Shown: positions 1 to 64,000 of the stretch, one piece after another
Position numbering within the stretch: position 1 is the first letter of the stretch
Layout: each line of letters starts with the position of its first letter
Assembly (NCBI GenBank): GCA_016840405.1
Contig: JAEOSK010000013.1
Location: forward strand, 1 to 64,000
Length of the DNA stretch: 64,000 nucleotides
DNA from: Candidatus Hermodarchaeum yapensis
Lineage (GTDB): Archaea > Asgardarchaeota > Hermodarchaeia > Hermodarchaeales > Hermodarchaeaceae
Direction of reading: 5' to 3'
Program-made: the position numbers and the translations under genes
The notes under the pieces: model-generated
What the model saw: only the letters and a program-made list of their open reading frames with translations
The model's database searches: none
Told to the model about the DNA's origin: nothing

Positions 1-98
1 TTAAAGGGAAGCCATCGTTGATCAATCATCTTCACAATATGATTTTCCATTTGCACAGCTAGTAAATCCAATTCTTGCTCATCAATCTTCACGCGCAT
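1..98 (-). CDS. 5' part of a hypothetical protein running off the window edge (MRVKIDEQELDLLAVQMENHIVKMIDQRWLPF...)
   Basis: Open minus frame from ATG at 98 to the window edge; no homology recognised. Confidence 0.4.
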   Translation of the reverse strand, partial: MRVKIDEQELDLLAVQMENHIVKMIDQRWLPF

Positions 99-207
99 TT
101 ACAGCCCTCCAAATGTGGTATTGATTATATTTAGGAAACAAAAGGGTTTGGGGATGACTTATTAGGAATATTCCCAGCAAAGAAAAAGCACACTAGGTGT
201 ATGGTGA

Positions 208-882
208 ATGCTTTACGAACGAAATATCGAAGCAATGCTCTTTGACCTGGATGGCACATTAGTCAAGCTTCCGGAAATCTGGAATTTTTTTGATGAGTTA
301 CTCGTGGAAACGTTGACGGAATTTAAGATTCCTGTCCCTTCACAGCAGACTCGGCTTGATGTTTGGCATTCAGGGGGAGATTTTGAGCAGGTGATTCGAA
401 GCTGGGGAGTTAAGGACTATGATGCGTTTATTCATCGCTTTGATGTGCTTGACTATGAAAAGAGAAAGAAAATGATTCAGAGAGGAGAGGTTCGTCTTTT
501 TGATGATGTCGATGTTTTGGAAACATTGCATAAACGGTTCAAAATGGGTCTTCTAACAAATACGCCACCTGATATCGCCTTGCTAGAGCTCGAAGCCTTT
601 CAATTAAAGCAGCACTTTGACGACCTGGTGATGCTAGGTTCTGTAGAACAGCATATCGCTAAACCAGAACCGGATGGCTTCTTACGATGCCTCAAGAATT
701 TAGATGTTGCCCCAGAACAAGCGGTTATGGTAGGGGACAGTAGTAGTGATATCATAGGTGGAAATCGTGTTGGTATGACAACTGTTTACATTCAACGTCC
801 TGACCAGCCCTACCCGAAGAATATGCAACCACCTCCAGACCTGATCATCACTAACTTACATGAACTCCTTAAATTCATCTAA
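208..882 (+). CDS. HAD-superfamily hydrolase (phosphoglycolate phosphatase-like)
   Basis: DLDGTLV, LLTNTP and GDSSSDIIGGNRVGM motifs. Confidence 0.88.
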   Translation: MLYERNIEAMLFDLDGTLVKLPEIWNFFDELLVETLTEFKIPVPSQQTRLDVWHSGGDFEQVIRSWGVKDYDAFIHRFDVLDYEKRKKMIQRGEVRLFDDVDVLETLHKRFKMGLLTNTPPDIALLELEAFQLKQHFDDLVMLGSVEQHIAKPEPDGFLRCLKNLDVAPEQAVMVGDSSSDIIGGNRVGMTTVYIQRPDQPYPKNMQPPPDLIITNLHELLKFI

Positions 883-899
883 AGGGTTGAAGTTCTTGG

Positions 900-2315
900 C
901 TATTCGGTGGGACGTCGAAGGATTTCTCCATATTCAACAAGTGCGGCCATTCCCCGAGCTCCCCTAAGAGGGAGATGGTACGCAGGGACACCAGCAAGTC
1001 GTAATTTGAACATTCGTTCACGAATCGCCTTCGTTGAAGGGACTGAAACAACGACAATGGGTTTCTTCCTCTGTTCACTGGCTTCAACAATGGCTTGACT
1101 CACTTGTTCAGCATCCAGAAGCGGTGTCATAAACAAAGGAATGACGATGAGTCCATCGATTTCATCACTTTCAAGCAGGGTATTCATCGCAAACGCAAAT
1201 TGCTCAGCCGTTGATGAACCTGTGAGATCCACGGGATTCTTCACTGAGTAATAGTGGGGGAGTTTTGTGTGCAAGCGTTTCTGAAGGGATTCGGAAAGCT
1301 CGGGAGCTTGGAGGTCATAATCAACGAGAGCATCAATTGTCATGACCCCAAACCCACCACCACTAGTAATGACACCAATCCGGTTTCCTTCGGCAGGAGG
1401 TTGATTGACCAAGGCACGAGCTACGTCAAAGAATTCACCTATTGTTTTTACGCGTATGATTCCAGCGGCTTCAAAGGCTGCATCATAGATACGATCTGTT
1501 CCAGCCAGTGAACCAGTGTGACTGGAAACAGCACGAGTACCTGCTTCGCTACGCCCAGCTTTGATAACTACGAACGGTTTTCTTCTTGAGGCACGGCGAC
1601 AGATATCGATGAATTTACGACCGCGATTAATAGACTCGAGATAGAGCCCGGTTACCTTGGTGTCTTCATCGTCTTCGAGATAATCGATGAGGTCGCCTTC
1701 ATCGACATCGAGTGCATTCCCAAAACTGACAAATTTATTGAAGCCAATGTTTTCGTTATATGCGAAGCTCATTACTGCGCCACCCACGGACCCAGACTGG
1801 GTGAGAAAAGAAATTTGCCCAACACCGGGTCGAGGTGTTGTGCTTTCAGGGAGAAAGAGGGTATCGATATGGGTCTTGGGGCTAAAGGTTCCAAGGCAGT
1901 TGGGCCCAAGAATACGAATATCCCCCTTTTGGGCCAGATCTTTCACTTGGTTCTCGAGTTTGATTCCCTCTGGGCCAGTTTCACGGAACCCACCAGAGAC
2001 AATAATCACATTTGAAACTTTCTTTTCGACGCATTCCTCCATTGCGATTGGCACATATTTCGCAGGAATCACAATAATCGCAAGATCAATTGGCCCTCCA
2101 CAATCTTTGAGTGAAGCATACGTCTTGATTCCCAGAATGTGACGACCCTCTTTCGCTGCCTTGGGGTTAATCAAGTATAATCGTCCCGGAAATTTCGCAG
2201 CAACCATTTGCTCAACGACAATATGTCCAATTCGACCAGGGCGTCGTGAAGCGCCAATGATTGCGACATTACGGGGTTTAAAAAAGCGATCAATCTGGGT
2301 TTCAATTGAATCCAT
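900..2315 (-). CDS. Acetyl-CoA synthetase (ADP-forming) alpha-subunit-like, CoA-binding/succinyl-CoA ligase-like protein
   Basis: N-terminal CoA-binding fold (NVAIIGASRRPGRIGHIV), GPNCLG, QSGSVGG and SSHTGSLAG motifs. Confidence 0.88.
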   Translation of the reverse strand: MDSIETQIDRFFKPRNVAIIGASRRPGRIGHIVVEQMVAAKFPGRLYLINPKAAKEGRHILGIKTYASLKDCGGPIDLAIIVIPAKYVPIAMEECVEKKVSNVIIVSGGFRETGPEGIKLENQVKDLAQKGDIRILGPNCLGTFSPKTHIDTLFLPESTTPRPGVGQISFLTQSGSVGGAVMSFAYNENIGFNKFVSFGNALDVDEGDLIDYLEDDEDTKVTGLYLESINRGRKFIDICRRASRRKPFVVIKAGRSEAGTRAVSSHTGSLAGTDRIYDAAFEAAGIIRVKTIGEFFDVARALVNQPPAEGNRIGVITSGGGFGVMTIDALVDYDLQAPELSESLQKRLHTKLPHYYSVKNPVDLTGSSTAEQFAFAMNTLLESDEIDGLIVIPLFMTPLLDAEQVSQAIVEASEQRKKPIVVVSVPSTKAIRERMFKLRLAGVPAYHLPLRGARGMAALVEYGEILRRPTE

Positions 2316-2495
2316 TGTTCATCCACACTCTCATAAATAAAACACGATCTTCGTCTGATAGATAACCTGATGTTTTTTTACCAACAGAACTTCGGAGTAA
2401 ATAAATTGATGCCATAATACTCGACAATAAGGTTAATTTGGGGTTTGCATGATTGTCAGGTGAGATATTTCGATATTTGAAGTGGAGTCATTGCA

Positions 2496-3689
2496 TTGAG
2501 GAAACAGATAGCTCAGGATCAAGTTCTGGTGCGGTATGGTGAGATTGCGCTCAAGAGTGCGGGTATACGTGGGCATTTTGAAGTGCAGTTAACCAGGCAT
2601 CTTAAGGCAATGCTTGCGTTGAAGGATGTTCCGTTTTCAAATATTAAACGGGAGCGTGGACGTTTCTTCATCCAGACTAGCGATCCACAGGCTATCGCTG
2701 AAGTGGTAGCGCGGGTTTTTGGTGTTGTTTCAACTAGTCCTGTTTGGACGGTCCCCTCAAAGCCGGACCAGATTGTAGAATTAGTTGGTCGACTTACCCC
2801 TCACTTGGTTAGTGATGGAGATGCTTTTGCGGTACGAGCTCGAAGGTTGAAAGACCTTCCTTTTACTAGCCAAGAGCTTGCGGCTCAAGTGGGTGCGAAA
2901 ATCGTTGATACGGCAAAGGCTGCAAATCAGCTGGTGAGTGTGAATTTAGACAAGCCTGATGTGGAAGTGCATGTGGAGGTTCGGCAAAAGTCAACCTATA
3001 TCTTCACCCAGATTATTCCGGGACCTGGAGGGCTCCCATACGGGTCCCAAGGCATGGTTATTGGTCTCCATTCGGGGGGCCTTGATAGTCCAGTCGCCCA
3101 ATGGTTGATGATGAAACGGGGTGCTAGTGTTCTCCCCCTTTTCATGGACTCGGATAGCACCACGGAAAAGCAATTTCGTAATCGGGCTATTGAGTCAGCG
3201 AAAGCCCTTGCGGACTGGATTCCGAGTACCAAGGTACAGATACTCATTGTTCCATTTTATGAGATATTGAAACTCATAAAAGAGATGGGGGATGGGAAAC
3301 TGACGTGCGTTCTTTGTAAACGTATGATGTATCGTATTGGGGCGATGGTCGCAGCTCAAGAAGGGGCACATGCGTTAGTTACGGGTGAGACACTTGGGCA
3401 GGTGGCTTCGCAGACTCTGACTAACCTTACGATTCTTGACTCTGTTGTGTCCTTACCCATTTTTCGTCCACTAATTGGTATGGATAAAACCGAAACCATG
3501 GATCTTGCCCGGCGAATTGGTACCTATCAGGTGTCTAGCAAGGATGTCGGAGATTGCTTTGCGGTTCCTAAGAAACCGACAATTGGGGCTGAACTAAACA
3601 AGGTCCATGAGGCTGAATATCGGTTGCCAATTACGAAAATGGTTTCTAATGCAATGAGCCAGCTTGAACGTTTGCCGCTTGAAAAATAG
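2496..3689 (+). CDS. thiI: tRNA 4-thiouridine synthase ThiI (THUMP + PP-loop domains)
   Basis: LVRYGEIALKS N-terminus, SGGLDSPVA PP-loop, CVLCKRMMYRI motif. Confidence 0.93.
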   Translation: MRKQIAQDQVLVRYGEIALKSAGIRGHFEVQLTRHLKAMLALKDVPFSNIKRERGRFFIQTSDPQAIAEVVARVFGVVSTSPVWTVPSKPDQIVELVGRLTPHLVSDGDAFAVRARRLKDLPFTSQELAAQVGAKIVDTAKAANQLVSVNLDKPDVEVHVEVRQKSTYIFTQIIPGPGGLPYGSQGMVIGLHSGGLDSPVAQWLMMKRGASVLPLFMDSDSTTEKQFRNRAIESAKALADWIPSTKVQILIVPFYEILKLIKEMGDGKLTCVLCKRMMYRIGAMVAAQEGAHALVTGETLGQVASQTLTNLTILDSVVSLPIFRPLIGMDKTETMDLARRIGTYQVSSKDVGDCFAVPKKPTIGAELNKVHEAEYRLPITKMVSNAMSQLERLPLEK

Positions 3690-3758
3690 AATAATTTAAT
3701 TGTAGGAAGATAATAAATAGAAATTCTAGAGGCAACGTTAATAAAAAGCCAGTTTTCA

Positions 3759-4487
3759 ATGATACTCAAATTCCATGGAGAAAGGGCTGTTTGGATTATG
3801 TCACGAAAAGCTATCGGTCGCGTCTTGGATCGCTATGAAATCGATCAACGTATCGTTGAAATTGTTGCAGTTAAACCCAATTCAACTATCGATGCTATTT
3901 CCACTGAAACGGGATTGAGTTACACTGCAGTGCGGAACAGTCTCCAACGGCTCATCAGTCTAAAAGTCATCGTCGAAACCTATGATACCGAAGGTCCCAG
4001 CCGCCGAGGACGCCCAGCCACCCTTTTCCGAATTGATAAGGGATTACAAATCTTCATCCCGCCAAGACAATTCCAACACCTCGCCCTCACACTGATTGAA
4101 CAACTCATCAAGGAAGATGGGACCGAACATGTGGCTAATTTACTTGATCGGGCAGCACAACTCCAAGTTTTGCGAATAACCTCCGAATGGGAAGAAGCCA
4201 ATGCCCTACCAAAAACCCTTGAGAATGTTGTTGAACGAATTTGTGATTACATCAATGAACAAGGATGCTATGCAACGCATTCACCCTTTGAAAAGGGGTT
4301 TTACATCCAGGTGAATAACTGCGTCTATAATAGTATCGCGACAACTTACCCAGGAACCATCTGTCGGTTTCATGAAAGCTTCGTCACACACATGATTCAA
4401 CATCATGACAAGGCAATTAACGTCTCTCATGAACAGTCCATAGCCGAAGGCGCTCATTATTGTCTTTATGTCATCCGTCCGCCCTAG
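3759..4487 (+). CDS. wHTH transcriptional regulator, ArsR-fold/SufR-like (COG2345 type)
   Basis: N-terminal wHTH (TIDAISTETGLSYTAVRNSLQRLISLKVI...GRPATLFRI) and C-terminal Cys pattern NNC-x13-CRFHESF...GAHYC. Probable start is the internal ATG at 3798 (MSRKAIGR). Confidence 0.7.
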   Translation: MILKFHGERAVWIMSRKAIGRVLDRYEIDQRIVEIVAVKPNSTIDAISTETGLSYTAVRNSLQRLISLKVIVETYDTEGPSRRGRPATLFRIDKGLQIFIPPRQFQHLALTLIEQLIKEDGTEHVANLLDRAAQLQVLRITSEWEEANALPKTLENVVERICDYINEQGCYATHSPFEKGFYIQVNNCVYNSIATTYPGTICRFHESFVTHMIQHHDKAINVSHEQSIAEGAHYCLYVIRPP

Positions 4488-4560
4488 AATATACAATTAA
4501 AGCGATTTTTGACGGTAAGTTATCCGCATAAAGAGTTTTTGACATAAAAGTTCACCACGC

Positions 4561-4606
4561 TAACACGTGTTGTTCACGGTTATAAAGACCCTCTTCTAAC
4601 ACGTGG
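4561..4606. promoter_or_regulatory. Two TAACACGTG(G/T) motifs upstream of the caspase-like/poly-Pro gene
   Basis: TAACACGTGT at 4561-4570 and TAACACGTGG at 4597-4606. Confidence 0.5.
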
Positions 4607-4664
4607 ACTGAACGCAAATAATTAAATAGTATTTGTCATTGATTGTTGAACGGAGTGGTTTGGT

Positions 4665-6464
4665 TTGAAGTATACAAAGATATGTGTATTACTTTTTAGT
4701 GGAATTCTCTTGGTAAATTTTGGTGGGATGGTAGTATTTTCTTCAGATAGCTATTACAGCGGACCACCAACTACAGTTCTAGTATTTGGTGATGACCAAG
4801 ATATTCAGTACGCTAGAGAACAGATTATGGGGGAATTTATCCAGTTCATAAAGGATGACCCATTCATCAGACAGCGTCTCATACTGATTTGCAATCCCTC
4901 TCTGGACATTATTAGCTCTCTTGGGGGAATTGTGGTTTATGTATCACACGGGTCACCCGATGGACTAGTTACGCAAACAAATATCATACCATGGGCGCAG
5001 GTAGCTGCCAGGATAAATCAGTCACCCGCCAAAGTCCATATGTTTACAGCTTGCTATTCGAGCCAAGCTTCTAGGATGACATCTTCTCAAGAGGTTCTGG
5101 GTTTCGCAGGTCCCGTAGATGTGGATGTGGCCATGGCGTTAATAGTATCTCAGGAGCTTTCAATCCTCCAAGGACCAGAAGAGGGAATGCGATACTTTTG
5201 GTCGAAACTCATTGAAGGCGGCTTGATATGGAAGTACCTTTTCCCACAGAGAACACTTGACCCTGCTGATGAAATGATACAAGGTACTGGAGAATCGTCA
5301 AACCTTGCTGGTGAGATGCAAGGTCAGTCAGCAAATCCCCTTGGAATTACTGTATCGGGAGCTGTTGGCGCACAGAGCTATCTAGACATCAATGTCCACA
5401 ATTTGGGACAAACCGCAACCCTCCGGGTTGGTTGCGAGTTCATGTCGGTGGCACCATTTTTTAGGCTGTTTCTCAACGTGTTTTCTCAAGCACTGGGAGC
5501 TGAAATTTCAGTATTTCCGGTAGCCCTAACTGGAATAATAACAATTACTGAATCATTGGAAAACCTGATTTTAGACATGCTAATAGGAGGAATCGTGTCG
5601 CTAGCAATAATGCTAGCGGGAGTGAAGCTAGCAACGTACGTCGCAATGGCAACTATGTCTCTCCCATATGGAGTAATACCCCTTGCAGTGGCTCTGGGGA
5701 TTGAAATAGTTGAATGGGCATGGTGGACCTTTATAATGCCTAGTATTGGACATCTCGTAGCAATTGCCTTTGTGCAGCTACTAGCACTTATCTTAGGCGT
5801 TGGCAGTATACTTCATATCGGAGGATTAGCCCCTGGGGTAGCCACAGCAGCCCTTGAGACGGCAGCCCTCACCAGCTTCACCACTGTTCTACCGCTTCAT
5901 GTTCTCCACATGATTGGAAGTGCAATTATTCTCATGCTATCTTTCTGCTCTATCCACTATCTGATTTCATTAATCCCCCCACCACCGCCGCCACCACCAC
6001 CGCCGCCACCACCACCGCCGCCGCCAGGTGGCGGTTGCCCGATTCTCTCAGTCTACGATGGAAAACAGTACATCTCAGAGGGTTTATTGGACATTCACGC
6101 ATCTGAAGATGTCGTTAGACGGCATAGAATCTGCACTACGCCCGAACCCAATGGGCATAGATATCTGCTCCGGCTAACCGAACATCCGCAGACCATCTCC
6201 CACATCGACAACGTGCGATTGTTGGCCAGAGTGCAGGATGGAAGGATTCTGGAGTTACCTCTTGTTTCTGCGGTGCATACAGCACGCGGCAATGTTCTTC
6301 GGGAACTGCTCTCAAGCGACGATGTCCGCGTGGACACCTTGGGTGCTGACCATACTAACGGCAACAGCGAGTCCATCGACCTGCAATTTGTGGCACCACC
6401 AGGACTTGAAATCGTCGAGTGGTTCTTCTTCATCGAAGGATACAATGTGATTGTTAAATATTGA
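4665..6464 (+). CDS. Secreted/membrane protein with caspase-like (clan CD) His-Cys signature, TM block, poly-proline linker and C-terminal domain
   Basis: N-terminal signal/TM segment; VVYVSHG and MFTACYSSQ motifs; several hydrophobic segments; 17 consecutive Pro codons; CPILSVYDGKQYISEGLLDIH C-terminal domain. TTG start. Confidence 0.7.
   Translation: MKYTKICVLLFSGILLVNFGGMVVFSSDSYYSGPPTTVLVFGDDQDIQYAREQIMGEFIQFIKDDPFIRQRLILICNPSLDIISSLGGIVVYVSHGSPDGLVTQTNIIPWAQVAARINQSPAKVHMFTACYSSQASRMTSSQEVLGFAGPVDVDVAMALIVSQELSILQGPEEGMRYFWSKLIEGGLIWKYLFPQRTLDPADEMIQGTGESSNLAGEMQGQSANPLGITVSGAVGAQSYLDINVHNLGQTATLRVGCEFMSVAPFFRLFLNVFSQALGAEISVFPVALTGIITITESLENLILDMLIGGIVSLAIMLAGVKLATYVAMATMSLPYGVIPLAVALGIEIVEWAWWTFIMPSIGHLVAIAFVQLLALILGVGSILHIGGLAPGVATAALETAALTSFTTVLPLHVLHMIGSAIILMLSFCSIHYLISLIPPPPPPPPPPPPPPPPPGGGCPILSVYDGKQYISEGLLDIHASEDVVRRHRICTTPEPNGHRYLLRLTEHPQTISHIDNVRLLARVQDGRILELPLVSAVHTARGNVLRELLSSDDVRVDTLGADHTNGNSESIDLQFVAPPGLEIVEWFFFIEGYNVIVKY
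5975..6025 (+). repeat. Poly-proline codon tract (17 x CCN, CCA/CCG alternating)
   Basis: Read directly: ccc cca cca ccg ccg cca cca cca ccg ccg cca cca cca ccg ccg ccg cca. Confidence 0.95.
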
Positions 6465-6563
6465 TCTTAAATGCAGCAGACGAACACTCAGCGGTGGCGG
6501 CAAGGATTTATACTCAAGTGATGTAACGAAAGAAATGACGAATCAATTAGAGGAGAAAGCAAC

Positions 6564-7583
6564 GTGTCAGAACAGGCACAGGAATCTAGGCACCGTATTT
6601 GGCCAGAGAGTCTAGCTTACGGACTGGTAGTTTGGTTGCCGGTCGCTGTGATATCACTATGGCTTGGTCTCCCTACACGATTAATGAGTGGATTGGGGTC
6701 CACAGGGTTGCTGGCAGAGATTCTGGGATTCTACGTGATTTCCTATCCAGCCTTTATAATTCCAACTTTAGTTCGCGCGTGGAAGCGGGGCGCTATTATC
6801 GGTGATGGAGTAAAAATACTCGCTTGGATTCATTACGCTGTGGTCGTTTCCATACTGAGCGGGTTTGGTTTGTTTAATCTCCTTGTGGCGATGGGTGTTC
6901 CTCCAGCAGAGGCTTTCTCATTTGGACCTCCCCTCGCAGGGATATTGGCTATCGGCGTCATCATATTACTTTCAAAGTTGGAAAAACGGTTGGTGTCAAG
7001 GACTGGGCAGTCGTCTAACACATCTACATCCGATACTGCCTTGGCGATTCCAATTGACTTGTGGTCAAGTCGGGGTGGAGCCTGTGCGTTTTTTGTTGCT
7101 TTTTGTGGCACCGTGCTACTCTATTGTGCAGTATCCTACTTCGTATTATTAGGTTTCGGGCTTGACTTCCCGCCATCGACCTTTCTTGTAGCAACTATCC
7201 TTGCTTCTATTACGGGAGTCCTTGCCTTTTGCTATTCAGCAACGGGATGGATACAAAGCACATACCTCTCTGCCCTGCTCTGGGTGAGCGTTATTCCTGC
7301 CCTCCTAGTCGCAGGGTATCTCAGCGCCGTATGCCTAGTACCACTCTACTTTGGTTCATTATGGGGGAATCGTGTGGCAGACCGGGAACGAATACCCCGA
7401 TTGGCCGCATTCTTGCGAGAACGCCTAGAGCCTGGGAAAACCTTGGATTTGAAGCATCTCAGTTGGCTCAAAGAAAAGAGGGACTTCATACGTTATGCTT
7501 GGAAATTTAAGCTTTTAAAAGCAGCCGCAGAGATAATAGACTACCACATAAGTTCCAGTTCTACGTTGGAATCAATCACCTAG
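6564..7583 (+). CDS. Multi-pass membrane protein, unknown function
   Basis: 339 aa with about 7 hydrophobic segments; AGAGGAGAAA ribosome-binding-like sequence upstream. Confidence 0.75.
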   Translation: MSEQAQESRHRIWPESLAYGLVVWLPVAVISLWLGLPTRLMSGLGSTGLLAEILGFYVISYPAFIIPTLVRAWKRGAIIGDGVKILAWIHYAVVVSILSGFGLFNLLVAMGVPPAEAFSFGPPLAGILAIGVIILLSKLEKRLVSRTGQSSNTSTSDTALAIPIDLWSSRGGACAFFVAFCGTVLLYCAVSYFVLLGFGLDFPPSTFLVATILASITGVLAFCYSATGWIQSTYLSALLWVSVIPALLVAGYLSAVCLVPLYFGSLWGNRVADRERIPRLAAFLRERLEPGKTLDLKHLSWLKEKRDFIRYAWKFKLLKAAAEIIDYHISSSSTLESIT

Positions 7584-7784
7584 TTAAATACTACATATGC
7601 CCTCATCGCCACGAATTCAGGTAAGTACTCATTCGATAGTTATCTCAACAAATTCAGCTACTCTAAGGTATGACCAGTCAGGTTATCTGGGCTTCGTTCT
7701 CCTCATGAACCTAATTCTTTAGAAGGATCTCTATCTGCTCACATGAAAAGTTAAACTGATTTTCTAATCCTAAACCCACTCGTC

Positions 7785-7880
7785 TAACACGTAGTTTCAT
7801 GTTATCCACGTGTTAGGTATTTACCTAGAGTTAAGGGATCACTACCACGCGTTACTACCCTTTTACCACGTAACACGTGG
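7785..7880. promoter_or_regulatory. Cluster of TAACACGTGG/CCACGTGTTA motifs upstream of the membrane-protein gene at 7952
   Basis: TAACACGTA 7785, CCACGTGTTA 7806, CCACGCGTTA 7845, CCACGTAACACGTGG 7866-7880. Confidence 0.55.
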
Positions 7881-7951
7881 AGCAGTAGTAAGCATAAGAA
7901 ACAAATTAAATATCAAATAGCACATTCATCTATTGACGAGGGTAGGGATTC

Positions 7952-8361
7952 TTGGACGGTGCAAAGGGCTGGGTGTTCATTGCTGTTGTTCTTGTGATTT
8001 TAGGGTATTTCCTGCCCATGCTCTATATCACAATTCCAACAATCACCATACATTGGATAGATTCCCTTCTCATCACTTTCTTAGAAACTCCAAGCATTGG
8101 AACTCCCAGCTTTGTTTGGTGGCTGTTCCCCATTCCCCTCATTCTCGCCATCATTGGCTGGGCCGGCTTCTCCTATCGACCCCGCCTTGCGTTTCTCAGA
8201 ATCGGCTTTTATCCTACGAGCATTCTCGTTATTCTCCTTCTGATATTTTCGGTATATCTAGCATCGATATCTTCATTCCCATTAACGCAATCGCTTTCAC
8301 TTTCGCAGCCCTGGCAGCACATCAAGCCAAAAAAAGACTCTCCCAAACCGAAAAGTCGTAA
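7952..8361 (+). pseudogene. Small multi-TM membrane protein gene interrupted by an apparent frameshift
   Basis: Frame from 7952 encodes TM segments to about 8247; the coherent C-terminus (GISSIDIFIPINAIAFTFAALAAHQAKKRLSQTEKS*) is in the -1 frame. Adding one T to the TTTT run at 8246-8249 joins them. Confidence 0.6.
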
Positions 8362-8532
8362 CCTATGGAGGACCCATTGGATTACCTACAGAAAACTGTC
8401 TTACTTTCTCCTTCGTGTTCAATATATTTTATAATGAATAAAGAGTGCATTGGGAACATAAAGCAGGGAAAATCATCGTGAAACAGGGCAAATACTGGGT
8501 TGGCATGGAAGCAGCCGGCATTTAAGAGATGG

Positions 8533-8889
8533 TTAAATCAATGGAAAAATGAAACATAATAGACCGTCTGATGTGACACTAAGAAGCATGGAGCGCCGCC
8601 GTTGGCAGACAGCGTCAATCGTTTTAGGTAAATCGTCGTTATGTATCCAGCGAAGGAACGGTTTAATCCGCCACAACAGAGATTGGCGAGTAACCAGCGA
8701 CGGCTTTGTGTTTAGAAACTCATCCAAGTCCTCAACACTGATTTTATGCCACGGTTTGTTACAGAATTCCCCGAAGCTGTAAAGTGTGGATTTGTATTGA
8801 ACCCGTGTGCTTTTTGTAAACCGAGGATTTTTCAAGTACTTATCAACTAAATGGAAATCCGGCATAACACCATTAGCCATTGGCTCCAA
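8533..8889 (-). pseudogene. Tyrosine recombinase/integrase N-terminal (SAM-like) domain remnant
   Basis: DKYLKNPRFTKSTRVQYKSTLYSFGEFCNKPWHKISVEDLDEFLNTK...LLWRIKPFLRWIHND resembles the core-binding domain of tyrosine recombinases; catalytic domain absent. Confidence 0.65.
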
Positions 8890-9010
8890 ACGTTTAAAGT
8901 TTAAAACCGAATTTTCTTTTCTACAATTTTTCCAATGTAAGTTATCCTTTTAAGTAAAAACACCTCAACATTGGCAGAACCTTCTAAACTCTTAGATTAG
9001 GTGAAAACTA

Positions 9011-9331
9011 TTGGTAGATACTCCAAAAGAAGGCATAGAAGCCATGGCCGGAACCTTCGATCCTTCAGCGGCAGCCGGCTGGAATTGCGTTATCGAAATG
9101 GACATCCAAGGCGATCAGAAATACAACATTATTATCAAAGACCAGAAACTTGACTGGGGCGAAGGAGCTCCAGACAAGGCAGATCTCGTCATCAGTATTA
9201 GCAAAGACGACTGGATGGCCATCTCAAACGGCCAGCTCAACGCCGTCGCAGCCTTCATGTCTGGGAAGCTCAAGAGCCAAGGCGACATGAGCCACCTCAT
9301 GAAGTTGCAAAGCGTCTTCAAACTCGGCTAA
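9011..9331 (+). CDS. SCP2 sterol-binding domain protein
   Basis: Single SCP2 fold: ADLVISISKDDWMAISNGQLNAVAAFMSGKLKSQGDMSHLMKL. Confidence 0.88.
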   Translation: MVDTPKEGIEAMAGTFDPSAAAGWNCVIEMDIQGDQKYNIIIKDQKLDWGEGAPDKADLVISISKDDWMAISNGQLNAVAAFMSGKLKSQGDMSHLMKLQSVFKLG

Positions 9332-9517
9332 ACAATTCGAAGTTCTGGATATTTCATCTATCCTTGCCGCTGTTAGCGGTGCTTGGATTCGAGCTAGAAG
9401 GGTGGAGTTCTGACCACCCTCCTACTCCTCTTTTTATCCAAGTTGTTATTCGAACACACCAGAAATTAAAGACTGGAATTCTATTAGCTGTTTAGTGATG
9501 ACTATGTCCTATACGTA

Positions 9518-9718
9518 TTGTATCGTATGAAAGATGTGCTTGATGGAAAGGTTCAACCAGATAGCATTGAACCCCAGTATATTCTTGTGGGTGCTAAACA
9601 ATTATTGCCAGAGAAGTTTATGGAAGGCGTAAATTATTTTGCGAAATTTGGTTGGCGACCCGTAGGATATGGGAAGGAGGAATGGTATTTTCAGTGCCTA
9701 ATGGAGCGGGTGGAATAA
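9518..9718 (+). CDS. Small hypothetical protein (66 aa)
   Basis: Fills the gap between flanking genes; balanced composition. Confidence 0.45.
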   Translation: MYRMKDVLDGKVQPDSIEPQYILVGAKQLLPEKFMEGVNYFAKFGWRPVGYGKEEWYFQCLMERVE

Positions 9719-9737
9719 AACCCTTCAAATATTCGAG

Positions 9738-11081
9738 TTATTTCACGCGATTAACAGCTTTAGCAAAGCGTTCAAGAGCAAGGTCTATTTGTTCAACAGT
9801 TATGTTGAGAGGGGCTAGGAACCTAACAGCGTTTCGCCCAGCACCGAGTACCCAAAGCTTTTCCCTTTTAACACAGTTGGCAACGACTTCGTCGCGACGT
9901 TTCGGATCAATGGCGTTGGATTCACGATCAGTAACTATTTCTACTGCGCACATGAGTCCGCGACCACGAACATCGCCAATAATCTTACTATTTTCTTGAA
10001 TGTCGCGAAGCCCTGCGAGGAGTTGAACTCCACGGTTTTCGGCGTTTTCAAGGAGTCGATCCCGTTCTATCGTTCGGAGAACAGACAGAGAGATTAGGGC
10101 TACGTAGGGTTCTGCACCAAAAGTTTCTGAATGCCGGCTGAAGTCAGTATACAGGGGTTTGGGTCCAATGCAAGCCCCAAAGGGGAATCCGCCACCGAGA
10201 GCTTTGGCTGTGCAGATGTAATCAGGGACAACGTCAGCGTGCTCGATAGCCCACCATTTACCCGTACGTCCAAGGCCTGATTGAATTTCATCTGAGACAA
10301 TGGGCGTTTCATAGTCATCAGCAAGCTTTCGAAGAGCTTTGAGCCATTTGATTGGAGCTGGAAGGAACCCACCTTCCCCGCAGATTGGTTCAACAAAAAT
10401 CCCAGCAAGGTCAATGCCTTCACATTCAATGCTATCCCGTAGATAGTCTAAACATTCTAGGCTGCAGTCTGCTTCGTGTTGCTTGAATGGACAACGGAAA
10501 CAGTAGGGGTAGGGTCCGCGAACAACATCTAGCCCTTGGGGAAAGAAGTCTCTATGGGCATGTTTGCTTGCCGTTAATGCCAAGGCATATCCTGTTCGTC
10601 CATGGAATGCGGGACGAAAGGCGACAAATCGATGGCGATGGCGAGTATCCATTAGTGATTTCACGGCGGATTCCACAGCTCTCCCGCCACTTGTCGTGAA
10701 AAATACTTCTTTCTCAAAATCACCAGGGGTCAGACCAATAAGGCGTTCGGCGAGTAGAGTTTGTGGAACCACATCAAAATCTTGTCCAGGAATTTCGCGT
10801 AAATAGTTCTGGATGCGTTGTTCAAAATCGCGAATAGCAGAGCTTCGGAATCCGAGGGCGCGAACAGCAACGCCCGCGGTCATATCCAAGTACTGGTTTC
10901 CTTTGAGGTCATAGATCCAGGGACCTTCTCCTTGGGTATGGTCGACCACGGGGTAGATATCGCGGCTTTGGGTGGTTTTCGCGATGACTTTTTCGGAGCG
11001 TTCAATCCATTCTTTACTGCTCTTTGTAATGGGCAGGTCAGGGCACAATTCTTTGAGGAGTTCTTCTGCATCTCGTTTCAT
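9738..11081 (-). CDS. Class III (PLP) aminotransferase, 4-aminobutyrate/ornithine aminotransferase or amino-acid racemase-like
   Basis: FVEPICGEGGFLPAP, SDEIQSGLGRTGKWWA and TAKALGGGFPFGA motifs; YPYCFRCPFKQHEADCSLEC insert. Confidence 0.9.
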   Translation of the reverse strand: MKRDAEELLKELCPDLPITKSSKEWIERSEKVIAKTTQSRDIYPVVDHTQGEGPWIYDLKGNQYLDMTAGVAVRALGFRSSAIRDFEQRIQNYLREIPGQDFDVVPQTLLAERLIGLTPGDFEKEVFFTTSGGRAVESAVKSLMDTRHRHRFVAFRPAFHGRTGYALALTASKHAHRDFFPQGLDVVRGPYPYCFRCPFKQHEADCSLECLDYLRDSIECEGIDLAGIFVEPICGEGGFLPAPIKWLKALRKLADDYETPIVSDEIQSGLGRTGKWWAIEHADVVPDYICTAKALGGGFPFGACIGPKPLYTDFSRHSETFGAEPYVALISLSVLRTIERDRLLENAENRGVQLLAGLRDIQENSKIIGDVRGRGLMCAVEIVTDRESNAIDPKRRDEVVANCVKREKLWVLGAGRNAVRFLAPLNITVEQIDLALERFAKAVNRVK

Positions 11082-11236
11082 GAGGTGTAATCACCATTTG
11101 AAAACCATTACTGCGGTAACAGGAAATGTCTCAGTCTATTTAAGTCCGTGCCATTGGATAATTAATAATCACTCTTTGTGTAGTGGCATTCAGACTTGAA
11201 GAGTTATATACAGACTTACTGCTTTGAGTAGTTGCT

Positions 11237-12748
11237 ATGAAAAGCAGTAACCGACCCAAGACCGTTGGTTTTTTTCTGGTAGGATTTGGACTGGTAATCT
11301 TGTGTATGCTCATTGAATTCATTCTTGGAGCAATTCTGCCCAATGAAGTAATGCACTGGTTGTACGTAAATGGAGTATTTGTACTTCTGATCATTCTATT
11401 ATTGGCCAGCGGTCTCCTTTTCCTTAGACGAAGTCTACTCGGTCATTGGCGATACCTGTATGATAGTGTCATTTACGTGATTGCTAGTGTAATTTGCTTG
11501 GCTTCGGCAGTTCAAACAATTATTGGACTTCAGGTGGGTCATCCATGGTTGGAGTTGGCAGAAACCAATCCAATTCTAATGAATGTACTCTGGATGTTTA
11601 TTCTCCCACCCCTGAACCCTTTCACAACTGTTGCCTTGGGTGTGTTATTCTCAACTTTGGCTTGGTCTAACTATCGATTTGAACCAATCCACGTGTTATT
11701 CATCGATGCAACAAGAGAAAGACAAGTAAGAGCAGATCACTCGTATCACTGGTGGGAGCTTCTTGGAGGTTTAACCCGCGTTTCAGTGTGGCTTGGGTCA
11801 ATTTTTCTTCTTATTCTGAGTTTTCTCATTCTTGGCAGTCCTCCCCTTAGCGTTCCACCAAACATTCCGTTGTATGTTCCTCTCACGTGGATTCAGCTCC
11901 TTGTTGGTATCATCTCGGTGAGTTTCCTTAATTCTGCTGCGTTTATCGTCAATCAGATGGGAGATGTAGATACAGATCGGTTTCATTCTGAGAAAGCGAA
12001 TCTACCTATCAGTTCAAGAAGGATAAGACGTCGAACTGTCGGACTGCTGGTGGGGATTTTCACTATTTTGGGGATTGTTCTTGCTAGAGTTGTTGGAGTT
12101 TTTTTCTTCGGTGTGATGCTTTTTATTTTCTTTTTTGCTGCGATCTATTCATTTCCTCCCATTAGGCTTAAAGGGCGACCTATTTTTGACTTGGTAATGA
12201 TTGGTTTTGCGTTTGGGACTTGGGCAGTTCTTGCTGCATGGGCAGTTCTAGCATCCGTACCCTTCTCTGGATCCGGTCCTGGAGTACCGTTTGTGCTTCT
12301 TTTCGGAGCAGGATTATTTTATGCGGGAACTCATGGGATTCATACGGCTTCTGATTATCAAGCGGATGCCCAGGCGGGAGTGAATACGTCGGCAGTGTTT
12401 CTAGGACCAAAGCGGGCCTCGAATTTGGGAATTGTGTTAATTGCTTTTGGTATGCTTTTGCTTTATGTTGCTGTGGGATATTTCACACACTTATTTTGGT
12501 ATGGGCTTCTCAAATACCGGAGTATCTTTCTGCTCATTTTTTGTGGTCTTCCTTTCTTTGCCCTTTTACAGCAATTTCGAGTCAGACAACTAACTGAAAA
12601 GAGACGAGAGGAGATTTTGTGGTGGTTGCAAAGAAAAGGGCGAGTGGTTTCCTATCTGTTCTTTTTCATTCTTGTAATCTATTTACTATTCTATGTCTTC
12701 CTCTTCTATCCTGTGTACTATCCAAGTTATCTTTTTCCTTGGAGCTAG
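11237..12748 (+). CDS. UbiA-family prenyltransferase (integral membrane)
   Basis: NQMGDVDTDRFHSEKANLPIS and SDYQADAQAGVNT (two Asp-rich UbiA motifs); multi-TM. Confidence 0.82.
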   Translation: MKSSNRPKTVGFFLVGFGLVILCMLIEFILGAILPNEVMHWLYVNGVFVLLIILLLASGLLFLRRSLLGHWRYLYDSVIYVIASVICLASAVQTIIGLQVGHPWLELAETNPILMNVLWMFILPPLNPFTTVALGVLFSTLAWSNYRFEPIHVLFIDATRERQVRADHSYHWWELLGGLTRVSVWLGSIFLLILSFLILGSPPLSVPPNIPLYVPLTWIQLLVGIISVSFLNSAAFIVNQMGDVDTDRFHSEKANLPISSRRIRRRTVGLLVGIFTILGIVLARVVGVFFFGVMLFIFFFAAIYSFPPIRLKGRPIFDLVMIGFAFGTWAVLAAWAVLASVPFSGSGPGVPFVLLFGAGLFYAGTHGIHTASDYQADAQAGVNTSAVFLGPKRASNLGIVLIAFGMLLLYVAVGYFTHLFWYGLLKYRSIFLLIFCGLPFFALLQQFRVRQLTEKRREEILWWLQRKGRVVSYLFFFILVIYLLFYVFLFYPVYYPSYLFPWS

Positions 12749-12764
12749 TGATTCACGTCGTTTA

Positions 12765-13490
12765 ATGAAGGAGGAGTACCAAAACTTTTTCCACACTTAC
12801 CACATTGATGACGGCTGTGAAGTTACTGTGTCAGCTCGGGGATTAATTGCTTTCGACTTGGATGGAACCTTAGTTCGGATTTGGAGTGCATGGAGCTGGA
12901 TTCATCGACTCCTTGGGACTCTTGAAGCAGCGAAGCCCAGTGCCGATCGTTACTACGCTGGAGAAATTGATTATACTAAGTGGGCAGAACTTGATGTCGA
13001 GTTGTGGCACGGCGTTCCGTTGAGTCGTATTGAACAAGCTATCCAAGAGGGGTTAGAATTCATCCCAAATGCTGCAGAGCTCGTTGAAACCTTGCAGGAG
13101 TTTGGATTCACTACTGCGATTATTAGTTCGGGTCTAGCAGTGTTTGCGGATAGAGCGAAGGAAGAACTCGGTATTGAAATTAGTCGAGCTAACAAATTGA
13201 AAACGAATGAGAAGGGTCGAATCTGTGGTGTTGAAGTTCACGTAGCCTTCGATAACAAAGACCAAGTTCTGAAGGAGATTGCAAATGATCTAGGAATCCA
13301 ACTATCGCAGTGTGCTGCCATTGGTGATTCCCGCAATGACATTCCAATGTTTAACATCGTAGGGTTTTCAATTGCATTTAATCCTTCAGCTGCAGAAGTG
13401 GCGAATGCGGCATCCACTATTGTTCAGAGTGAAAACGCCTTGGATTTACTTCCTCCATTGCAGAGTTATTTTCAGCTAGCACCCGAGTAG
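12765..13490 (+). CDS. HAD-superfamily phosphatase, SerB-like
   Basis: FDLDGTLVRIWSAW, IISSGLAVFADR and AIGDSRNDIPMF motifs; start placed at the internal ATG (MKEEYQ) to reduce overlap with the upstream gene. Confidence 0.82.
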   Translation: MKEEYQNFFHTYHIDDGCEVTVSARGLIAFDLDGTLVRIWSAWSWIHRLLGTLEAAKPSADRYYAGEIDYTKWAELDVELWHGVPLSRIEQAIQEGLEFIPNAAELVETLQEFGFTTAIISSGLAVFADRAKEELGIEISRANKLKTNEKGRICGVEVHVAFDNKDQVLKEIANDLGIQLSQCAAIGDSRNDIPMFNIVGFSIAFNPSAAEVANAASTIVQSENALDLLPPLQSYFQLAPE

Positions 13491-13594
13491 TGTGCGTGGC
13501 ATACAAAATAGCTAGACTTTAATGTGAGAATTGTGCGGTAAACAGAACCATCTTTTATGGGTGGGATTCGACTTCCATTAGGGAGTGTGCGAAT

Positions 13595-15349
13595 ATGAGT
13601 CAGCGAACGCTAATTGATGCAAGTATGGGTCGTATAAAGGCAGATGTGGTCATCACCGATGTTCAGCCTATCGATGTAATTTCAAGAGAGATCCTCGAGG
13701 GCGGGATCGCCATTAAGGAGAATTCGATCTGTCGCATTGGTGATGTGAAAGACCTCATCGGAACCAAGACTAAGGTAATCAAGGGCCGTGGACGATATGC
13801 AGCCCCGGCTTTCATCGAATCACATATTCATGTCGAAAGCACGATGTTGACTCTCACAGAATTCGCTCGCGCTGCAATCCCCCACGGAACAGGCACCGCG
13901 ATTATTGACCCGCATGAGATGGCAAACGTCTCTGGTATCCGCGGATTGGAAATTTTAATGGAAGAGGCACGCAACCTTCCCCTTCGAATTCTGATGGAAG
14001 TTCCAAGCTGCGTACCAGCAGCGTCACCTGAATTGGAAACTGCGGGAGCCCGTCTGGATGCGTTTACGATTGATCGTCTTCTTCAAGATCCCATGGTAGT
14101 TGGTTTGGGTGAGGTTATGAATGTCCCAGCGGTGTTGAATAACGATGAGGACATTCATCTGAAAATCCAATTTGCCCGGAGCCAAGGTAAGGTCGTGGAA
14201 GGTCATGCTCCTGGATTAACTGGAAAACGACTTAACGCGTATATTGCTGCAGGTATTATGTCGGACCATGAATGTGAAACAGCCGAAGAAGCGGTTGAGC
14301 GACTTCGAATGGGAATGACCATCATGGCTCGTGAGGGATCCATTGCACGAAATATGGTGGACATACTTCTCCCATTGTATAAGGAAGGACGGGATTTACG
14401 GCATTGTACAATTTGTTCCGATGATATGTCTCCAGTCGAGTTGGCCGATATTGGTCACCTTGACCGCAGCCTTCGTCGGGCGATTGATGCGGGTATTGAC
14501 CCACTTGTTGCTATTCAATTAGTCACTTCGAATCCAGCACGATTTTTTAATTTGTCGAGGTTAGGACATCTTGCGCCTGGTAATGTGGGTGATATCGTTC
14601 TTCTTGATGACCTTAAGAAAATTGACGTTAGTTTGGTGCTGCACCGTGGACGTGTTGTGGCGAAGAATGGACGGCTCACTGCGAAACTTCCTCGTTTTCA
14701 ATACCCTCCAGACTTGACCCATACTATTCGTTTTGGTGCAATCCCCACTGTGTTACATTACATGGTATCTGCTAAGGATGGAAAACACAAGGTTCGGGTT
14801 ATCCATGCACGCGATGGGAGTCTTATTACTAGCGCTGAAACCCACACACTTACAGCCTCAGATGGATACGTCCACCCCGACTTAGACAAGGATATTACGA
14901 CCATAGCTGTCACTGAAAGATACATGAAAGGTGGAAATATCGGAGTAGGATTCATTCGTGGTTTTGGCATCAAGGAGGGGGCAATTGCTAGCAGTATAGC
15001 TCATGATTGTCACAATATCATAACAGTTGCTACAACGCCCGAAGATGCCCTGATGGCTGTTAGTACCGTTTCGCAAGGTAATGGAGGAATTGCAGCTGTA
15101 AACGGTCGAAAGATATTAGCCACGTTGCCCCTACCCATTGCTGGGATAATTACCGATGAACCAGTGGACAAAGTAGCTCGAAAACTACAAGCAGTACGTA
15201 AAGCAGCTAGTGACTTAGGGTGTCAACTCGAGCATCCCTTCCTAACTTTAAGTTTCATGGCTTTGCCCGTTATTCCCGAACTTCGAATCACTGATAAAGG
15301 ACTGGTTGATGCCGAGGAAATGAAAGTTGTCCCCGTTCTCCTCGATTAA
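13595..15349 (+). CDS. ade: Adenine deaminase
   Basis: FIESHIHVESTMLT, IDPHEMANVSG, VEGHAPGL and CSDDMSP motifs; full length 584 aa. Confidence 0.94.
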   Translation: MSQRTLIDASMGRIKADVVITDVQPIDVISREILEGGIAIKENSICRIGDVKDLIGTKTKVIKGRGRYAAPAFIESHIHVESTMLTLTEFARAAIPHGTGTAIIDPHEMANVSGIRGLEILMEEARNLPLRILMEVPSCVPAASPELETAGARLDAFTIDRLLQDPMVVGLGEVMNVPAVLNNDEDIHLKIQFARSQGKVVEGHAPGLTGKRLNAYIAAGIMSDHECETAEEAVERLRMGMTIMAREGSIARNMVDILLPLYKEGRDLRHCTICSDDMSPVELADIGHLDRSLRRAIDAGIDPLVAIQLVTSNPARFFNLSRLGHLAPGNVGDIVLLDDLKKIDVSLVLHRGRVVAKNGRLTAKLPRFQYPPDLTHTIRFGAIPTVLHYMVSAKDGKHKVRVIHARDGSLITSAETHTLTASDGYVHPDLDKDITTIAVTERYMKGGNIGVGFIRGFGIKEGAIASSIAHDCHNIITVATTPEDALMAVSTVSQGNGGIAAVNGRKILATLPLPIAGIITDEPVDKVARKLQAVRKAASDLGCQLEHPFLTLSFMALPVIPELRITDKGLVDAEEMKVVPVLLD

Positions 15350-15467
15350 CCGCTCTTTTGGGGAAACCATCCAAGAAACTTGAGGAACAAATTCGAAACC
15401 TGCCTGACTCCAAATCCTTTTTAGGCTCAATTCATAAACGACCTATAGAACGGAGGACCAAGTTGAA

Positions 15468-16139
15468 ATGTCATTAACACTAATCCTCGCAAACTTAGCA
15501 CCCTTATTCCTTGCATTAGGATCCATTGCAGCCTTTGCTTGGTTCCTTGATAACCTGATGGGTCCAGCTTATCGCGCAAGTGGTGGAAGCAAGAAAGAAG
15601 AGGAATCGGAAAAACCCGCTGAACCCAGCATTGATTGGCGACGCGGTCTTGTCCGTCTCATCGGATTAATTGGGATTCCCATGGGAATCCTTTGCTTTGC
15701 TTCATTGGTGTCAATAGTGCTTAATCCTGGGTTGACCCCCTACGGTGACCTCTTGACACTAGCCCTTCTCGCTTGGGTAGGAATTGCTATGTTCCTTACA
15801 CCAATCAATAAACTCCCTTGGGCTGCGTTAATCGGTGTGGTCGCAGGGATTATTGCTGTCATCGCAACAGCAGCATTAAGCCCCATAATTCCAGACTTCA
15901 TCACAGGACAAATACCCCTCAACTACATTCTAATAGCGATTTTCATTATAGTCGGCGTTATCGTGTTTACCCTGTTTAAATGGGCGGAAAACATCATCGA
16001 CCTTCTTACAACGGTATTAGGGTCACGACCTGCCTTGTTACTTCTAGCTTTCATCGCTATGGCCCAAGCCATTGCTCTCCCAGTGGTATGGCTCGCATTT
16101 GGTGGAGGTGGCGGCCTACTCTGGTTCTTCATCCATTAG
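15468..16139 (+). CDS. Multi-pass membrane protein, unknown function
   Basis: 223 aa with about 6 hydrophobic segments. Confidence 0.75.
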   Translation: MSLTLILANLAPLFLALGSIAAFAWFLDNLMGPAYRASGGSKKEEESEKPAEPSIDWRRGLVRLIGLIGIPMGILCFASLVSIVLNPGLTPYGDLLTLALLAWVGIAMFLTPINKLPWAALIGVVAGIIAVIATAALSPIIPDFITGQIPLNYILIAIFIIVGVIVFTLFKWAENIIDLLTTVLGSRPALLLLAFIAMAQAIALPVVWLAFGGGGGLLWFFIH

Positions 16140-16141
16140 AT

Positions 16142-17566
16142 TCAAGTAAAGTTAAGTGGAGCCGGAATCGGTAAGAAGAACAAGCGAAACAGAAGATAAC
16201 CTGATCCTACCAATAAGAACATAATGAACATAATCATTCCAACACGCAAAAACCGACCATAATCAATGGGACGATTCTCTCTTTCAGCAACTGTCATCGT
16301 CATCACATTCGCAACACTAGCAATGGGAGTCAAAGCACCGCCTAATACAGCACCAGTAATAAGAGCACTCCAAATGCCTCCAGCCGCCGAAGCCCCACTA
16401 AACGCAGCCAAATCTCGTGCCACTGGGATTAGCGTTGCCGTGACAGGAATATTATCGATAGCTCCACTAGTAAATCCTGTTATCCACAACATAGTCAACA
16501 TCGCAAGTGCTGGATCGCCCCCTGTAATATTTTGGACAACGACACCAATATTGTAGAGTACCCAAAATTCTTCCATGCATCCAACGATCATGAAGAGTCC
16601 AATGAAGAAGAAGAGAGCGGTCCAATCGACCTCGCGGAAAATCCGGTTTGATGGAATCCCACTTAACAATACAAAGAGCATAGCCATGACAAAGGCAACA
16701 ACCCACGTTAATCCGATTGAACCAAAGATGATAAACCCGATAATCATTACAATAAAGAGGATGGCTGTCCGATAGAAGACATTCCGATCTTCAACCATCG
16801 TCCAGGCATCCAGAGCCATTAGATCGGATACACGACTTTTTCGTGGCGTAATGAAGTCTCGACGAAAAATTCGCATTGAAACGAGAATTGTTGCCCCAAG
16901 AAGTATGATACCCAAAGGTAACAGATTCTGTGCAAACCACAAGAAATCATAGAACGTTACTCCGGCAACGAGCATCGTTGGAACACTCGCAATTACTGTG
17001 GTGATACCACCAACATTACCACACATGGCAGTAGAAATCAAGTACGCCATGGGATTTTGTTCAAGCGCATCACAAGCAAGTATAATCAAGGGTCCAATGA
17101 TGAGAACTGTCGTGGCAATAGCTGTTGACATAAGAAACGTAATAGCACAGAAGATGACCAAGAGATATCGAGGATTTCCTTTGCTGAAGCTGAGGGCTTT
17201 TACTGCAATAAATTGGAAGAGCCCTGAGTCTTTGGCAATTTCGGTAATCACCATTAGTGCAAGAATGACGATGATTGTGGGTAGGTCAATCCATTCGGTG
17301 AAGAAATGTCCAAATACTTCGGCAGTGAAGAATGGGTTATCCGTATACCACTGAGCTTGCTCTAACAGTCCTAGGCTTGTATAGGTCTCTACTTGGTGAA
17401 GGTGCCACGTTGGCCAGATTTGCCACAAGTAGATGATGGCTAAAGAGGCACCAATGAGAGCAGCGATAGTGTGATCAACAACGTCGAAAGTGATAAGCAA
17501 AATCACAGCGATAAAGATTAAGATGATTACAACCGCAGGGAATATCATAAATATCGTGGATTGCAT
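16142..17566 (-). CDS. ArsB/NhaD-type ion transporter superfamily permease
   Basis: Multi-TM; VITEIAKDSGLFQFIAVKALSFSKGNPR, SGAIDNIPVTATLIPV and GGALTPIASVANVM motifs. Confidence 0.85.
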   Translation of the reverse strand: MQSTIFMIFPAVVIILIFIAVILLITFDVVDHTIAALIGASLAIIYLWQIWPTWHLHQVETYTSLGLLEQAQWYTDNPFFTAEVFGHFFTEWIDLPTIIVILALMVITEIAKDSGLFQFIAVKALSFSKGNPRYLLVIFCAITFLMSTAIATTVLIIGPLIILACDALEQNPMAYLISTAMCGNVGGITTVIASVPTMLVAGVTFYDFLWFAQNLLPLGIILLGATILVSMRIFRRDFITPRKSRVSDLMALDAWTMVEDRNVFYRTAILFIVMIIGFIIFGSIGLTWVVAFVMAMLFVLLSGIPSNRIFREVDWTALFFFIGLFMIVGCMEEFWVLYNIGVVVQNITGGDPALAMLTMLWITGFTSGAIDNIPVTATLIPVARDLAAFSGASAAGGIWSALITGAVLGGALTPIASVANVMTMTVAERENRPIDYGRFLRVGMIMFIMFLLVGSGYLLFRLFFLPIPAPLNFT

Positions 17567-17697
17567 GCTTCATCGCCTGTGACCCATTACAAAAATCATT
17601 CAAGCAATGATGTTGTTTGAGTCTCTAGATTCCTTTAATGCAACCCTGCACAAAAGCTTTTCACTCGTTTTCTTTCAAATTTTAGGGCGTATGGGGA

Positions 17698-19077
17698 TTA
17701 AGGTGCAGGAATTGGGAATATCAGGATTCGGAGGAAAAGATAACCAGTACTTATTAGAAGAAATACCAAGGTTAGAATTACGCCAGTTCGAAGAAAGGTA
17801 TTTTTTGGGAGGGGTCGTTCCTCTTTTTCTGCTATTGTGACAGCTAAAACATTGGCAGCGCTAGCAATTGGGGTAAGGCAACCCCCAAGGACAGCCCCAA
17901 CCAATAGTGAAGCCCAAAGATTACCCACAGGAAGGGCAGGTGGCCCTATTGACAGAATCTGTACCACTGGAATGAATGTGAGTGTAACAGGGATATTATC
18001 GACAAACCCACTCGTGAGTCCAGATATCCAAACCATCAAGAAGGTTGCAAAGAATGCATTACCCCCTGTCAGAGCCAATATTCCGTGCCCAATGGTTTCA
18101 AGAACGCCAAATTCTTCCATGAGACCAACCAGAAAGAAGAGCCCCATAAAGAAGAAAATCACAGACCATTCAATTTCCTTGAATATTTCACCTGGTCTGA
18201 AACCACTAAGAGTCACAAAAGCTAGTGCCCCACCTAACGCTACAAGAAAAGTCAATCCCAAAGATCCTATAGTAACAAATCCCACAATTATCACAATCAA
18301 TAGAATTGCGGTTCGATAGAAGACTAAGCGATCCGGTACTAATTCCCATTCATCAATTTCTAGTAGGTCATCAACCCGAGACCGTCGAGGAACAATGAAA
18401 TCCTTTCGGAATAATCGTAATACAATGAATATGGTGATGGCTAGTAATGTAAGACCAAGGGGCATTATATTGACGATGAACCATTCAAAAGTATACAACG
18501 TGGCTCCAGCAATGAGCATTGCAGGAACGCTAGCAATAAGAGAAGTAATTCCTCCGACATTAGTAACCAATGCAACAGAAATCAGATAGGGTGCCGGATT
18601 GGTTTCTAATGCATCACAAGCAAGGAAAATGAGAGTACCCATAATAAGCATAGTAGTAATTTGTGTCAGAATCGTCGTCATACCAAAGCTAAGTAGGCAA
18701 AAAATGATGAGAAGTTTACGAGTATCACCACCACTGAATTTGATGGCTTTGATAACAATGAATTGGAATACACCAGAATCCTTGGAGACCTCAGTAATGA
18801 CCAGCATTGACAGAATTAAGATTAGTGTTGGGAGGTCTACCCATTTATTGAAAAAATATGCAAATACCTCTGTATTGAAGTGCTCAGGTAAGAGTTGGTA
18901 TGGGGAGCTTGGATCAGCAAAAATTACTGCGGCACGCCATGTAGGCCAAATTGATGCTAGATAGAAAATTGCGATTATTCCACCGATTAGGGCTGCTGCA
19001 GTATGGTCCAGTACATCTAACATGATTAGGAGAATGATGGCAATAAACAGAATGAGGGCAAATACTGCTGGAAACAT
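17698..19077 (-). CDS. ArsB/NhaD-type permease, paralog of the adjacent gene
   Basis: Same architecture and motifs (VITEVSKDSGVFQFIVIKAIKFSGGDTR, SGFVDNIPVTLTFIPV, GGCLTPIASAANVL). Confidence 0.85.
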   Translation of the reverse strand: MFPAVFALILFIAIILLIMLDVLDHTAAALIGGIIAIFYLASIWPTWRAAVIFADPSSPYQLLPEHFNTEVFAYFFNKWVDLPTLILILSMLVITEVSKDSGVFQFIVIKAIKFSGGDTRKLLIIFCLLSFGMTTILTQITTMLIMGTLIFLACDALETNPAPYLISVALVTNVGGITSLIASVPAMLIAGATLYTFEWFIVNIMPLGLTLLAITIFIVLRLFRKDFIVPRRSRVDDLLEIDEWELVPDRLVFYRTAILLIVIIVGFVTIGSLGLTFLVALGGALAFVTLSGFRPGEIFKEIEWSVIFFFMGLFFLVGLMEEFGVLETIGHGILALTGGNAFFATFLMVWISGLTSGFVDNIPVTLTFIPVVQILSIGPPALPVGNLWASLLVGAVLGGCLTPIASAANVLAVTIAEKEERPLPKNTFLRTGVILTLVFLLISTGYLFLRILIFPIPAP

Positions 19078-19189
19078 CGATGTATAGTGTCGCCCCTTTT
19101 ATTGGTCTACTTGAAACCACCAATTGCATAACGTCTCAAATAAACATTTTCTCATAATAGTCAACAGAGCCAAATCGTTTCAACTGCAG

Positions 19190-19993
19190 CTAGAGCATAT
19201 TTACGAAGTCAACTATTGTCTGTACTAGAGCTTTTGGTTGTTCAAATTGGATAGCGTGATTAGACTCATCAATAATCTGCACATCTACATTGGAAAGGTG
19301 TTCTTGGTAGAAGTCACCCCATTTCACAGGAAATGTATCATCCTGAGCTGCGATGGTTACTAAAGTGGGTAGTTTGATTTCTTTGACCCGGTCCTGAATA
19401 TTGAAGCTGGCAGCTGCGCCCATGGCATACCCATGACTGTTTGCGAGCTGTTGTGCATCGCGTTGGAGAAATACGAGAAGGTCGATCATTCCTGGGGTTT
19501 CTCGGATTTTTTGGGGGTTGTAGTAGACAAATTCAAGGCTCTTTTCAACGGCCTCCTCTGGTGATAGCCCATAGGCGAGTTGGGCAATTTTAATTTGAGC
19601 ATGGGCTCCTTCGACATCTGTTGTTGGTGCAGTATCAATGAGAATGAGCGATTTGAGTCGGGATGGAGCATCGAGTGCCATTTGTTGTGCGATGAATCCG
19701 CCAAGACTATGGCCCGCCACATGACATTGCCCGATTTCTAAGTGCTTGAGCAATTCAAAATGGTCTAGAGCAAACGTATCAACCTTGGTCACTTCAGAGA
19801 GTTCACTGGATTGTCCATGTCCCCGAAGGTCGGCAAAAATCGTTTGAAAGTGTTCTGTAATAAACGGGCGGACATATTCCCAATTTCGAATCGAACCCCG
19901 GACCCCGTGGATAAGCAGGAGAGGTTCACCGGAACCTTCCACTTCATAATAGATCTTCGCATTGTTAACCTCAGCATACGGCAACGAATTCAC
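19190..19993 (-). CDS. Alpha/beta hydrolase
   Basis: LLIHGVRGSIRNW, DLRGHG, AGHSLGGFIAQQMA nucleophile elbow, C-terminal SNHAIQFEQP His. Confidence 0.9.
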   Translation of the reverse strand: MNSLPYAEVNNAKIYYEVEGSGEPLLLIHGVRGSIRNWEYVRPFITEHFQTIFADLRGHGQSSELSEVTKVDTFALDHFELLKHLEIGQCHVAGHSLGGFIAQQMALDAPSRLKSLILIDTAPTTDVEGAHAQIKIAQLAYGLSPEEAVEKSLEFVYYNPQKIRETPGMIDLLVFLQRDAQQLANSHGYAMGAAASFNIQDRVKEIKLPTLVTIAAQDDTFPVKWGDFYQEHLSNVDVQIIDESNHAIQFEQPKALVQTIVDFVNML

Positions 19994-20173
19994 CTACTCC
20001 CAGTCCCTAGTAAGAAGAAGCTAATCTGTTTTGTGCTTTCAAAGTGATTTGATAAAGCGGGTGTCTTGCCGGAAAAGTAAACTCTAATAACCGTGAATTT
20101 TCTTAGAAGTAATTAGAGGGAACCTTGATCGACAATCGATTAGGAAACGGGTTTCAAAAATTCAATAGGAGGT

Positions 20174-20668
20174 TTGAGGTTGATACTAATAATATTCCCA
20201 TTTGGCTTCATCATCATTATCCTAGCAATTTGTATAATCTACGCTGCATCACGAGATTCTTTTGATGCCCCGCCTCGAAGGTATAACCGAGAGAGCCACC
20301 GTGATCCCTGGGTGCCAGTTGCTCAAGCTCAACCAAAAGAGCTTGTTTGGGAACCATCGCACCATCTGGTGGATGTTCTCGTTTGCACGTGTGGGAAATG
20401 GAATTCACCGGAACAAACTGCGTGTTGGAATTGTAATAACCATTTGTCTGCGGTTTCTCGAGAAACGTTTACCTTTGAAACCGTTGAAAAGTGTGCAGTG
20501 TGTGGATTCTGGGTTTATGAGGGGGAAGAATTACTTTTGTGTCCGTCTTGTCATGCCCAAGGACACCGGGCGCATTTGTTAGAGTTTCTGAAAGCAAAAG
20601 GTGTTTGCCCGGTTTGTAATCAGAAGTTGTATGCCCATCAGTTACTCAAGACGATTCCTAAGGTGTGA
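20174..20668 (+). CDS. Membrane-anchored zinc-ribbon plus RING-like zinc-finger protein
   Basis: N-terminal TM; CTCGKWNSPEQTACWNC; then CAVC-x12-CPSCHAQGHRAHLLEFLKAKGVCPVC; AGGAGGT upstream. Confidence 0.75.
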   Translation: MRLILIIFPFGFIIIILAICIIYAASRDSFDAPPRRYNRESHRDPWVPVAQAQPKELVWEPSHHLVDVLVCTCGKWNSPEQTACWNCNNHLSAVSRETFTFETVEKCAVCGFWVYEGEELLLCPSCHAQGHRAHLLEFLKAKGVCPVCNQKLYAHQLLKTIPKV

Positions 20669-20721
20669 AACACTTCAGACGGGTAATGGTTGGCAGTAAC
20701 TGCTGAGCTCAGTCCAGGAAT

Positions 20722-21915
20722 TTAGAGGAAAATCGTTCGAGGTAGTTTAGTGATGGTCTTGGCGCCCTTCGATGTGACCAGAAAATCTTCTTCGAGACGG
20801 ACTCCACCGATTTTTTGATAATAGAGTGCAGGTTCAATGGCAATGACTGCACCAGGAAGGAGTGGAGTGGGTTGAAGTGAGAGACCAGGATATTCGTGTA
20901 CATCGAGTCCGATACCATGACCTAGAGAGTGAAGCATTCCTTCTTTGATGCCAGGAGTTCTGTTTGCGGATTGGTGACCATTGCGTTCAAAGGAGTCAGT
21001 CATGGCATTCGTGAGGTCTTCAGCTGTTCCTCCTGCTTGGAGAGCATCGATGACTGCGTCGAAGGCTGCTTCTACGGATTCGAACAGGTTGTTTAGCTTC
21101 GTGGATACATCACCGCGGATAAAAGTGCGTGTAATATCGGCATGGTAGCGTTCTTCTAATCGTCGTGGAAAGATGTCAATTATAATCGGTTCGTGGGCAT
21201 GAAGGACGTCATCTCGAAGTCCTAAGTAGTGATAATCCGCACCCTTTGAACCGGCGGCTACTATTGATTCTTCACTATTTTCAGAGTCATTGTCTACAAG
21301 TGAATGTTCGATCATTCGTTTCACTCGACCCACCGTCAAGGGTTTCTTCTCATAGAAGAGAACGTGTTTGGCACCAATCTCTGTGTTCTGGAAAACATCG
21401 ATGAGGTGTTGAAATGTGGCTTCAGTTGCTTGACTGGCCTTTTTGATGGCTTCGATTTCTGAGTTGTCTTTGGTTTCCCGGGCTTTGAAAAAAAGACCTT
21501 GAACGGGTTTTGTCTTAATGCCCAGTTGTTGGAGGTTGTGCACGTGTTGCGCATCAGTAGTTCGGGGAATCCCAATTACTCCCTTCTCTGGGAATAGATT
21601 TTTGGCAATATCCGCAATGATGCGTTTTTCTAATTCGTCACGACGCACTCTTTCACTAACGGCGTGATGAATCGTGGGACTCACACTGTGGAACTTGCGA
21701 ATATGTGAGTATTTTTTGGCACGTTCACAGACCATATCGATGGCTGCAAGAACGCCTGGTTGATCACGCTGTTTTAGATAATAGGCTGGGTCGACCGCGA
21801 GAAACCGAGTCATGTAGTAAAGGTCGGTGTTAAGGAGGCTTTTCCCTTCGAGAAATAGTGCATCGACCTCATATTGTGCCATTAATCCATCAATATCATC
21901 CAGCAAGGAAACCAC
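20722..21915 (-). CDS. M24 family Xaa-Pro aminopeptidase/dipeptidase
   Basis: Metal-ligand motifs IIDIFPRR, HADITRTF, LGHGIGLDVHE, AIEPALYY and RLEEDFLVT. Confidence 0.9.
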   Translation of the reverse strand: MVSLLDDIDGLMAQYEVDALFLEGKSLLNTDLYYMTRFLAVDPAYYLKQRDQPGVLAAIDMVCERAKKYSHIRKFHSVSPTIHHAVSERVRRDELEKRIIADIAKNLFPEKGVIGIPRTTDAQHVHNLQQLGIKTKPVQGLFFKARETKDNSEIEAIKKASQATEATFQHLIDVFQNTEIGAKHVLFYEKKPLTVGRVKRMIEHSLVDNDSENSEESIVAAGSKGADYHYLGLRDDVLHAHEPIIIDIFPRRLEERYHADITRTFIRGDVSTKLNNLFESVEAAFDAVIDALQAGGTAEDLTNAMTDSFERNGHQSANRTPGIKEGMLHSLGHGIGLDVHEYPGLSLQPTPLLPGAVIAIEPALYYQKIGGVRLEEDFLVTSKGAKTITKLPRTIFL

Positions 21916-22079
21916 TTTCTTGAATAACAGTTAGCTCCGTCGAGCGAAGGAGAACAACCATTATAGTTTCTCACCTAAAGTCTTCTGATTGTTTCACGTG
22001 GAGCATAATAAGCTGAATTTTGAAGTTACTAACGCTGTTGGACTAGCACAATACCTAAGTACCCTCAAGTATGCGTCAG

Positions 22080-22099
22080 GTGACCAGAATTCTGGTCAC
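22080..22099. promoter_or_regulatory. Perfect 20-bp palindrome, operator candidate upstream of an MFS gene
   Basis: GTGACCAGAATTCTGGTCAC; extra half-site TGACCAGA at 22125-22132. Confidence 0.6.
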
Positions 22100-22155
22100 A
22101 AAGTTACAGATTGCATAAGTCTTCTGACCAGACCAAAGCATCATAGTGATAGAAT

Positions 22156-23616
22156 ATGCCAGATGATACTGTCGAAGAAAAAACTGAAACTCAAGATATA
22201 CAAATGACATCAGATCCGATTATACCTCCTCTAGAACCAGCCCCAGAGACACCTCCACCAGAAGAGGGGCCCAAGACTGAGAAAGGGTTTTGGGCATCAG
22301 TTAAAACGGTCTTAGCGTATCGGAGCTATTCTGTTTACCTGGTGACATCTTGGATTCTTGGTATCTTTGGTATCATTATGGAAAGCTATCTGATGCTCTT
22401 TCTCCGGGACTTTATGCTTCTCTATATTCCTGATCCAAACTTTGTCTACATCGCCATTGGATTATTCATTGTTCTTTTCATGACAATTGAATTAGTTGCC
22501 CGGTTCTTTGGTGGCTATGTTGGAGATAATTACAACCGCAAATGGTTGTCTGTCCTGACGATGGCGATTTCCGGTGTTGGAATGCTCATTCTAGGCTTAA
22601 GCACGAATATTCCTTTCCTCTTAACCGGTGGGCTAATTATGGCTGGATCAGCCCTAGTTGCCAGTGGGTCTACTGCGTATATTTATGAACAAATGCCCCA
22701 TGAACACAGTGGCCTAGCCATGGGAATATTCCAGACTAGCAGCGGATTTGGCCTAATTGGATTGGGTTTGGTTACCTATTTCCTGGCGATTGGAATCTCC
22801 TTTGTTGCCACAATTCAACTCGTTTTCTTGATAGGATCAATCTGTTACTTCATTGCAGCTGCTATTCGTGCTGTATTCCTTGCACCTGCAATCCCGATTA
22901 AACGCGAAAACCAAGCAAAAAATCGTGCACGCGAATTTCTTAGACAAAATGCAAACGCCCTCAAGCTCCTCTATATCATTCTTCCAACATTTATGGCGGT
23001 ACTCATATTAGACGCGCTCAGTGATGGCTTCTACCGTTTTGTCAGCATCCTCTATCTCAATGAAGCCTTAGCCTTCACTTATGGGGAAATTAGTTTAATG
23101 TTGATTATCGTCCTTGCGTTTTCTATTCCTTTGTCAATTACGGTTGGAGGCTTCTTCGACAAACGCGGAAGTCGTCGAGCCATTCTAATAGTCTACAGTG
23201 TTATGCCAATCACCTTATTGCTCCTCATCTTAGCACCAATGTTTCCATACTGGCTCCCCTCCAATCTGGTTATTCCAGTAGTAACCGCTTTTCCGATTCT
23301 TGAGCCTCTGTTGAGTACAGCATTTATCGCTATTGCAATGAAACGAATTAATGATATTCTGTGGATGACTTTAATCTTGACTTATCTTCGGAAGGCGATG
23401 CCGCGATCAGAAACCGCAAAGATGCTAAGCATCTTTATGATTGTGATTATGATTGCCTTTATTATTACACCAGTGCCATCCGCATTCCTCTACACCTACC
23501 TAGGAGCAATCCCTGTGCTGACAATTGCACTAACCCTTAACCTGTTAATTATTGGAGTCCTCATTTTCACGAATATCGAACCGAAACCAATTCCGGAGGA
23601 ATACAAGAACCTCTGA
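22156..23616 (+). CDS. Major facilitator superfamily transporter
   Basis: 12-TM-like hydrophobicity; RFFGGYVGDNYNRKW and GGFFDKRGSRR loop motifs. Confidence 0.87.
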   Translation: MPDDTVEEKTETQDIQMTSDPIIPPLEPAPETPPPEEGPKTEKGFWASVKTVLAYRSYSVYLVTSWILGIFGIIMESYLMLFLRDFMLLYIPDPNFVYIAIGLFIVLFMTIELVARFFGGYVGDNYNRKWLSVLTMAISGVGMLILGLSTNIPFLLTGGLIMAGSALVASGSTAYIYEQMPHEHSGLAMGIFQTSSGFGLIGLGLVTYFLAIGISFVATIQLVFLIGSICYFIAAAIRAVFLAPAIPIKRENQAKNRAREFLRQNANALKLLYIILPTFMAVLILDALSDGFYRFVSILYLNEALAFTYGEISLMLIIVLAFSIPLSITVGGFFDKRGSRRAILIVYSVMPITLLLLILAPMFPYWLPSNLVIPVVTAFPILEPLLSTAFIAIAMKRINDILWMTLILTYLRKAMPRSETAKMLSIFMIVIMIAFIITPVPSAFLYTYLGAIPVLTIALTLNLLIIGVLIFTNIEPKPIPEEYKNL

Positions 23617-23643
23617 GGGTAGATAAGTTTCAGGAAATCGTGA

Positions 23644-24894
23644 TTAGTCAGAGGTTTTGGGTTCATGGATGAATGGTAACAAGATTGCTGCGATGACAGT
23701 TAGGAATAGGGCTAATCCAAAGGTGTAACTTGGTCCAAGGAAGACCCATAGGAATCCTGCAATGACACTAGCAGGTAGCAATGCGAATCCGATAAGCATC
23801 TGATAGAATCCAAGAACGCTCGACCGAATCTTCAGTGGCGAGAGTTCGGAGATGAGCGCGCTTTGCATTGGAACTGTTGCACCGATGCTGATTCCGTAGA
23901 AAATGAGGGCAAAGAGGACTGTCCAAAAGTTGGGGGTGAATAAGAAGATGGCACACATGCCCCCAAAGAAAAGGAATCCGATGAGAATGGTGCGTCGTCG
24001 CCCAATGCGGTCACCTAATCTTCCAAGTGGAGCAGAGGTCAGAGCCGCTGCTAGAGTGAATACCAGATAGGCCACAGGTACTCCAAGAATTGGATTAATT
24101 GCAGGCGGGATAATAAAAATTCCAGCGTAGAGTGTGACTAGGGACCAACTAAACGAGGCAAGGGCAAAGATGACACTTAACGTAATAAAAATTGCTAGAC
24201 TCCTGTTTATTCCGCTTATGTGGAAAACAGCTTTCCCAGGTTCTTTTCGATAATCGACGATTCTATAAATAATAACCAGTGCACCAATGAATGTGGGAAT
24301 AGCGGCAAGGAGGAAAAGGAGTCGAATGTTCATTAGCAGATCGAAACCATAGACAAGCGTAAGCCAGGGGAAGACGAAAGTTACAAATGCAATCGTGATG
24401 AGGATACCAGCTGTTGCCCCAGTGTGGTCAGCCGTTCGTAACAAACCAAAATTCTTACCACGGGTCTCATGTGTTGATACGTCTGCCACTATGGCGTCTC
24501 GTGGTGCACCCCGCACTTTACCTGCCCGATCTAATATTTTGGCAGGTATCAGCCATTGCCATGTAGGCGAGAAAGCATAGACAATACGGGATGTGGCACC
24601 CATCATATAACCAGACCAGATGAAGGGTTTTCGCTTCTGAATTCTGTCTGACCATATTCCTGAAATTCCTTTTAGTATGTTTACAACGAGGTCACCCGTA
24701 CCATCAATTATTCCAAGGATTAGCGGGGTTAAACCTGGTGGAGATAATAAACCGACGAAGATTGGCCAGATGGAGAAAACAATGTCACTGCCCATATCGT
24801 TGAGAAAGGAAGCCGCACCAAAAGTGCGAACGACAGTTTTCTCTGATGGAGCGTCACTCAGGAGTGCTTTATCGGAAGAAGGCACTTCGTTCAA
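23644..24894 (-). CDS. Major facilitator superfamily transporter
   Basis: GIWSDRIQKRKPFI and GRLGDRIGRRRTILIGF loop motifs, multi-TM. Confidence 0.88.
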   Translation of the reverse strand: MNEVPSSDKALLSDAPSEKTVVRTFGAASFLNDMGSDIVFSIWPIFVGLLSPPGLTPLILGIIDGTGDLVVNILKGISGIWSDRIQKRKPFIWSGYMMGATSRIVYAFSPTWQWLIPAKILDRAGKVRGAPRDAIVADVSTHETRGKNFGLLRTADHTGATAGILITIAFVTFVFPWLTLVYGFDLLMNIRLLFLLAAIPTFIGALVIIYRIVDYRKEPGKAVFHISGINRSLAIFITLSVIFALASFSWSLVTLYAGIFIIPPAINPILGVPVAYLVFTLAAALTSAPLGRLGDRIGRRRTILIGFLFFGGMCAIFLFTPNFWTVLFALIFYGISIGATVPMQSALISELSPLKIRSSVLGFYQMLIGFALLPASVIAGFLWVFLGPSYTFGLALFLTVIAAILLPFIHEPKTSD

Positions 24895-24963
24895 GATGGT
24901 CTCCTCAAGAGAGGAGTCTATAAACGTAAGTGCCTTTTATTCCTTTAATTTCAGTCAGGTGAA

Positions 24964-25098
24964 CTACCCCGTCTTGAAGGGCGGAGTTTCCTGCTTCATT
25001 CCATCGACTAATGCCGACTGGTCCACAGGCTCTACTCGCCGTTCCGGCGATGTTGTCCGGTTATGATGCCGTGGTTCTTGGTCACCATAGCCGGAACC
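24964..25098 (-). mobile_element. IS200/IS605-family right-end remnant including the 3' coding tail of tnpB
   Basis: Minus frame ...GYGDQEPRHHNRTTSPERRVEPVDQSALVDGMKQETPPFKTG* resembles the C-terminal tail of archaeal TnpB proteins and overlaps a CTCCGCCC-TTCAA-GACGGGG end hairpin. Confidence 0.6.
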
Positions 25099-25176
25099 TC
25101 AACTAGAAATTAATAAGAGCATATAATAGCACCACGATTTATCTCCGCTTTGGAAGGACAAGAGTTTCTCGAAGCT

Positions 25177-27018
25177 TTAGATAAATAGTGAAGCAGCATA
25201 GGTTTTGGCGAAGTCAGAGTGGCGGGCTAAATCAACAAATTCTACTGATTTGGCGAGACGAGTCGCATGCTTGCGTTGGGTGGTGGAAAGGAGAGCCAGT
25301 TGAGCACCACTCAAAGCAGCGTTCCCAACGAAGGAGACTTTGTCTAAGGGAATGTTGGGAATAAGTCCTATTCGTTGAGCACTGGCAGGATTGAGATAAT
25401 TTCCAAACGCACCTGCGATGAAAACATGACTAAGTTTAGCTGGTTTGAGCTTTTGATGTTGGAGAAGTATGGTGTATCCGGTTTGAATGGCGGCTTTGGC
25501 AAGTAGGAGTTGTGAGATGTCGTGCTCTGATAGAAGTAGGGGAGAGTGGCCCGTTCCTGTTGGGTGAGTATAGATGACTATTGATCGTGTTTTTCCTTCA
25601 GAGATTAGATAGTGATTCGCCTGTTCTGTGAATCGTCCCTTGGATGAGAGAAGATTGGCTTCGGCGAGTTGAGCGATGGCATCGACGACGCCAGAACCAC
25701 AGATTCCGATGGGAACGGCATCATCGATTGTTGTAATTTCAAATTCCATTGAGGTTTTGTCCAGTGTTAGTCGTTCGATGGCTCCACTGACGGCTTTCAT
25801 TCCATGTTCAATTTGGGCACCTTCAAAGGCAGGACCTGCTGCACAGGAAGTAGCTGATATGCGATCTCGATTTCCAAGGATGACTTCGCTGTTTGTTCCG
25901 ATATCGATGAGTAGACATGGTTTTCGTTGTTGGTGCAGGCTAGTGGCGAGGATATCAGCAATGGCGTCTGCTCCGACATAGCCTGCAATATTGGGTAGAA
26001 CATATACAGCAGTTTGTGAGGAAAGTTGGAGACGTAACTGATTAGCTTGGGTCTCAATTGGTCCACGGAAGGGGGGAGTAAAAGGTCCATAGGCGAGATG
26101 GGTGGTATCTAGTCCAAGGAAAAGACTTGTCATGACAGTATTGCCAACAACCACAAGCTCATAGATACGTTCGGATTGAACACCTTTCGAAGTGAGAGAG
26201 TCCAAGATGGTGTTTATCCCTTCGATTGCAGCAGCTTGGAGTTCAATTAGATTATTGGGGCTAACAGCTGCGTAACTGAGGCGAGTCATGATATCTTCGC
26301 CGAAACGTAGTTGGGGATTTTCTACCCCAGCTGAAGCGATGTGCTCTCCGGTGGCTAGTGAGAATAAACTTCCTCCGAGTTTGGATGTTCCAATATCTAA
26401 TGCAACACCATACATGATGTCTCGAGCATCACCAGCATGAATATCCAAGAGTTGGGTGTTATTTCGGATTACCAGAGTCACCTGACCACTAGCCGTTCTC
26501 ACAGCGCTAGATGTTTTAGCGATAACGGGTACAGGATACTCCCAACGTGTTTTCCTTTTTTGTCCAAAGAGATTTGATAATCCCATTAGGACTCGTTCTG
26601 TGTCGGGAACTGAAAAATCTGGATCAACTGGGGGAACATTGACTAGGATTGTTTTTAGTGCCGGATTTAATTTCATAGCCTTCATTTTACCAGCAATCTG
26701 AATACGTCTGCGTAATGTTCGCGTCGCAGCTGGTATCATGACAACGATGTCTTGTTTTCCAATCAGCCTAGTCTGACAGGCTAGCCGAAATCCAGCTTTT
26801 CGATTTTTTGTAGTTAAAAGCGAACACTCAGCAGTTGTGGGTTTATTCACCGCCTCTAACGGTTTGACATGAACACGGCATTTACCACAGGTGCCTTTTC
26901 CCCCACAGTCAGAACGTAATTGCAGTCCACCTCGATCTGCAATCTCAAAAAGAGTTTCACCTGATTTCGCGGAGATTTGTCGACCTTCTGGTTCAAAGGT
27001 TACTTTCCTATCCGACAA
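25177..27018 (-). CDS. 2Fe-2S ferredoxin/ASKHA protein (RamA-like corrinoid activation protein, DUF4445 type)
   Basis: N-terminal 2Fe-2S motif CGGKGTCGKCRVHV...C; DIGTSKLGGSLF, LLIDIGTNSEVILG and HVFIAGAFGNYLNP ASKHA motifs. Confidence 0.88.
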   Translation of the reverse strand: MSDRKVTFEPEGRQISAKSGETLFEIADRGGLQLRSDCGGKGTCGKCRVHVKPLEAVNKPTTAECSLLTTKNRKAGFRLACQTRLIGKQDIVVMIPAATRTLRRRIQIAGKMKAMKLNPALKTILVNVPPVDPDFSVPDTERVLMGLSNLFGQKRKTRWEYPVPVIAKTSSAVRTASGQVTLVIRNNTQLLDIHAGDARDIMYGVALDIGTSKLGGSLFSLATGEHIASAGVENPQLRFGEDIMTRLSYAAVSPNNLIELQAAAIEGINTILDSLTSKGVQSERIYELVVVGNTVMTSLFLGLDTTHLAYGPFTPPFRGPIETQANQLRLQLSSQTAVYVLPNIAGYVGADAIADILATSLHQQRKPCLLIDIGTNSEVILGNRDRISATSCAAGPAFEGAQIEHGMKAVSGAIERLTLDKTSMEFEITTIDDAVPIGICGSGVVDAIAQLAEANLLSSKGRFTEQANHYLISEGKTRSIVIYTHPTGTGHSPLLLSEHDISQLLLAKAAIQTGYTILLQHQKLKPAKLSHVFIAGAFGNYLNPASAQRIGLIPNIPLDKVSFVGNAALSGAQLALLSTTQRKHATRLAKSVEFVDLARHSDFAKTYAASLFI

Positions 27019-27175
27019 CGCAATTGGACTCCATTCAGAATGACTCGAGATAGTATCGTTTTTCTACAATAATTGGACCGCTGTAATTTTAAACCGTCGG
27101 ACCTATGGTTACTGGAAGATTATAAGGGAAAAGGACGTACACTAGATTGTCTTTGCCCCTTGAGGTGACAGGAAC

Positions 27176-27457
27176 TTGGCAGAAAATCCCCCTCCATCAA
27201 CTCCACCAGAAGCTCCTCCTCCGGGAACTCCTCCATCGGCTCCTCCTCCAGCAACCCCACCTGTTCAACCACCCGCTGAGCCAAAACCCGTAGAAAAGCC
27301 CCTTGCACCAGATCAATGTCCTCGTTGTCGGAGCGATGTAACCACAATTTTACGAAAAGTGCCCATTGCTTATGGACATGATGTCACACGGAAATGTGAT
27401 AAATGTGGAAACATCTGGACTTACAAATCAAAATTTGGTGCAGGCGCCTGGCCTTAG
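27176..27457 (+). CDS. Pro-rich N-terminus plus C-terminal TFIIS-like zinc ribbon
   Basis: CPRCRSDVTTI...KCDKCGNIWTYKSKFGAG. Confidence 0.75.
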   Translation: MAENPPPSTPPEAPPPGTPPSAPPPATPPVQPPAEPKPVEKPLAPDQCPRCRSDVTTILRKVPIAYGHDVTRKCDKCGNIWTYKSKFGAGAWP

Positions 27458-27524
27458 GAATCCCGAAAAGACTAGGGCTCCATCTACGGTATGACAGAGG
27501 GTGCTATTCTACCAGTACGAGGAA

Positions 27525-27713
27525 TTATGCTTTTTCAAACCCATAACAAGCAGATTTATCAGGTAACAATAGGTAATGCCTATCGCCTTTTTTCGCAAAA
27601 GGATTAGTCGCCCGACATTGTCCTTGTTTTTGATGATAGTGTATGCACTTAAGACAAATTGAGGTAATGGCCATCTCATTGGGCAAAATTCTCTGAGGAG
27701 CCATAGCAAACAC
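27525..27713 (-). CDS. Small Cys/His-rich protein (62 aa)
   Basis: ICLKCIHYHQKQGQC...SACYGF zinc-binding-like pattern; otherwise unassigned gap. Confidence 0.5.
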   Translation of the reverse strand: MFAMAPQRILPNEMAITSICLKCIHYHQKQGQCRATNPFAKKGDRHYLLLPDKSACYGFEKA

Positions 27714-27830
27714 GATCTCAATGGTTTATCATAATTCGGAACTTGTCAAAACGTGGGTTGCTTAGGGAATGGAGAAGCTAATATCTTTTGCATCATATAA
27801 TACCTGAGTTCCTCTCTGGAGAGTTTCATC

Positions 27831-28355
27831 ATGACAGGTAATCAAAAAGTTCAGAATGACTTGATTCAATCAATTCGAGACATCACTGAAACCATAGCTC
27901 AGATTTTGGTTCAACAAAACTCGACAATCATGGTAGCAGAGTCCGCAACAGGGGGTCTCATCCAACATTTTTTAACAGAGATACCTGGGAGCTCAGGCTT
28001 TTTTCTCGGAGGTATTGTTGCTTACTCTGATAATCTGAAACAGTGTCTATTACAGGTTCCTGAATCCGTGATTCAACGTCATGGTGCGGTTAGTGAGGAA
28101 ACTGTAGCTGCCATGGCAAATGGAATTCGATTGATACTTCGTACAGACTATGGCTTGGCGACTTCGGGAATTGCAGGTCCAACTGGAGCACGTCCAAAGA
28201 AACCCGTGGGATTGGTGCACATTGCGGTATCACATCGCGGATTTGAAACCATTGCCCGAAAACTCGTCTTCAAGGGAACACGTACCGAGAATAAATTACA
28301 CTTTTGCAAAGCTGCCCTTCAATTCTTGCTAGAAGCAATTTCCACAGAGAAGTAA
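27831..28355 (+). CDS. CinA C-terminal domain protein (nicotinamide-nucleotide amidase family)
   Basis: VAESATGGLI, GGIVAYSD, HGAVSEETVAAMA and TSGIAGPTGA motifs. Confidence 0.92.
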   Translation: MTGNQKVQNDLIQSIRDITETIAQILVQQNSTIMVAESATGGLIQHFLTEIPGSSGFFLGGIVAYSDNLKQCLLQVPESVIQRHGAVSEETVAAMANGIRLILRTDYGLATSGIAGPTGARPKKPVGLVHIAVSHRGFETIARKLVFKGTRTENKLHFCKAALQFLLEAISTEK

Positions 28356-28410
28356 CAAATATCCAATTAGCGATGGCGGAATCCTCTTAAAGAACGGGCT
28401 CTCACGCAAC

Positions 28411-29331
28411 ATGAGTTTCATGCCCCCATTTTCCTTCGGTTACCCAAATTACCTTGAACCACCTGTGTTTCGCCCTCCTAGTGAAGCTGGTAGCCTCATT
28501 CTTCAAGCAACTTTAGGGTGTTCCCATAACCGTTGTACATTTTGTGGGAGTTATCGAACCAAACAATTCAAAGTCAAACCCTTTCCTCAATTCCGTGAAG
28601 AAGTCGAGGAACTGGCACGAACTCAGCGGATTCGTCCGAAACGGATTTTCATCGCGGATGGTGATGCGTTCGTTCTTTCAGCATCCCAGTTACTTGAGAT
28701 TCTCACAGTACTTACCAAGGAGTTTCCTGATGTTGAAAGGATTAGCATCTATGCGAGTGGTACGAATGTCCTTCGGAAAACCGATGAGGAGCTCACACAA
28801 ATCCGAGAAGCTGGACTAGACATGGTGTACATCGGTTTGGAATCAGGAGATGACGAGGTCCTTCAACTTGTCAATAAGAGCATAAGCAATGAGGATCATA
28901 TTACAGCATGCCTCCGTCTCAAAAAAGCAGGATATACAGTTTCGCCTATTATCATCTTAGGAGTTGGTGGGAAAAGTCGGAGTCACCAACATGCAACCCA
29001 AACAGCAGCTACGATCCGAGCAATTGATCCTCCATATCTGGCAGCTCTGACGCTGATGTTAGTTCCAGGCACCGAACTTCATGCCCAAGCACAACGGGGT
29101 GAATTCCAACCACTTGATCCCCTCGAAACTCTCGAAGAACTTCGAACCATAATGGACGGACTAACCGATTTGACCCATTGTGTATTTCGAACAAACCATG
29201 CTTCTAATTATCTTCCCCTCCGAGGAATACTCTCGCAAGATCGACAACAACTCCTCGATGCAATAGACACTGTTCTCAATGATCCCCAAGCAGCTAACAA
29301 ATTACGCCCCGAATATATTCGAGGATTGTAA
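28411..29331 (+). CDS. Radical SAM protein
   Basis: LGCSHNRCTFC [4Fe-4S] motif, IFIADGDAF, MVYIGLESGDDEVL. Confidence 0.9.
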   Translation: MSFMPPFSFGYPNYLEPPVFRPPSEAGSLILQATLGCSHNRCTFCGSYRTKQFKVKPFPQFREEVEELARTQRIRPKRIFIADGDAFVLSASQLLEILTVLTKEFPDVERISIYASGTNVLRKTDEELTQIREAGLDMVYIGLESGDDEVLQLVNKSISNEDHITACLRLKKAGYTVSPIIILGVGGKSRSHQHATQTAATIRAIDPPYLAALTLMLVPGTELHAQAQRGEFQPLDPLETLEELRTIMDGLTDLTHCVFRTNHASNYLPLRGILSQDRQQLLDAIDTVLNDPQAANKLRPEYIRGL

Positions 29332-29457
29332 CATTCTGGAAAATTCTATTATGACACTTTTGAATCAGTGGACCCAACATATGCCAATCCATTCTTTCAG
29401 GATTCCTGTGTCAGGCATAACTAATGGATGAAAAAAATTAGATATTGAGGAATTAAT

Positions 29458-29961
29458 GTGAATGGTGAACCACGAAAAAAGAAACCAAGATTTTCACTTA
29501 CACACTACAGAAACGATGAGAGACTTGTAGAGCTCGTGAAAAAAACTGACCATAAAACATTGGCAGTCTGGGCAATTGATTGTGCTGAGCGTGTTTTACC
29601 ATATTTTGAAGAAAAATATCCAGAAGACCAGCGACCTCGGAGAGCCATTGAAACACTCAAGAATTGGATAAATACAGGGGTGTTTAAGATGGCTGTTATT
29701 CGCACGGCTTCACTTGATTCCCATGCCGCCGCTCGTGAAGTAGGGAGAGATAATGCAGCCCGCTCTGCTGCCCGTGCAGCAGGTCAAGCGGTGGCAACCG
29801 CACATGTTTCAACTCATTCTATTGGTTCTGCAATTTATGCCTTACAAGCTATCCATAGAGCCATAGACTCACCTGATACACACGCAGCCGTAGCTAAAGA
29901 ACGAGATTGGCAATACCAGCACTTACTCAGATTAAGAGAAGAATACGGACTGAAGTACTAA
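29458..29961 (+). CDS. Putative immunity protein, Imm-5-like
   Basis: LAVWAIDCAERVLPYFEEKYPEDQRPRRAIE...AAREVGRDNAARSAARAAGQAVATAHVSTHSIGSAIYALQA pattern. Confidence 0.6.
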   Translation: MNGEPRKKKPRFSLTHYRNDERLVELVKKTDHKTLAVWAIDCAERVLPYFEEKYPEDQRPRRAIETLKNWINTGVFKMAVIRTASLDSHAAAREVGRDNAARSAARAAGQAVATAHVSTHSIGSAIYALQAIHRAIDSPDTHAAVAKERDWQYQHLLRLREEYGLKY

Positions 29962-30017
29962 ACGAATACAGCACAGGATTAGTTCCTCTTTGAAGTTTGA
30001 AAAATGAGGAAGAGTGC

Positions 30018-30107
30018 TATTCTGACACTTTTGCCCCCTATTGTGACACTATTTAGCAGAATACAGTGGTTATTGCATAATCTGGATAAAGATATTATGA
30101 CACTTTT
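30018..30107 (+). repeat. Three direct copies of TATTNTGACACT(T/A)TT; a fourth lies at 29347-29361
   Basis: TATTCTGACACTTTT (30018), TATTGTGACACTATTT (30039), TATTATGACACTTTTT (30093), read directly. Confidence 0.7.
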
Positions 30108-30323
30108 TGCATGACAAAACTAGCACGGGTCTGCAGTCAGCTAAGGGGCTGAGATTTCCCTGCAGCCTCGGCGTACGAAGGAGCCAATTTACTCCTATAA
30201 TCTTCGGAATCTAGAAGGAATTGATCACTGGAACTTCGAACCATTTCAGTTTCTGTAGTTGTAAATGCTGTTTTCTATTGAAAAAACCGAATTCTTACAC
30301 CAAATTATGAAAGCCCAAGGGCG

Positions 30324-31265
30324 TTAACGACCTTCATCTCCAGACACCTGAAAAGAAACCAGGGTCTTCGGAGTTTGTCGGCGCGATAACCACACAGCCC
30401 CAGCTATAAAGCCTGTCCATCCCAATGCGGCGATTATGAATAGGATATCCATTAGTGGTTGCCACATCTGAACCACGGTAATCTGCACCGACTGGTCGAA
30501 CTCGGTCGTTAGATCAAAAAAGTAGAGTCCTGGCCCTGGCACCTGAAGGATGGTACCACCCGTTTGGCTTGCAGGACTGCGGACGAATAACCACACGGAA
30601 GAACGAATGGCGTTCAGATACAGTTCGGTACTACTCACAAGAACACCGCTGTCATCGCGTACATCAATCTGAATGCTGATATTGTCAAAAGCCCATGACA
30701 CATTGGACGGAAAACTCAAGTATTGTGCATACACCCAGAATTGCTGCTGACTCACAAGAGGATAATCAAGCATTGATGTGGAAAATTCCAGACTGCCGTC
30801 TAGTGACATCTGTGACCCCTCCCTGACCGCACTATAGTTCCCAAACACGACAAGATACGGTATTGTAGAGCCAATGAGAAGGAGCACTAATAAGAACCAA
30901 ACATATCGCCGACGCGTAACGATTTTGTCTACCTTGGGAACATCGGTTGATACGCGGTCTTTCCGACCTCTCAGATAACTAGCGATGCTGACACCGAGGG
31001 TGATTACTGAGCCCCAGAAACCTCCATTGAAGAATGCATCATACAAGGGGAGTGCTGTTAGTGCAGCTATTTGAATCCAAATAAGGAGGGTGATAATAAT
31101 AACGACCAAAAAGAGAAGACCTATTTTGCCGTTTTCAATTAATCTCTCACGGTTCGGAAAGCCGGGGAATATGAGGCGAATCCAGTTACGCTGAAGCACC
31201 ACAAAAATAAGAAGCATGAGAAGTACGATGAGCAAAATTAACAAGGCAATATGCCAAAAGAACAT
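30324..31265 (-). CDS. Membrane protein, unknown function (N-terminal TMs, extracellular beta-rich region, C-terminal TM)
   Basis: 313 aa with alternating hydrophobic and extracytoplasmic-like segments. Confidence 0.72.
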   Translation of the reverse strand: MFFWHIALLILLIVLLMLLIFVVLQRNWIRLIFPGFPNRERLIENGKIGLLFLVVIIITLLIWIQIAALTALPLYDAFFNGGFWGSVITLGVSIASYLRGRKDRVSTDVPKVDKIVTRRRYVWFLLVLLLIGSTIPYLVVFGNYSAVREGSQMSLDGSLEFSTSMLDYPLVSQQQFWVYAQYLSFPSNVSWAFDNISIQIDVRDDSGVLVSSTELYLNAIRSSVWLFVRSPASQTGGTILQVPGPGLYFFDLTTEFDQSVQITVVQMWQPLMDILFIIAALGWTGFIAGAVWLSRRQTPKTLVSFQVSGDEGR

Positions 31266-31440
31266 GATCTCTCGGCTTCTTTGAATACACCCAAGAATTT
31301 GAATATTTCTGGAAGAGATATTGTGGAATGTAACCAGTTTCTTCTAGTAATTCTCTTTGGGCACCTTCAATATTTTCTTCTCCTTCTTCGAGAGTTCCTG
31401 TAACCCCTTGCCAAACCCTCCACGACTTTCTATTCTTCTT
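31266..31440 (-). pseudogene. Nudix hydrolase remnant lacking a start codon
   Basis: Minus frame ...KKNRKSWRVWQGVTGTLEEGEENIEGAQRELLEETGYIPQYLFQKYSNSWVYSKKPRDH; GTLEEGEENIEGAQRELLEETGY fits Gx5Ex7REUxEExGU; no ATG/GTG/TTG between the upstream TAG and the box. Confidence 0.6.
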
Positions 31441-31950
31441 TTCTGAAGTAGTAGACTGCTGCGATGATGGCTAGCGCCAATCCAGCTCCAAGAGTTAAGA
31501 TTGGTAATAAAGCCTGGAGTGATTCTTGGGCATCAGCACCAGCCACTACTGGAATGTTCTGGCTGTGGGAAAAGTGTCCTGAGGAGATTCTGTCTTGTCC
31601 TGAATAGATTTGGCGCCCAATGGTATATGTGAGCATGAGATAGTTATAGCCGGTTTCTGGTAGTTACTGAAGACCTGGATTTCGATGCTGCTGACATTTC
31701 CTCCCTCTTCGACTTGTAGTCTGGCTTGTGCAAATTGGCTAGGAAGCATCTGTACATAGAGCTCGCCAACAAAATTAGACGATTGAGCGTCCCACGAAAA
31801 TATGTGTGTGTGTCTGCTCATGGGCATGAAAGCCGGTCCGGGAATAAACATGCCCAATGCCCCTAACAGGATTAGAGTCAAACCCACACCAAGCAATACC
31901 CCTTCGAATCGGATTCCATGAAATGGACTTTGGGTTTTCACTTTCTTCAC
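31430..31950 (-). pseudogene. Secreted single-pass protein gene interrupted by an apparent frameshift
   Basis: N-terminal half (31546..31950 frame) has a TM segment and beta domain; C-terminal half with TM anchor (LLPILTLGAGLALAIIAAVYYFRKEE*) is in another frame. One extra T in the TTT run at 31654-31656 joins them. Confidence 0.6.
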
Positions 31951-32090
31951 AGATGCTCACCAAAAGGGTTGTTCGACACATTGGTTATAATTCGATGCAT
32001 TCGAACATTTGATTCTAGCGTATCTGGAGAAACACATAAACTCGGTGTCTCAAAAGAGTTGGTAGTTCTTAATACAGGAGTGGAATTAGA

Positions 32091-32270
32091 TTGGGTAATC
32101 TACGACCAGAAGATATCGATCCACTACGTCGTGGCCCGCGAAAGATACCTCCCGACGATTTAAAGCGTGGAACAGATTTGGATATCGTCTCATTACTTCG
32201 TCAACTCATCGTACGTGTTGAGCAACTTGAGAAGGATATGCGTCAAGTAAAAGAGAAACTCAACTTATAG
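32091..32270 (+). CDS. Small coiled-coil-like protein (59 aa), not in the ORF track
   Basis: TTG start preceded by AGGAG at 32076-32080: MGNLRPEDIDPLRRGPRKIPPDDLKRGTDLDIVSLLRQLIVRVEQLEKDMRQVKEKLNL*. Confidence 0.6.
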   Translation: MGNLRPEDIDPLRRGPRKIPPDDLKRGTDLDIVSLLRQLIVRVEQLEKDMRQVKEKLNL

Positions 32271-32310
32271 CTGGCTAAGAGCAAACCGATTTCTCGAAGA
32301 ACATTGCTTC

Positions 32311-34266
32311 CTAGGCGCGTCTACGTTTCCAAATAATTACGATGCCAAGGGCTAGTGCAGTCACAACCACTATCCCCACAACGCCATAAAGGATGGGAGA
32401 TCCGGGTCCAAGAGCTAGAAAGAGGGATCGCAGCCCATATTGGCAGAGAAGGAGCTGTTCTGGATCAAGTGTCAACTGTAGTGGAAATTCAGACACGGAT
32501 ATATTCAGGACAGATGTTGGAGAAGCTTCCATCCAGACCCACACCACTTCACTCGTTGCTCCAAAGGAGATGGCTAAAGGCACACGAAGCCGGACAAGAG
32601 TAGAAGCGCTCTGGAGTAAAGTAAAACTAATTGTCCATCCGTCGACTCCTGCCGACAGAGTGGCTGCTCCGAGGCTCAACGTGACAACCCCACTCCCAAA
32701 CACCCAAGGCTCGAAGAACCAGTCTAATGACTCACCAACAGAGGTTTCGAAATACTGTTGAATGGTCCGTGCTCGAACGTTTTGATGAATCGCCAAAGAA
32801 TAAATGTCTTGCCAGGCTTGGTAGAACGTACCATCGCCTAATTGATGGCGGAGCATATCATAAACAAGTGCGGCTTTGGAGTACACAATGCTACCATAGG
32901 CGTCCCAATAGGTGTTTTGCCAGAATGCCATGGACTGGTTGATGCTCTCATCACCGCCATTGGCTACATAGCCCCAATATCGATTCAAATCATAAAGCCG
33001 ATAGTCCGCAAGTGTACTAGGCCCGTAGACATGTTCCACCCATACATATTCACAAAATGAAGCAAATCCTTCGTCAATCCATGGTTCAGTATAGCTATCA
33101 GTTCCAATGGTAAAGGGAATCCATTCATGCCCAATCTCATGCGCTACAACTGAGGCAAAATAGGAGAGTCCTGCATAATCATCGTAGAGGACAGTCCCAA
33201 TCATAACGAGTTGGGGGTATTCCATGCCTCCTGCCCAAAAATCAGCCTCCACGATTTGAAGACTCTCCCAGGGATAGGGTCCAAAACGGTTTCCAAATAC
33301 TTCAAGACATTGCGTCGCGATTTCGAGGGCCCGTTGCCCAGCCAATTCATGGCCAGCAATGTGATAGCTAGTCACATTCACACCTTGCGTTTCAACACTG
33401 AGTGTTTGGTAGTGGGGGCTTGCACACCATGTGAAATCACGGACAGGTCCGGTCACGAAATGCCAAGTTCGTGTTCCTCCACCAGCACTCGTGCTTTCAA
33501 GCTCGCCAGTTGCCGCAATGACATAATCATTAGGAACGGTGATATCGACGTCATAAATTGCGACATCACTGTAGAAGCTCTCCCCCAGATGGGAGTAAGG
33601 CGTCCTGTCCCATCCCCGGTCATCATAGACTGAAACAATCGGATGCCAGTTGCCCAAATTGAACGCCAGAAGGTCGAAATCTTCGGTTTCTATAGTTACA
33701 CCAAATCGATCGAACCGCTCTGGAATCAAGACCTGCCAAAGTAAATCAAGAGTCACATTCTGTCCCGGAGCCAACACCCCAGGACCAGACCCACTTACTA
33801 AATTAACCCAAAGCAGAGAATCATCGGTACCACTAATCATGTAGGGTAAGGAAGTATCGTTGAATAGAACATCGAAAACCTCAATCCATCCCTCTGGTTG
33901 GAAGGCATTAGGATACAAATGAAAATACAACTCAGAAAGGGAGTCGGTTGCATGATTTACATAATTGATGGTTGTGGATCCATTCACATGATGGGTCAAT
34001 GGCAGTAAGAGGGCATCAATCGAATAATTAGTGAGGGGTGTTGGAGCAGCAGGCGGAGCAATAGAACCTGCAACCGAGTTGATTTCATCTGCTAGGGCAG
34101 GTTGTTTGTTAGAATTCACACCTGGTAAGTTGTTCACTTGGTTAAGAGTGGAAATGATTGGAATACAAAGGAGTGGATGGGTTACTGTAGTCACTAAGGA
34201 GAAGACGAGTAAACAAGTCATTGTAAAAAGGAGACTGCGACGAGTCCGCACTGCCAAGCTAAACAA
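32311..34266 (-). CDS. M1-family (gluzincin) metallopeptidase, secreted with C-terminal TM anchor
   Basis: WAGGMEYP and HEIGHEW-x18-E motifs, signal-like N-terminus, C-terminal VVGIVVVTALALGIVIIWKRRRA. Confidence 0.9.
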   Translation of the reverse strand: MFSLAVRTRRSLLFTMTCLLVFSLVTTVTHPLLCIPIISTLNQVNNLPGVNSNKQPALADEINSVAGSIAPPAAPTPLTNYSIDALLLPLTHHVNGSTTINYVNHATDSLSELYFHLYPNAFQPEGWIEVFDVLFNDTSLPYMISGTDDSLLWVNLVSGSGPGVLAPGQNVTLDLLWQVLIPERFDRFGVTIETEDFDLLAFNLGNWHPIVSVYDDRGWDRTPYSHLGESFYSDVAIYDVDITVPNDYVIAATGELESTSAGGGTRTWHFVTGPVRDFTWCASPHYQTLSVETQGVNVTSYHIAGHELAGQRALEIATQCLEVFGNRFGPYPWESLQIVEADFWAGGMEYPQLVMIGTVLYDDYAGLSYFASVVAHEIGHEWIPFTIGTDSYTEPWIDEGFASFCEYVWVEHVYGPSTLADYRLYDLNRYWGYVANGGDESINQSMAFWQNTYWDAYGSIVYSKAALVYDMLRHQLGDGTFYQAWQDIYSLAIHQNVRARTIQQYFETSVGESLDWFFEPWVFGSGVVTLSLGAATLSAGVDGWTISFTLLQSASTLVRLRVPLAISFGATSEVVWVWMEASPTSVLNISVSEFPLQLTLDPEQLLLCQYGLRSLFLALGPGSPILYGVVGIVVVTALALGIVIIWKRRRA

Positions 34267-34386
34267 CTCTTACTTGTCCTCATAAAGATGATAAGAAAAA
34301 GTCTTCGAAGGGAGCAACTGCCCCTTTTAAAAATTATGATATGCCTTCCTGAGAGAAGTAGATTGGTAACCTAGGATGTCCCGATC

Positions 34387-34536
34387 CTAAGCTTCCTCAG
34401 GAACGGCGGGAAATTCATAGCCGCAGGATGGACAAGCAATTGAGCCACAGGAGCGGGCCATCATACAGCCAGCACATCCAGAGGCTTGCGCTTTTTGAAA
34501 TGTACTACCACACATGGGGCATCTATATTCTGCCAT
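34387..34536 (-). CDS. Small zinc-ribbon protein (49 aa) next to feoB, not in the ORF track
   Basis: MAEYRCPMCGSTFQKAQASGCAGCMMARSCGSIACPSCGYEFPAVPEEA*; GGAGGAAATATCAACA upstream of ATG. Confidence 0.75.
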   Translation of the reverse strand: MAEYRCPMCGSTFQKAQASGCAGCMMARSCGSIACPSCGYEFPAVPEEA

Positions 34537-34605
34537 TGTTGATATTTCCTCCATTTTCAATTGTTATCAAGATTGTTATTCTACTTTAGGTTCACCTTTT
34601 GAAGG

Positions 34606-36840
34606 TTATGGTAAACCTAGACCGAGGAGCAGCCAATTTACTATACCTCCTAAAAGTAATGCTAGAGTAATGGTTGTCGCCGCTAGAACTAAGGTGTACT
34701 TCCAACCATACTCTCGACCCAACACAGCTATGGTAGCAATGCAGGGAATGTATATGGTTGTGACGATAGCAAAGACAAACATTTGACGGATAGTCATGAA
34801 AGTTTCGATGCTTCCGCCGGCGAGAACAACAAGTAGTTCGACCGTTAGTTCTTTACGCAAAATTCCGTAGATTAGAGCGGCTGCTGCTTCAGGAGGCAAA
34901 CCGAGCCATCCAACAACAAGGGGAGTCGCTGGATTGATGATGAAGTAAAGATACCCAAATTCTAGTAGCACTCCAAGGATGGCTCCACCGATAATAATGA
35001 GGGGAAGCGCAATGTAGACAAACTCTCTAAACCGAATCCATGTCTTTTTCAGTATTTGTGTAAGTCGAGGAGCTCTAAGTGGCGGGATTTCCATGACGAG
35101 ACCATAGGAGGGGCCTGGTAAGGTATGCTGTAGGAGGGCGCCTAAGCCTATCATGACGCTAAGGATGATTCCATAGATAATGAAGGCGAAGATGATTGAG
35201 CCATAAAGGGCGACGGTTCCGAGAATGATAGCAAGTTGGGCAGAGCACGGTACGAGAACCACTAGGAATCCTGCAATCCACCGTTCTCGTTTTGTATTTA
35301 GGATTCGGTTACCTAACACGCCAGGGACATTGCACCCCATGCCCGTGAGCATGGGAATAATTGCTCTCCCGTGCAGACCGAGGCGGTGCATGAAGGCATC
35401 TAATAGAAACGCTATACGAGCAAGATAACCCGTATCTTCCATAATTGATAAGAGAATGTAGAAGGTGGCAACATATGGAATTGCGATGAAGAGCCAGCCT
35501 TGAATACCAAGAACAAGCCCGTAAAACAGGATAATTTGCAGAATAGGCCATGGTACATATGTGGTAATAAGAAATTCAGCCATAGGATTAATGAAAGCTT
35601 CCCAAAATTCGCCAATGGTTGCTGAGAATATGGCTCCCATGGCGAAGATAAAGAGAAGCGATCCAATCAATATCAATAGCGCGATGGGTAATCCAAACTT
35701 CCGATGAGTGAGTACAGTGGATATCCGTTCAGTAAATGGAACTCTTTCACCTTTCCCTTTCTGGACCTGTTCAGTGATGTAGGAGGCATAGTCGAGACGC
35801 TTTTCTCCGAGAACTAACACAACATCGTTATCAAACTCTGATTCAATTTCGTCTCGCACTTTTTGAACCAATTGGACGGCTTCTTCTTGATCATGTCGCA
35901 ACTCAATACAGAGGGCGCATTCTGCGTATTCTTCAAGGAGCTGTTGGGACACAATTCGTAAAGGTAAATTTAGGGGACACAGTTGCATATTTTCGAGCTT
36001 CTGTTCCAGCCTCCGAAGTTTAGCCTCAATTCCATCAGGAAACAGCAGCCGACGGGGATGTTGTTCTCGACCTTTCGAGATTGCAGTTTTAGCCGCTACT
36101 CGGAGGAGAAGTTTCAGATTTTTGCCATGGATAGCGATGGTGGGAATAACTGGGACACCGAGTAGATTTTCTAATGCTCCAATATCAACTTCAATGCCCA
36201 TGCGCTGAGCAAGATCAATTTGGTTTAGACAAACTACAAGGGGAATATCAAACTCTAATAAGGCGAGAGTGAGAAGAAGATTCCGCGGAAGATTGGTTGC
36301 ATCGATGATATTAATAATAACGTCGGGAGGGTTTTGTTGGAGATAGCGGAGGGTGACTTTTTCGTCTTCGGCAGTAGGACTCACAATTGTATAGGAGCCG
36401 GGTAAGTCAACAATATCAAGGCGGATGCCCTTCTCGGCTTCAAATTCTGTGTCTTTTTTCCACTTTCGAAAGTGGCGTCCGAACCCACGTCGACCTCTTC
36501 TTCGACGGAATCTATCGCCTTCAGAATCCGGTGTTGCATCCTCTAATTTGATTATCTCCTCTGAAGGTGATTCCCAGTCTTTGACTGTTGGAAGCCATAT
36601 TGGAGAAAACACATCGTTTTTGGAGAGGTATACTGTTCCTTCGAGAATCTCCACAGTGGTTCCAGGATAGTTTGAGACAATTGCCCCAAGACCAGTCCAT
36701 TGATTAAAAATTACACTTTTACCAACATTGGGTTGACCTACTAAGGCTATCCGAACCGATTCTGTTTCCAATACCTGGTGGCGGTGACGGTATTTCCGTT
36801 TCCGATGGCCACTCACACCAAACATCTCCCTCGCATTCAT
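34606..36840 (-). CDS. feoB: Ferrous iron transport protein B
   Basis: GQPNVGKS, NYPGTT, DLPGSY and NQID G motifs; MLTGMGCNVPG and Gate-type TM domains. Confidence 0.93.
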   Translation of the reverse strand: MNAREMFGVSGHRKRKYRHRHQVLETESVRIALVGQPNVGKSVIFNQWTGLGAIVSNYPGTTVEILEGTVYLSKNDVFSPIWLPTVKDWESPSEEIIKLEDATPDSEGDRFRRRRGRRGFGRHFRKWKKDTEFEAEKGIRLDIVDLPGSYTIVSPTAEDEKVTLRYLQQNPPDVIINIIDATNLPRNLLLTLALLEFDIPLVVCLNQIDLAQRMGIEVDIGALENLLGVPVIPTIAIHGKNLKLLLRVAAKTAISKGREQHPRRLLFPDGIEAKLRRLEQKLENMQLCPLNLPLRIVSQQLLEEYAECALCIELRHDQEEAVQLVQKVRDEIESEFDNDVVLVLGEKRLDYASYITEQVQKGKGERVPFTERISTVLTHRKFGLPIALLILIGSLLFIFAMGAIFSATIGEFWEAFINPMAEFLITTYVPWPILQIILFYGLVLGIQGWLFIAIPYVATFYILLSIMEDTGYLARIAFLLDAFMHRLGLHGRAIIPMLTGMGCNVPGVLGNRILNTKRERWIAGFLVVLVPCSAQLAIILGTVALYGSIIFAFIIYGIILSVMIGLGALLQHTLPGPSYGLVMEIPPLRAPRLTQILKKTWIRFREFVYIALPLIIIGGAILGVLLEFGYLYFIINPATPLVVGWLGLPPEAAAALIYGILRKELTVELLVVLAGGSIETFMTIRQMFVFAIVTTIYIPCIATIAVLGREYGWKYTLVLAATTITLALLLGGIVNWLLLGLGLP

Positions 36841-37583
36841 TCATCGTCTTTTTCGCGATGAACTCGGACACATTTAGCAAGTTTGCTACTCAACGCAAAG
36901 TGGGCAGTTCCCACTTCGATAAGCAAAGTATCCCCGATAGGAGATATTTGGACAATACGAACGATTTCACCCGGAAGCATGCCCATCGCAGCCATCATCC
37001 GGAGCAGGTCAACATTCTCATTACTAATACAATCAATAACCGCCTTCTCATTTTGTACAAGATCAACGAGAGTCAGTTCAGGAAGGGACGATACGGTGCC
37101 ATTAGCTTCAGGAATTGGATTGCCATGTGGACATGTCGCTGGTTCATCTAATCGATCAAGAATCCGATTACATAATTCGGGAGTAAGCATATGCTCCCAC
37201 TCACACGCCACATCATGAGCTTCTTCCCAGCTAACTCCTAATAAATCAACAAGTAATCTTTCTGCAATCCTGTGCCGTCGTAGCACATCCAGAGCTAGTT
37301 TTCGCCCTTTGCGTGTAAGAAGCACACCTCGACTCTTTTCGTATTTCAAGTAATTTTTTGTGGCGAGTTTTTGCACCATTTGAGTGACACTAGCTGGTTT
37401 TACACCGAGAACTTCAGCTAATTCGCCGGTCTTGGCGTACTTCCTTTTATTCTGTAGGAGCCTGAAAATGGCTTCGAGATACTCTTCGATACTGGCACTT
37501 GGTATGTCATATCGCCTTGCAGTGGACGTAGATTTCGATTCTTCTTGGGTTGTACCAGCAGGATTACGTGGTCCAGGATTCAT
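36837..37583 (-). CDS. DtxR/MntR-family metalloregulator fused to a C-terminal FeoA-like SH3 domain
   Basis: wHTH (LAEVLGVKPASVTQMVQKLATKNYLKYEKSRGVLLTRKG), metal-binding/dimerisation region (CEWEHMLTPEL), FeoA-like MLPGEIVRIVQISPIGDTLLIEVGTAHFALS. Confidence 0.92.
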   Translation of the reverse strand: MNPGPRNPAGTTQEESKSTSTARRYDIPSASIEEYLEAIFRLLQNKRKYAKTGELAEVLGVKPASVTQMVQKLATKNYLKYEKSRGVLLTRKGRKLALDVLRRHRIAERLLVDLLGVSWEEAHDVACEWEHMLTPELCNRILDRLDEPATCPHGNPIPEANGTVSSLPELTLVDLVQNEKAVIDCISNENVDLLRMMAAMGMLPGEIVRIVQISPIGDTLLIEVGTAHFALSSKLAKCVRVHREKDDE

Positions 37584-37591
37584 AAATTTAA

Positions 37592-37607
37592 TTTAGGCGT
37601 GCCTAAA
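37592..37607. promoter_or_regulatory. DtxR-type operator overlapping the promoter of the dtxR-feoA/feoB operon
   Basis: Perfect inverted repeat TTTAGGC-GT-GCCTAAA beside a TATA-like CTTTATATT, about 10 bp upstream of the start codon. Confidence 0.8.
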
Positions 37608-37644
37608 TATAAAGCTTTACATTGTGTAAATGTAACCTAAACCG

Positions 37645-38556
37645 CTATACAAGCCCGAGCACCTGAGCACACATTAAAAAATATTGTACCAATGCCCCAA
37701 CCGCGCCCCATCGTTTTGCAACTCGTTCAACATCACGCCGTTTCGCTGGTCGCCCATTCATGTATAGTTGCGAAATGATTTGCCGGATGCCGAGATCATC
37801 AGATGGAAATACGTCCAGCCTCCGTAACCCAGTTAACACCGCAAGCTCTGCAGTCCAGACACCAATCCCCCGTATTGCATCGAGTTCACGTATTGCTACC
37901 TCGGTACCAGATTGTGCAAGCATATCTAATTGCAGTGACCCGCTTGTCAGCTGTTCAAAAAGCCCAATAAGATAAGGTGCCTTGTAACCAACTTTAGAAG
38001 CCCGGAGATCCGCTTCTGAAAGACTTACTAGAGTGTCTAATGTTGGAAATCCGTATAATTTCCCGTCTCCGAGTTGACATTGTGGTCCATAGGTCAAGAC
38101 CAGTCTTCGAGTGACTTGATTCGCAGCCCGAAAACTGACTTGTTGTTGGAGAACAGCTTTCACAAGCGCTTCAAAAAGTGACGGTTGAGAATAGGGCCGA
38201 AGGCCTCTCAAGGGTTTAGCAAGATGAGCTATTACAGGATCTTGTTTTATCGCTGCGAGAACTGGTTGGGTATCCACATCCCAACCTAACAGCCATTCTA
38301 CTAAAGAGGTGATGGCTTCATGTTGAGTCCCGTACTTGACTGGCCATTGAATCAGTAGACTAGGATGAGACCCTTTTCGCAACTGGTAAACGCGAATAGG
38401 AACCTGAACGTTCTCGATTTGTATGCAACGAGCAAATTCCCCAGGTCGTTTCATCTCAGGCGCTGGCTGAATATCAGGATAAATCCAACTATCCACGGTC
38501 ACGTCAAGGTCATAAGGGCTATTCAGCTCCACCTGAAACCCATGGATATCAGACAT
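37645..38556 (-). CDS. HhH-GPD DNA glycosylase, AlkA-like
   Basis: LVKAVLQQQVSFRAANQVTRRL and AIRGIGVWTAELAVLTGLRRLDVFPSDDLG. Confidence 0.88.
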   Translation of the reverse strand: MSDIHGFQVELNSPYDLDVTVDSWIYPDIQPAPEMKRPGEFARCIQIENVQVPIRVYQLRKGSHPSLLIQWPVKYGTQHEAITSLVEWLLGWDVDTQPVLAAIKQDPVIAHLAKPLRGLRPYSQPSLFEALVKAVLQQQVSFRAANQVTRRLVLTYGPQCQLGDGKLYGFPTLDTLVSLSEADLRASKVGYKAPYLIGLFEQLTSGSLQLDMLAQSGTEVAIRELDAIRGIGVWTAELAVLTGLRRLDVFPSDDLGIRQIISQLYMNGRPAKRRDVERVAKRWGAVGALVQYFLMCAQVLGLV

Positions 38557-38717
38557 TCAGCCACCATTCCCCCTCGAAGCTACAAGGACTTATTTTATCT
38601 TATTCCTCATTACACTGTCTTTAGATAGCATTTTGAATAAGGGTTGATATAGATAGTGGCACAACCGACCACAACATTATTATCAAACAATAACTATTTT
38701 TACACACCAATAAAACG

Positions 38718-39110
38718 GTGAACCAAAGAATGGCACTCTTAGGCGTTCAACAAATCATGACGGGTAAGAAGGTTGAAGCAAGCGACGTTATGCACTGCTT
38801 TCTTGGACTTCGGAACCTAGAAATCGATGTCTACTTCTCCCTGCTCAAAGGCCAAGCTACCGTTAAAGAGACTTCAGAAGCCCTTGGGCGAAACCGGAGC
38901 ACAATTCAGCGCGCAATTCAGAATCTAGTTCAACGTGGATTTGCATACCGTCGAACCCGAACATTACGAAAGGGCGGATATGTCTATGTCTATGAAGCCG
39001 TGAGCTTGTCAACTTTGAAAGATCTTATCAAGGACACATTGGACTCCTTCTACAAACAGATTGTGACTTTTTTGGACAAATATTGGGCGGAATCAGCGAA
39101 GAAACGTTAA
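38718..39110 (+). CDS. wHTH transcriptional regulator
   Basis: ATVKETSEALGRNRSTIQRAIQNLVQRGFAYRRTR HTH. Confidence 0.82.
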   Translation: MNQRMALLGVQQIMTGKKVEASDVMHCFLGLRNLEIDVYFSLLKGQATVKETSEALGRNRSTIQRAIQNLVQRGFAYRRTRTLRKGGYVYVYEAVSLSTLKDLIKDTLDSFYKQIVTFLDKYWAESAKKR

Positions 39111-39230
39111 TCGGTTGTGCACAGTAGTGGAACTATCGATAGCTTTATATTATCACACATCCACCGAAAGTTAGTAGCTGCAAAAGAAGGAAAAGAAATG
39201 ACGTGCAGCTAAAAGGACGGTGAACGAGTA

Positions 39231-39461
39231 ATGGCAAAAATCGGTTGTCCGTTCTGTACCAAACAAGGAATAAGCATGGTCATTATTGGTCTAGCCCTTG
39301 TAATGCTGAGCATAACGATAGCAATACCCTGGCTAGCAATAATCGGGCTAGTCTTCCTACTCGCCGCATACATCGTCCCCAACTTCAGGAGCGGAGAAGG
39401 ATGCCACACTCAAGGTTGCACCAATCCCGCTCATAACCACGGAGAGGAGGAATCACAATGA
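39231..39461 (+). CDS. Small membrane protein with N-terminal CPFC and C-terminal Cys/His cluster
   Basis: CPFC, two hydrophobic segments, GCHTQGCTNPAHNH tail; overlaps the next gene start (ATGA). Confidence 0.75.
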   Translation: MAKIGCPFCTKQGISMVIIGLALVMLSITIAIPWLAIIGLVFLLAAYIVPNFRSGEGCHTQGCTNPAHNHGEEESQ

Positions 39462-39874
39462 GTGAACACCCCGATCCGGAACTTGCACGATTACGTGAAC
39501 AAAAAATTAAGGAGTTAAAACAAACAATGACAACCCAAACAGAACACCCCCAAACCCCACAAGGGGTTCTCCATTTATCCACCCAAGATTTCGATCAAAC
39601 CATTAGCAAAGGCGTCACCCTCGTAGACTTTCATGCTGAATGGTGTGGACCCTGTAAAATGATGGCACCAGTCGTCGATCAACTCGCCAAAGAATATGCT
39701 GGGCGAGCAAAAGTAGCAAAAATCGATATCGACCTCAATATTGAGATAGCAATGCGATATCGCGTCCAAGGTGTGCCCACCTTTGGCATCTTTAAAGATG
39801 GACAAATGGTCCACCGAATCGTTGGGGGCGTAGGTTACCAACCATTGAAAGGGGCACTGGATACTTTTCTTTAA
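39458..39874 (+). CDS. Thioredoxin
   Basis: VDFHAEWCGPCKMMAP active site, VPTFGIF cis-Pro. Confidence 0.93.
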   Translation: MSEHPDPELARLREQKIKELKQTMTTQTEHPQTPQGVLHLSTQDFDQTISKGVTLVDFHAEWCGPCKMMAPVVDQLAKEYAGRAKVAKIDIDLNIEIAMRYRVQGVPTFGIFKDGQMVHRIVGGVGYQPLKGALDTFL

Positions 39875-39968
39875 ACCAACCGTTTCATGCTAGCTACTAT
39901 AATTCTGATTCAAGTATCTCCGAAAATCTTTTATTTTGTCATCAGATTTTTGTGAGCTGCTGATGCCC

Positions 39969-39987
39969 GTAATGCCTTCGGCATTAC
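39969..39987. terminator. Perfect 8-bp hairpin (GTAATGCC-TTC-GGCATTAC), function unassigned
   Basis: Inverted repeat read directly, between the thioredoxin gene and grpE. Confidence 0.4.
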
Positions 39988-40064
39988 ATCCAGAAAACGC
40001 TCAGCAGTATTTGGGATTTGGTAACAACAGCTCCCTTCATAACTAAGCAAGCAGAACACGTTTC

Positions 40065-40754
40065 ATGAAGAGTATGAGGTCGATTCGATCAATGACACAC
40101 AATCCTCATAACCAAGACGAAGTGACAAAGTCAAAAGAGGCTAAGAGTGAGGAAATTGAAGCTGCGAATCCCAGAAAGAAAGCCAAGAAACCTACGTTGA
40201 CTAAGAAGCAGCTGGAGAAAGCCTTAGACGAAGCCCAAGCCGAAGTTGAGAAACACAAGACACAACTTGCTTATGTCCAGGCAGATCATGAGAATTATGT
40301 CAAATCCATGGAAAAACACAAAACCCAGTTGCGACTCCAAGCCAATCGTGACTTGATTTTGTCATTGCTGCCAATCTTGGATGATTTAGAGCGAGCACAA
40401 ATTATGGTACCTCAAATTGAAATGAATGCCCCCTTTATTGAAGGGCTTAGTATGCTAGTTGATAACCTGAAAACTACCCTGCAAAATGCCGGCGTAAAGG
40501 CGATTTCCTGCGAGGGACAAGCCTTTGATCCTCTGCGTCATGAAGCGGTGGTTCGTAAAGAAACTTCAGAAGTCCCCCCAAATACCGTAATTGAAGAATT
40601 GCGGAAAGGTTATCTGCTAAAGGGAGCGTTATTGCGCCCGTCCACGGTGAAAATTGCAATTGCTCCCAAATCTCCAGAAGCTGCCAAAACCTCGCCAGTA
40701 AAAGGAGAAAAACCGAAGAAAAATTCATCAAAAAAAATGATTGTAACTGATTAA
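40065..40754 (+). CDS. grpE: Nucleotide exchange factor GrpE
   Basis: Coiled coil then [11 protein letters not shown]..., FDPLRHEAV; upstream of dnaK. Confidence 0.92.
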
Positions 40755-40773
40755 TGATACAGAGTTGATTCGT

Positions 40774-42684
40774 ATGGCAAAAATTATTGGAATTGATCTG
40801 GGAACAAGTAACTCTGCGGCAGCCGTGATGCGCGGAGACCGACCAGTCATCATTCCCAGTGCAGAAGGTCAAACCCTATCAGGGAAAGCTTTCCCCTCCT
40901 ATATCGCCATCACCGATGATGGAACACGGCTAGTAGGTGAACCCGCCCGACGACAAGCAGTAGCAAACCCGGAAGGGACAGTTACAGCAGTCAAGCGGAA
41001 AATGGGCACCCGAAAAAAGATCAAGATAAGAGATAAAACCTACACACCTGAAGAACTCTCCTCGTTTATTTTACGTAAAATCAAAGCAGATTCAGAGGCC
41101 TTCCTTGAGGAACCAGTTCTGAAAGCAGTTATCACAGTTCCTGCCTATTTTAATGATAACCAAAGACAGGCAACGAAAGATGCTGGAGAACTTGCGGGTT
41201 TAGAAGTAGTGCGTTTGATTAACGAGCCGACGGCAGCCTCTCTTGCATATGGTATTGATAAGCTTGATCAGGAATTGAAGATTCTCGTGTTTGATCTCGG
41301 CGGAGGAACACTTGATGTCACTATCATGGATTTTGGACCTGATCCTGATACTGGGAGTGGACTATTTCAGGTCGTATCAACCGCAGGAGATACACAACTA
41401 GGTGGAACGGATATGGATCTCTCAGTAGCCAATTGGCTTGCTGACGAGTTCAAAGCTGAGCATGGAATGGATCTTCATGATGATCCAACTGCTTGGCGAC
41501 GGTTACTCGAAGCTGCAGAAAAGGCAAAAATCGAGCTCTCGAATGTTATCGAAACGGAAATCAACCTCCCGTATCTCACCGCCGACAAATCGGGTCCGAA
41601 ACACATGCAACGAAAATTAACTCGCGCAAAACTGGAAGACCTAGTTCGAGTGATCATTGAACGTTGTGACGGTCCAATGCGTACCGCAATCAAGGATGCC
41701 AAGTTACGACCGAAAGAAATTGACAAGATCATCCTTATTGGCGGACCAACACGCATGCCTATTGTCCGCCAGTATGTCGAGAAATTCATTGGGAAGAAAG
41801 CGGAACGTGGTGTAGATCCTATGGAAGCAGTGGCTCTTGGAGCCGCCATCCAAGCTGGTGTTATCACCGGAGAGGTCAAAGACCTCCTTCTTCTTGACGT
41901 TACACCGTTATCGTTGGGTGTGGAAACCAAAGGAGAAGTGATGACACGAATCATCGACAAAAACACAACTATTCCTATCACGCAGAGCCAAATCTTTAGT
42001 ACTGCAAGCAATATGCAGACGGTTGTGACAATTCATGTCCTTCAAGGTGAACGAGCTATGGCTCGTGATAATATCTCCTTGGGACAGTTCAACCTCACGG
42101 GTATTCCACCGGCGCCAATGGGTATTCCTCAAATCGAAGTCACTTTTGATATTGATGTTAATGGGATTCTACATGTGTCTGCAAAGGACCTCGGTACGGG
42201 TAATGAACAAAAAATTACGATTTCTGCATCGACAAAACTAACGGATGATCAGAAGGAGCGAATGGTTGCGGACGCTGAAAAGTATGAAGAAGAAGATAAG
42301 CGCCACCGGGAAGAAGTCGAAGAATTCAACAAAGCAGAATCAATGGTCTATACGGCTCGGAAAACCCTGAAAGAACATGGCGATAAAGTAAGTGAGGAAG
42401 ATCGCCAAAAGGTCGAAGAGTCTACCAACCGGCTTGAAAAAGCCGTGCAAGACAAAGACCTCGCTGCAGTGAAAGAGGAAATGGAAACACTCACTGACGT
42501 AATACAAGGTCTTGGAGCTGCGGTCTACCAGCAAGTCGCTGAAGAACAAGCTCGACAACAAGCCCAAGCAGGAGTTCCTGACGAAGAGCCATCTGAACCA
42601 ACGAAGAAGAAGAAAAAGAAAAAGTCCAAAGAAAAAGTCGTTGACGCTGATTACGAAGTCGTAGACGATGAAGACAAGAAGTAA
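40774..42684 (+). CDS. dnaK: Chaperone DnaK (Hsp70)
   Basis: [38 protein letters not shown]; start set at the internal ATG. Confidence 0.96.
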
Positions 42685-42779
42685 TCAGATCTTTCGACAC
42701 AACACTAATTCATCCTCATTCAGATTAACGTTGGCAGAACAAATAAAAGCCCAGTTTAGATTCCTGTTTACTGTATTCG

Positions 42780-43895
42780 GTGACTAGCGTGAGTTATGGC
42801 AATAACCAAAAACGCGATTATTACGAAGTCTTGGGAGTCCCGCGTCAGGCTACAAAAGAAGAGATTCGTAAAGCATATCGAAAACTCGCGCTTAAATATC
42901 ACCCCGACCGTAACAAGGAGCTGGATGCCTCAGACAAGTTCAAAGAGATCTCGGAAGCCTACGCGATTCTTTCCGATGATCAAAAACGAGCTCAATACGA
43001 CCAGTTCGGTCATGCAGGCATAAGTGGCCGTTATACTGCCGAAGATATTTTCGGCGGAATTAATTTTGAGGATATCCTCCGAGGCTTTGGCCTCGGTGGT
43101 GGTCTAGGCGGCTTTGGAAGCGTATTCGATTTCTTCACGGGCAGAAGGGGACGCAGCGCCCCCGGTCGCACCACAGCTATAGACCTCCGTTATGACATGG
43201 AAATTACACTCAAAGAAGCAGCGACTGGTATTGAAAAAGAAATCAGCCTCAAACGAGATGAACAATGCCCACATTGTGAAGGAAAGGGGGCTGAACCCGG
43301 AACGCCTTTGAATACCTGTACTAATTGTGGAGGTTATGGGGAACTCCGTCAAGTCCAACAAACAATGTTCGGGCAAGTTATCCGCGTGGGTACCTGTCCT
43401 ACCTGTCAAGGTAGAGGACAAATCGCTGAAACCCTCTGTTCAGAGTGTAAAGGAAAACGAACCGTTAAGGAAAAGCGAAGTATCCGGGTCCAGATTCCAC
43501 CTGGTATCGAATCTGGTTCCATGCTCCGCTTGAAGGGCCAAGGGGCGTCTCATGATGGGGGGCGTCCTGGTGACCTCTATGTTGTGGTTCATATCAAAGC
43601 GGATAAAACATTCCAGCGCGTGGGTGATGATCTTGTTATTGAAGTGTCAATCACCATCACTCAAGCCACATTGGGATCAGAGATTGAAGTTCCGACTCTC
43701 ATGTCTCAAGCCCGGTTAAAAATTCCTGCAGGTACACAACCGGATACGGTCCTTCGCCTTAGGGGTCAAGGTATGCCACGTACGCAATGGCGAGGAAAAG
43801 GCGATCTGTTGGTTCGCATTAATGTTCAAGTGCCCAAGAAATTATCAAAGCGTCAGCGTGAGTTGTTAGAGCAGCTATCCAAGGAATTAGATTAA
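42780..43895 (+). CDS. dnaJ: Chaperone DnaJ
   Basis: J domain with HPD (KYHPDRNK), G/F region, four CxxCxGxG-type zinc repeats. Confidence 0.96.
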
Positions 43896-43919
43896 GGGTC
43901 TACACGTAAATGAACAAAA

Positions 43920-45314
43920 TTACTCAGCTTTAGCCACAACTTGGATATTGCGAAACTGAATGGAAGGACCAATTATTGATCCTCCACCATCTGAGAGATA
44001 TGCTCGTACATCGCTACCGACTTCTTCAGCTTTTTTGATGAATTCGAATGCATTTCCAGCAAGCATTAGTCCATGGACGGCTCCGACGAGCTTCCCATCT
44101 TTGATTCGAAAGGCTGGATTGCCCACCACACTGTAATCGCCTGTTTCTTGATTCGAAGAGTGGGCGCCTTGTAATCCGTTGATGAGGTATCCTGATTTGA
44201 TGTCGCTGATCATATCCTCTTGTGAACGTTTGCCTCCAGGAACGACAATGTTTGTTGGGGCAATATTGAGTACTCCTGTTCGGAGGTTTCGCGTCGCATT
44301 TCCTGTGGTGATTCCACCATGACGTTGTGCCCAATAGTTATTCCATAAGAACGAACGGAGTTTTCCTTTCTCAATAAGGGGCGTCTTTTGTCGGGCAACC
44401 CCTTCGCCATCGAACAGCTCTGTTGCATATCCATTTTCTTTGAGTCCATCATCGGTGAAGGAAAGAATTTTGGAAGCGACCATGTCACCCATCTTGTCGG
44501 CTAGCATTGATTTTTCGCGGACTACATTATCTCCCTTGATGGCGGGCATAAAGGCGTAGGTAAGTAATTTATCCAAGGCAGATGCATTAAAAATCACTGT
44601 TCCGGTTTCCGTTTTCCCTTTTGCTGAATTCTTTGCCAAATGAACATCTTTCAGGGTATTTTCGACAACATAATCCAAGTCTAGTTGGAAATTGCGGTTC
44701 ACATCGATGGTCCAAACCATCGGAGTCATCCCCGATTCAATGGGCGTCACAAATGCAGCATAGGCGTATACACCAGTACCTCGATCCGAAATCGCAATGT
44801 CATTGGAGTTTGCATACGCTGTCCATCCAAAAAAGCCACCTGCACCTCCCTCACCAAAGATGATTTCTGGATCTCGTTGTTTTGTTTGCTGAATCATTGT
44901 TGTTGACATATCAACGAATACACCTGGGTCAGTTTCTGGAATTTTGTTATCCCAGACCTTCGGTTCTTTGGGATATTTCTTTGGTTGAGGAAAATCTTGC
45001 CATGTCGAGTCAGAGGTACTTGCCTTTGCTGCCGCAATTGCTCGCTTCACGCTTTTCTCCAAAATACTTTGTTCCAGACGATTTGTGAAAGCTGAACCAA
45101 GGCGTTGATCAACGACACAGCGGATGGAGGCGCCAGCTTCTTGGGATTTAGATGTCCGGTTAATTTCTCCTAAAATAATTTCGGCACTTATTTCAAAATT
45201 ATTTCTTATGAGGACTTCGATTTGATCGGAGTGTTTCATGCCATAAGCCACGGTCTTTTCTGCTAGAGCAAGTAGGGTTTGTCGGTTTTCTTTCATTCTT
45301 AATTCACGCTCCAT
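43920..45314 (-). CDS. tldE: TldE/PmbA-family protein
   Basis: PmbA/TldE architecture (GIT.TGNATRNLRTGVLNIAPTNIVV), adjacent to tldD. Confidence 0.88.
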   Translation of the reverse strand: MERELRMKENRQTLLALAEKTVAYGMKHSDQIEVLIRNNFEISAEIILGEINRTSKSQEAGASIRCVVDQRLGSAFTNRLEQSILEKSVKRAIAAAKASTSDSTWQDFPQPKKYPKEPKVWDNKIPETDPGVFVDMSTTMIQQTKQRDPEIIFGEGGAGGFFGWTAYANSNDIAISDRGTGVYAYAAFVTPIESGMTPMVWTIDVNRNFQLDLDYVVENTLKDVHLAKNSAKGKTETGTVIFNASALDKLLTYAFMPAIKGDNVVREKSMLADKMGDMVASKILSFTDDGLKENGYATELFDGEGVARQKTPLIEKGKLRSFLWNNYWAQRHGGITTGNATRNLRTGVLNIAPTNIVVPGGKRSQEDMISDIKSGYLINGLQGAHSSNQETGDYSVVGNPAFRIKDGKLVGAVHGLMLAGNAFEFIKKAEEVGSDVRAYLSDGGGSIIGPSIQFRNIQVVAKAE

Positions 45315-45320
45315 GTAGAA

Positions 45321-46736
45321 TCACGCTTTTCCTCCAAAGGTAATCGGTCCACTCCCAAAACGAATTCGCGGGCCACCATCACTGATTAATGCTTCTTGCC
45401 CCTTTCCGCATCGTCCTTCTTCAAATCTGAATTCATCTTTTCCGACACCTTCGATTTGGAGTAAAGCATCGGTGGCAATTCCAGAAATAGACATGTTGGT
45501 TACAGAATTCCCGAGTTCACCATTCACAATCTCATAGGCTTCTTGAATTCCGACTTGAAAACTCGCATTCATTTGGGCTTGACCTCCTGCTACACTGAGG
45601 CAATAATACCCGAAGTCAATGCCCTCAAAGAGTTCATCATCTGACACATCACCACGCTCGAAGAATGTATTTCGCATTCGAATCATCGGACTGTAGCGGT
45701 AGTCTTGAGCTCGCGCATTACCTGAAGCGGGTAATCCGGTTCTGTGGGCATATTCTCGGTCGGTTAGGAGGGCGTGTAGAATGCCATCCTTGATGAGTTC
45801 CACACGGCTCGTGGGAACGCCCTCATCATCATACTTGTCGGTTCCCATTCCATCCTTGATGGTACCATCGTCCACCATGGTTACTCCCTTTGGAGCAATG
45901 TATTGACCCATTTTTCCGTTGAAAGGACTTTGTAAGGTGAGATCAGCTTCTCCGAGATGACCTAGGGCTTCATGAGCAAGGGTTCCAACAACATTGGGAC
46001 CTAACACACATGGGAAGCTTCCAGGTTTAGGTGTTGACCCAGCGAGTTGCCTTTTCACGCGATTGACGACTCTCTCTGCAACAACCTCTGGTGTCTGGTT
46101 ATGTTCATAATACTCCCATCCAAGAGATGATGATCCTGTCTCATCACGTGATCCTGTGATTTTTCCATTCTCTTTTGCGGTAACCCATACCCAGAGATGT
46201 ACATGACCGAATCCTATTTCGAGTTGAGTTCCTTCGTTGGTCGCAATATACTTCGTTCCATACCCATCGCGTTGACGAACAGTGATGGCTGAGACACGAG
46301 AATCAAGTCGTTGTGTTTCCTTCCAGAGCTTGGCGGCGTAAGCGATTTTTTCGTCGGGGTCAACCTCCGTGGGATTTCGTCCAACTTTGAGGAGAACCTT
46401 ATCTTGGACTGGTTTGATTTCAGCTAGCTCAATTGGTTGGTTTCGAGCTTTACTTGCACTTAGGGCAAGTGAATAGGCATCCTTCACTGAGGATTTTAGA
46501 CCGTCTATTGATAGGTCGCTTGTAGATACAAATCCCCAGGTTCCACCAGCTAAAACACGGATTGCTGCGCCTTCTTCGATGCGTTGGCTGATGCTGCGCA
46601 CACGTCCATCCTCATACTGAGAATTGTTCCGATTAAGAGACTCAGCACGCAATTCCGCGTATGTGGCACCGAGGCTTTGACCGTAGTCAGCAGCCTTCTG
46701 AAGTTTGTCAATCAATCTAATCACTTCAAGGGGCAA
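45321..46736 (-). CDS. tldD: TldD-family metalloprotease
   Basis: TLAHEALGHLGEAD (HExxxH) and GLPASGNARAQDYRYSPMIRMRNTF. Confidence 0.93.
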   Translation of the reverse strand: MPLEVIRLIDKLQKAADYGQSLGATYAELRAESLNRNNSQYEDGRVRSISQRIEEGAAIRVLAGGTWGFVSTSDLSIDGLKSSVKDAYSLALSASKARNQPIELAEIKPVQDKVLLKVGRNPTEVDPDEKIAYAAKLWKETQRLDSRVSAITVRQRDGYGTKYIATNEGTQLEIGFGHVHLWVWVTAKENGKITGSRDETGSSSLGWEYYEHNQTPEVVAERVVNRVKRQLAGSTPKPGSFPCVLGPNVVGTLAHEALGHLGEADLTLQSPFNGKMGQYIAPKGVTMVDDGTIKDGMGTDKYDDEGVPTSRVELIKDGILHALLTDREYAHRTGLPASGNARAQDYRYSPMIRMRNTFFERGDVSDDELFEGIDFGYYCLSVAGGQAQMNASFQVGIQEAYEIVNGELGNSVTNMSISGIATDALLQIEGVGKDEFRFEEGRCGKGQEALISDGGPRIRFGSGPITFGGKA

Positions 46737-46767
46737 TCAAGAATCAGTATCGTGCCGATAAGTAGTA

Positions 46768-47310
46768 GTGAATCCTTTAAAAGAAAGGTGGATATCGTAT
46801 AATTTGGAGAAAGAAATTGTGATCCAAAACCCTCCAACCCAACCGAGGTTTATTCTTGATGGGATGCTCGGATCACTAGCCCGATGGCTTCGCCTATTCG
46901 GTTATGATACTCTATACAGTGATACACAATCGGATGACGAAATCTTAGACCTAATCCAAGATCGAGTGCTGCTTACGAGAGATATCGAGTTGATTGCTCG
47001 GGCTCGTGCACAGGGCTTCAAAGCGTTGAATCCGGGTGAGGGATCTGTGGAAACAATGTTAGAATCACTTCAAGATAAGTTGGGAGTACGATTCACTGAG
47101 GATCCAAATCGAAGTCGATGCTCCCAATGTAACACACCTGTCCGACTTGTCCCAAAGGAAGAAGTCGAAGGCGATGTCCCAGAGGGTTCGTTCAAACGTC
47201 ATCACAAGTTCTGGCGGTGCACAAATCCTGCTTGTCAAAAAGTGTATTGGCAGGGTCGCCATTGGATACGAATTCGCAGGATCCTTAATCAGCTAGGTTC
47301 GAATAGTTAG
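46768..47310 (+). CDS. Mut7-C RNase domain protein with zinc ribbon
   Basis: FILDGMLGSLARWLRLFGYDTLY...LLTRD...RCSQCNTPV...WRCTNPACQKVYWQGRHW. Confidence 0.92.
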   Translation: MNPLKERWISYNLEKEIVIQNPPTQPRFILDGMLGSLARWLRLFGYDTLYSDTQSDDEILDLIQDRVLLTRDIELIARARAQGFKALNPGEGSVETMLESLQDKLGVRFTEDPNRSRCSQCNTPVRLVPKEEVEGDVPEGSFKRHHKFWRCTNPACQKVYWQGRHWIRIRRILNQLGSNS

Positions 47311-47316
47311 CAGATG

Positions 47317-47844
47317 TTAGGGAATGAAATACTGGGGGAGGAGGAAACGAGGTAATGCACATATGACGGCATCACGTAGAATTTGGGTTCGTGTCAGCTG
47401 ATTTTGGGTGAGTACGCCAACCACTCCTTCTTGGTGAAATATATTGGAGCGCCCCAGAAGCTGTTCAACTGTTTGTTTACTTCGGTCACTAGAGGGATCG
47501 ATTTTTGCTATGAGATTAGGTGAAACCTCAAACGCCACTGAACAACCCAAACCCACTTCATCATCTTTTCTTACAACGGCAAAGCCTTGCACGAGAAAAT
47601 AAGTTTCAATTGAGAAAACGCCAGCTTCGATACCTACAGCATAATCTATTGAGGTGTCAGCCTCCCAAGCCTTTTGAGCTCGATTGTGTGCCCCTGTGAG
47701 TGTTTCCTGCTGAGACATGGGAAAGGGTTGAACCCCGGAGTCAACAGAGACGGGCACTAGTTCTAGCTCATCGAAATAAAGACCAAAGGCTTGATTGACA
47801 GCTTCAACTTTAACTGAATTTTGTGAACCAACAGCGATGCGCAT
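47317..47844 (-). CDS. yjjX: Inosine/xanthosine triphosphatase (YjjX family)
   Basis: AVGSQNSVKVEAV, GVQPFPMSQQETLTGAHNRA, VGIEAGV. Confidence 0.9.
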   Translation of the reverse strand: MRIAVGSQNSVKVEAVNQAFGLYFDELELVPVSVDSGVQPFPMSQQETLTGAHNRAQKAWEADTSIDYAVGIEAGVFSIETYFLVQGFAVVRKDDEVGLGCSVAFEVSPNLIAKIDPSSDRSKQTVEQLLGRSNIFHQEGVVGVLTQNQLTRTQILRDAVICALPRFLLPQYFIP

Positions 47845-47899
47845 ATGTGGGAGTAGTCTCTTTGGGTTTTAAAGACTGGGTTTCAAATGAGTTCCGTAG

Positions 47900-48529
47900 C
47901 TAGGTGGATGGGGGAATCTGTCCGAGGGGCATAATTTCGCGTTTGTACGTCTCATTTAGCACTGATGCAAGTCCATAGTAAATCCCAACGAATCCTGCAG
48001 CAACGCCTACCCAGCCGGCAATCCAGACGAGAGTGATATCAGCAATGGTTGTAGTATTCCAACTTTCCCAAGCATGGAAATACCCGAAAGCTACGAGCCA
48101 TAAGAAAATGGCGAGTAGAAAGAAGTTGATCTGCAAGACGCGATTTGTTTTCATGGAGCTGAGAAACAGCCAAAAGGCTAGAAGTCCCCAAAGGAAGAAG
48201 AATGGCATTTGCATCAGCATAGCTACTGCAGGTTCTGTAACCGGTGTTACTAGTCCAAGTGCGGGAAGGAAGTAGATGAAGGCATAGGAAAACCAGAAAG
48301 TAGCCGCCAGTATGTACGTGATTGCTGCAAAGGAGTTTCCTGTTTTCAATGACCACAAGCCGGCGATGAGCGGGGCTAGTCCGCCAGCGAATAACCCAGT
48401 GGCTAGAATAACGCCCATGGCGTTGGTATCAAGGATTTGAGCCATATAGAGAGACAGGAGTAATAGTGAAAATCCGAATCCAATTGCTCCAAATGAGGTT
48501 GTATTAGCAACCGGTTGGTCGTTCATCAA
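47900..48529 (-). CDS. Acetate uptake transporter family (GPR1/FUN34/SatP)
   Basis: Six TM-like segments; FGAIGFGFSLLLLSL, GNSFAAITYILAATFWFSYA. Confidence 0.88.
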   Translation of the reverse strand: MMNDQPVANTTSFGAIGFGFSLLLLSLYMAQILDTNAMGVILATGLFAGGLAPLIAGLWSLKTGNSFAAITYILAATFWFSYAFIYFLPALGLVTPVTEPAVAMLMQMPFFFLWGLLAFWLFLSSMKTNRVLQINFFLLAIFLWLVAFGYFHAWESWNTTTIADITLVWIAGWVGVAAGFVGIYYGLASVLNETYKREIMPLGQIPPST

Positions 48530-48714
48530 AATTCACCAAATGAGTAGTTCTAGCTGGCGTTTCATGCCTTGAATTATATAAGCGTGCGTATTTTCGATTT
48601 TTAGCCCTCAAAGTGTAGTAAAACCTACCAGAGGAATTATGCCGGGATGGTCAATCTTTTAATTTACGAATTTCTTAGATTCAGACAGAACGAAAGACGA
48701 AGTCTTTTGGAGGA

Positions 48715-49689
48715 ATGGTATTAATGGAATTAGATACAGTTGAAACTCTGGCAATATTAGGCGGAATCGGAGCAGTCCTAAGTCCAATTATTGCAGTTTC
48801 TAGATTTTGGATTATTCCTATCATATGGCAACCTTTCTACTATTTGTCCCAGCTGGGATTTCTCCTGCTCTTGCTATCATTCTTAGGCGGGATAGTAGGT
48901 TGTATAATGGCTGTAAGATCAGGGGGATTTGTGAAGAAAATGCCACAGCGGGCAGCCTGGGATCTAAAGTACGTTGGGATTGTGGTTCTTGTGGTGGGAA
49001 TACTTGCCCCCGTGAATATTTTCCAAATCATATCAGGGTCGCTAATCCTAATTGCTGGCGTTGATGTAGGTGAGACGTGGATGAAGATTCAACGGGCGCG
49101 AGGACAAACCGGTTGGCCTTATGCAACCGTGGCAACAGCGGTTGGTAGTGACTGGACCCGTCGGTTGTCTTGTCGATTTTGTGGTGCACCTCTAGTCGTC
49201 CGTGCTGTGAAAGCTAGGAACCATCTAGTTCTTCTAAAAACAAAGTGTGCATTAGATAAAACCAGCGATGTGATTCGATTGCCTCTTGCACAATTAGAAT
49301 CATGGTTGCCTTCGGTTGCTGACCGCATCCATCGCTGTGAAAAATGTGGTGAGCGAACGGTTGCACTGCTTGTTGTGAGACAAGATGCTAATTCAACGTA
49401 TCTTCATCCATACTGCCCAAATGGGCACCCCAACCGGAACTATCGAATTGTATGGACGCCTATGTATCCCCACCTAGCACGATCACCAGCTGTTGGTGTG
49501 GGAGTTCAATCTCAAATTCAACCCCAAGTTCGACCCCAAGTCATCCCAGTCACACAACCCATATCCATATCAGCTAGAGTTACACAAACTAATATGCGGG
49601 ACCTACCCATTCAATATTGCAGTAATTGTGGAGTCCGAATTAATTATTCGGATAAATTCTGTTATCGATGTGGGTCCCAAATCCAATAA
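48715..49689 (+). CDS. Membrane protein with internal and C-terminal zinc ribbons
   Basis: N-terminal TMs; CRFCGAPLVV, CEKCGERTV, C-terminal YCSNCGVRINYSDKFCYRCGSQIQ. Confidence 0.8.
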   Translation: MVLMELDTVETLAILGGIGAVLSPIIAVSRFWIIPIIWQPFYYLSQLGFLLLLLSFLGGIVGCIMAVRSGGFVKKMPQRAAWDLKYVGIVVLVVGILAPVNIFQIISGSLILIAGVDVGETWMKIQRARGQTGWPYATVATAVGSDWTRRLSCRFCGAPLVVRAVKARNHLVLLKTKCALDKTSDVIRLPLAQLESWLPSVADRIHRCEKCGERTVALLVVRQDANSTYLHPYCPNGHPNRNYRIVWTPMYPHLARSPAVGVGVQSQIQPQVRPQVIPVTQPISISARVTQTNMRDLPIQYCSNCGVRINYSDKFCYRCGSQIQ

Positions 49690-49706
49690 GCAAACGTGAA
49701 AACTCT

Positions 49707-50249
49707 ATGGTAGAATCAGCAATTCAAGCGAATTTCACCTGCTCATGTGGTGCTCCTTTCATTGTAATGGCTCTTGATCCAGCACCCAAAGATAAAATCA
49801 CCGCACTATTAGTGTGTCCACGCCATCGAGTAGGTCATCACCTAACGCTAGACCATTCAGGACTGGATCTTTGGGCCGGGGTAGTCGCGGATAATTTGTA
49901 CCGCTGTGGTGTTTGCGGACGCGAACTATCACCAGCCACAGGCGTCAGTTCCACGGAAGTTGCTACGACATTTACACTGAACTGTCCCATTCATGGAACC
50001 CAGAATAATACACGGACCATTTGGAGCGTACTTTACCGTCGGCTTCTTTCAGAAGCACGGCGACGCCGAACCCCTCCAGCTACGCCTCAACCCCCTGTAA
50101 CACCCGCTCCGACACCACCACAGGAGACTCCACCAACTACACAAGAGGGTACAAAATCGACACCCGATGCCCAATTTTGCCCTGAATGTGGACAGAAAAT
50201 ACGTCCCCGTGACAATTTCTGTTACCACTGCGGAGCGTCGACTGATTAA
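49707..50249 (+). CDS. Soluble zinc-ribbon protein with Pro-rich linker
   Basis: CSCGAPF, CGVCGRELS, TPPATPQPPVTPAPTPPQETPP linker, FCPECGQKIRPRDNFCYHCGAS; start moved to the internal ATG (MVESAI). Confidence 0.8.
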   Translation: MVESAIQANFTCSCGAPFIVMALDPAPKDKITALLVCPRHRVGHHLTLDHSGLDLWAGVVADNLYRCGVCGRELSPATGVSSTEVATTFTLNCPIHGTQNNTRTIWSVLYRRLLSEARRRRTPPATPQPPVTPAPTPPQETPPTTQEGTKSTPDAQFCPECGQKIRPRDNFCYHCGASTD

Positions 50250-50282
50250 CTTCAACTACGAACATATCTTCCTTTTTTGTGG

Positions 50283-51863
50283 CTAAGCCGATTCGAAGAA
50301 TGCTTTATTGAAAGAATGGAAAAGCAGTCGTTTTATCATAGAGGCTGCGGGGTTTCTCCGTGCGTAGACGAAATATACCAGACTCCCGAAAATCGGTACA
50401 AGAAATGCACTTGCAAAAGCCTTCCATGAATTCATTCTGAGTGAAGGTCGCCACACATCAAGATTGAATTTCCAAGAACGTGTAAAAACTTCCCATTGTA
50501 AATCGGTGAGAGCTTCAATTTGAGGACGACTCCCTTCACTCAGAATTGACGGTCTCAATGGGACCCAGAGTAAGGGTGTCACAAACAAGTTCATCCCTTT
50601 CATATCATCGAGGAGTTCGAGGGTGGCAATCACATCTTCTTCTTCCTCATCTGGGAGACCAACTAACCAAGTTGTTAACGGAAACCACTGATTATCATTG
50701 AGGATTCCAATGGCTTGTTTCACGATTTCAGGCCATTCTTCTACTTTGAAAGGGAGAGCTTTACCAGCCATACGCCGTTTAAAGAGGCGGACACTTCCCG
50801 TTTCTATACCCGCCTCAGCAGTAACATAGGGTTTTCCTCGGCGCTTATACCGGGCACGATTTATGAGAAGTTCTGCAACTTCTTCGGTACATTTTGGGTC
50901 AGCAACAACAGGTGCCAATGCAATATGAGCAGGTTGGATGTAATGAATGCCAGGGACGTTCACCAAATTATCGATAAGATTGACAACAGCTTTCCGATTT
51001 GGGATAAACTTAGGTGATTCAAGTCCATACAGAAAGAGATCTTCTGTTGCGAGAATAATCATCTCATTACCTGAATCAGCATTTACCCGTACTTCCTGCA
51101 GAATGTGTTCGAGCGGTAATGAAAACCGTCTTCGCTGAGTTGGTGAACAAAATTGACAGCCTCGACCACACCCACGTGTGATTTCAACCGCCCCATGAAT
51201 AGAACCACCTCGAATTAGAGGAATGTCTTCAGGGGCTTTTAGCATTCCACCAACATCTGTTGTGGGGAGAGGTTTGCCATCGATCGCATTATGAAAAAAT
51301 TCCACCAGGTGAGGGCTAACTTCACCTGTAATGACACAATCAATTCCCAATGTTTGCCTTGCTGTTTGACCAGCTACTTGCCAAGCACCAGCTCCACCAA
51401 CAATCACTTTTGCTTGACCACGATCATGCACTTTGGCGATAGGGCTTTTCCGTAATAGATGACGGAACTCACGACGATTGCGTGGCTCGCTGCCCAGGGA
51501 GAACATATTGGAGTAGGTTAAGCTCACATAGGCAATTCCAAGGGGGTCCATGCTTGAAACGCCCACTACCCGTGTATCTGATCCCATGAAATGCTTAAGA
51601 TTTGAGGGATGAACCACGGCTACCTCGGTTTCATCAAAGCCATTATCGAGGAGAAGCGCTTCCACTTTTCGTAACCCATATGGTGCAAATCGGGATCGTT
51701 TGCTCAATTGGTCTTCTTCTTTCGGCATGTAGAGGGGTTTGAGAAAACTTGGAATGAGGAGGAATGACCCAGCAAAGGCTCCGAATGGATCTTCACCGAA
51801 ATGGCTCATTTCGATTTCAGAAGCAGTCAATACGACTTTCGTGCCATTCTTGGGAAGAACCAT
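50283..51863 (-). CDS. Radical SAM protein (B12-binding-like N-terminal region)
   Basis: EITRGCGRGCQFCSP cluster motif, KVIVGGAGAWQV, AEAGIETGS. Confidence 0.9.
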   Translation of the reverse strand: MVLPKNGTKVVLTASEIEMSHFGEDPFGAFAGSFLLIPSFLKPLYMPKEEDQLSKRSRFAPYGLRKVEALLLDNGFDETEVAVVHPSNLKHFMGSDTRVVGVSSMDPLGIAYVSLTYSNMFSLGSEPRNRREFRHLLRKSPIAKVHDRGQAKVIVGGAGAWQVAGQTARQTLGIDCVITGEVSPHLVEFFHNAIDGKPLPTTDVGGMLKAPEDIPLIRGGSIHGAVEITRGCGRGCQFCSPTQRRRFSLPLEHILQEVRVNADSGNEMIILATEDLFLYGLESPKFIPNRKAVVNLIDNLVNVPGIHYIQPAHIALAPVVADPKCTEEVAELLINRARYKRRGKPYVTAEAGIETGSVRLFKRRMAGKALPFKVEEWPEIVKQAIGILNDNQWFPLTTWLVGLPDEEEEDVIATLELLDDMKGMNLFVTPLLWVPLRPSILSEGSRPQIEALTDLQWEVFTRSWKFNLDVWRPSLRMNSWKAFASAFLVPIFGSLVYFVYARRNPAASMIKRLLFHSFNKAFFESA

Positions 51864-51944
51864 GACAGCCTCCTTCTAACTCAGTGTAGAACGGTGATTG
51901 ATTGCTTTATTCAATTAAAGCTTCTGCTTTTTATAAAAGGAAAA

Positions 51945-52400
51945 TTATGTCGGGTTCTCGATTTGGGCTTTTAGAGTAGTGAGAGTTTTTCGAGCATCGA
52001 TGCGAATTTGATTATCCAACCCTTTTCGGGTTTTCTCGTCAATCTTCCGACCAAGAAAAATTTTGGGAAGTTGGTAGGTGATTTCGTAGGTCACACGAGT
52101 TCCCGATGCGGTGTGTTCAAAATACCATTTTGCATCTTGGAATGGTTGCCCTGAAAGTGATCGAACGTGTAAGCTACGGCCTAGCTGTAGTTCGATGACT
52201 TCTAATTCTTGGGTGAAGCGGAAATCTTTGACACTTACACCCATGGCAAATCGTGTGCCAACCCCCCAGAGGGCTTCTGTTGTTGGATCATAGCTGGTGA
52301 CAGAGGCGATGAATTTTGGGACGTTTCGATAATTAACAGTGTACTTGAAGACTTTTTCAAGAGGTGCTTTGATTTCTATGCTTTCACTGATATCGGTCAT
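51945..52400 (-). CDS. SRPBCC/START-like family protein
   Basis: SIEIKAPLEKVFKYTVNYRNVPKFI...WYFEHTASGTRVTYEITY. Confidence 0.88.
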   Translation of the reverse strand: MTDISESIEIKAPLEKVFKYTVNYRNVPKFIASVTSYDPTTEALWGVGTRFAMGVSVKDFRFTQELEVIELQLGRSLHVRSLSGQPFQDAKWYFEHTASGTRVTYEITYQLPKIFLGRKIDEKTRKGLDNQIRIDARKTLTTLKAQIENPT

Positions 52401-52445
52401 TTTCTTTTCCCTGGTTAGTGTAGGTTATCTTTGTATTCTTAAAAT

Positions 52446-53792
52446 TTAGCGATGCAGATACCATTCCCATTCTTGGTCGGTTACCGCTGCGTGGGTGTAT
52501 TGATACCATTCGGCTTCACGAATTTCCTGGTAGAGCTTGCTGAATTCCTGACCGAGTACATCATTGAGAAGCTTATCTTTTTGGAGTGCCTGAAGTGCAC
52601 CTTGCAGAGTGTCTGGTAATTGCTCAATCTTGCGTTGTGCAAGATGTTTGGGTGACATATGGTACAGGTCTTCAGTGACCGGTTCTGGAGCCTTAAGCTG
52701 CCTTTCCACACCATCCATTCCTGCACCCAAGAGCACAGCAAAGAGTAAGTAGGGATTTGTTAATGGATCAGGAGATCGAAATTCGATAGCCGCTTTTTCA
52801 GCTGAGGTGAAAAGTGGGATACGGATAAGGGCTGAACGGTTAAGATAACCCCAGGCATTGTAAACGGGGGCTTCAAATCCAGGAACCAACCGTTTGAAGG
52901 AATTTACCGTGGGATTCGCTATCGCTGTGATTGCTGGAGCGTGATGCATTAATCCAGCCACAAAGTGAATCCCTATGTCGGTGAGGGTTCCATCGGGATT
53001 CCCAAATAGATTCTGATTGCCTTGCCAAAGTTGGAGGTGACAATGTAAACCACTCCCCGCTTGACTGGGAAACGGTTTAGGCATGAAGCTGACTTCCACA
53101 TCATACAATGCAGCCCGTCGGCGAACTAGGAGTTTGAAAAGCAAAAAGTTGTCTGCCGCCTGACTGAGTTCTGTGAAATTCAGTTCAAGTTCTTGTTGAC
53201 TTTGCCCGTGTTCTGAATGAAGCCAAGCGGTTTCAATTCCTGCTGCACGTAGATCTAAAGCGGTTTCCAGTAGTAAATCCATTCCCTTGTTTTCAGGAAA
53301 AATATCAGCATAGCCCGCTGCATCTAATGGTACACCATCTTCTGTCAGGAAATAAAATTCAGGTTCCAATTTCACACGCATTTCCATGCCTTTAGCTGCA
53401 AGTCGTTCAACATTGCGTTTTAGAATTGTTCGTGGCGCTAAGGGATGAGGACTCAGGCTTCCATCGATGGCACGTTTGAACACATCAGATATCACAACCA
53501 CCCTGCGGGGTACACTATTCGGTAACTCTTGAATTGTAGTTGAATCAGGAACTAACCGAAGATCGGAGGTAGTGATTGTCGCGAGACCCTTGACTGATGA
53601 GCCATCGATACCGCATTGTGGAATAGGTGATGTTCCTTTTTGCAGAGGTGTGATGGAATCGATAGGGCTAATGGGCACAGTCATTCCTTTGGGAACACCG
53701 TCAATATCCACAGTTAATAATTCTACAAAATGAAGTTTCCCGCGACTTTCGCTTGAAGTTTGTTTAACCGGCATCGGAATCAATCCCAACAA
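52446..53792 (-). CDS. Glutamine synthetase family protein
   Basis: KLEPEFYFL, GLHCHLQLW, NPTVNSFKRLVPGFEAPVYNAWGYLNRSALIRIP, EFRSPDPLTNPYL. Confidence 0.92.
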   Translation of the reverse strand: MLGLIPMPVKQTSSESRGKLHFVELLTVDIDGVPKGMTVPISPIDSITPLQKGTSPIPQCGIDGSSVKGLATITTSDLRLVPDSTTIQELPNSVPRRVVVISDVFKRAIDGSLSPHPLAPRTILKRNVERLAAKGMEMRVKLEPEFYFLTEDGVPLDAAGYADIFPENKGMDLLLETALDLRAAGIETAWLHSEHGQSQQELELNFTELSQAADNFLLFKLLVRRRAALYDVEVSFMPKPFPSQAGSGLHCHLQLWQGNQNLFGNPDGTLTDIGIHFVAGLMHHAPAITAIANPTVNSFKRLVPGFEAPVYNAWGYLNRSALIRIPLFTSAEKAAIEFRSPDPLTNPYLLFAVLLGAGMDGVERQLKAPEPVTEDLYHMSPKHLAQRKIEQLPDTLQGALQALQKDKLLNDVLGQEFSKLYQEIREAEWYQYTHAAVTDQEWEWYLHR

Positions 53793-53924
53793 AAGCTAGG
53801 AAAGAAACCAACAGTGACAAGAGCTTTTAAAGATTAACAAAGCCAATTTTTGAACCATGGGGAGGTTGGATTTGGATAAATTTATTGGGGGAAACCGCTC
53901 TTGAGGGCATAAGAGGGTAATTGC

Positions 53925-55889
53925 ATGAAAGGGACACAACCAATTCTCTTGGCATTGCTTCTCCTGATGCCCATTATTTCACCAATCTCATTACTTGGGG
54001 CCCATTTTAGTACTTTTCATACTCAGGAAGCCCTCCTTAGTTCCAAACCTCACGAACCATTAAAAATTGGCGGGATTTCATCAACCGTTGCTCTAAGTCC
54101 AGAAGACACAACCCAAAATATTGGCTCAAGAATTCCAGTAACCAATGGGAATTCTCCGAGAAACTGGACCATCCTGATGTATATGTGCGCTGATAACAAC
54201 TTAGATTTAGCAGCAATAAACCAGATTATCGAATTAGAAACAGAAGGGTCTACCCAACAAGTCAATGTTCTTGTTTACGTCGATTTTACCTCATCAACTG
54301 CAACCCCGGGTACAGGAGCGTTTACATACAACATTACCCAAGCGCTCCTGGGAACTTCAATTCGGTCTGAACCCCTGAACACCACTCTCCCTGTGGAACC
54401 GAACATGGGTGACCCCTCCACTCTTGTAGAATTTATCAGGTTTGGCCAAAACTACTCGGAAGCTGAAAATTATCTCCTTGTCCTTTGGGATCATGGAACA
54501 GGTTACTTAGGAGTCTGTAATGATGAGACCAGTGGAAATGATCAACTTCTTCCACATGAAATTGCTATTGCACTGGAAAATGAGACCATTGATCCGATTG
54601 ATGTTGTAGCCTTTGATGCGAGTTTTATGGGTCAGCTGGAACTAGCCTATGAAATTCAAAATGGAACAGATTTGATTGTCTTCTCGGAAAACTACATTCC
54701 TCAACGAGGTTTTCCGTACAGCACAATTCTTCATAGCCTCAATCTCATCCCCAATAGTAACCCCCTAGCATTATGCAAAGAAATGGTTGACCGATACATC
54801 CTAGCTTATTCACAAGGAGGAGAATATTCGACATACTATCCAAGTGGAATTTCTGATCTCTGTCTTTCTGTTATCAACACAACCAACATCAACAACCTTG
54901 TCTACTGGTTCAACGAAACAGTCGAATGGTTACTCAACCCTGGTGTACTTACGACGAATTACTCAATCATAAGTGGAGCACGAGGATCCACCCAACACTT
55001 TGTCATCCCTCACTTCATTGACTTATGGGACTTTTCAAACCAAATCGCGGCCCAATCAATAAATCCCGTGATCCGTAGTCTTGCAACCAATATGTCGCAG
55101 TCAGTTCGTGCAGCAATTGCTCATGAACAAAGTATGCAAGGCATACCTGGCGCAGTTGGTTTAGCAATGAATTTCGCAGATTACGAAGCGGTTCCGTTGA
55201 CGTTACTTAATGTTACTCGCTATTCTGAATTCATTAATGAATTTCATGGAATCGGAGAAACCACCATTAATTCCGTTATGCAGTTTGAGTTCGTTCCATT
55301 GAACGGGTATCTTGATGGAAAGAATGATTCGGTGTATTTCCGAATCACAGTACCGATTCCTACTGAATACACCATAGTTCTTAGACCGTTTGAGAATTAT
55401 GATGCAGATTTTGATCTCTATCTCTATGACAGCAATCAAAATCTCTTGGCCCGATCAATATCATTGAACTCTACGGAAGCGATTCAATATTCCTTGCTTC
55501 CTGATCAAATCTACTATATCAGGGTCATATCCTATCCCCGGAGCGACATTACCTACGGACTAGGTTCAGTGCACATCGACATTGTCCCTGGTTCACCGAT
55601 TAATCCCATTATCTTCGTCATAATGGGGTGTCTCATTGTCGTTGTCCTCTGTTTCATCATTCTTTGTTTCTTTTTCCTGTTCCGTTATTGGAAACGACGG
55701 GTCCTGCAACGACAAATCGAACGAATACAGGAGCCTACCGAGTCAGATAGTGGCGATTTAGTCGTTTCAGCTACTCAAACAGCATTTTGTACAGAATGTG
55801 GTGAAATATTTCCTGATAAAGCGAAATACTGTCCAAGATGCGGAAAAACCTTTGAAGGCACTGAAACCAGTGAATCGAAAGAAGGGTAG
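53925..55889 (+). CDS. Clostripain-like (C11 fold) surface protein with C-terminal TM and zinc ribbon; canonical Cys replaced by Ser
   Basis: WTILMYMCADNNLD, LLVLWDHGTGYLG, FDASFMGQLELAYEI; TM then CTECGEIFPDKAKYCPRCGKTFEG. Confidence 0.88.
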   Translation: MKGTQPILLALLLLMPIISPISLLGAHFSTFHTQEALLSSKPHEPLKIGGISSTVALSPEDTTQNIGSRIPVTNGNSPRNWTILMYMCADNNLDLAAINQIIELETEGSTQQVNVLVYVDFTSSTATPGTGAFTYNITQALLGTSIRSEPLNTTLPVEPNMGDPSTLVEFIRFGQNYSEAENYLLVLWDHGTGYLGVCNDETSGNDQLLPHEIAIALENETIDPIDVVAFDASFMGQLELAYEIQNGTDLIVFSENYIPQRGFPYSTILHSLNLIPNSNPLALCKEMVDRYILAYSQGGEYSTYYPSGISDLCLSVINTTNINNLVYWFNETVEWLLNPGVLTTNYSIISGARGSTQHFVIPHFIDLWDFSNQIAAQSINPVIRSLATNMSQSVRAAIAHEQSMQGIPGAVGLAMNFADYEAVPLTLLNVTRYSEFINEFHGIGETTINSVMQFEFVPLNGYLDGKNDSVYFRITVPIPTEYTIVLRPFENYDADFDLYLYDSNQNLLARSISLNSTEAIQYSLLPDQIYYIRVISYPRSDITYGLGSVHIDIVPGSPINPIIFVIMGCLIVVVLCFIILCFFFLFRYWKRRVLQRQIERIQEPTESDSGDLVVSATQTAFCTECGEIFPDKAKYCPRCGKTFEGTETSESKEG

Positions 55890-55895
55890 GAGTTC

Positions 55896-57680
55896 TTATT
55901 TGGTTAATGATTCGAGTTCGTTGATGAATTCTTCGGCTTGTTTCATTCCTAAAGCCCAGAATTCAGTCGTGGCGATGTCGAAGCCGAGTTCGGTGGCTAG
56001 TTCACGAGGTGAGTGGGTGGATCCAGCTGCGAGTATGCGTTTCAACTTTGGAACGAACTCTTTTCCTTGCTCCTTGTAGAGCCGGTATAATGCAAAGACG
56101 AAGAGGTTTGCGAAGACATAGGGATAGTTATAGAATCGAAATCGTGGAAGATAATAATGTACTTTGAATGTCCACTCCCACTTACTATTCGGTAGCCACT
56201 CAATGGCATCTCCATACATCATGTCACGACCTTTCACCCAGTATTTGGAAATGGTCTCACCATCCAGATATTCCCCGCGTTCAATGGCGTCATACAAATC
56301 CACTTCAAAAAAGTACCGGGCGGAAACTTGGAAAACTGACATACCAAACTCGTCAAGGACTTTGGCAAGGACTTCAAGTTTCTCCTCTTTGGTTTTGGCT
56401 TCAGCGATTAATTTGTCAACGAGAAGGAGTTCTCCGAAGATACTTCCAACCTCTGCTATGCACATTCCGATTTCTGTATTAAGAGGTTGTTGAGCCTTGG
56501 ACATGAGAACACTGTGGACTGCATGACCATTTTCATGAACCAGTGTGAACACTTCGCCCAACCGTCCATTGTAACTCAAGAAAATAAATCCAGATTTTTC
56601 ACTCAGCCAATCGGAGAACCACGCCCCGGACCCCTTTCCTTTCCGAACTACACCATCAATCCGTTTATTATCAAACATACTTGCCACGATTTGAGCGAGT
56701 TCTGGATCAAATCCGTTGTATGTATCAATTGCGATTTGTCGGGCCTCTTTCCATGAGAATTTTCGTTCAGGCATATTCGGCAATGGAGCCACAACATCCC
56801 ATTCTCCGAGTTTGGGTAAGCCCATGATTTTTGCTTTGATTCCTAAATACCGCTGATAAAGCGTCACATGATCTTGTACTGACATCATGAGAGCATCAAT
56901 GGTTTCTGGATCAACATCATTGTCGATGAGACTTTGAGTTCGGGGAGAAGGCCATTTCCGATGCTTGGTTGTCTCAAGGTGGTCGCCAGCAATCGCCCGA
57001 AGGGCACTCGCCCACAAAATCTCATCTTGACTCAATCCAGTCCACACGATGTCTTTTGCGGCTTTACGGACGTCACGATTGGGATGCTCGTATAATCCGA
57101 TAATTTCCCCGAAGGGTATGATTTTCTTTTCGCCCTCAACCTCAATTTCGTAGGTCCTCGTGGCTAGCCAGTCATTTTGGAGCTGCGCCCATGAGTCAAT
57201 TCCATATCGGTCCTTTTGGATGAAGAGGCGTTCTTCAAGATCACTCAGCACAAAGGGAGCTTTACGCTTCGTAATTTCTAAGGCATGTTTGTACTCTGCT
57301 AGGATTGGATCTTCAATGAGTTCAGGTTTCGATGCAACCAGTTGAGTAAGTTCAATTACGATAAAGGCTTGAGCTTGTCGGATTTTCATATTCATTCGAC
57401 GTGCGATATCGGCTACTTTCTTCGCCTCAGGATCAAGTGAATTTGCAGCGTATGATAACCGGGCGAACATGAACGCACCTTCACGTTTGAGGGCGTTGTC
57501 TTGATATTCTTCCAAGAAGGTTTGAACTGCTTTCGCATCCATGGTACGTACTTTACCTTTGTATTTTGTAGCAAAATCTTCTGCAGTCTTTACGTGCTGT
57601 TCCATTAACGCCTGAAGTTTGTCAATTTTTGTTGAGGGAACCAATGGAGTGAGGTCCCATGCCTCACCTTTAACAGTCAT
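55896..57680 (-). CDS. M3-family oligoendopeptidase F-like metallopeptidase
   Basis: FTLVHENGHAVHSVL (HExxH), LGEWDVVAPLP; start moved to the internal ATG (MTVKGEAWDL). Confidence 0.93.
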   Translation of the reverse strand: MTVKGEAWDLTPLVPSTKIDKLQALMEQHVKTAEDFATKYKGKVRTMDAKAVQTFLEEYQDNALKREGAFMFARLSYAANSLDPEAKKVADIARRMNMKIRQAQAFIVIELTQLVASKPELIEDPILAEYKHALEITKRKAPFVLSDLEERLFIQKDRYGIDSWAQLQNDWLATRTYEIEVEGEKKIIPFGEIIGLYEHPNRDVRKAAKDIVWTGLSQDEILWASALRAIAGDHLETTKHRKWPSPRTQSLIDNDVDPETIDALMMSVQDHVTLYQRYLGIKAKIMGLPKLGEWDVVAPLPNMPERKFSWKEARQIAIDTYNGFDPELAQIVASMFDNKRIDGVVRKGKGSGAWFSDWLSEKSGFIFLSYNGRLGEVFTLVHENGHAVHSVLMSKAQQPLNTEIGMCIAEVGSIFGELLLVDKLIAEAKTKEEKLEVLAKVLDEFGMSVFQVSARYFFEVDLYDAIERGEYLDGETISKYWVKGRDMMYGDAIEWLPNSKWEWTFKVHYYLPRFRFYNYPYVFANLFVFALYRLYKEQGKEFVPKLKRILAAGSTHSPRELATELGFDIATTEFWALGMKQAEEFINELESLTK

Positions 57681-57751
57681 ATTCTTGCCCCGCGCAGTCA
57701 AGGAGAGACCCAGGGTTAAAAGTTGAGTGGATGCCTGAAAAGTTGGCTTCC

Positions 57752-59290
57752 TCAAGCATTCAATTGGTAACAGACGCCACTGAACTGGTCAAAGATATCT
57801 CGAAAAGCTTTGTAGAGTTTTTCATAGGTGGCTACGATTTCTGGGTCGGGATTGACTTCTTTGTCATATGTGAAGATTTTTTCCAACTCATCAAAAGACT
57901 TGTATTCTCCAAGGGCTACAGCGGCAACTAAAGCTACGCCCACAGTCCCGGCGTCCTGAAGTGTAGTGACACGTCGTAATGGGACATTTAGTATGTCAGC
58001 AAAGATTTGCATCCATAAATCGCTTTTCGCGCCGCCACCACAGATATTCAGTTGTGTAATCTCATGACCCATACTGCTCAGTGCCTCTTTGACCCAGCGT
58101 GTATTATAGGCAACACCTTCGAGCACCGCACGAACCATATGGGGTCGATTGTGATCGAAGCTGAGATTCAAGAAAGCACTTCGCACGAACGGATTGATAA
58201 ATGGGCAGCGCTCACCAATTGGCCACGGTAGATAGAGGAGGTTCCGACTACCGGGTGGTACTTCTTTGGCCTGTTCAGTTACGAGGTCATAGACATCCCT
58301 ATCGGCTGTGGAGGCTTGTTCACTTTCTGCAGTGCAAACGTTTTCCACGAGCCACGCCAAGCACGAACCTGCACTTTCCATGTGACCAGTGAGGAGTAAA
58401 CGTCCCGGAATAGCACTCTCAATGGTTCCAGCCCCACACAAATCGAACTGGGGCTCTTCTTGATGTTGAGAAATCCATCCTGAAGATCCAATATACAGAT
58501 GGGGTTTCCCAGGAGTAATTGCACCTGATCCAACTGATACCGCGACGAGGTCTCCACAGCCGCATACCACTTGTGTTTCAGGTGTAAGACCTAGGCTTTT
58601 CGCTGCCTCTGGGGACAGGGTACCGAGTATGTCGGTTGTTTTCACAATGGTCGAAAGATAGTCCATTGAGAGACCGAGGCCTTCTTCAATGATTTCTGGT
58701 TCGGGTTCGTGTTTATCGATTCTAAAGTAATTCCAGATACAGGCATGACTCCAATCTGTATAGAAATCGTCGACACCTGCTTGATAAAGAATCCAATCTT
58801 TGACATCAACAAACTTCTTAGTTTTTTTGAAAATGTGGGGTTCTTCATTTTTCACCCAGGCGATTTTCGCCAAAGGATCCTTAGCCGACATCACGGGGAT
58901 AATGTTCTTTGCCATCATGTCTGGGAAAGTGAACTTGTTCATCAGCGGTGTAACATGATCTACGCTTCGTACATCCATCCAAAGGATGGTCTTACGTAGA
59001 GGCCGCCCCTTAGTGTCAACTGGGATCACTGAGGCCATCATCGCATCTACTGTGAATGCCGTAACTGACCGTGGATCAATTTTGGTTTGGGCAAGCACTT
59101 GACGGGCTGTAGTGGTTATTGCATCCCAATAAACGTGGGGATCCTGTTCTGCCCAACGTTCTTGTGGATACTCAACCTGGTATGCCTGTTGGACAGTCCC
59201 TTGCACACAACCCTGCATGTCAATAATACTCGATTTCGTTGCACTCGTACCCAAATCACAAGCCAAAATGTACTTCTTCGACACAAACAA
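57752..59290 (-). CDS. FGGY-family carbohydrate kinase (xylulokinase-like)
   Basis: LACDLGTSATKSSI, GLTPETQVVCGCGD, LNICGGGAKSDLWMQIFADILNVPL. Confidence 0.92.
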   Translation of the reverse strand: MFVSKKYILACDLGTSATKSSIIDMQGCVQGTVQQAYQVEYPQERWAEQDPHVYWDAITTTARQVLAQTKIDPRSVTAFTVDAMMASVIPVDTKGRPLRKTILWMDVRSVDHVTPLMNKFTFPDMMAKNIIPVMSAKDPLAKIAWVKNEEPHIFKKTKKFVDVKDWILYQAGVDDFYTDWSHACIWNYFRIDKHEPEPEIIEEGLGLSMDYLSTIVKTTDILGTLSPEAAKSLGLTPETQVVCGCGDLVAVSVGSGAITPGKPHLYIGSSGWISQHQEEPQFDLCGAGTIESAIPGRLLLTGHMESAGSCLAWLVENVCTAESEQASTADRDVYDLVTEQAKEVPPGSRNLLYLPWPIGERCPFINPFVRSAFLNLSFDHNRPHMVRAVLEGVAYNTRWVKEALSSMGHEITQLNICGGGAKSDLWMQIFADILNVPLRRVTTLQDAGTVGVALVAAVALGEYKSFDELEKIFTYDKEVNPDPEIVATYEKLYKAFRDIFDQFSGVCYQLNA

Positions 59291-59434
59291 CCCTCCTCCA
59301 TAATAGTGCTGAATCTATGATAAAGGCTTACGCTTTCCACTCGATTAGTCAATCAAGTGGCCAATCGTTGCGAATTTTTATGTATGAACGAGCATAAGCT
59401 GGTTTACTCCATTGAGAAACCGAGGAAGTAATCC

Positions 59435-60883
59435 ATGTCATCAATTGAACAAATTGGGAAAGAATATGAGAATTTGTACGCAATAATTGGAGAAGAATTT
59501 TTCAATCAGACAGCTGGACTTCCATTCGATGCTGAGCGTTTACAACAAGCTAGTCAGAAGATGACTCAGCTCTGTGAACAATTTCTCTCCAAATATACTG
59601 AACCTCGCCAAATGTATCGTGCATCCATTGAAGCACTAGCCCGGACTGCCTTTCTCCCTCATCGCCTGAAACTTAACGATGAGCGATTAAAACTAATAGC
59701 GGATCCTCATCACACCTTCAAAGAGAATCCAGTAACATGGGCATCCTGGCGTCAATTCAACGCCATCACAAAAGATGCTAAGATTCGAAAAGCCGTATTC
59801 GATCATTTCGTCAACCAAGCAGCTCAGCTTGTTCCCTTTGTCAAAAACGGATTTGATGCAATCGGTGGGGTTTATAACCGATTCGAAACCTCGCCCGTTA
59901 CCAACTACTTAGAAAAAGAAGCCTTCAGCTATGAAGAGTTAATCCAATTCCTGTCAAAGCTTGGAGATGGAGCTCGAGCAACATTTCTCAAAACTGCGGA
60001 TAGATACTCAAAGGAAATCAAAAATGGTCCCTTCGAATATTACGATGATTTCTATTTCTTCCGCAGTCAGGTATTCCGACCTTTAGACGACCATTTCAAA
60101 GGAATCGATTCGATCCCTGAGGTTCACAAAGTTCTCAGTAAGCTTGGATTCGCTGTAAATCAAATTAAGGTTGATAACAAAGATCGACCGAAAAAATCTC
60201 CATCAGCGTTTTGCTTTGGAATCCGCATCCCTCAAGATGTCCGAGTGGTCTACAAATTTACCAGCCCGGGAAGTACTCTTACATCTGTATTTCACGAATT
60301 CGGACATGGCATTCACGGTATCAGTGGTATCCCCACAGACCCCCCATGGAAACGACTCATCGTTCCCAATAGTGTCTCTGAAACCTTCTCAATACTCACT
60401 GAAACCTTGGTCACCAGCAACCAACTCTTCCTCACTGAAGATTTAAGACTTCCACCTGATGCGGCCCAGGATATCATGGATCGTAACAATTTCATGTACC
60501 TCTTTTTCTGCGTCTTCTATGCAGCCAATAGCTTGATGAAACTCGCCTACTGGAAGGAAGGACTTACCTTCCCCCAGGCTTCACAACGCTGGCAGGACCT
60601 CACTCGTCGCTTCTATATCGAAATTCCTGGTGACTATTGGCTTCTTCATCATGTGATGCCGCAATACGCTATCTACGCTCCGAGTTACATGATTGCCTCG
60701 GTTCGGGTGACACACCTCGTAAAGCATTTGGCAAAAGAGTTTGGTGATCGATGGTGGCATGAACCAAAAGCGGGTGCCTATATCTCTGAACTAGCTGCAA
60801 CTCGTGGAGAGTTTCCCATGAAAAAATTTTCACTAAATCCGCAAATCTACCTTGATCGAATTACCAATCTAAGCTTTCTTTAG
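59435..60883 (+). CDS. M3-like metallopeptidase, second and shorter copy
   Basis: TSVFHEFGHGIHGISG (HExxH); IASVRVTHLV...GRWWHEPKAG-like C-terminus. Confidence 0.85.
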   Translation: MSSIEQIGKEYENLYAIIGEEFFNQTAGLPFDAERLQQASQKMTQLCEQFLSKYTEPRQMYRASIEALARTAFLPHRLKLNDERLKLIADPHHTFKENPVTWASWRQFNAITKDAKIRKAVFDHFVNQAAQLVPFVKNGFDAIGGVYNRFETSPVTNYLEKEAFSYEELIQFLSKLGDGARATFLKTADRYSKEIKNGPFEYYDDFYFFRSQVFRPLDDHFKGIDSIPEVHKVLSKLGFAVNQIKVDNKDRPKKSPSAFCFGIRIPQDVRVVYKFTSPGSTLTSVFHEFGHGIHGISGIPTDPPWKRLIVPNSVSETFSILTETLVTSNQLFLTEDLRLPPDAAQDIMDRNNFMYLFFCVFYAANSLMKLAYWKEGLTFPQASQRWQDLTRRFYIEIPGDYWLLHHVMPQYAIYAPSYMIASVRVTHLVKHLAKEFGDRWWHEPKAGAYISELAATRGEFPMKKFSLNPQIYLDRITNLSFL

Positions 60884-60887
60884 ACGG

Positions 60888-61562
60888 CTACTTCTTGACC
60901 TTCATAAGCTTCTTGAGTCGTTCAAGAAATTCAGGGTTATTGATAAGGGTCACAAGGTATCCGACATAGGTTTCAGTGAGAAAATGCTCTTCGAGTGGAG
61001 AGGTGGCCAGTATATCTAGCACTTGCTTGTCACCCTCCGTGGCGAGACGTTCGAGGGTGCTTTGGCGTTCTTGTTCGAATTCCATGAAGAGTTTTTGAAG
61101 CTCCTTTATTGGTGGTTGTTCGCCACCGAAAAGAAATATCATGAGCGTCCCGATACGTTTTGCAAGATTCTTACCTGATTTTGTCAACCACCACTCAGGC
61201 GCTAAATAGAAGAGGAGGAAAATTTGACCCGTTCGAGCAAACAGTGTTTCTGTAACCATTTTTCCACTCACAACCCGTTGGCCTGCAGGTACAACCAACT
61301 CGGCCTCTTCGAGCACTTTGAGATAGCGATAGATTGACTTGTCAGATTTTGGTTCGATGCCAGCATGCCTGTCAGCTTCCTCCTTGAAGGCTTGTTCTAA
61401 ATCGCGTACAGTCATAGGGCGTTTACGTAATGCAATCAAGATCACATAGTAGTTAGGAAGGAAAAATAGGTCGATGATTTTACGACTACTGATTACTTTC
61501 ACTGGTGGAGTTTGATAAGTCACAAAGTCCTGGTAGTTCTCAGGTTCCTTTTGTTTGGTCAT
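60888..61562 (-). CDS. wHTH transcriptional regulator
   Basis: VILIALRKRPMTVRDLEQAFKEEADR...DKSIYRYLKVLEEAELVVPAGQRVVSGKMVTETLFARTG. Confidence 0.75.
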   Translation of the reverse strand: MTKQKEPENYQDFVTYQTPPVKVISSRKIIDLFFLPNYYVILIALRKRPMTVRDLEQAFKEEADRHAGIEPKSDKSIYRYLKVLEEAELVVPAGQRVVSGKMVTETLFARTGQIFLLFYLAPEWWLTKSGKNLAKRIGTLMIFLFGGEQPPIKELQKLFMEFEQERQSTLERLATEGDKQVLDILATSPLEEHFLTETYVGYLVTLINNPEFLERLKKLMKVKK

Positions 61563-61722
61563 CGTGTTCGCCTTTCGTTTGTATGTTTTGAAATTTTAAT
61601 TGTTGGGTCACCTTACGTCAATTGCGAGTCTAAACAGAGATGGTCGTAAATTGCAATAACCGTTATGATTTTATACCTCTTTTAATTGTATGCCCCTTTA
61701 ATGCGAAAGTGTTTCTCAATCT

Positions 61723-61741
61723 ATGAGAATAATATTCTCAT
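61723..61741. promoter_or_regulatory. Perfect inverted repeat (9+1+9) in a divergent regulator/surface-protein intergenic region
   Basis: ATGAGAATA-A-TATTCTCAT, upstream of TATA-like TTAAATA at about 61764. Confidence 0.65.
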
Positions 61742-61795
61742 CATAATAGAACCACTGCCGCATTAAATAGTATAAAAATGCTTGGAAGTGTCTAT

Positions 61796-62515
61796 ATGGA
61801 TACTAAACGAATGGGTTGTATAGCAGTCCTAATCGTGTTTGGGGCACTACTGGTAACATCCACGCAATTTAGTGGATTCAATTACTGCTCTGCTGTCACG
61901 ACTTGGATTGATAACTTTGAAGATGACGATATTAGTGACTGGACTGTTGAATTAGGAGATTTCTCGACAGCCGATGGCACATGTCGTGGTCAAGAGGAAA
62001 CGAATGCTCTGAGACACGATAGCTCATGTTTTCAAGGAAATTGGTCCTTTGATACACTTGGTTCAGTATATGTGACACTCTTGGCTGGAGTTACAAAAGA
62101 TGGAGTCGCCACGAGTTGTTACACCCTTCACGTCAGTAGGTACAAAATCAAGTTGCTAATATCTTCAGGATGGGTGAGTACCGAACTTGCCAATTGGGAT
62201 CCTCCAGAAGCGATAACCGGTTGGCAACACTTTGATGTAACCCGTGATGTTGATGGTCGATTTGCCATCTATGTCAATGGGACAGAACAGCTCGCAGCAA
62301 CAGACACCAGATACATGACAGCAAATTACTTCGTGTTCTACTGCTACAAAAATGGTGCCATAGACAACGTGGTTATCAATGATGACAACGGTGGAGGATT
62401 ACCAGCACCACCAGCTATGCCTGGATTTCCATTAGTAGCTATTGGCCTTGGTCTTCTGATTCCTATAACTACCGTGCTGGTCGTTCGACGTCGAAAATCA
62501 GTGAAAACGCAGTAA
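61796..62515 (+). CDS. Secreted surface protein with PGF-CTERM-like sorting signal
   Basis: Signal-like N-terminus, beta-sandwich-like body (WIDNFEDDDISDWTVE...), Pro-rich MPGFPLVAIGLGLLIPITTVLVVRRRK C-terminus; start at the internal ATG about 30 nt after TATA. Confidence 0.8.
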   Translation: MDTKRMGCIAVLIVFGALLVTSTQFSGFNYCSAVTTWIDNFEDDDISDWTVELGDFSTADGTCRGQEETNALRHDSSCFQGNWSFDTLGSVYVTLLAGVTKDGVATSCYTLHVSRYKIKLLISSGWVSTELANWDPPEAITGWQHFDVTRDVDGRFAIYVNGTEQLAATDTRYMTANYFVFYCYKNGAIDNVVINDDNGGGLPAPPAMPGFPLVAIGLGLLIPITTVLVVRRRKSVKTQ

Positions 62516-62538
62516 TCTCGTGATTGAATATTGTGAAC

Positions 62539-63636
62539 CTAATGAGACAAAGCGTGTTCGATTGCCTTAACACAGGCTCTGTTCTGTTCCTGTGTGCCCA
62601 CAGTGATTCGTACAAATTGACCTTCGAGACCAGCTTTACCCGTATAATCACGGACGATAATGCCCTCCTCAACTAGATGTTGGGCGATATCATAGGAATT
62701 TGCGGATGGTCCAAGGAATTTGGTGAGCACAAAATTGGTGTGGGAAGGATAGGTTTGGACGTCCGGAAGGGCGTTGAGAGCAGATACGAGATACTCTCTT
62801 CCGGACTTTATTTCTTTTTTAACATACTCAAGATACGAGGCATCGCCAAGGGCCGCAATAGCTGCTTTCGCTGTAATGCGATTTACAGGAAAGTGATGCA
62901 TCGCCTTCGACAGATATTCAGCAAGATTTGCATTTGTGAGAGCGTAGCCTAACCGGAGGCCAGCAAATCCGAAGGCTTTAGCCATGGTTCGTGTCACGAT
63001 TAAATTGGGATATTTATGGACGAGATGGGCTAGCGTTGTTTCCGCAAATTCATAGTACGCCTCATCGACCACAATAAGCAGATCACGGTCAAGGAGCCGT
63101 CGCATCTCTTTTTCTGGGATACAATTTCCTACAGGGTTGTTAGGACTAATAATGACAATCATCTTTGTGGCTGAGGTGATGGCATCTAAGACATGGTCGA
63201 TTTTCCAACCGTAATCGGGAGGGGATCGCGGTGCAAGCTGAGCCTCGCCATTGTAGATGGTTAGTCGAATCCGGTAGGGTCCATAATCGGGTGGGACAAA
63301 TAAGACCGCATCACCAGGGTTGATGAATCCACAGTATAATCCATCAATGAATTGCGTCGAGCCATTCCCGACCACGATATGCGTATCGGGGAAGCCAGTG
63401 TAAGTGGAAAGGGCCTGCTTAAGATCATGATAGGAGGAATCTGGATACAAATGGGCGCGATCCAGTTCATCGATAATGGCCTGTCGAGCCTGAGGTGAAA
63501 TACCATACGGCAATTCATTCCCCATGAGCCTAGCATAGTCGGGGCGCTGGTCGTAAAGCATTCGCAGAATAGCCGTGGGATTATATGCTTTGGCTTCGTG
63601 AATGTGTGATTTTAACAAGTGTGAAATGTCACCCAT
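62539..63636 (-). CDS. hisC: Histidinol-phosphate aminotransferase-like class I/II aminotransferase
   Basis: VVGNGSTQFIDGL, ISPNNPVGN, VVDEAYYEFAE, TRTMAKAFGFAGLRLGYA. Confidence 0.9.
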   Translation of the reverse strand: MGDISHLLKSHIHEAKAYNPTAILRMLYDQRPDYARLMGNELPYGISPQARQAIIDELDRAHLYPDSSYHDLKQALSTYTGFPDTHIVVGNGSTQFIDGLYCGFINPGDAVLFVPPDYGPYRIRLTIYNGEAQLAPRSPPDYGWKIDHVLDAITSATKMIVIISPNNPVGNCIPEKEMRRLLDRDLLIVVDEAYYEFAETTLAHLVHKYPNLIVTRTMAKAFGFAGLRLGYALTNANLAEYLSKAMHHFPVNRITAKAAIAALGDASYLEYVKKEIKSGREYLVSALNALPDVQTYPSHTNFVLTKFLGPSANSYDIAQHLVEEGIIVRDYTGKAGLEGQFVRITVGTQEQNRACVKAIEHALSH

Positions 63637-63763
63637 AAGGGATACCCACCCAACCAGTTGTTGGAGCTACCTTTGCATTCGAGGGTTGCCTTAAAGGCAA
63701 TGGTTGTACCGAAATCTAACCATCCGTCTCCCTTTTAAAGATGAAGTAGCACAAACCTCGACT

Positions 63764-64000
63764 ATGACAGCCTATGACGAACTCATGGCGAAATCCCGTG
63801 AATACTACTTACTCCAAAGTGTCATTTCTAACATTGGCTGGGATACAGAAACGTACATTCCACCCAAAGCCTATCCACAACGTGGCGAACAAATGGCACT
63901 CTTATACCAACTAGCCCATCGAATGGGTTCTGACCCTAAGGTCGGGAAACTCCTCGACAAAGTGGAAAAGAAGACAGAATTCAACAAACTCGATGCAATC
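63764..64000 (+). CDS. M32-family carboxypeptidase (Taq-like), truncated by the window end
   Basis: MTAYDELMAKSREYYLLQSVISNIGWDTETYIPPKAYPQRGEQMALLYQLAHRM. Confidence 0.82.
   Translation, partial: MTAYDELMAKSREYYLLQSVISNIGWDTETYIPPKAYPQRGEQMALLYQLAHRMGSDPKVGKLLDKVEKKTEFNKLDAI

Follow-up and report, generated by a model that had tools for sequence, protein, structure and literature searches.

The gene at positions 53,925–55,889 of the window (the stretch of 64,000 nucleotides of Candidatus Hermodarchaeum yapensis analysed here, from a genome of 2.7 Mb) encodes a protein that is probably a membrane-anchored extracellular pseudopeptidase with a clostripain fold. The nucleophilic cysteine of peptidase family C11 is a serine in this protein and in its orthologs, and the catalytic histidine has gone from three of the latter; because the inactive clade is as constrained as the active paralogs, its members are best read as a C11 pseudopeptidase that would have been retained after a stepwise loss of catalytic residues. 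It is very likely that the protein is both catalytically dead and functional. From the sequence, we infer that it is unable to cleave and, with less assurance, that it functions by binding.

The protein consists of a signal segment, a C11 domain, a PPC domain, one transmembrane helix and a zinc ribbon, in that order (Table 1). An original prediction, made from the DNA sequence alone, had described the C11 framework as intact, and both framework motifs are indeed present (WTILMYMCADNNLD at residues 81–94 and LLVLWDHGTGYLG at residues 184–196, with FDASFM at 230–235), as is a Peptidase_C11 match (PF03415) over residues 86–337 that scores 133.9 bits against a Pfam cut-off of 25.8. Structure prediction, one of the checks proposed at that stage, yielded a clostripain fold: the AlphaFold2 model has a mean pLDDT of 85.1, with values of about 90–98 across most of the C11 domain and low confidence in the linker that follows the signal segment, and its top PDB match in a Foldseek search is clostripain itself (9cip, E 5.6e-23, TM-score 0.63 by target length), Bacteroidales C11 enzymes also being among the best matches. 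By profile score and by fold, the window protein thus belongs to family C11. The PPC domain (PF04151, residues 468–534) is marginally over the Pfam cut-off and forms a clear β-sandwich in the model. Note that this β-sandwich also gives fold-level matches to the p24 GOLD domains 5azw and 5azx (E about 2e-5 to 6e-5), which probably reflects a general β-sandwich resemblance. Hydropathy and the model agree with the earlier description of a transmembrane helix that places a CTEC...CPRC ribbon on the other side of the membrane, this topology being a predicted one: hydropathy sets the helix at residues 562–580, and the ribbon is assigned to the cytoplasm because the helix is followed by the basic stretch RYWKRR. 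The Zn_Ribbon_1 match at residues 621–641 is sub-threshold, yet all four cysteines (C622, C625, C636 and C639) are present.

Table 1. Position in the window of the pseudopeptidase gene, its domains and active-site codons, and the two adjacent genes
Feature	Position	Strand	Basis
C11 pseudopeptidase gene P0001, 654 aa	53925..55889	+	ORF, Pfam, model, orthologs
N-terminal hydrophobic signal segment, aa 7–25	53943..53999	+	Hydropathy
C11 caspase-like domain, about aa 77–440	54153..55244	+	Pfam PF03415; Foldseek to 9cip, 6n9j, 6mzo
His190 (CAT), catalytic-His position; kept in window copy, Ile/Ile/Lys in three orthologs	54492..54494	+	
Asp231, S1-pocket Asp, invariant in active and inactive copies	54615..54617	+	Alignment; role from PMC4850288
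Ser233 (AGT), at nucleophilic Cys position	54621..54623	+	Sequence, alignment
PPC-type β-sandwich, about aa 455–556	55287..55592	+	Pfam PF04151; model strands; Foldseek to ColG/ColH domains
Single TM helix, about aa 561–589, then basic RYWKRR	55605..55691	+	Hydropathy, model
Zinc ribbon C622-x2-C625 ... C636-x2-C639, predicted cytoplasmic	55788..55841	+	Four Cys, profile, alignment
Divergent neighbour, glutamine-synthetase family protein, syntenic landmark only	52446..53792	-	
Convergent neighbour, M3-family peptidase, syntenic landmark only	55896..57755	-	

The substitution at the nucleophile is exactly as first described, DACLM being replaced by DASFM with an AGT codon, and every detail that we checked was correct. 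The nucleophile triplet of the window protein is D231-A232-S233, whereas the histidine doublet H190-G191 is intact, and the copy also keeps Asp231 and the GFPY loop that contains Gly262. It therefore lacks the complete His–Cys dyad (HG plus DAC) of active C11 enzymes: Cys233 is a serine in all four orthologs, and the histidine is gone in three. With the enzymes of the family (clostripain, PmC11, globupain and PNT1; PF03415), the protein shares the fold, the framework motifs, a secreted or surface location and the S1-pocket aspartate two residues before the nucleophile; this residue reads Arg or Lys in C11 enzymes, the equivalents of Asp231 being Asp177 in PmC11 and Asp229 in clostripain (PMC4850288). 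It differs from them in having Ser for Cys, in the loss of the histidine from three orthologs and in its activation segment between His190 and Ser233, where residues 191–232 contain no Lys or Arg and hence no self-processing site. Such a site is also absent from most active Hermodarchaeia C11 copies and has been reported to be lacking in PNT1 (PMC4850289).

The original prediction had proposed to survey homologs for Cys or Ser at the nucleophile site, with close homologs that all have Cys counting against it; in our survey the closest homologs all have Ser. The same-genus relatives are the Hermodarchaeota MAGs H03M_Hermod_104, YT2_032, FT1_005 and YT1_028. Besides the window protein, three full-length orthologs (G003a, G004a and G001a, 50–52% identical to it) all read FDASFMGQ, so that the loss of the catalytic residue is conserved in 4/4 full-length orthologs, a sample of four drawn entirely from MAGs; in the fifth same-genus genome the ortholog ends at the contig end before the Ser site and is excluded from this count. 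The position of the catalytic histidine lies in WDIG, WGIG and WDKG in G003a, G004a and G001a, respectively, and Gly262, the conserved glycine of the substrate loop, is Arg, Arg and His in the three orthologs. All domains and the four ribbon cysteines are retained in all four. Judged by these residues, the window protein is the least degenerate member of the clade, with the cysteine gone and the remainder of the catalytic centre in place, and the order of events is best read as stepwise: the nucleophile would have been lost first and the histidine later. The three His-less orthologs group together in the gene tree (85/84). In the species tree the window genome is placed with support values of 64/57 and 53/12, so that one and two losses of the histidine both fit.

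These orthologs also bear on whether the serine is genuine. TGT and AGT differ by a single base, and the window sequence comes from a MAG, so a sequencing or assembly error with TGT as the true codon could account for this one gene. The three orthologs, however, come from independent MAGs and have Ser through TCG, TCT and TCA, none of which can be reached from AGT with fewer than two base changes; because three syntenic orthologs have DASFM with different Ser codons, a base-calling error is ruled out for the clade, and we give this explanation practically no credence. The AGT/TCN split itself is suggestive, though only suggestive, of two separate parallel Cys-to-Ser steps: TGY to AGY and TGY to TCY take one change each, AGY to TCY two. 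However, of the all-Ser columns in the syntenic neighbours, 5 of 79 likewise mix the two codon sets, and the C11 gene has 4 such columns out of 19; we therefore dropped two independent Cys-to-Ser events as a firm conclusion.

Two readings of the serine had been offered at the outset, a pseudo-peptidase and a Ser-nucleophile variant, of which the first gained from the fixation of Ser, the loss of His in three of four orthologs, purifying selection and the retention of an active paralog, while the second lost ground because the histidine is not conserved. In a Ser-nucleophile hydrolase, Ser233 paired with His190 would take the role of the cysteine and still cleave peptide or ester bonds. The window copy does contain His190, Asp231 and the GFPY loop, so that a Ser–His pair is spatially possible in that species, and the fixation of Ser in the clade by both codon sets (AGT once, TCN three times) fits selection for Ser. 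But a Ser nucleophile requires a general base no less than a Cys does, and three of the four orthologs with this same Ser are without the histidine; selection for a nucleophilic Ser predicts that it be kept. In addition, mutation of either Cys or His abolishes the activity of the archaeal C11 enzyme globupain (PMC10315481), and PNT1 C136S, although expressed, is non-functional and cannot substitute for the wild type (PMC4850289). Given that the clade does not conserve the general-base histidine and that changes of the cysteine kill other C11 enzymes, a Ser nucleophile is disfavoured and, in our estimate, very unlikely.

A pseudopeptidase that is retained should be told apart from the remnant of a redundant duplicate that is decaying or drifting neutrally. 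The progressive loss of catalytic residues and a stem branch longer than that of the active clade (0.94 versus 0.43) are what decay would produce. The open reading frames are nevertheless full-length in four genomes, all domains and the four ribbon cysteines persist, and dN/dS, which rests on the closest pair as the other pairs are saturated, is the same for the inactive genes G003a and G004a (0.067/0.367 = 0.18) as for the active paralogs of G003 and G004 (0.074/0.404 = 0.18), indicating an intact protein under purifying selection. Conservation of the ectodomain likewise matches that of the active paralogs: within the genus, the inactive copies are 62–68% identical to one another over the N-terminal half of their C11 domains and the active ones 58–65%, and 21 of the 33 columns that are invariant in 10 active sequences, the S1 Asp included, are unchanged in all four inactive proteins, with the non-conservative changes at these invariant columns falling mostly at His190, Cys233, Gly262 and Pro179. 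The least conserved parts are the juxtamembrane linker and the transmembrane helix (14–33% identity). Decay of the gene in this clade thus appears largely refuted, and we regard it as highly improbable.

The three Ser orthologs sit in the same gene neighbourhood as the window gene, sharing glutamine-synthetase family, lipid-binding-fold, radical SAM and zinc-ribbon proteins on one flank and the M3 peptidase and an FGGY kinase on the other. Near this M3 peptidase stands a second, strongly diverged M3/M32-like peptidase (59435-60883, + strand) with HEFGH and a weak Pfam match. Upstream of the C11 locus lie two overlapping, mutually related tandem zinc-ribbon proteins (48715-49689 and 49668-50249, + strand), whose order is kept in the genus and in G007. 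The sister genus is represented by YT1_014 and H02S_Hermod_124. The counterpart at this locus in G007, a genome of the sister genus, is a C11 gene with intact WNHG and DACLM and without the ribbon. Active paralogs with HG plus DAC are found at other loci (G000:C39 in the window genome, G001:C42, G003:C17 and G004:C26), so that a dyad-intact paralog accompanies the full-length Ser copy in all four genomes that have one; that of G003 is cut at its N terminus, with both catalytic positions still read. In the gene tree, the Ser clade is monophyletic (100/100), the active paralogs of the genus come together (100/99), and the two clades join weakly (63/48). We had expected the same-locus gene of the sister genus (G007b) to be the direct 1:1 counterpart of the Ser proteins, a grouping that the AU test rejects (p 8.8e-6). 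The simplest history consistent with these relationships is a single ancestral C11 gene at the locus that would have been duplicated separately in the two genera, the in-place copy having lost catalysis in the genus of the window. The active Hermodarchaeia paralogs (G000:C39, which is L037, with L036, L038, L040, L039 and L041) share with the window protein the C11 domain, the transmembrane helix and the CxxC...CPxC ribbon, and differ from it in their intact HG plus DAC dyad and their location at other loci. L037 (L037:5473-8721, - strand) further differs in carrying ~430 extra N-terminal residues of GGYALVGY-type repeats, probably a β-propeller; fragments of similar repeats adjoin C11 genes in the sister genus.

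To place the substitution within the family, we searched 228 Asgard genomes, of which 71 gave a match, and gathered the C11 domains of these and of relatives in other phyla. Both catalytic positions could be read in 154 distinct domains, 145 of which have His and Cys; Ser occurs at the nucleophile in the four proteins described here and in one Nitrospirae MAG. Among the Asgard domains, 98 of 104 have His and Cys, and Ser is confined to the four members of the window clade. In another Asgard genus, two genomes read DGE instead of DAC with the histidine kept, so the phylum has seen at least one further loss of the C11 nucleophile. More specifically, L094 (G142:C220) and L097 (G152:C7), ~1.1 kb each, read LLLDGESMASLE where FDACLMGQLE is expected, a change of Cys to Glu, and are a candidate second Asgard C11 pseudopeptidase. 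Outside the Asgard archaea, the Nitrospirae MAG (L157, 5695-8293) has a C11 domain that is split between two ORFs and reads GFDASQMGQ with the histidine kept, which may be either an independent Cys-to-Ser change or a decaying gene, and a Candidate division TM6 MAG (L173, 3109-8622) has tandem C11 genes, one with DAN for DAC beside intact copies.

The route to such a protein would have comprised (i) duplication of the C11 gene in the genus, with the copy at the ancestral locus losing its nucleophile through Cys to Ser; (ii) subsequent loss, in most species, of the catalytic histidine and the conserved glycine of the substrate loop; and (iii) maintenance of the dead copy under normal purifying selection while an active paralog resides elsewhere in the genome, the retained function being visible only as constraint. 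As S1 Asp, active-site framework and PPC domain are kept, this function is most likely capture: the C11 and PPC domains would hold basic, Arg- or Lys-bearing segments of peptides or proteins at the cell surface or, alternatively, partners or substrates of the active C11 paralog, and the transmembrane–ribbon tail would act as an anchor, possibly with a cytoplasmic contact. Binding through the former substrate cleft is a possibility to which we give slightly less than even weight. The conservation of the cleft could be partly structural, and the Arg or His at position 262 in three orthologs may change the S1 pocket or block it, which would weaken the case for a shared peptide-binding role. No neighbour at the locus points to a ligand. 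That the protein has the active paralog, or the substrates of that paralog, as its principal target is a tentative idea, distinctly less probable than binding through the cleft.

One form of this idea, an inactive subunit or decoy that forms a heterodimer with the active C11 paralog or traps its substrates, as inactive paralogs of other enzyme families do, is rather unlikely in our view. An active paralog is present wherever the full-length inactive copy is, the two have a common architecture including the transmembrane–ribbon tail, and the globupain zymogen is a homodimer that can activate in trans (PMC10315481); the inactive and active genes are not neighbours, however, and the four genomes in which they occur together belong to a single genus and represent one evolutionary event, which is thus no test of dependence.

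More doubtful still is the signalling across the membrane suggested in the original prediction, in which the protein would be a transmembrane receptor and the zinc ribbon would pass the binding of a ligand on to the cytoplasm. The predicted ectodomain, single transmembrane helix and cytoplasmic domain give the protein the layout of a receptor, at the level of prediction, and the ribbon cysteines are conserved throughout the orthologs, but the low conservation of the linker and helix and the absence of any signalling domain after the ribbon argue against relay. So does the occurrence of the same tail elsewhere: Zn_Ribbon_1 has 33 matches in the window genome, where the active C11 paralog, a metallopeptidase of the M6 type and a surface protein with a TRAP-beta-like domain all carry a tail of this type. 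On the strength of this genome survey, we rejected the ribbon as a special feature of the pseudopeptidase. The M6-type (immune inhibitor A) metallopeptidase (L194:271-2415, - strand, G000:C57) has HEFGH, a signal segment, a transmembrane helix and the ribbon tail, showing that surface peptidases which are apparently active can have such a tail; the other protein (L193:218-2068, - strand, G000:C16) has a TRAP-beta-like domain (PF05753, 31.5 bits), a transmembrane helix and a zinc-ribbon tail. A tail that active C11 paralogs have in common with other surface proteins is more plausibly a shared module for anchoring or for docking in the cytoplasm.

Pseudo-forms of the caspase clan (clan CD) are already known from bacteria and eukaryotes; here, a C11 form is fixed in an Asgard genus. 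In bacterial pseudo-orthocaspases the His–Cys dyad has become Tyr–Ser and the acidic specificity pocket is kept (PMC6426788). Like the window clade, they combine a clan CD fold, Cys to Ser with loss of His, an acidic pocket and occurrence in clades; unlike it, they belong to family C14 rather than C11 and were reported absent from Archaea, none of the 93 archaeal sequences in the survey of caspase homologs being a pseudo-form (PMC6426788). The Trypanosoma brucei metacaspase MCA4, termed a pseudopeptidase in the PNT1 report (PMC4850289), is likewise a naturally occurring pseudopeptidase of clan CD that coexists with active paralogs, but it is of the metacaspase family and from a eukaryote. For C11 itself, the globupain study of 2023 states a His/Cys dyad for all proteases of the family (PMC10315481), and we found no report of an archaeal C11 pseudopeptidase in the open-access literature.

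Alongside an active paralog and an intact gene at the same locus in the sister genus, this clade includes an intermediate in which Cys alone is lost; the order of events can thus be read, and the proteins form a clean set with which to ask what a dead clostripain does. In annotations from which protein degradation by Asgard archaea is to be inferred, such genes should not be labelled active extracellular proteases. The most far-reaching explanation, a clade-wide archaeal clostripain pseudopeptidase that serves as surface peptide receptor or regulatory partner of the active paralog and whose nucleophile was perhaps lost twice, is one that we advance only tentatively and consider somewhat unlikely as a whole; if true, it would imply recurrent selection in Asgard archaea for a binding-only protein of caspase fold.
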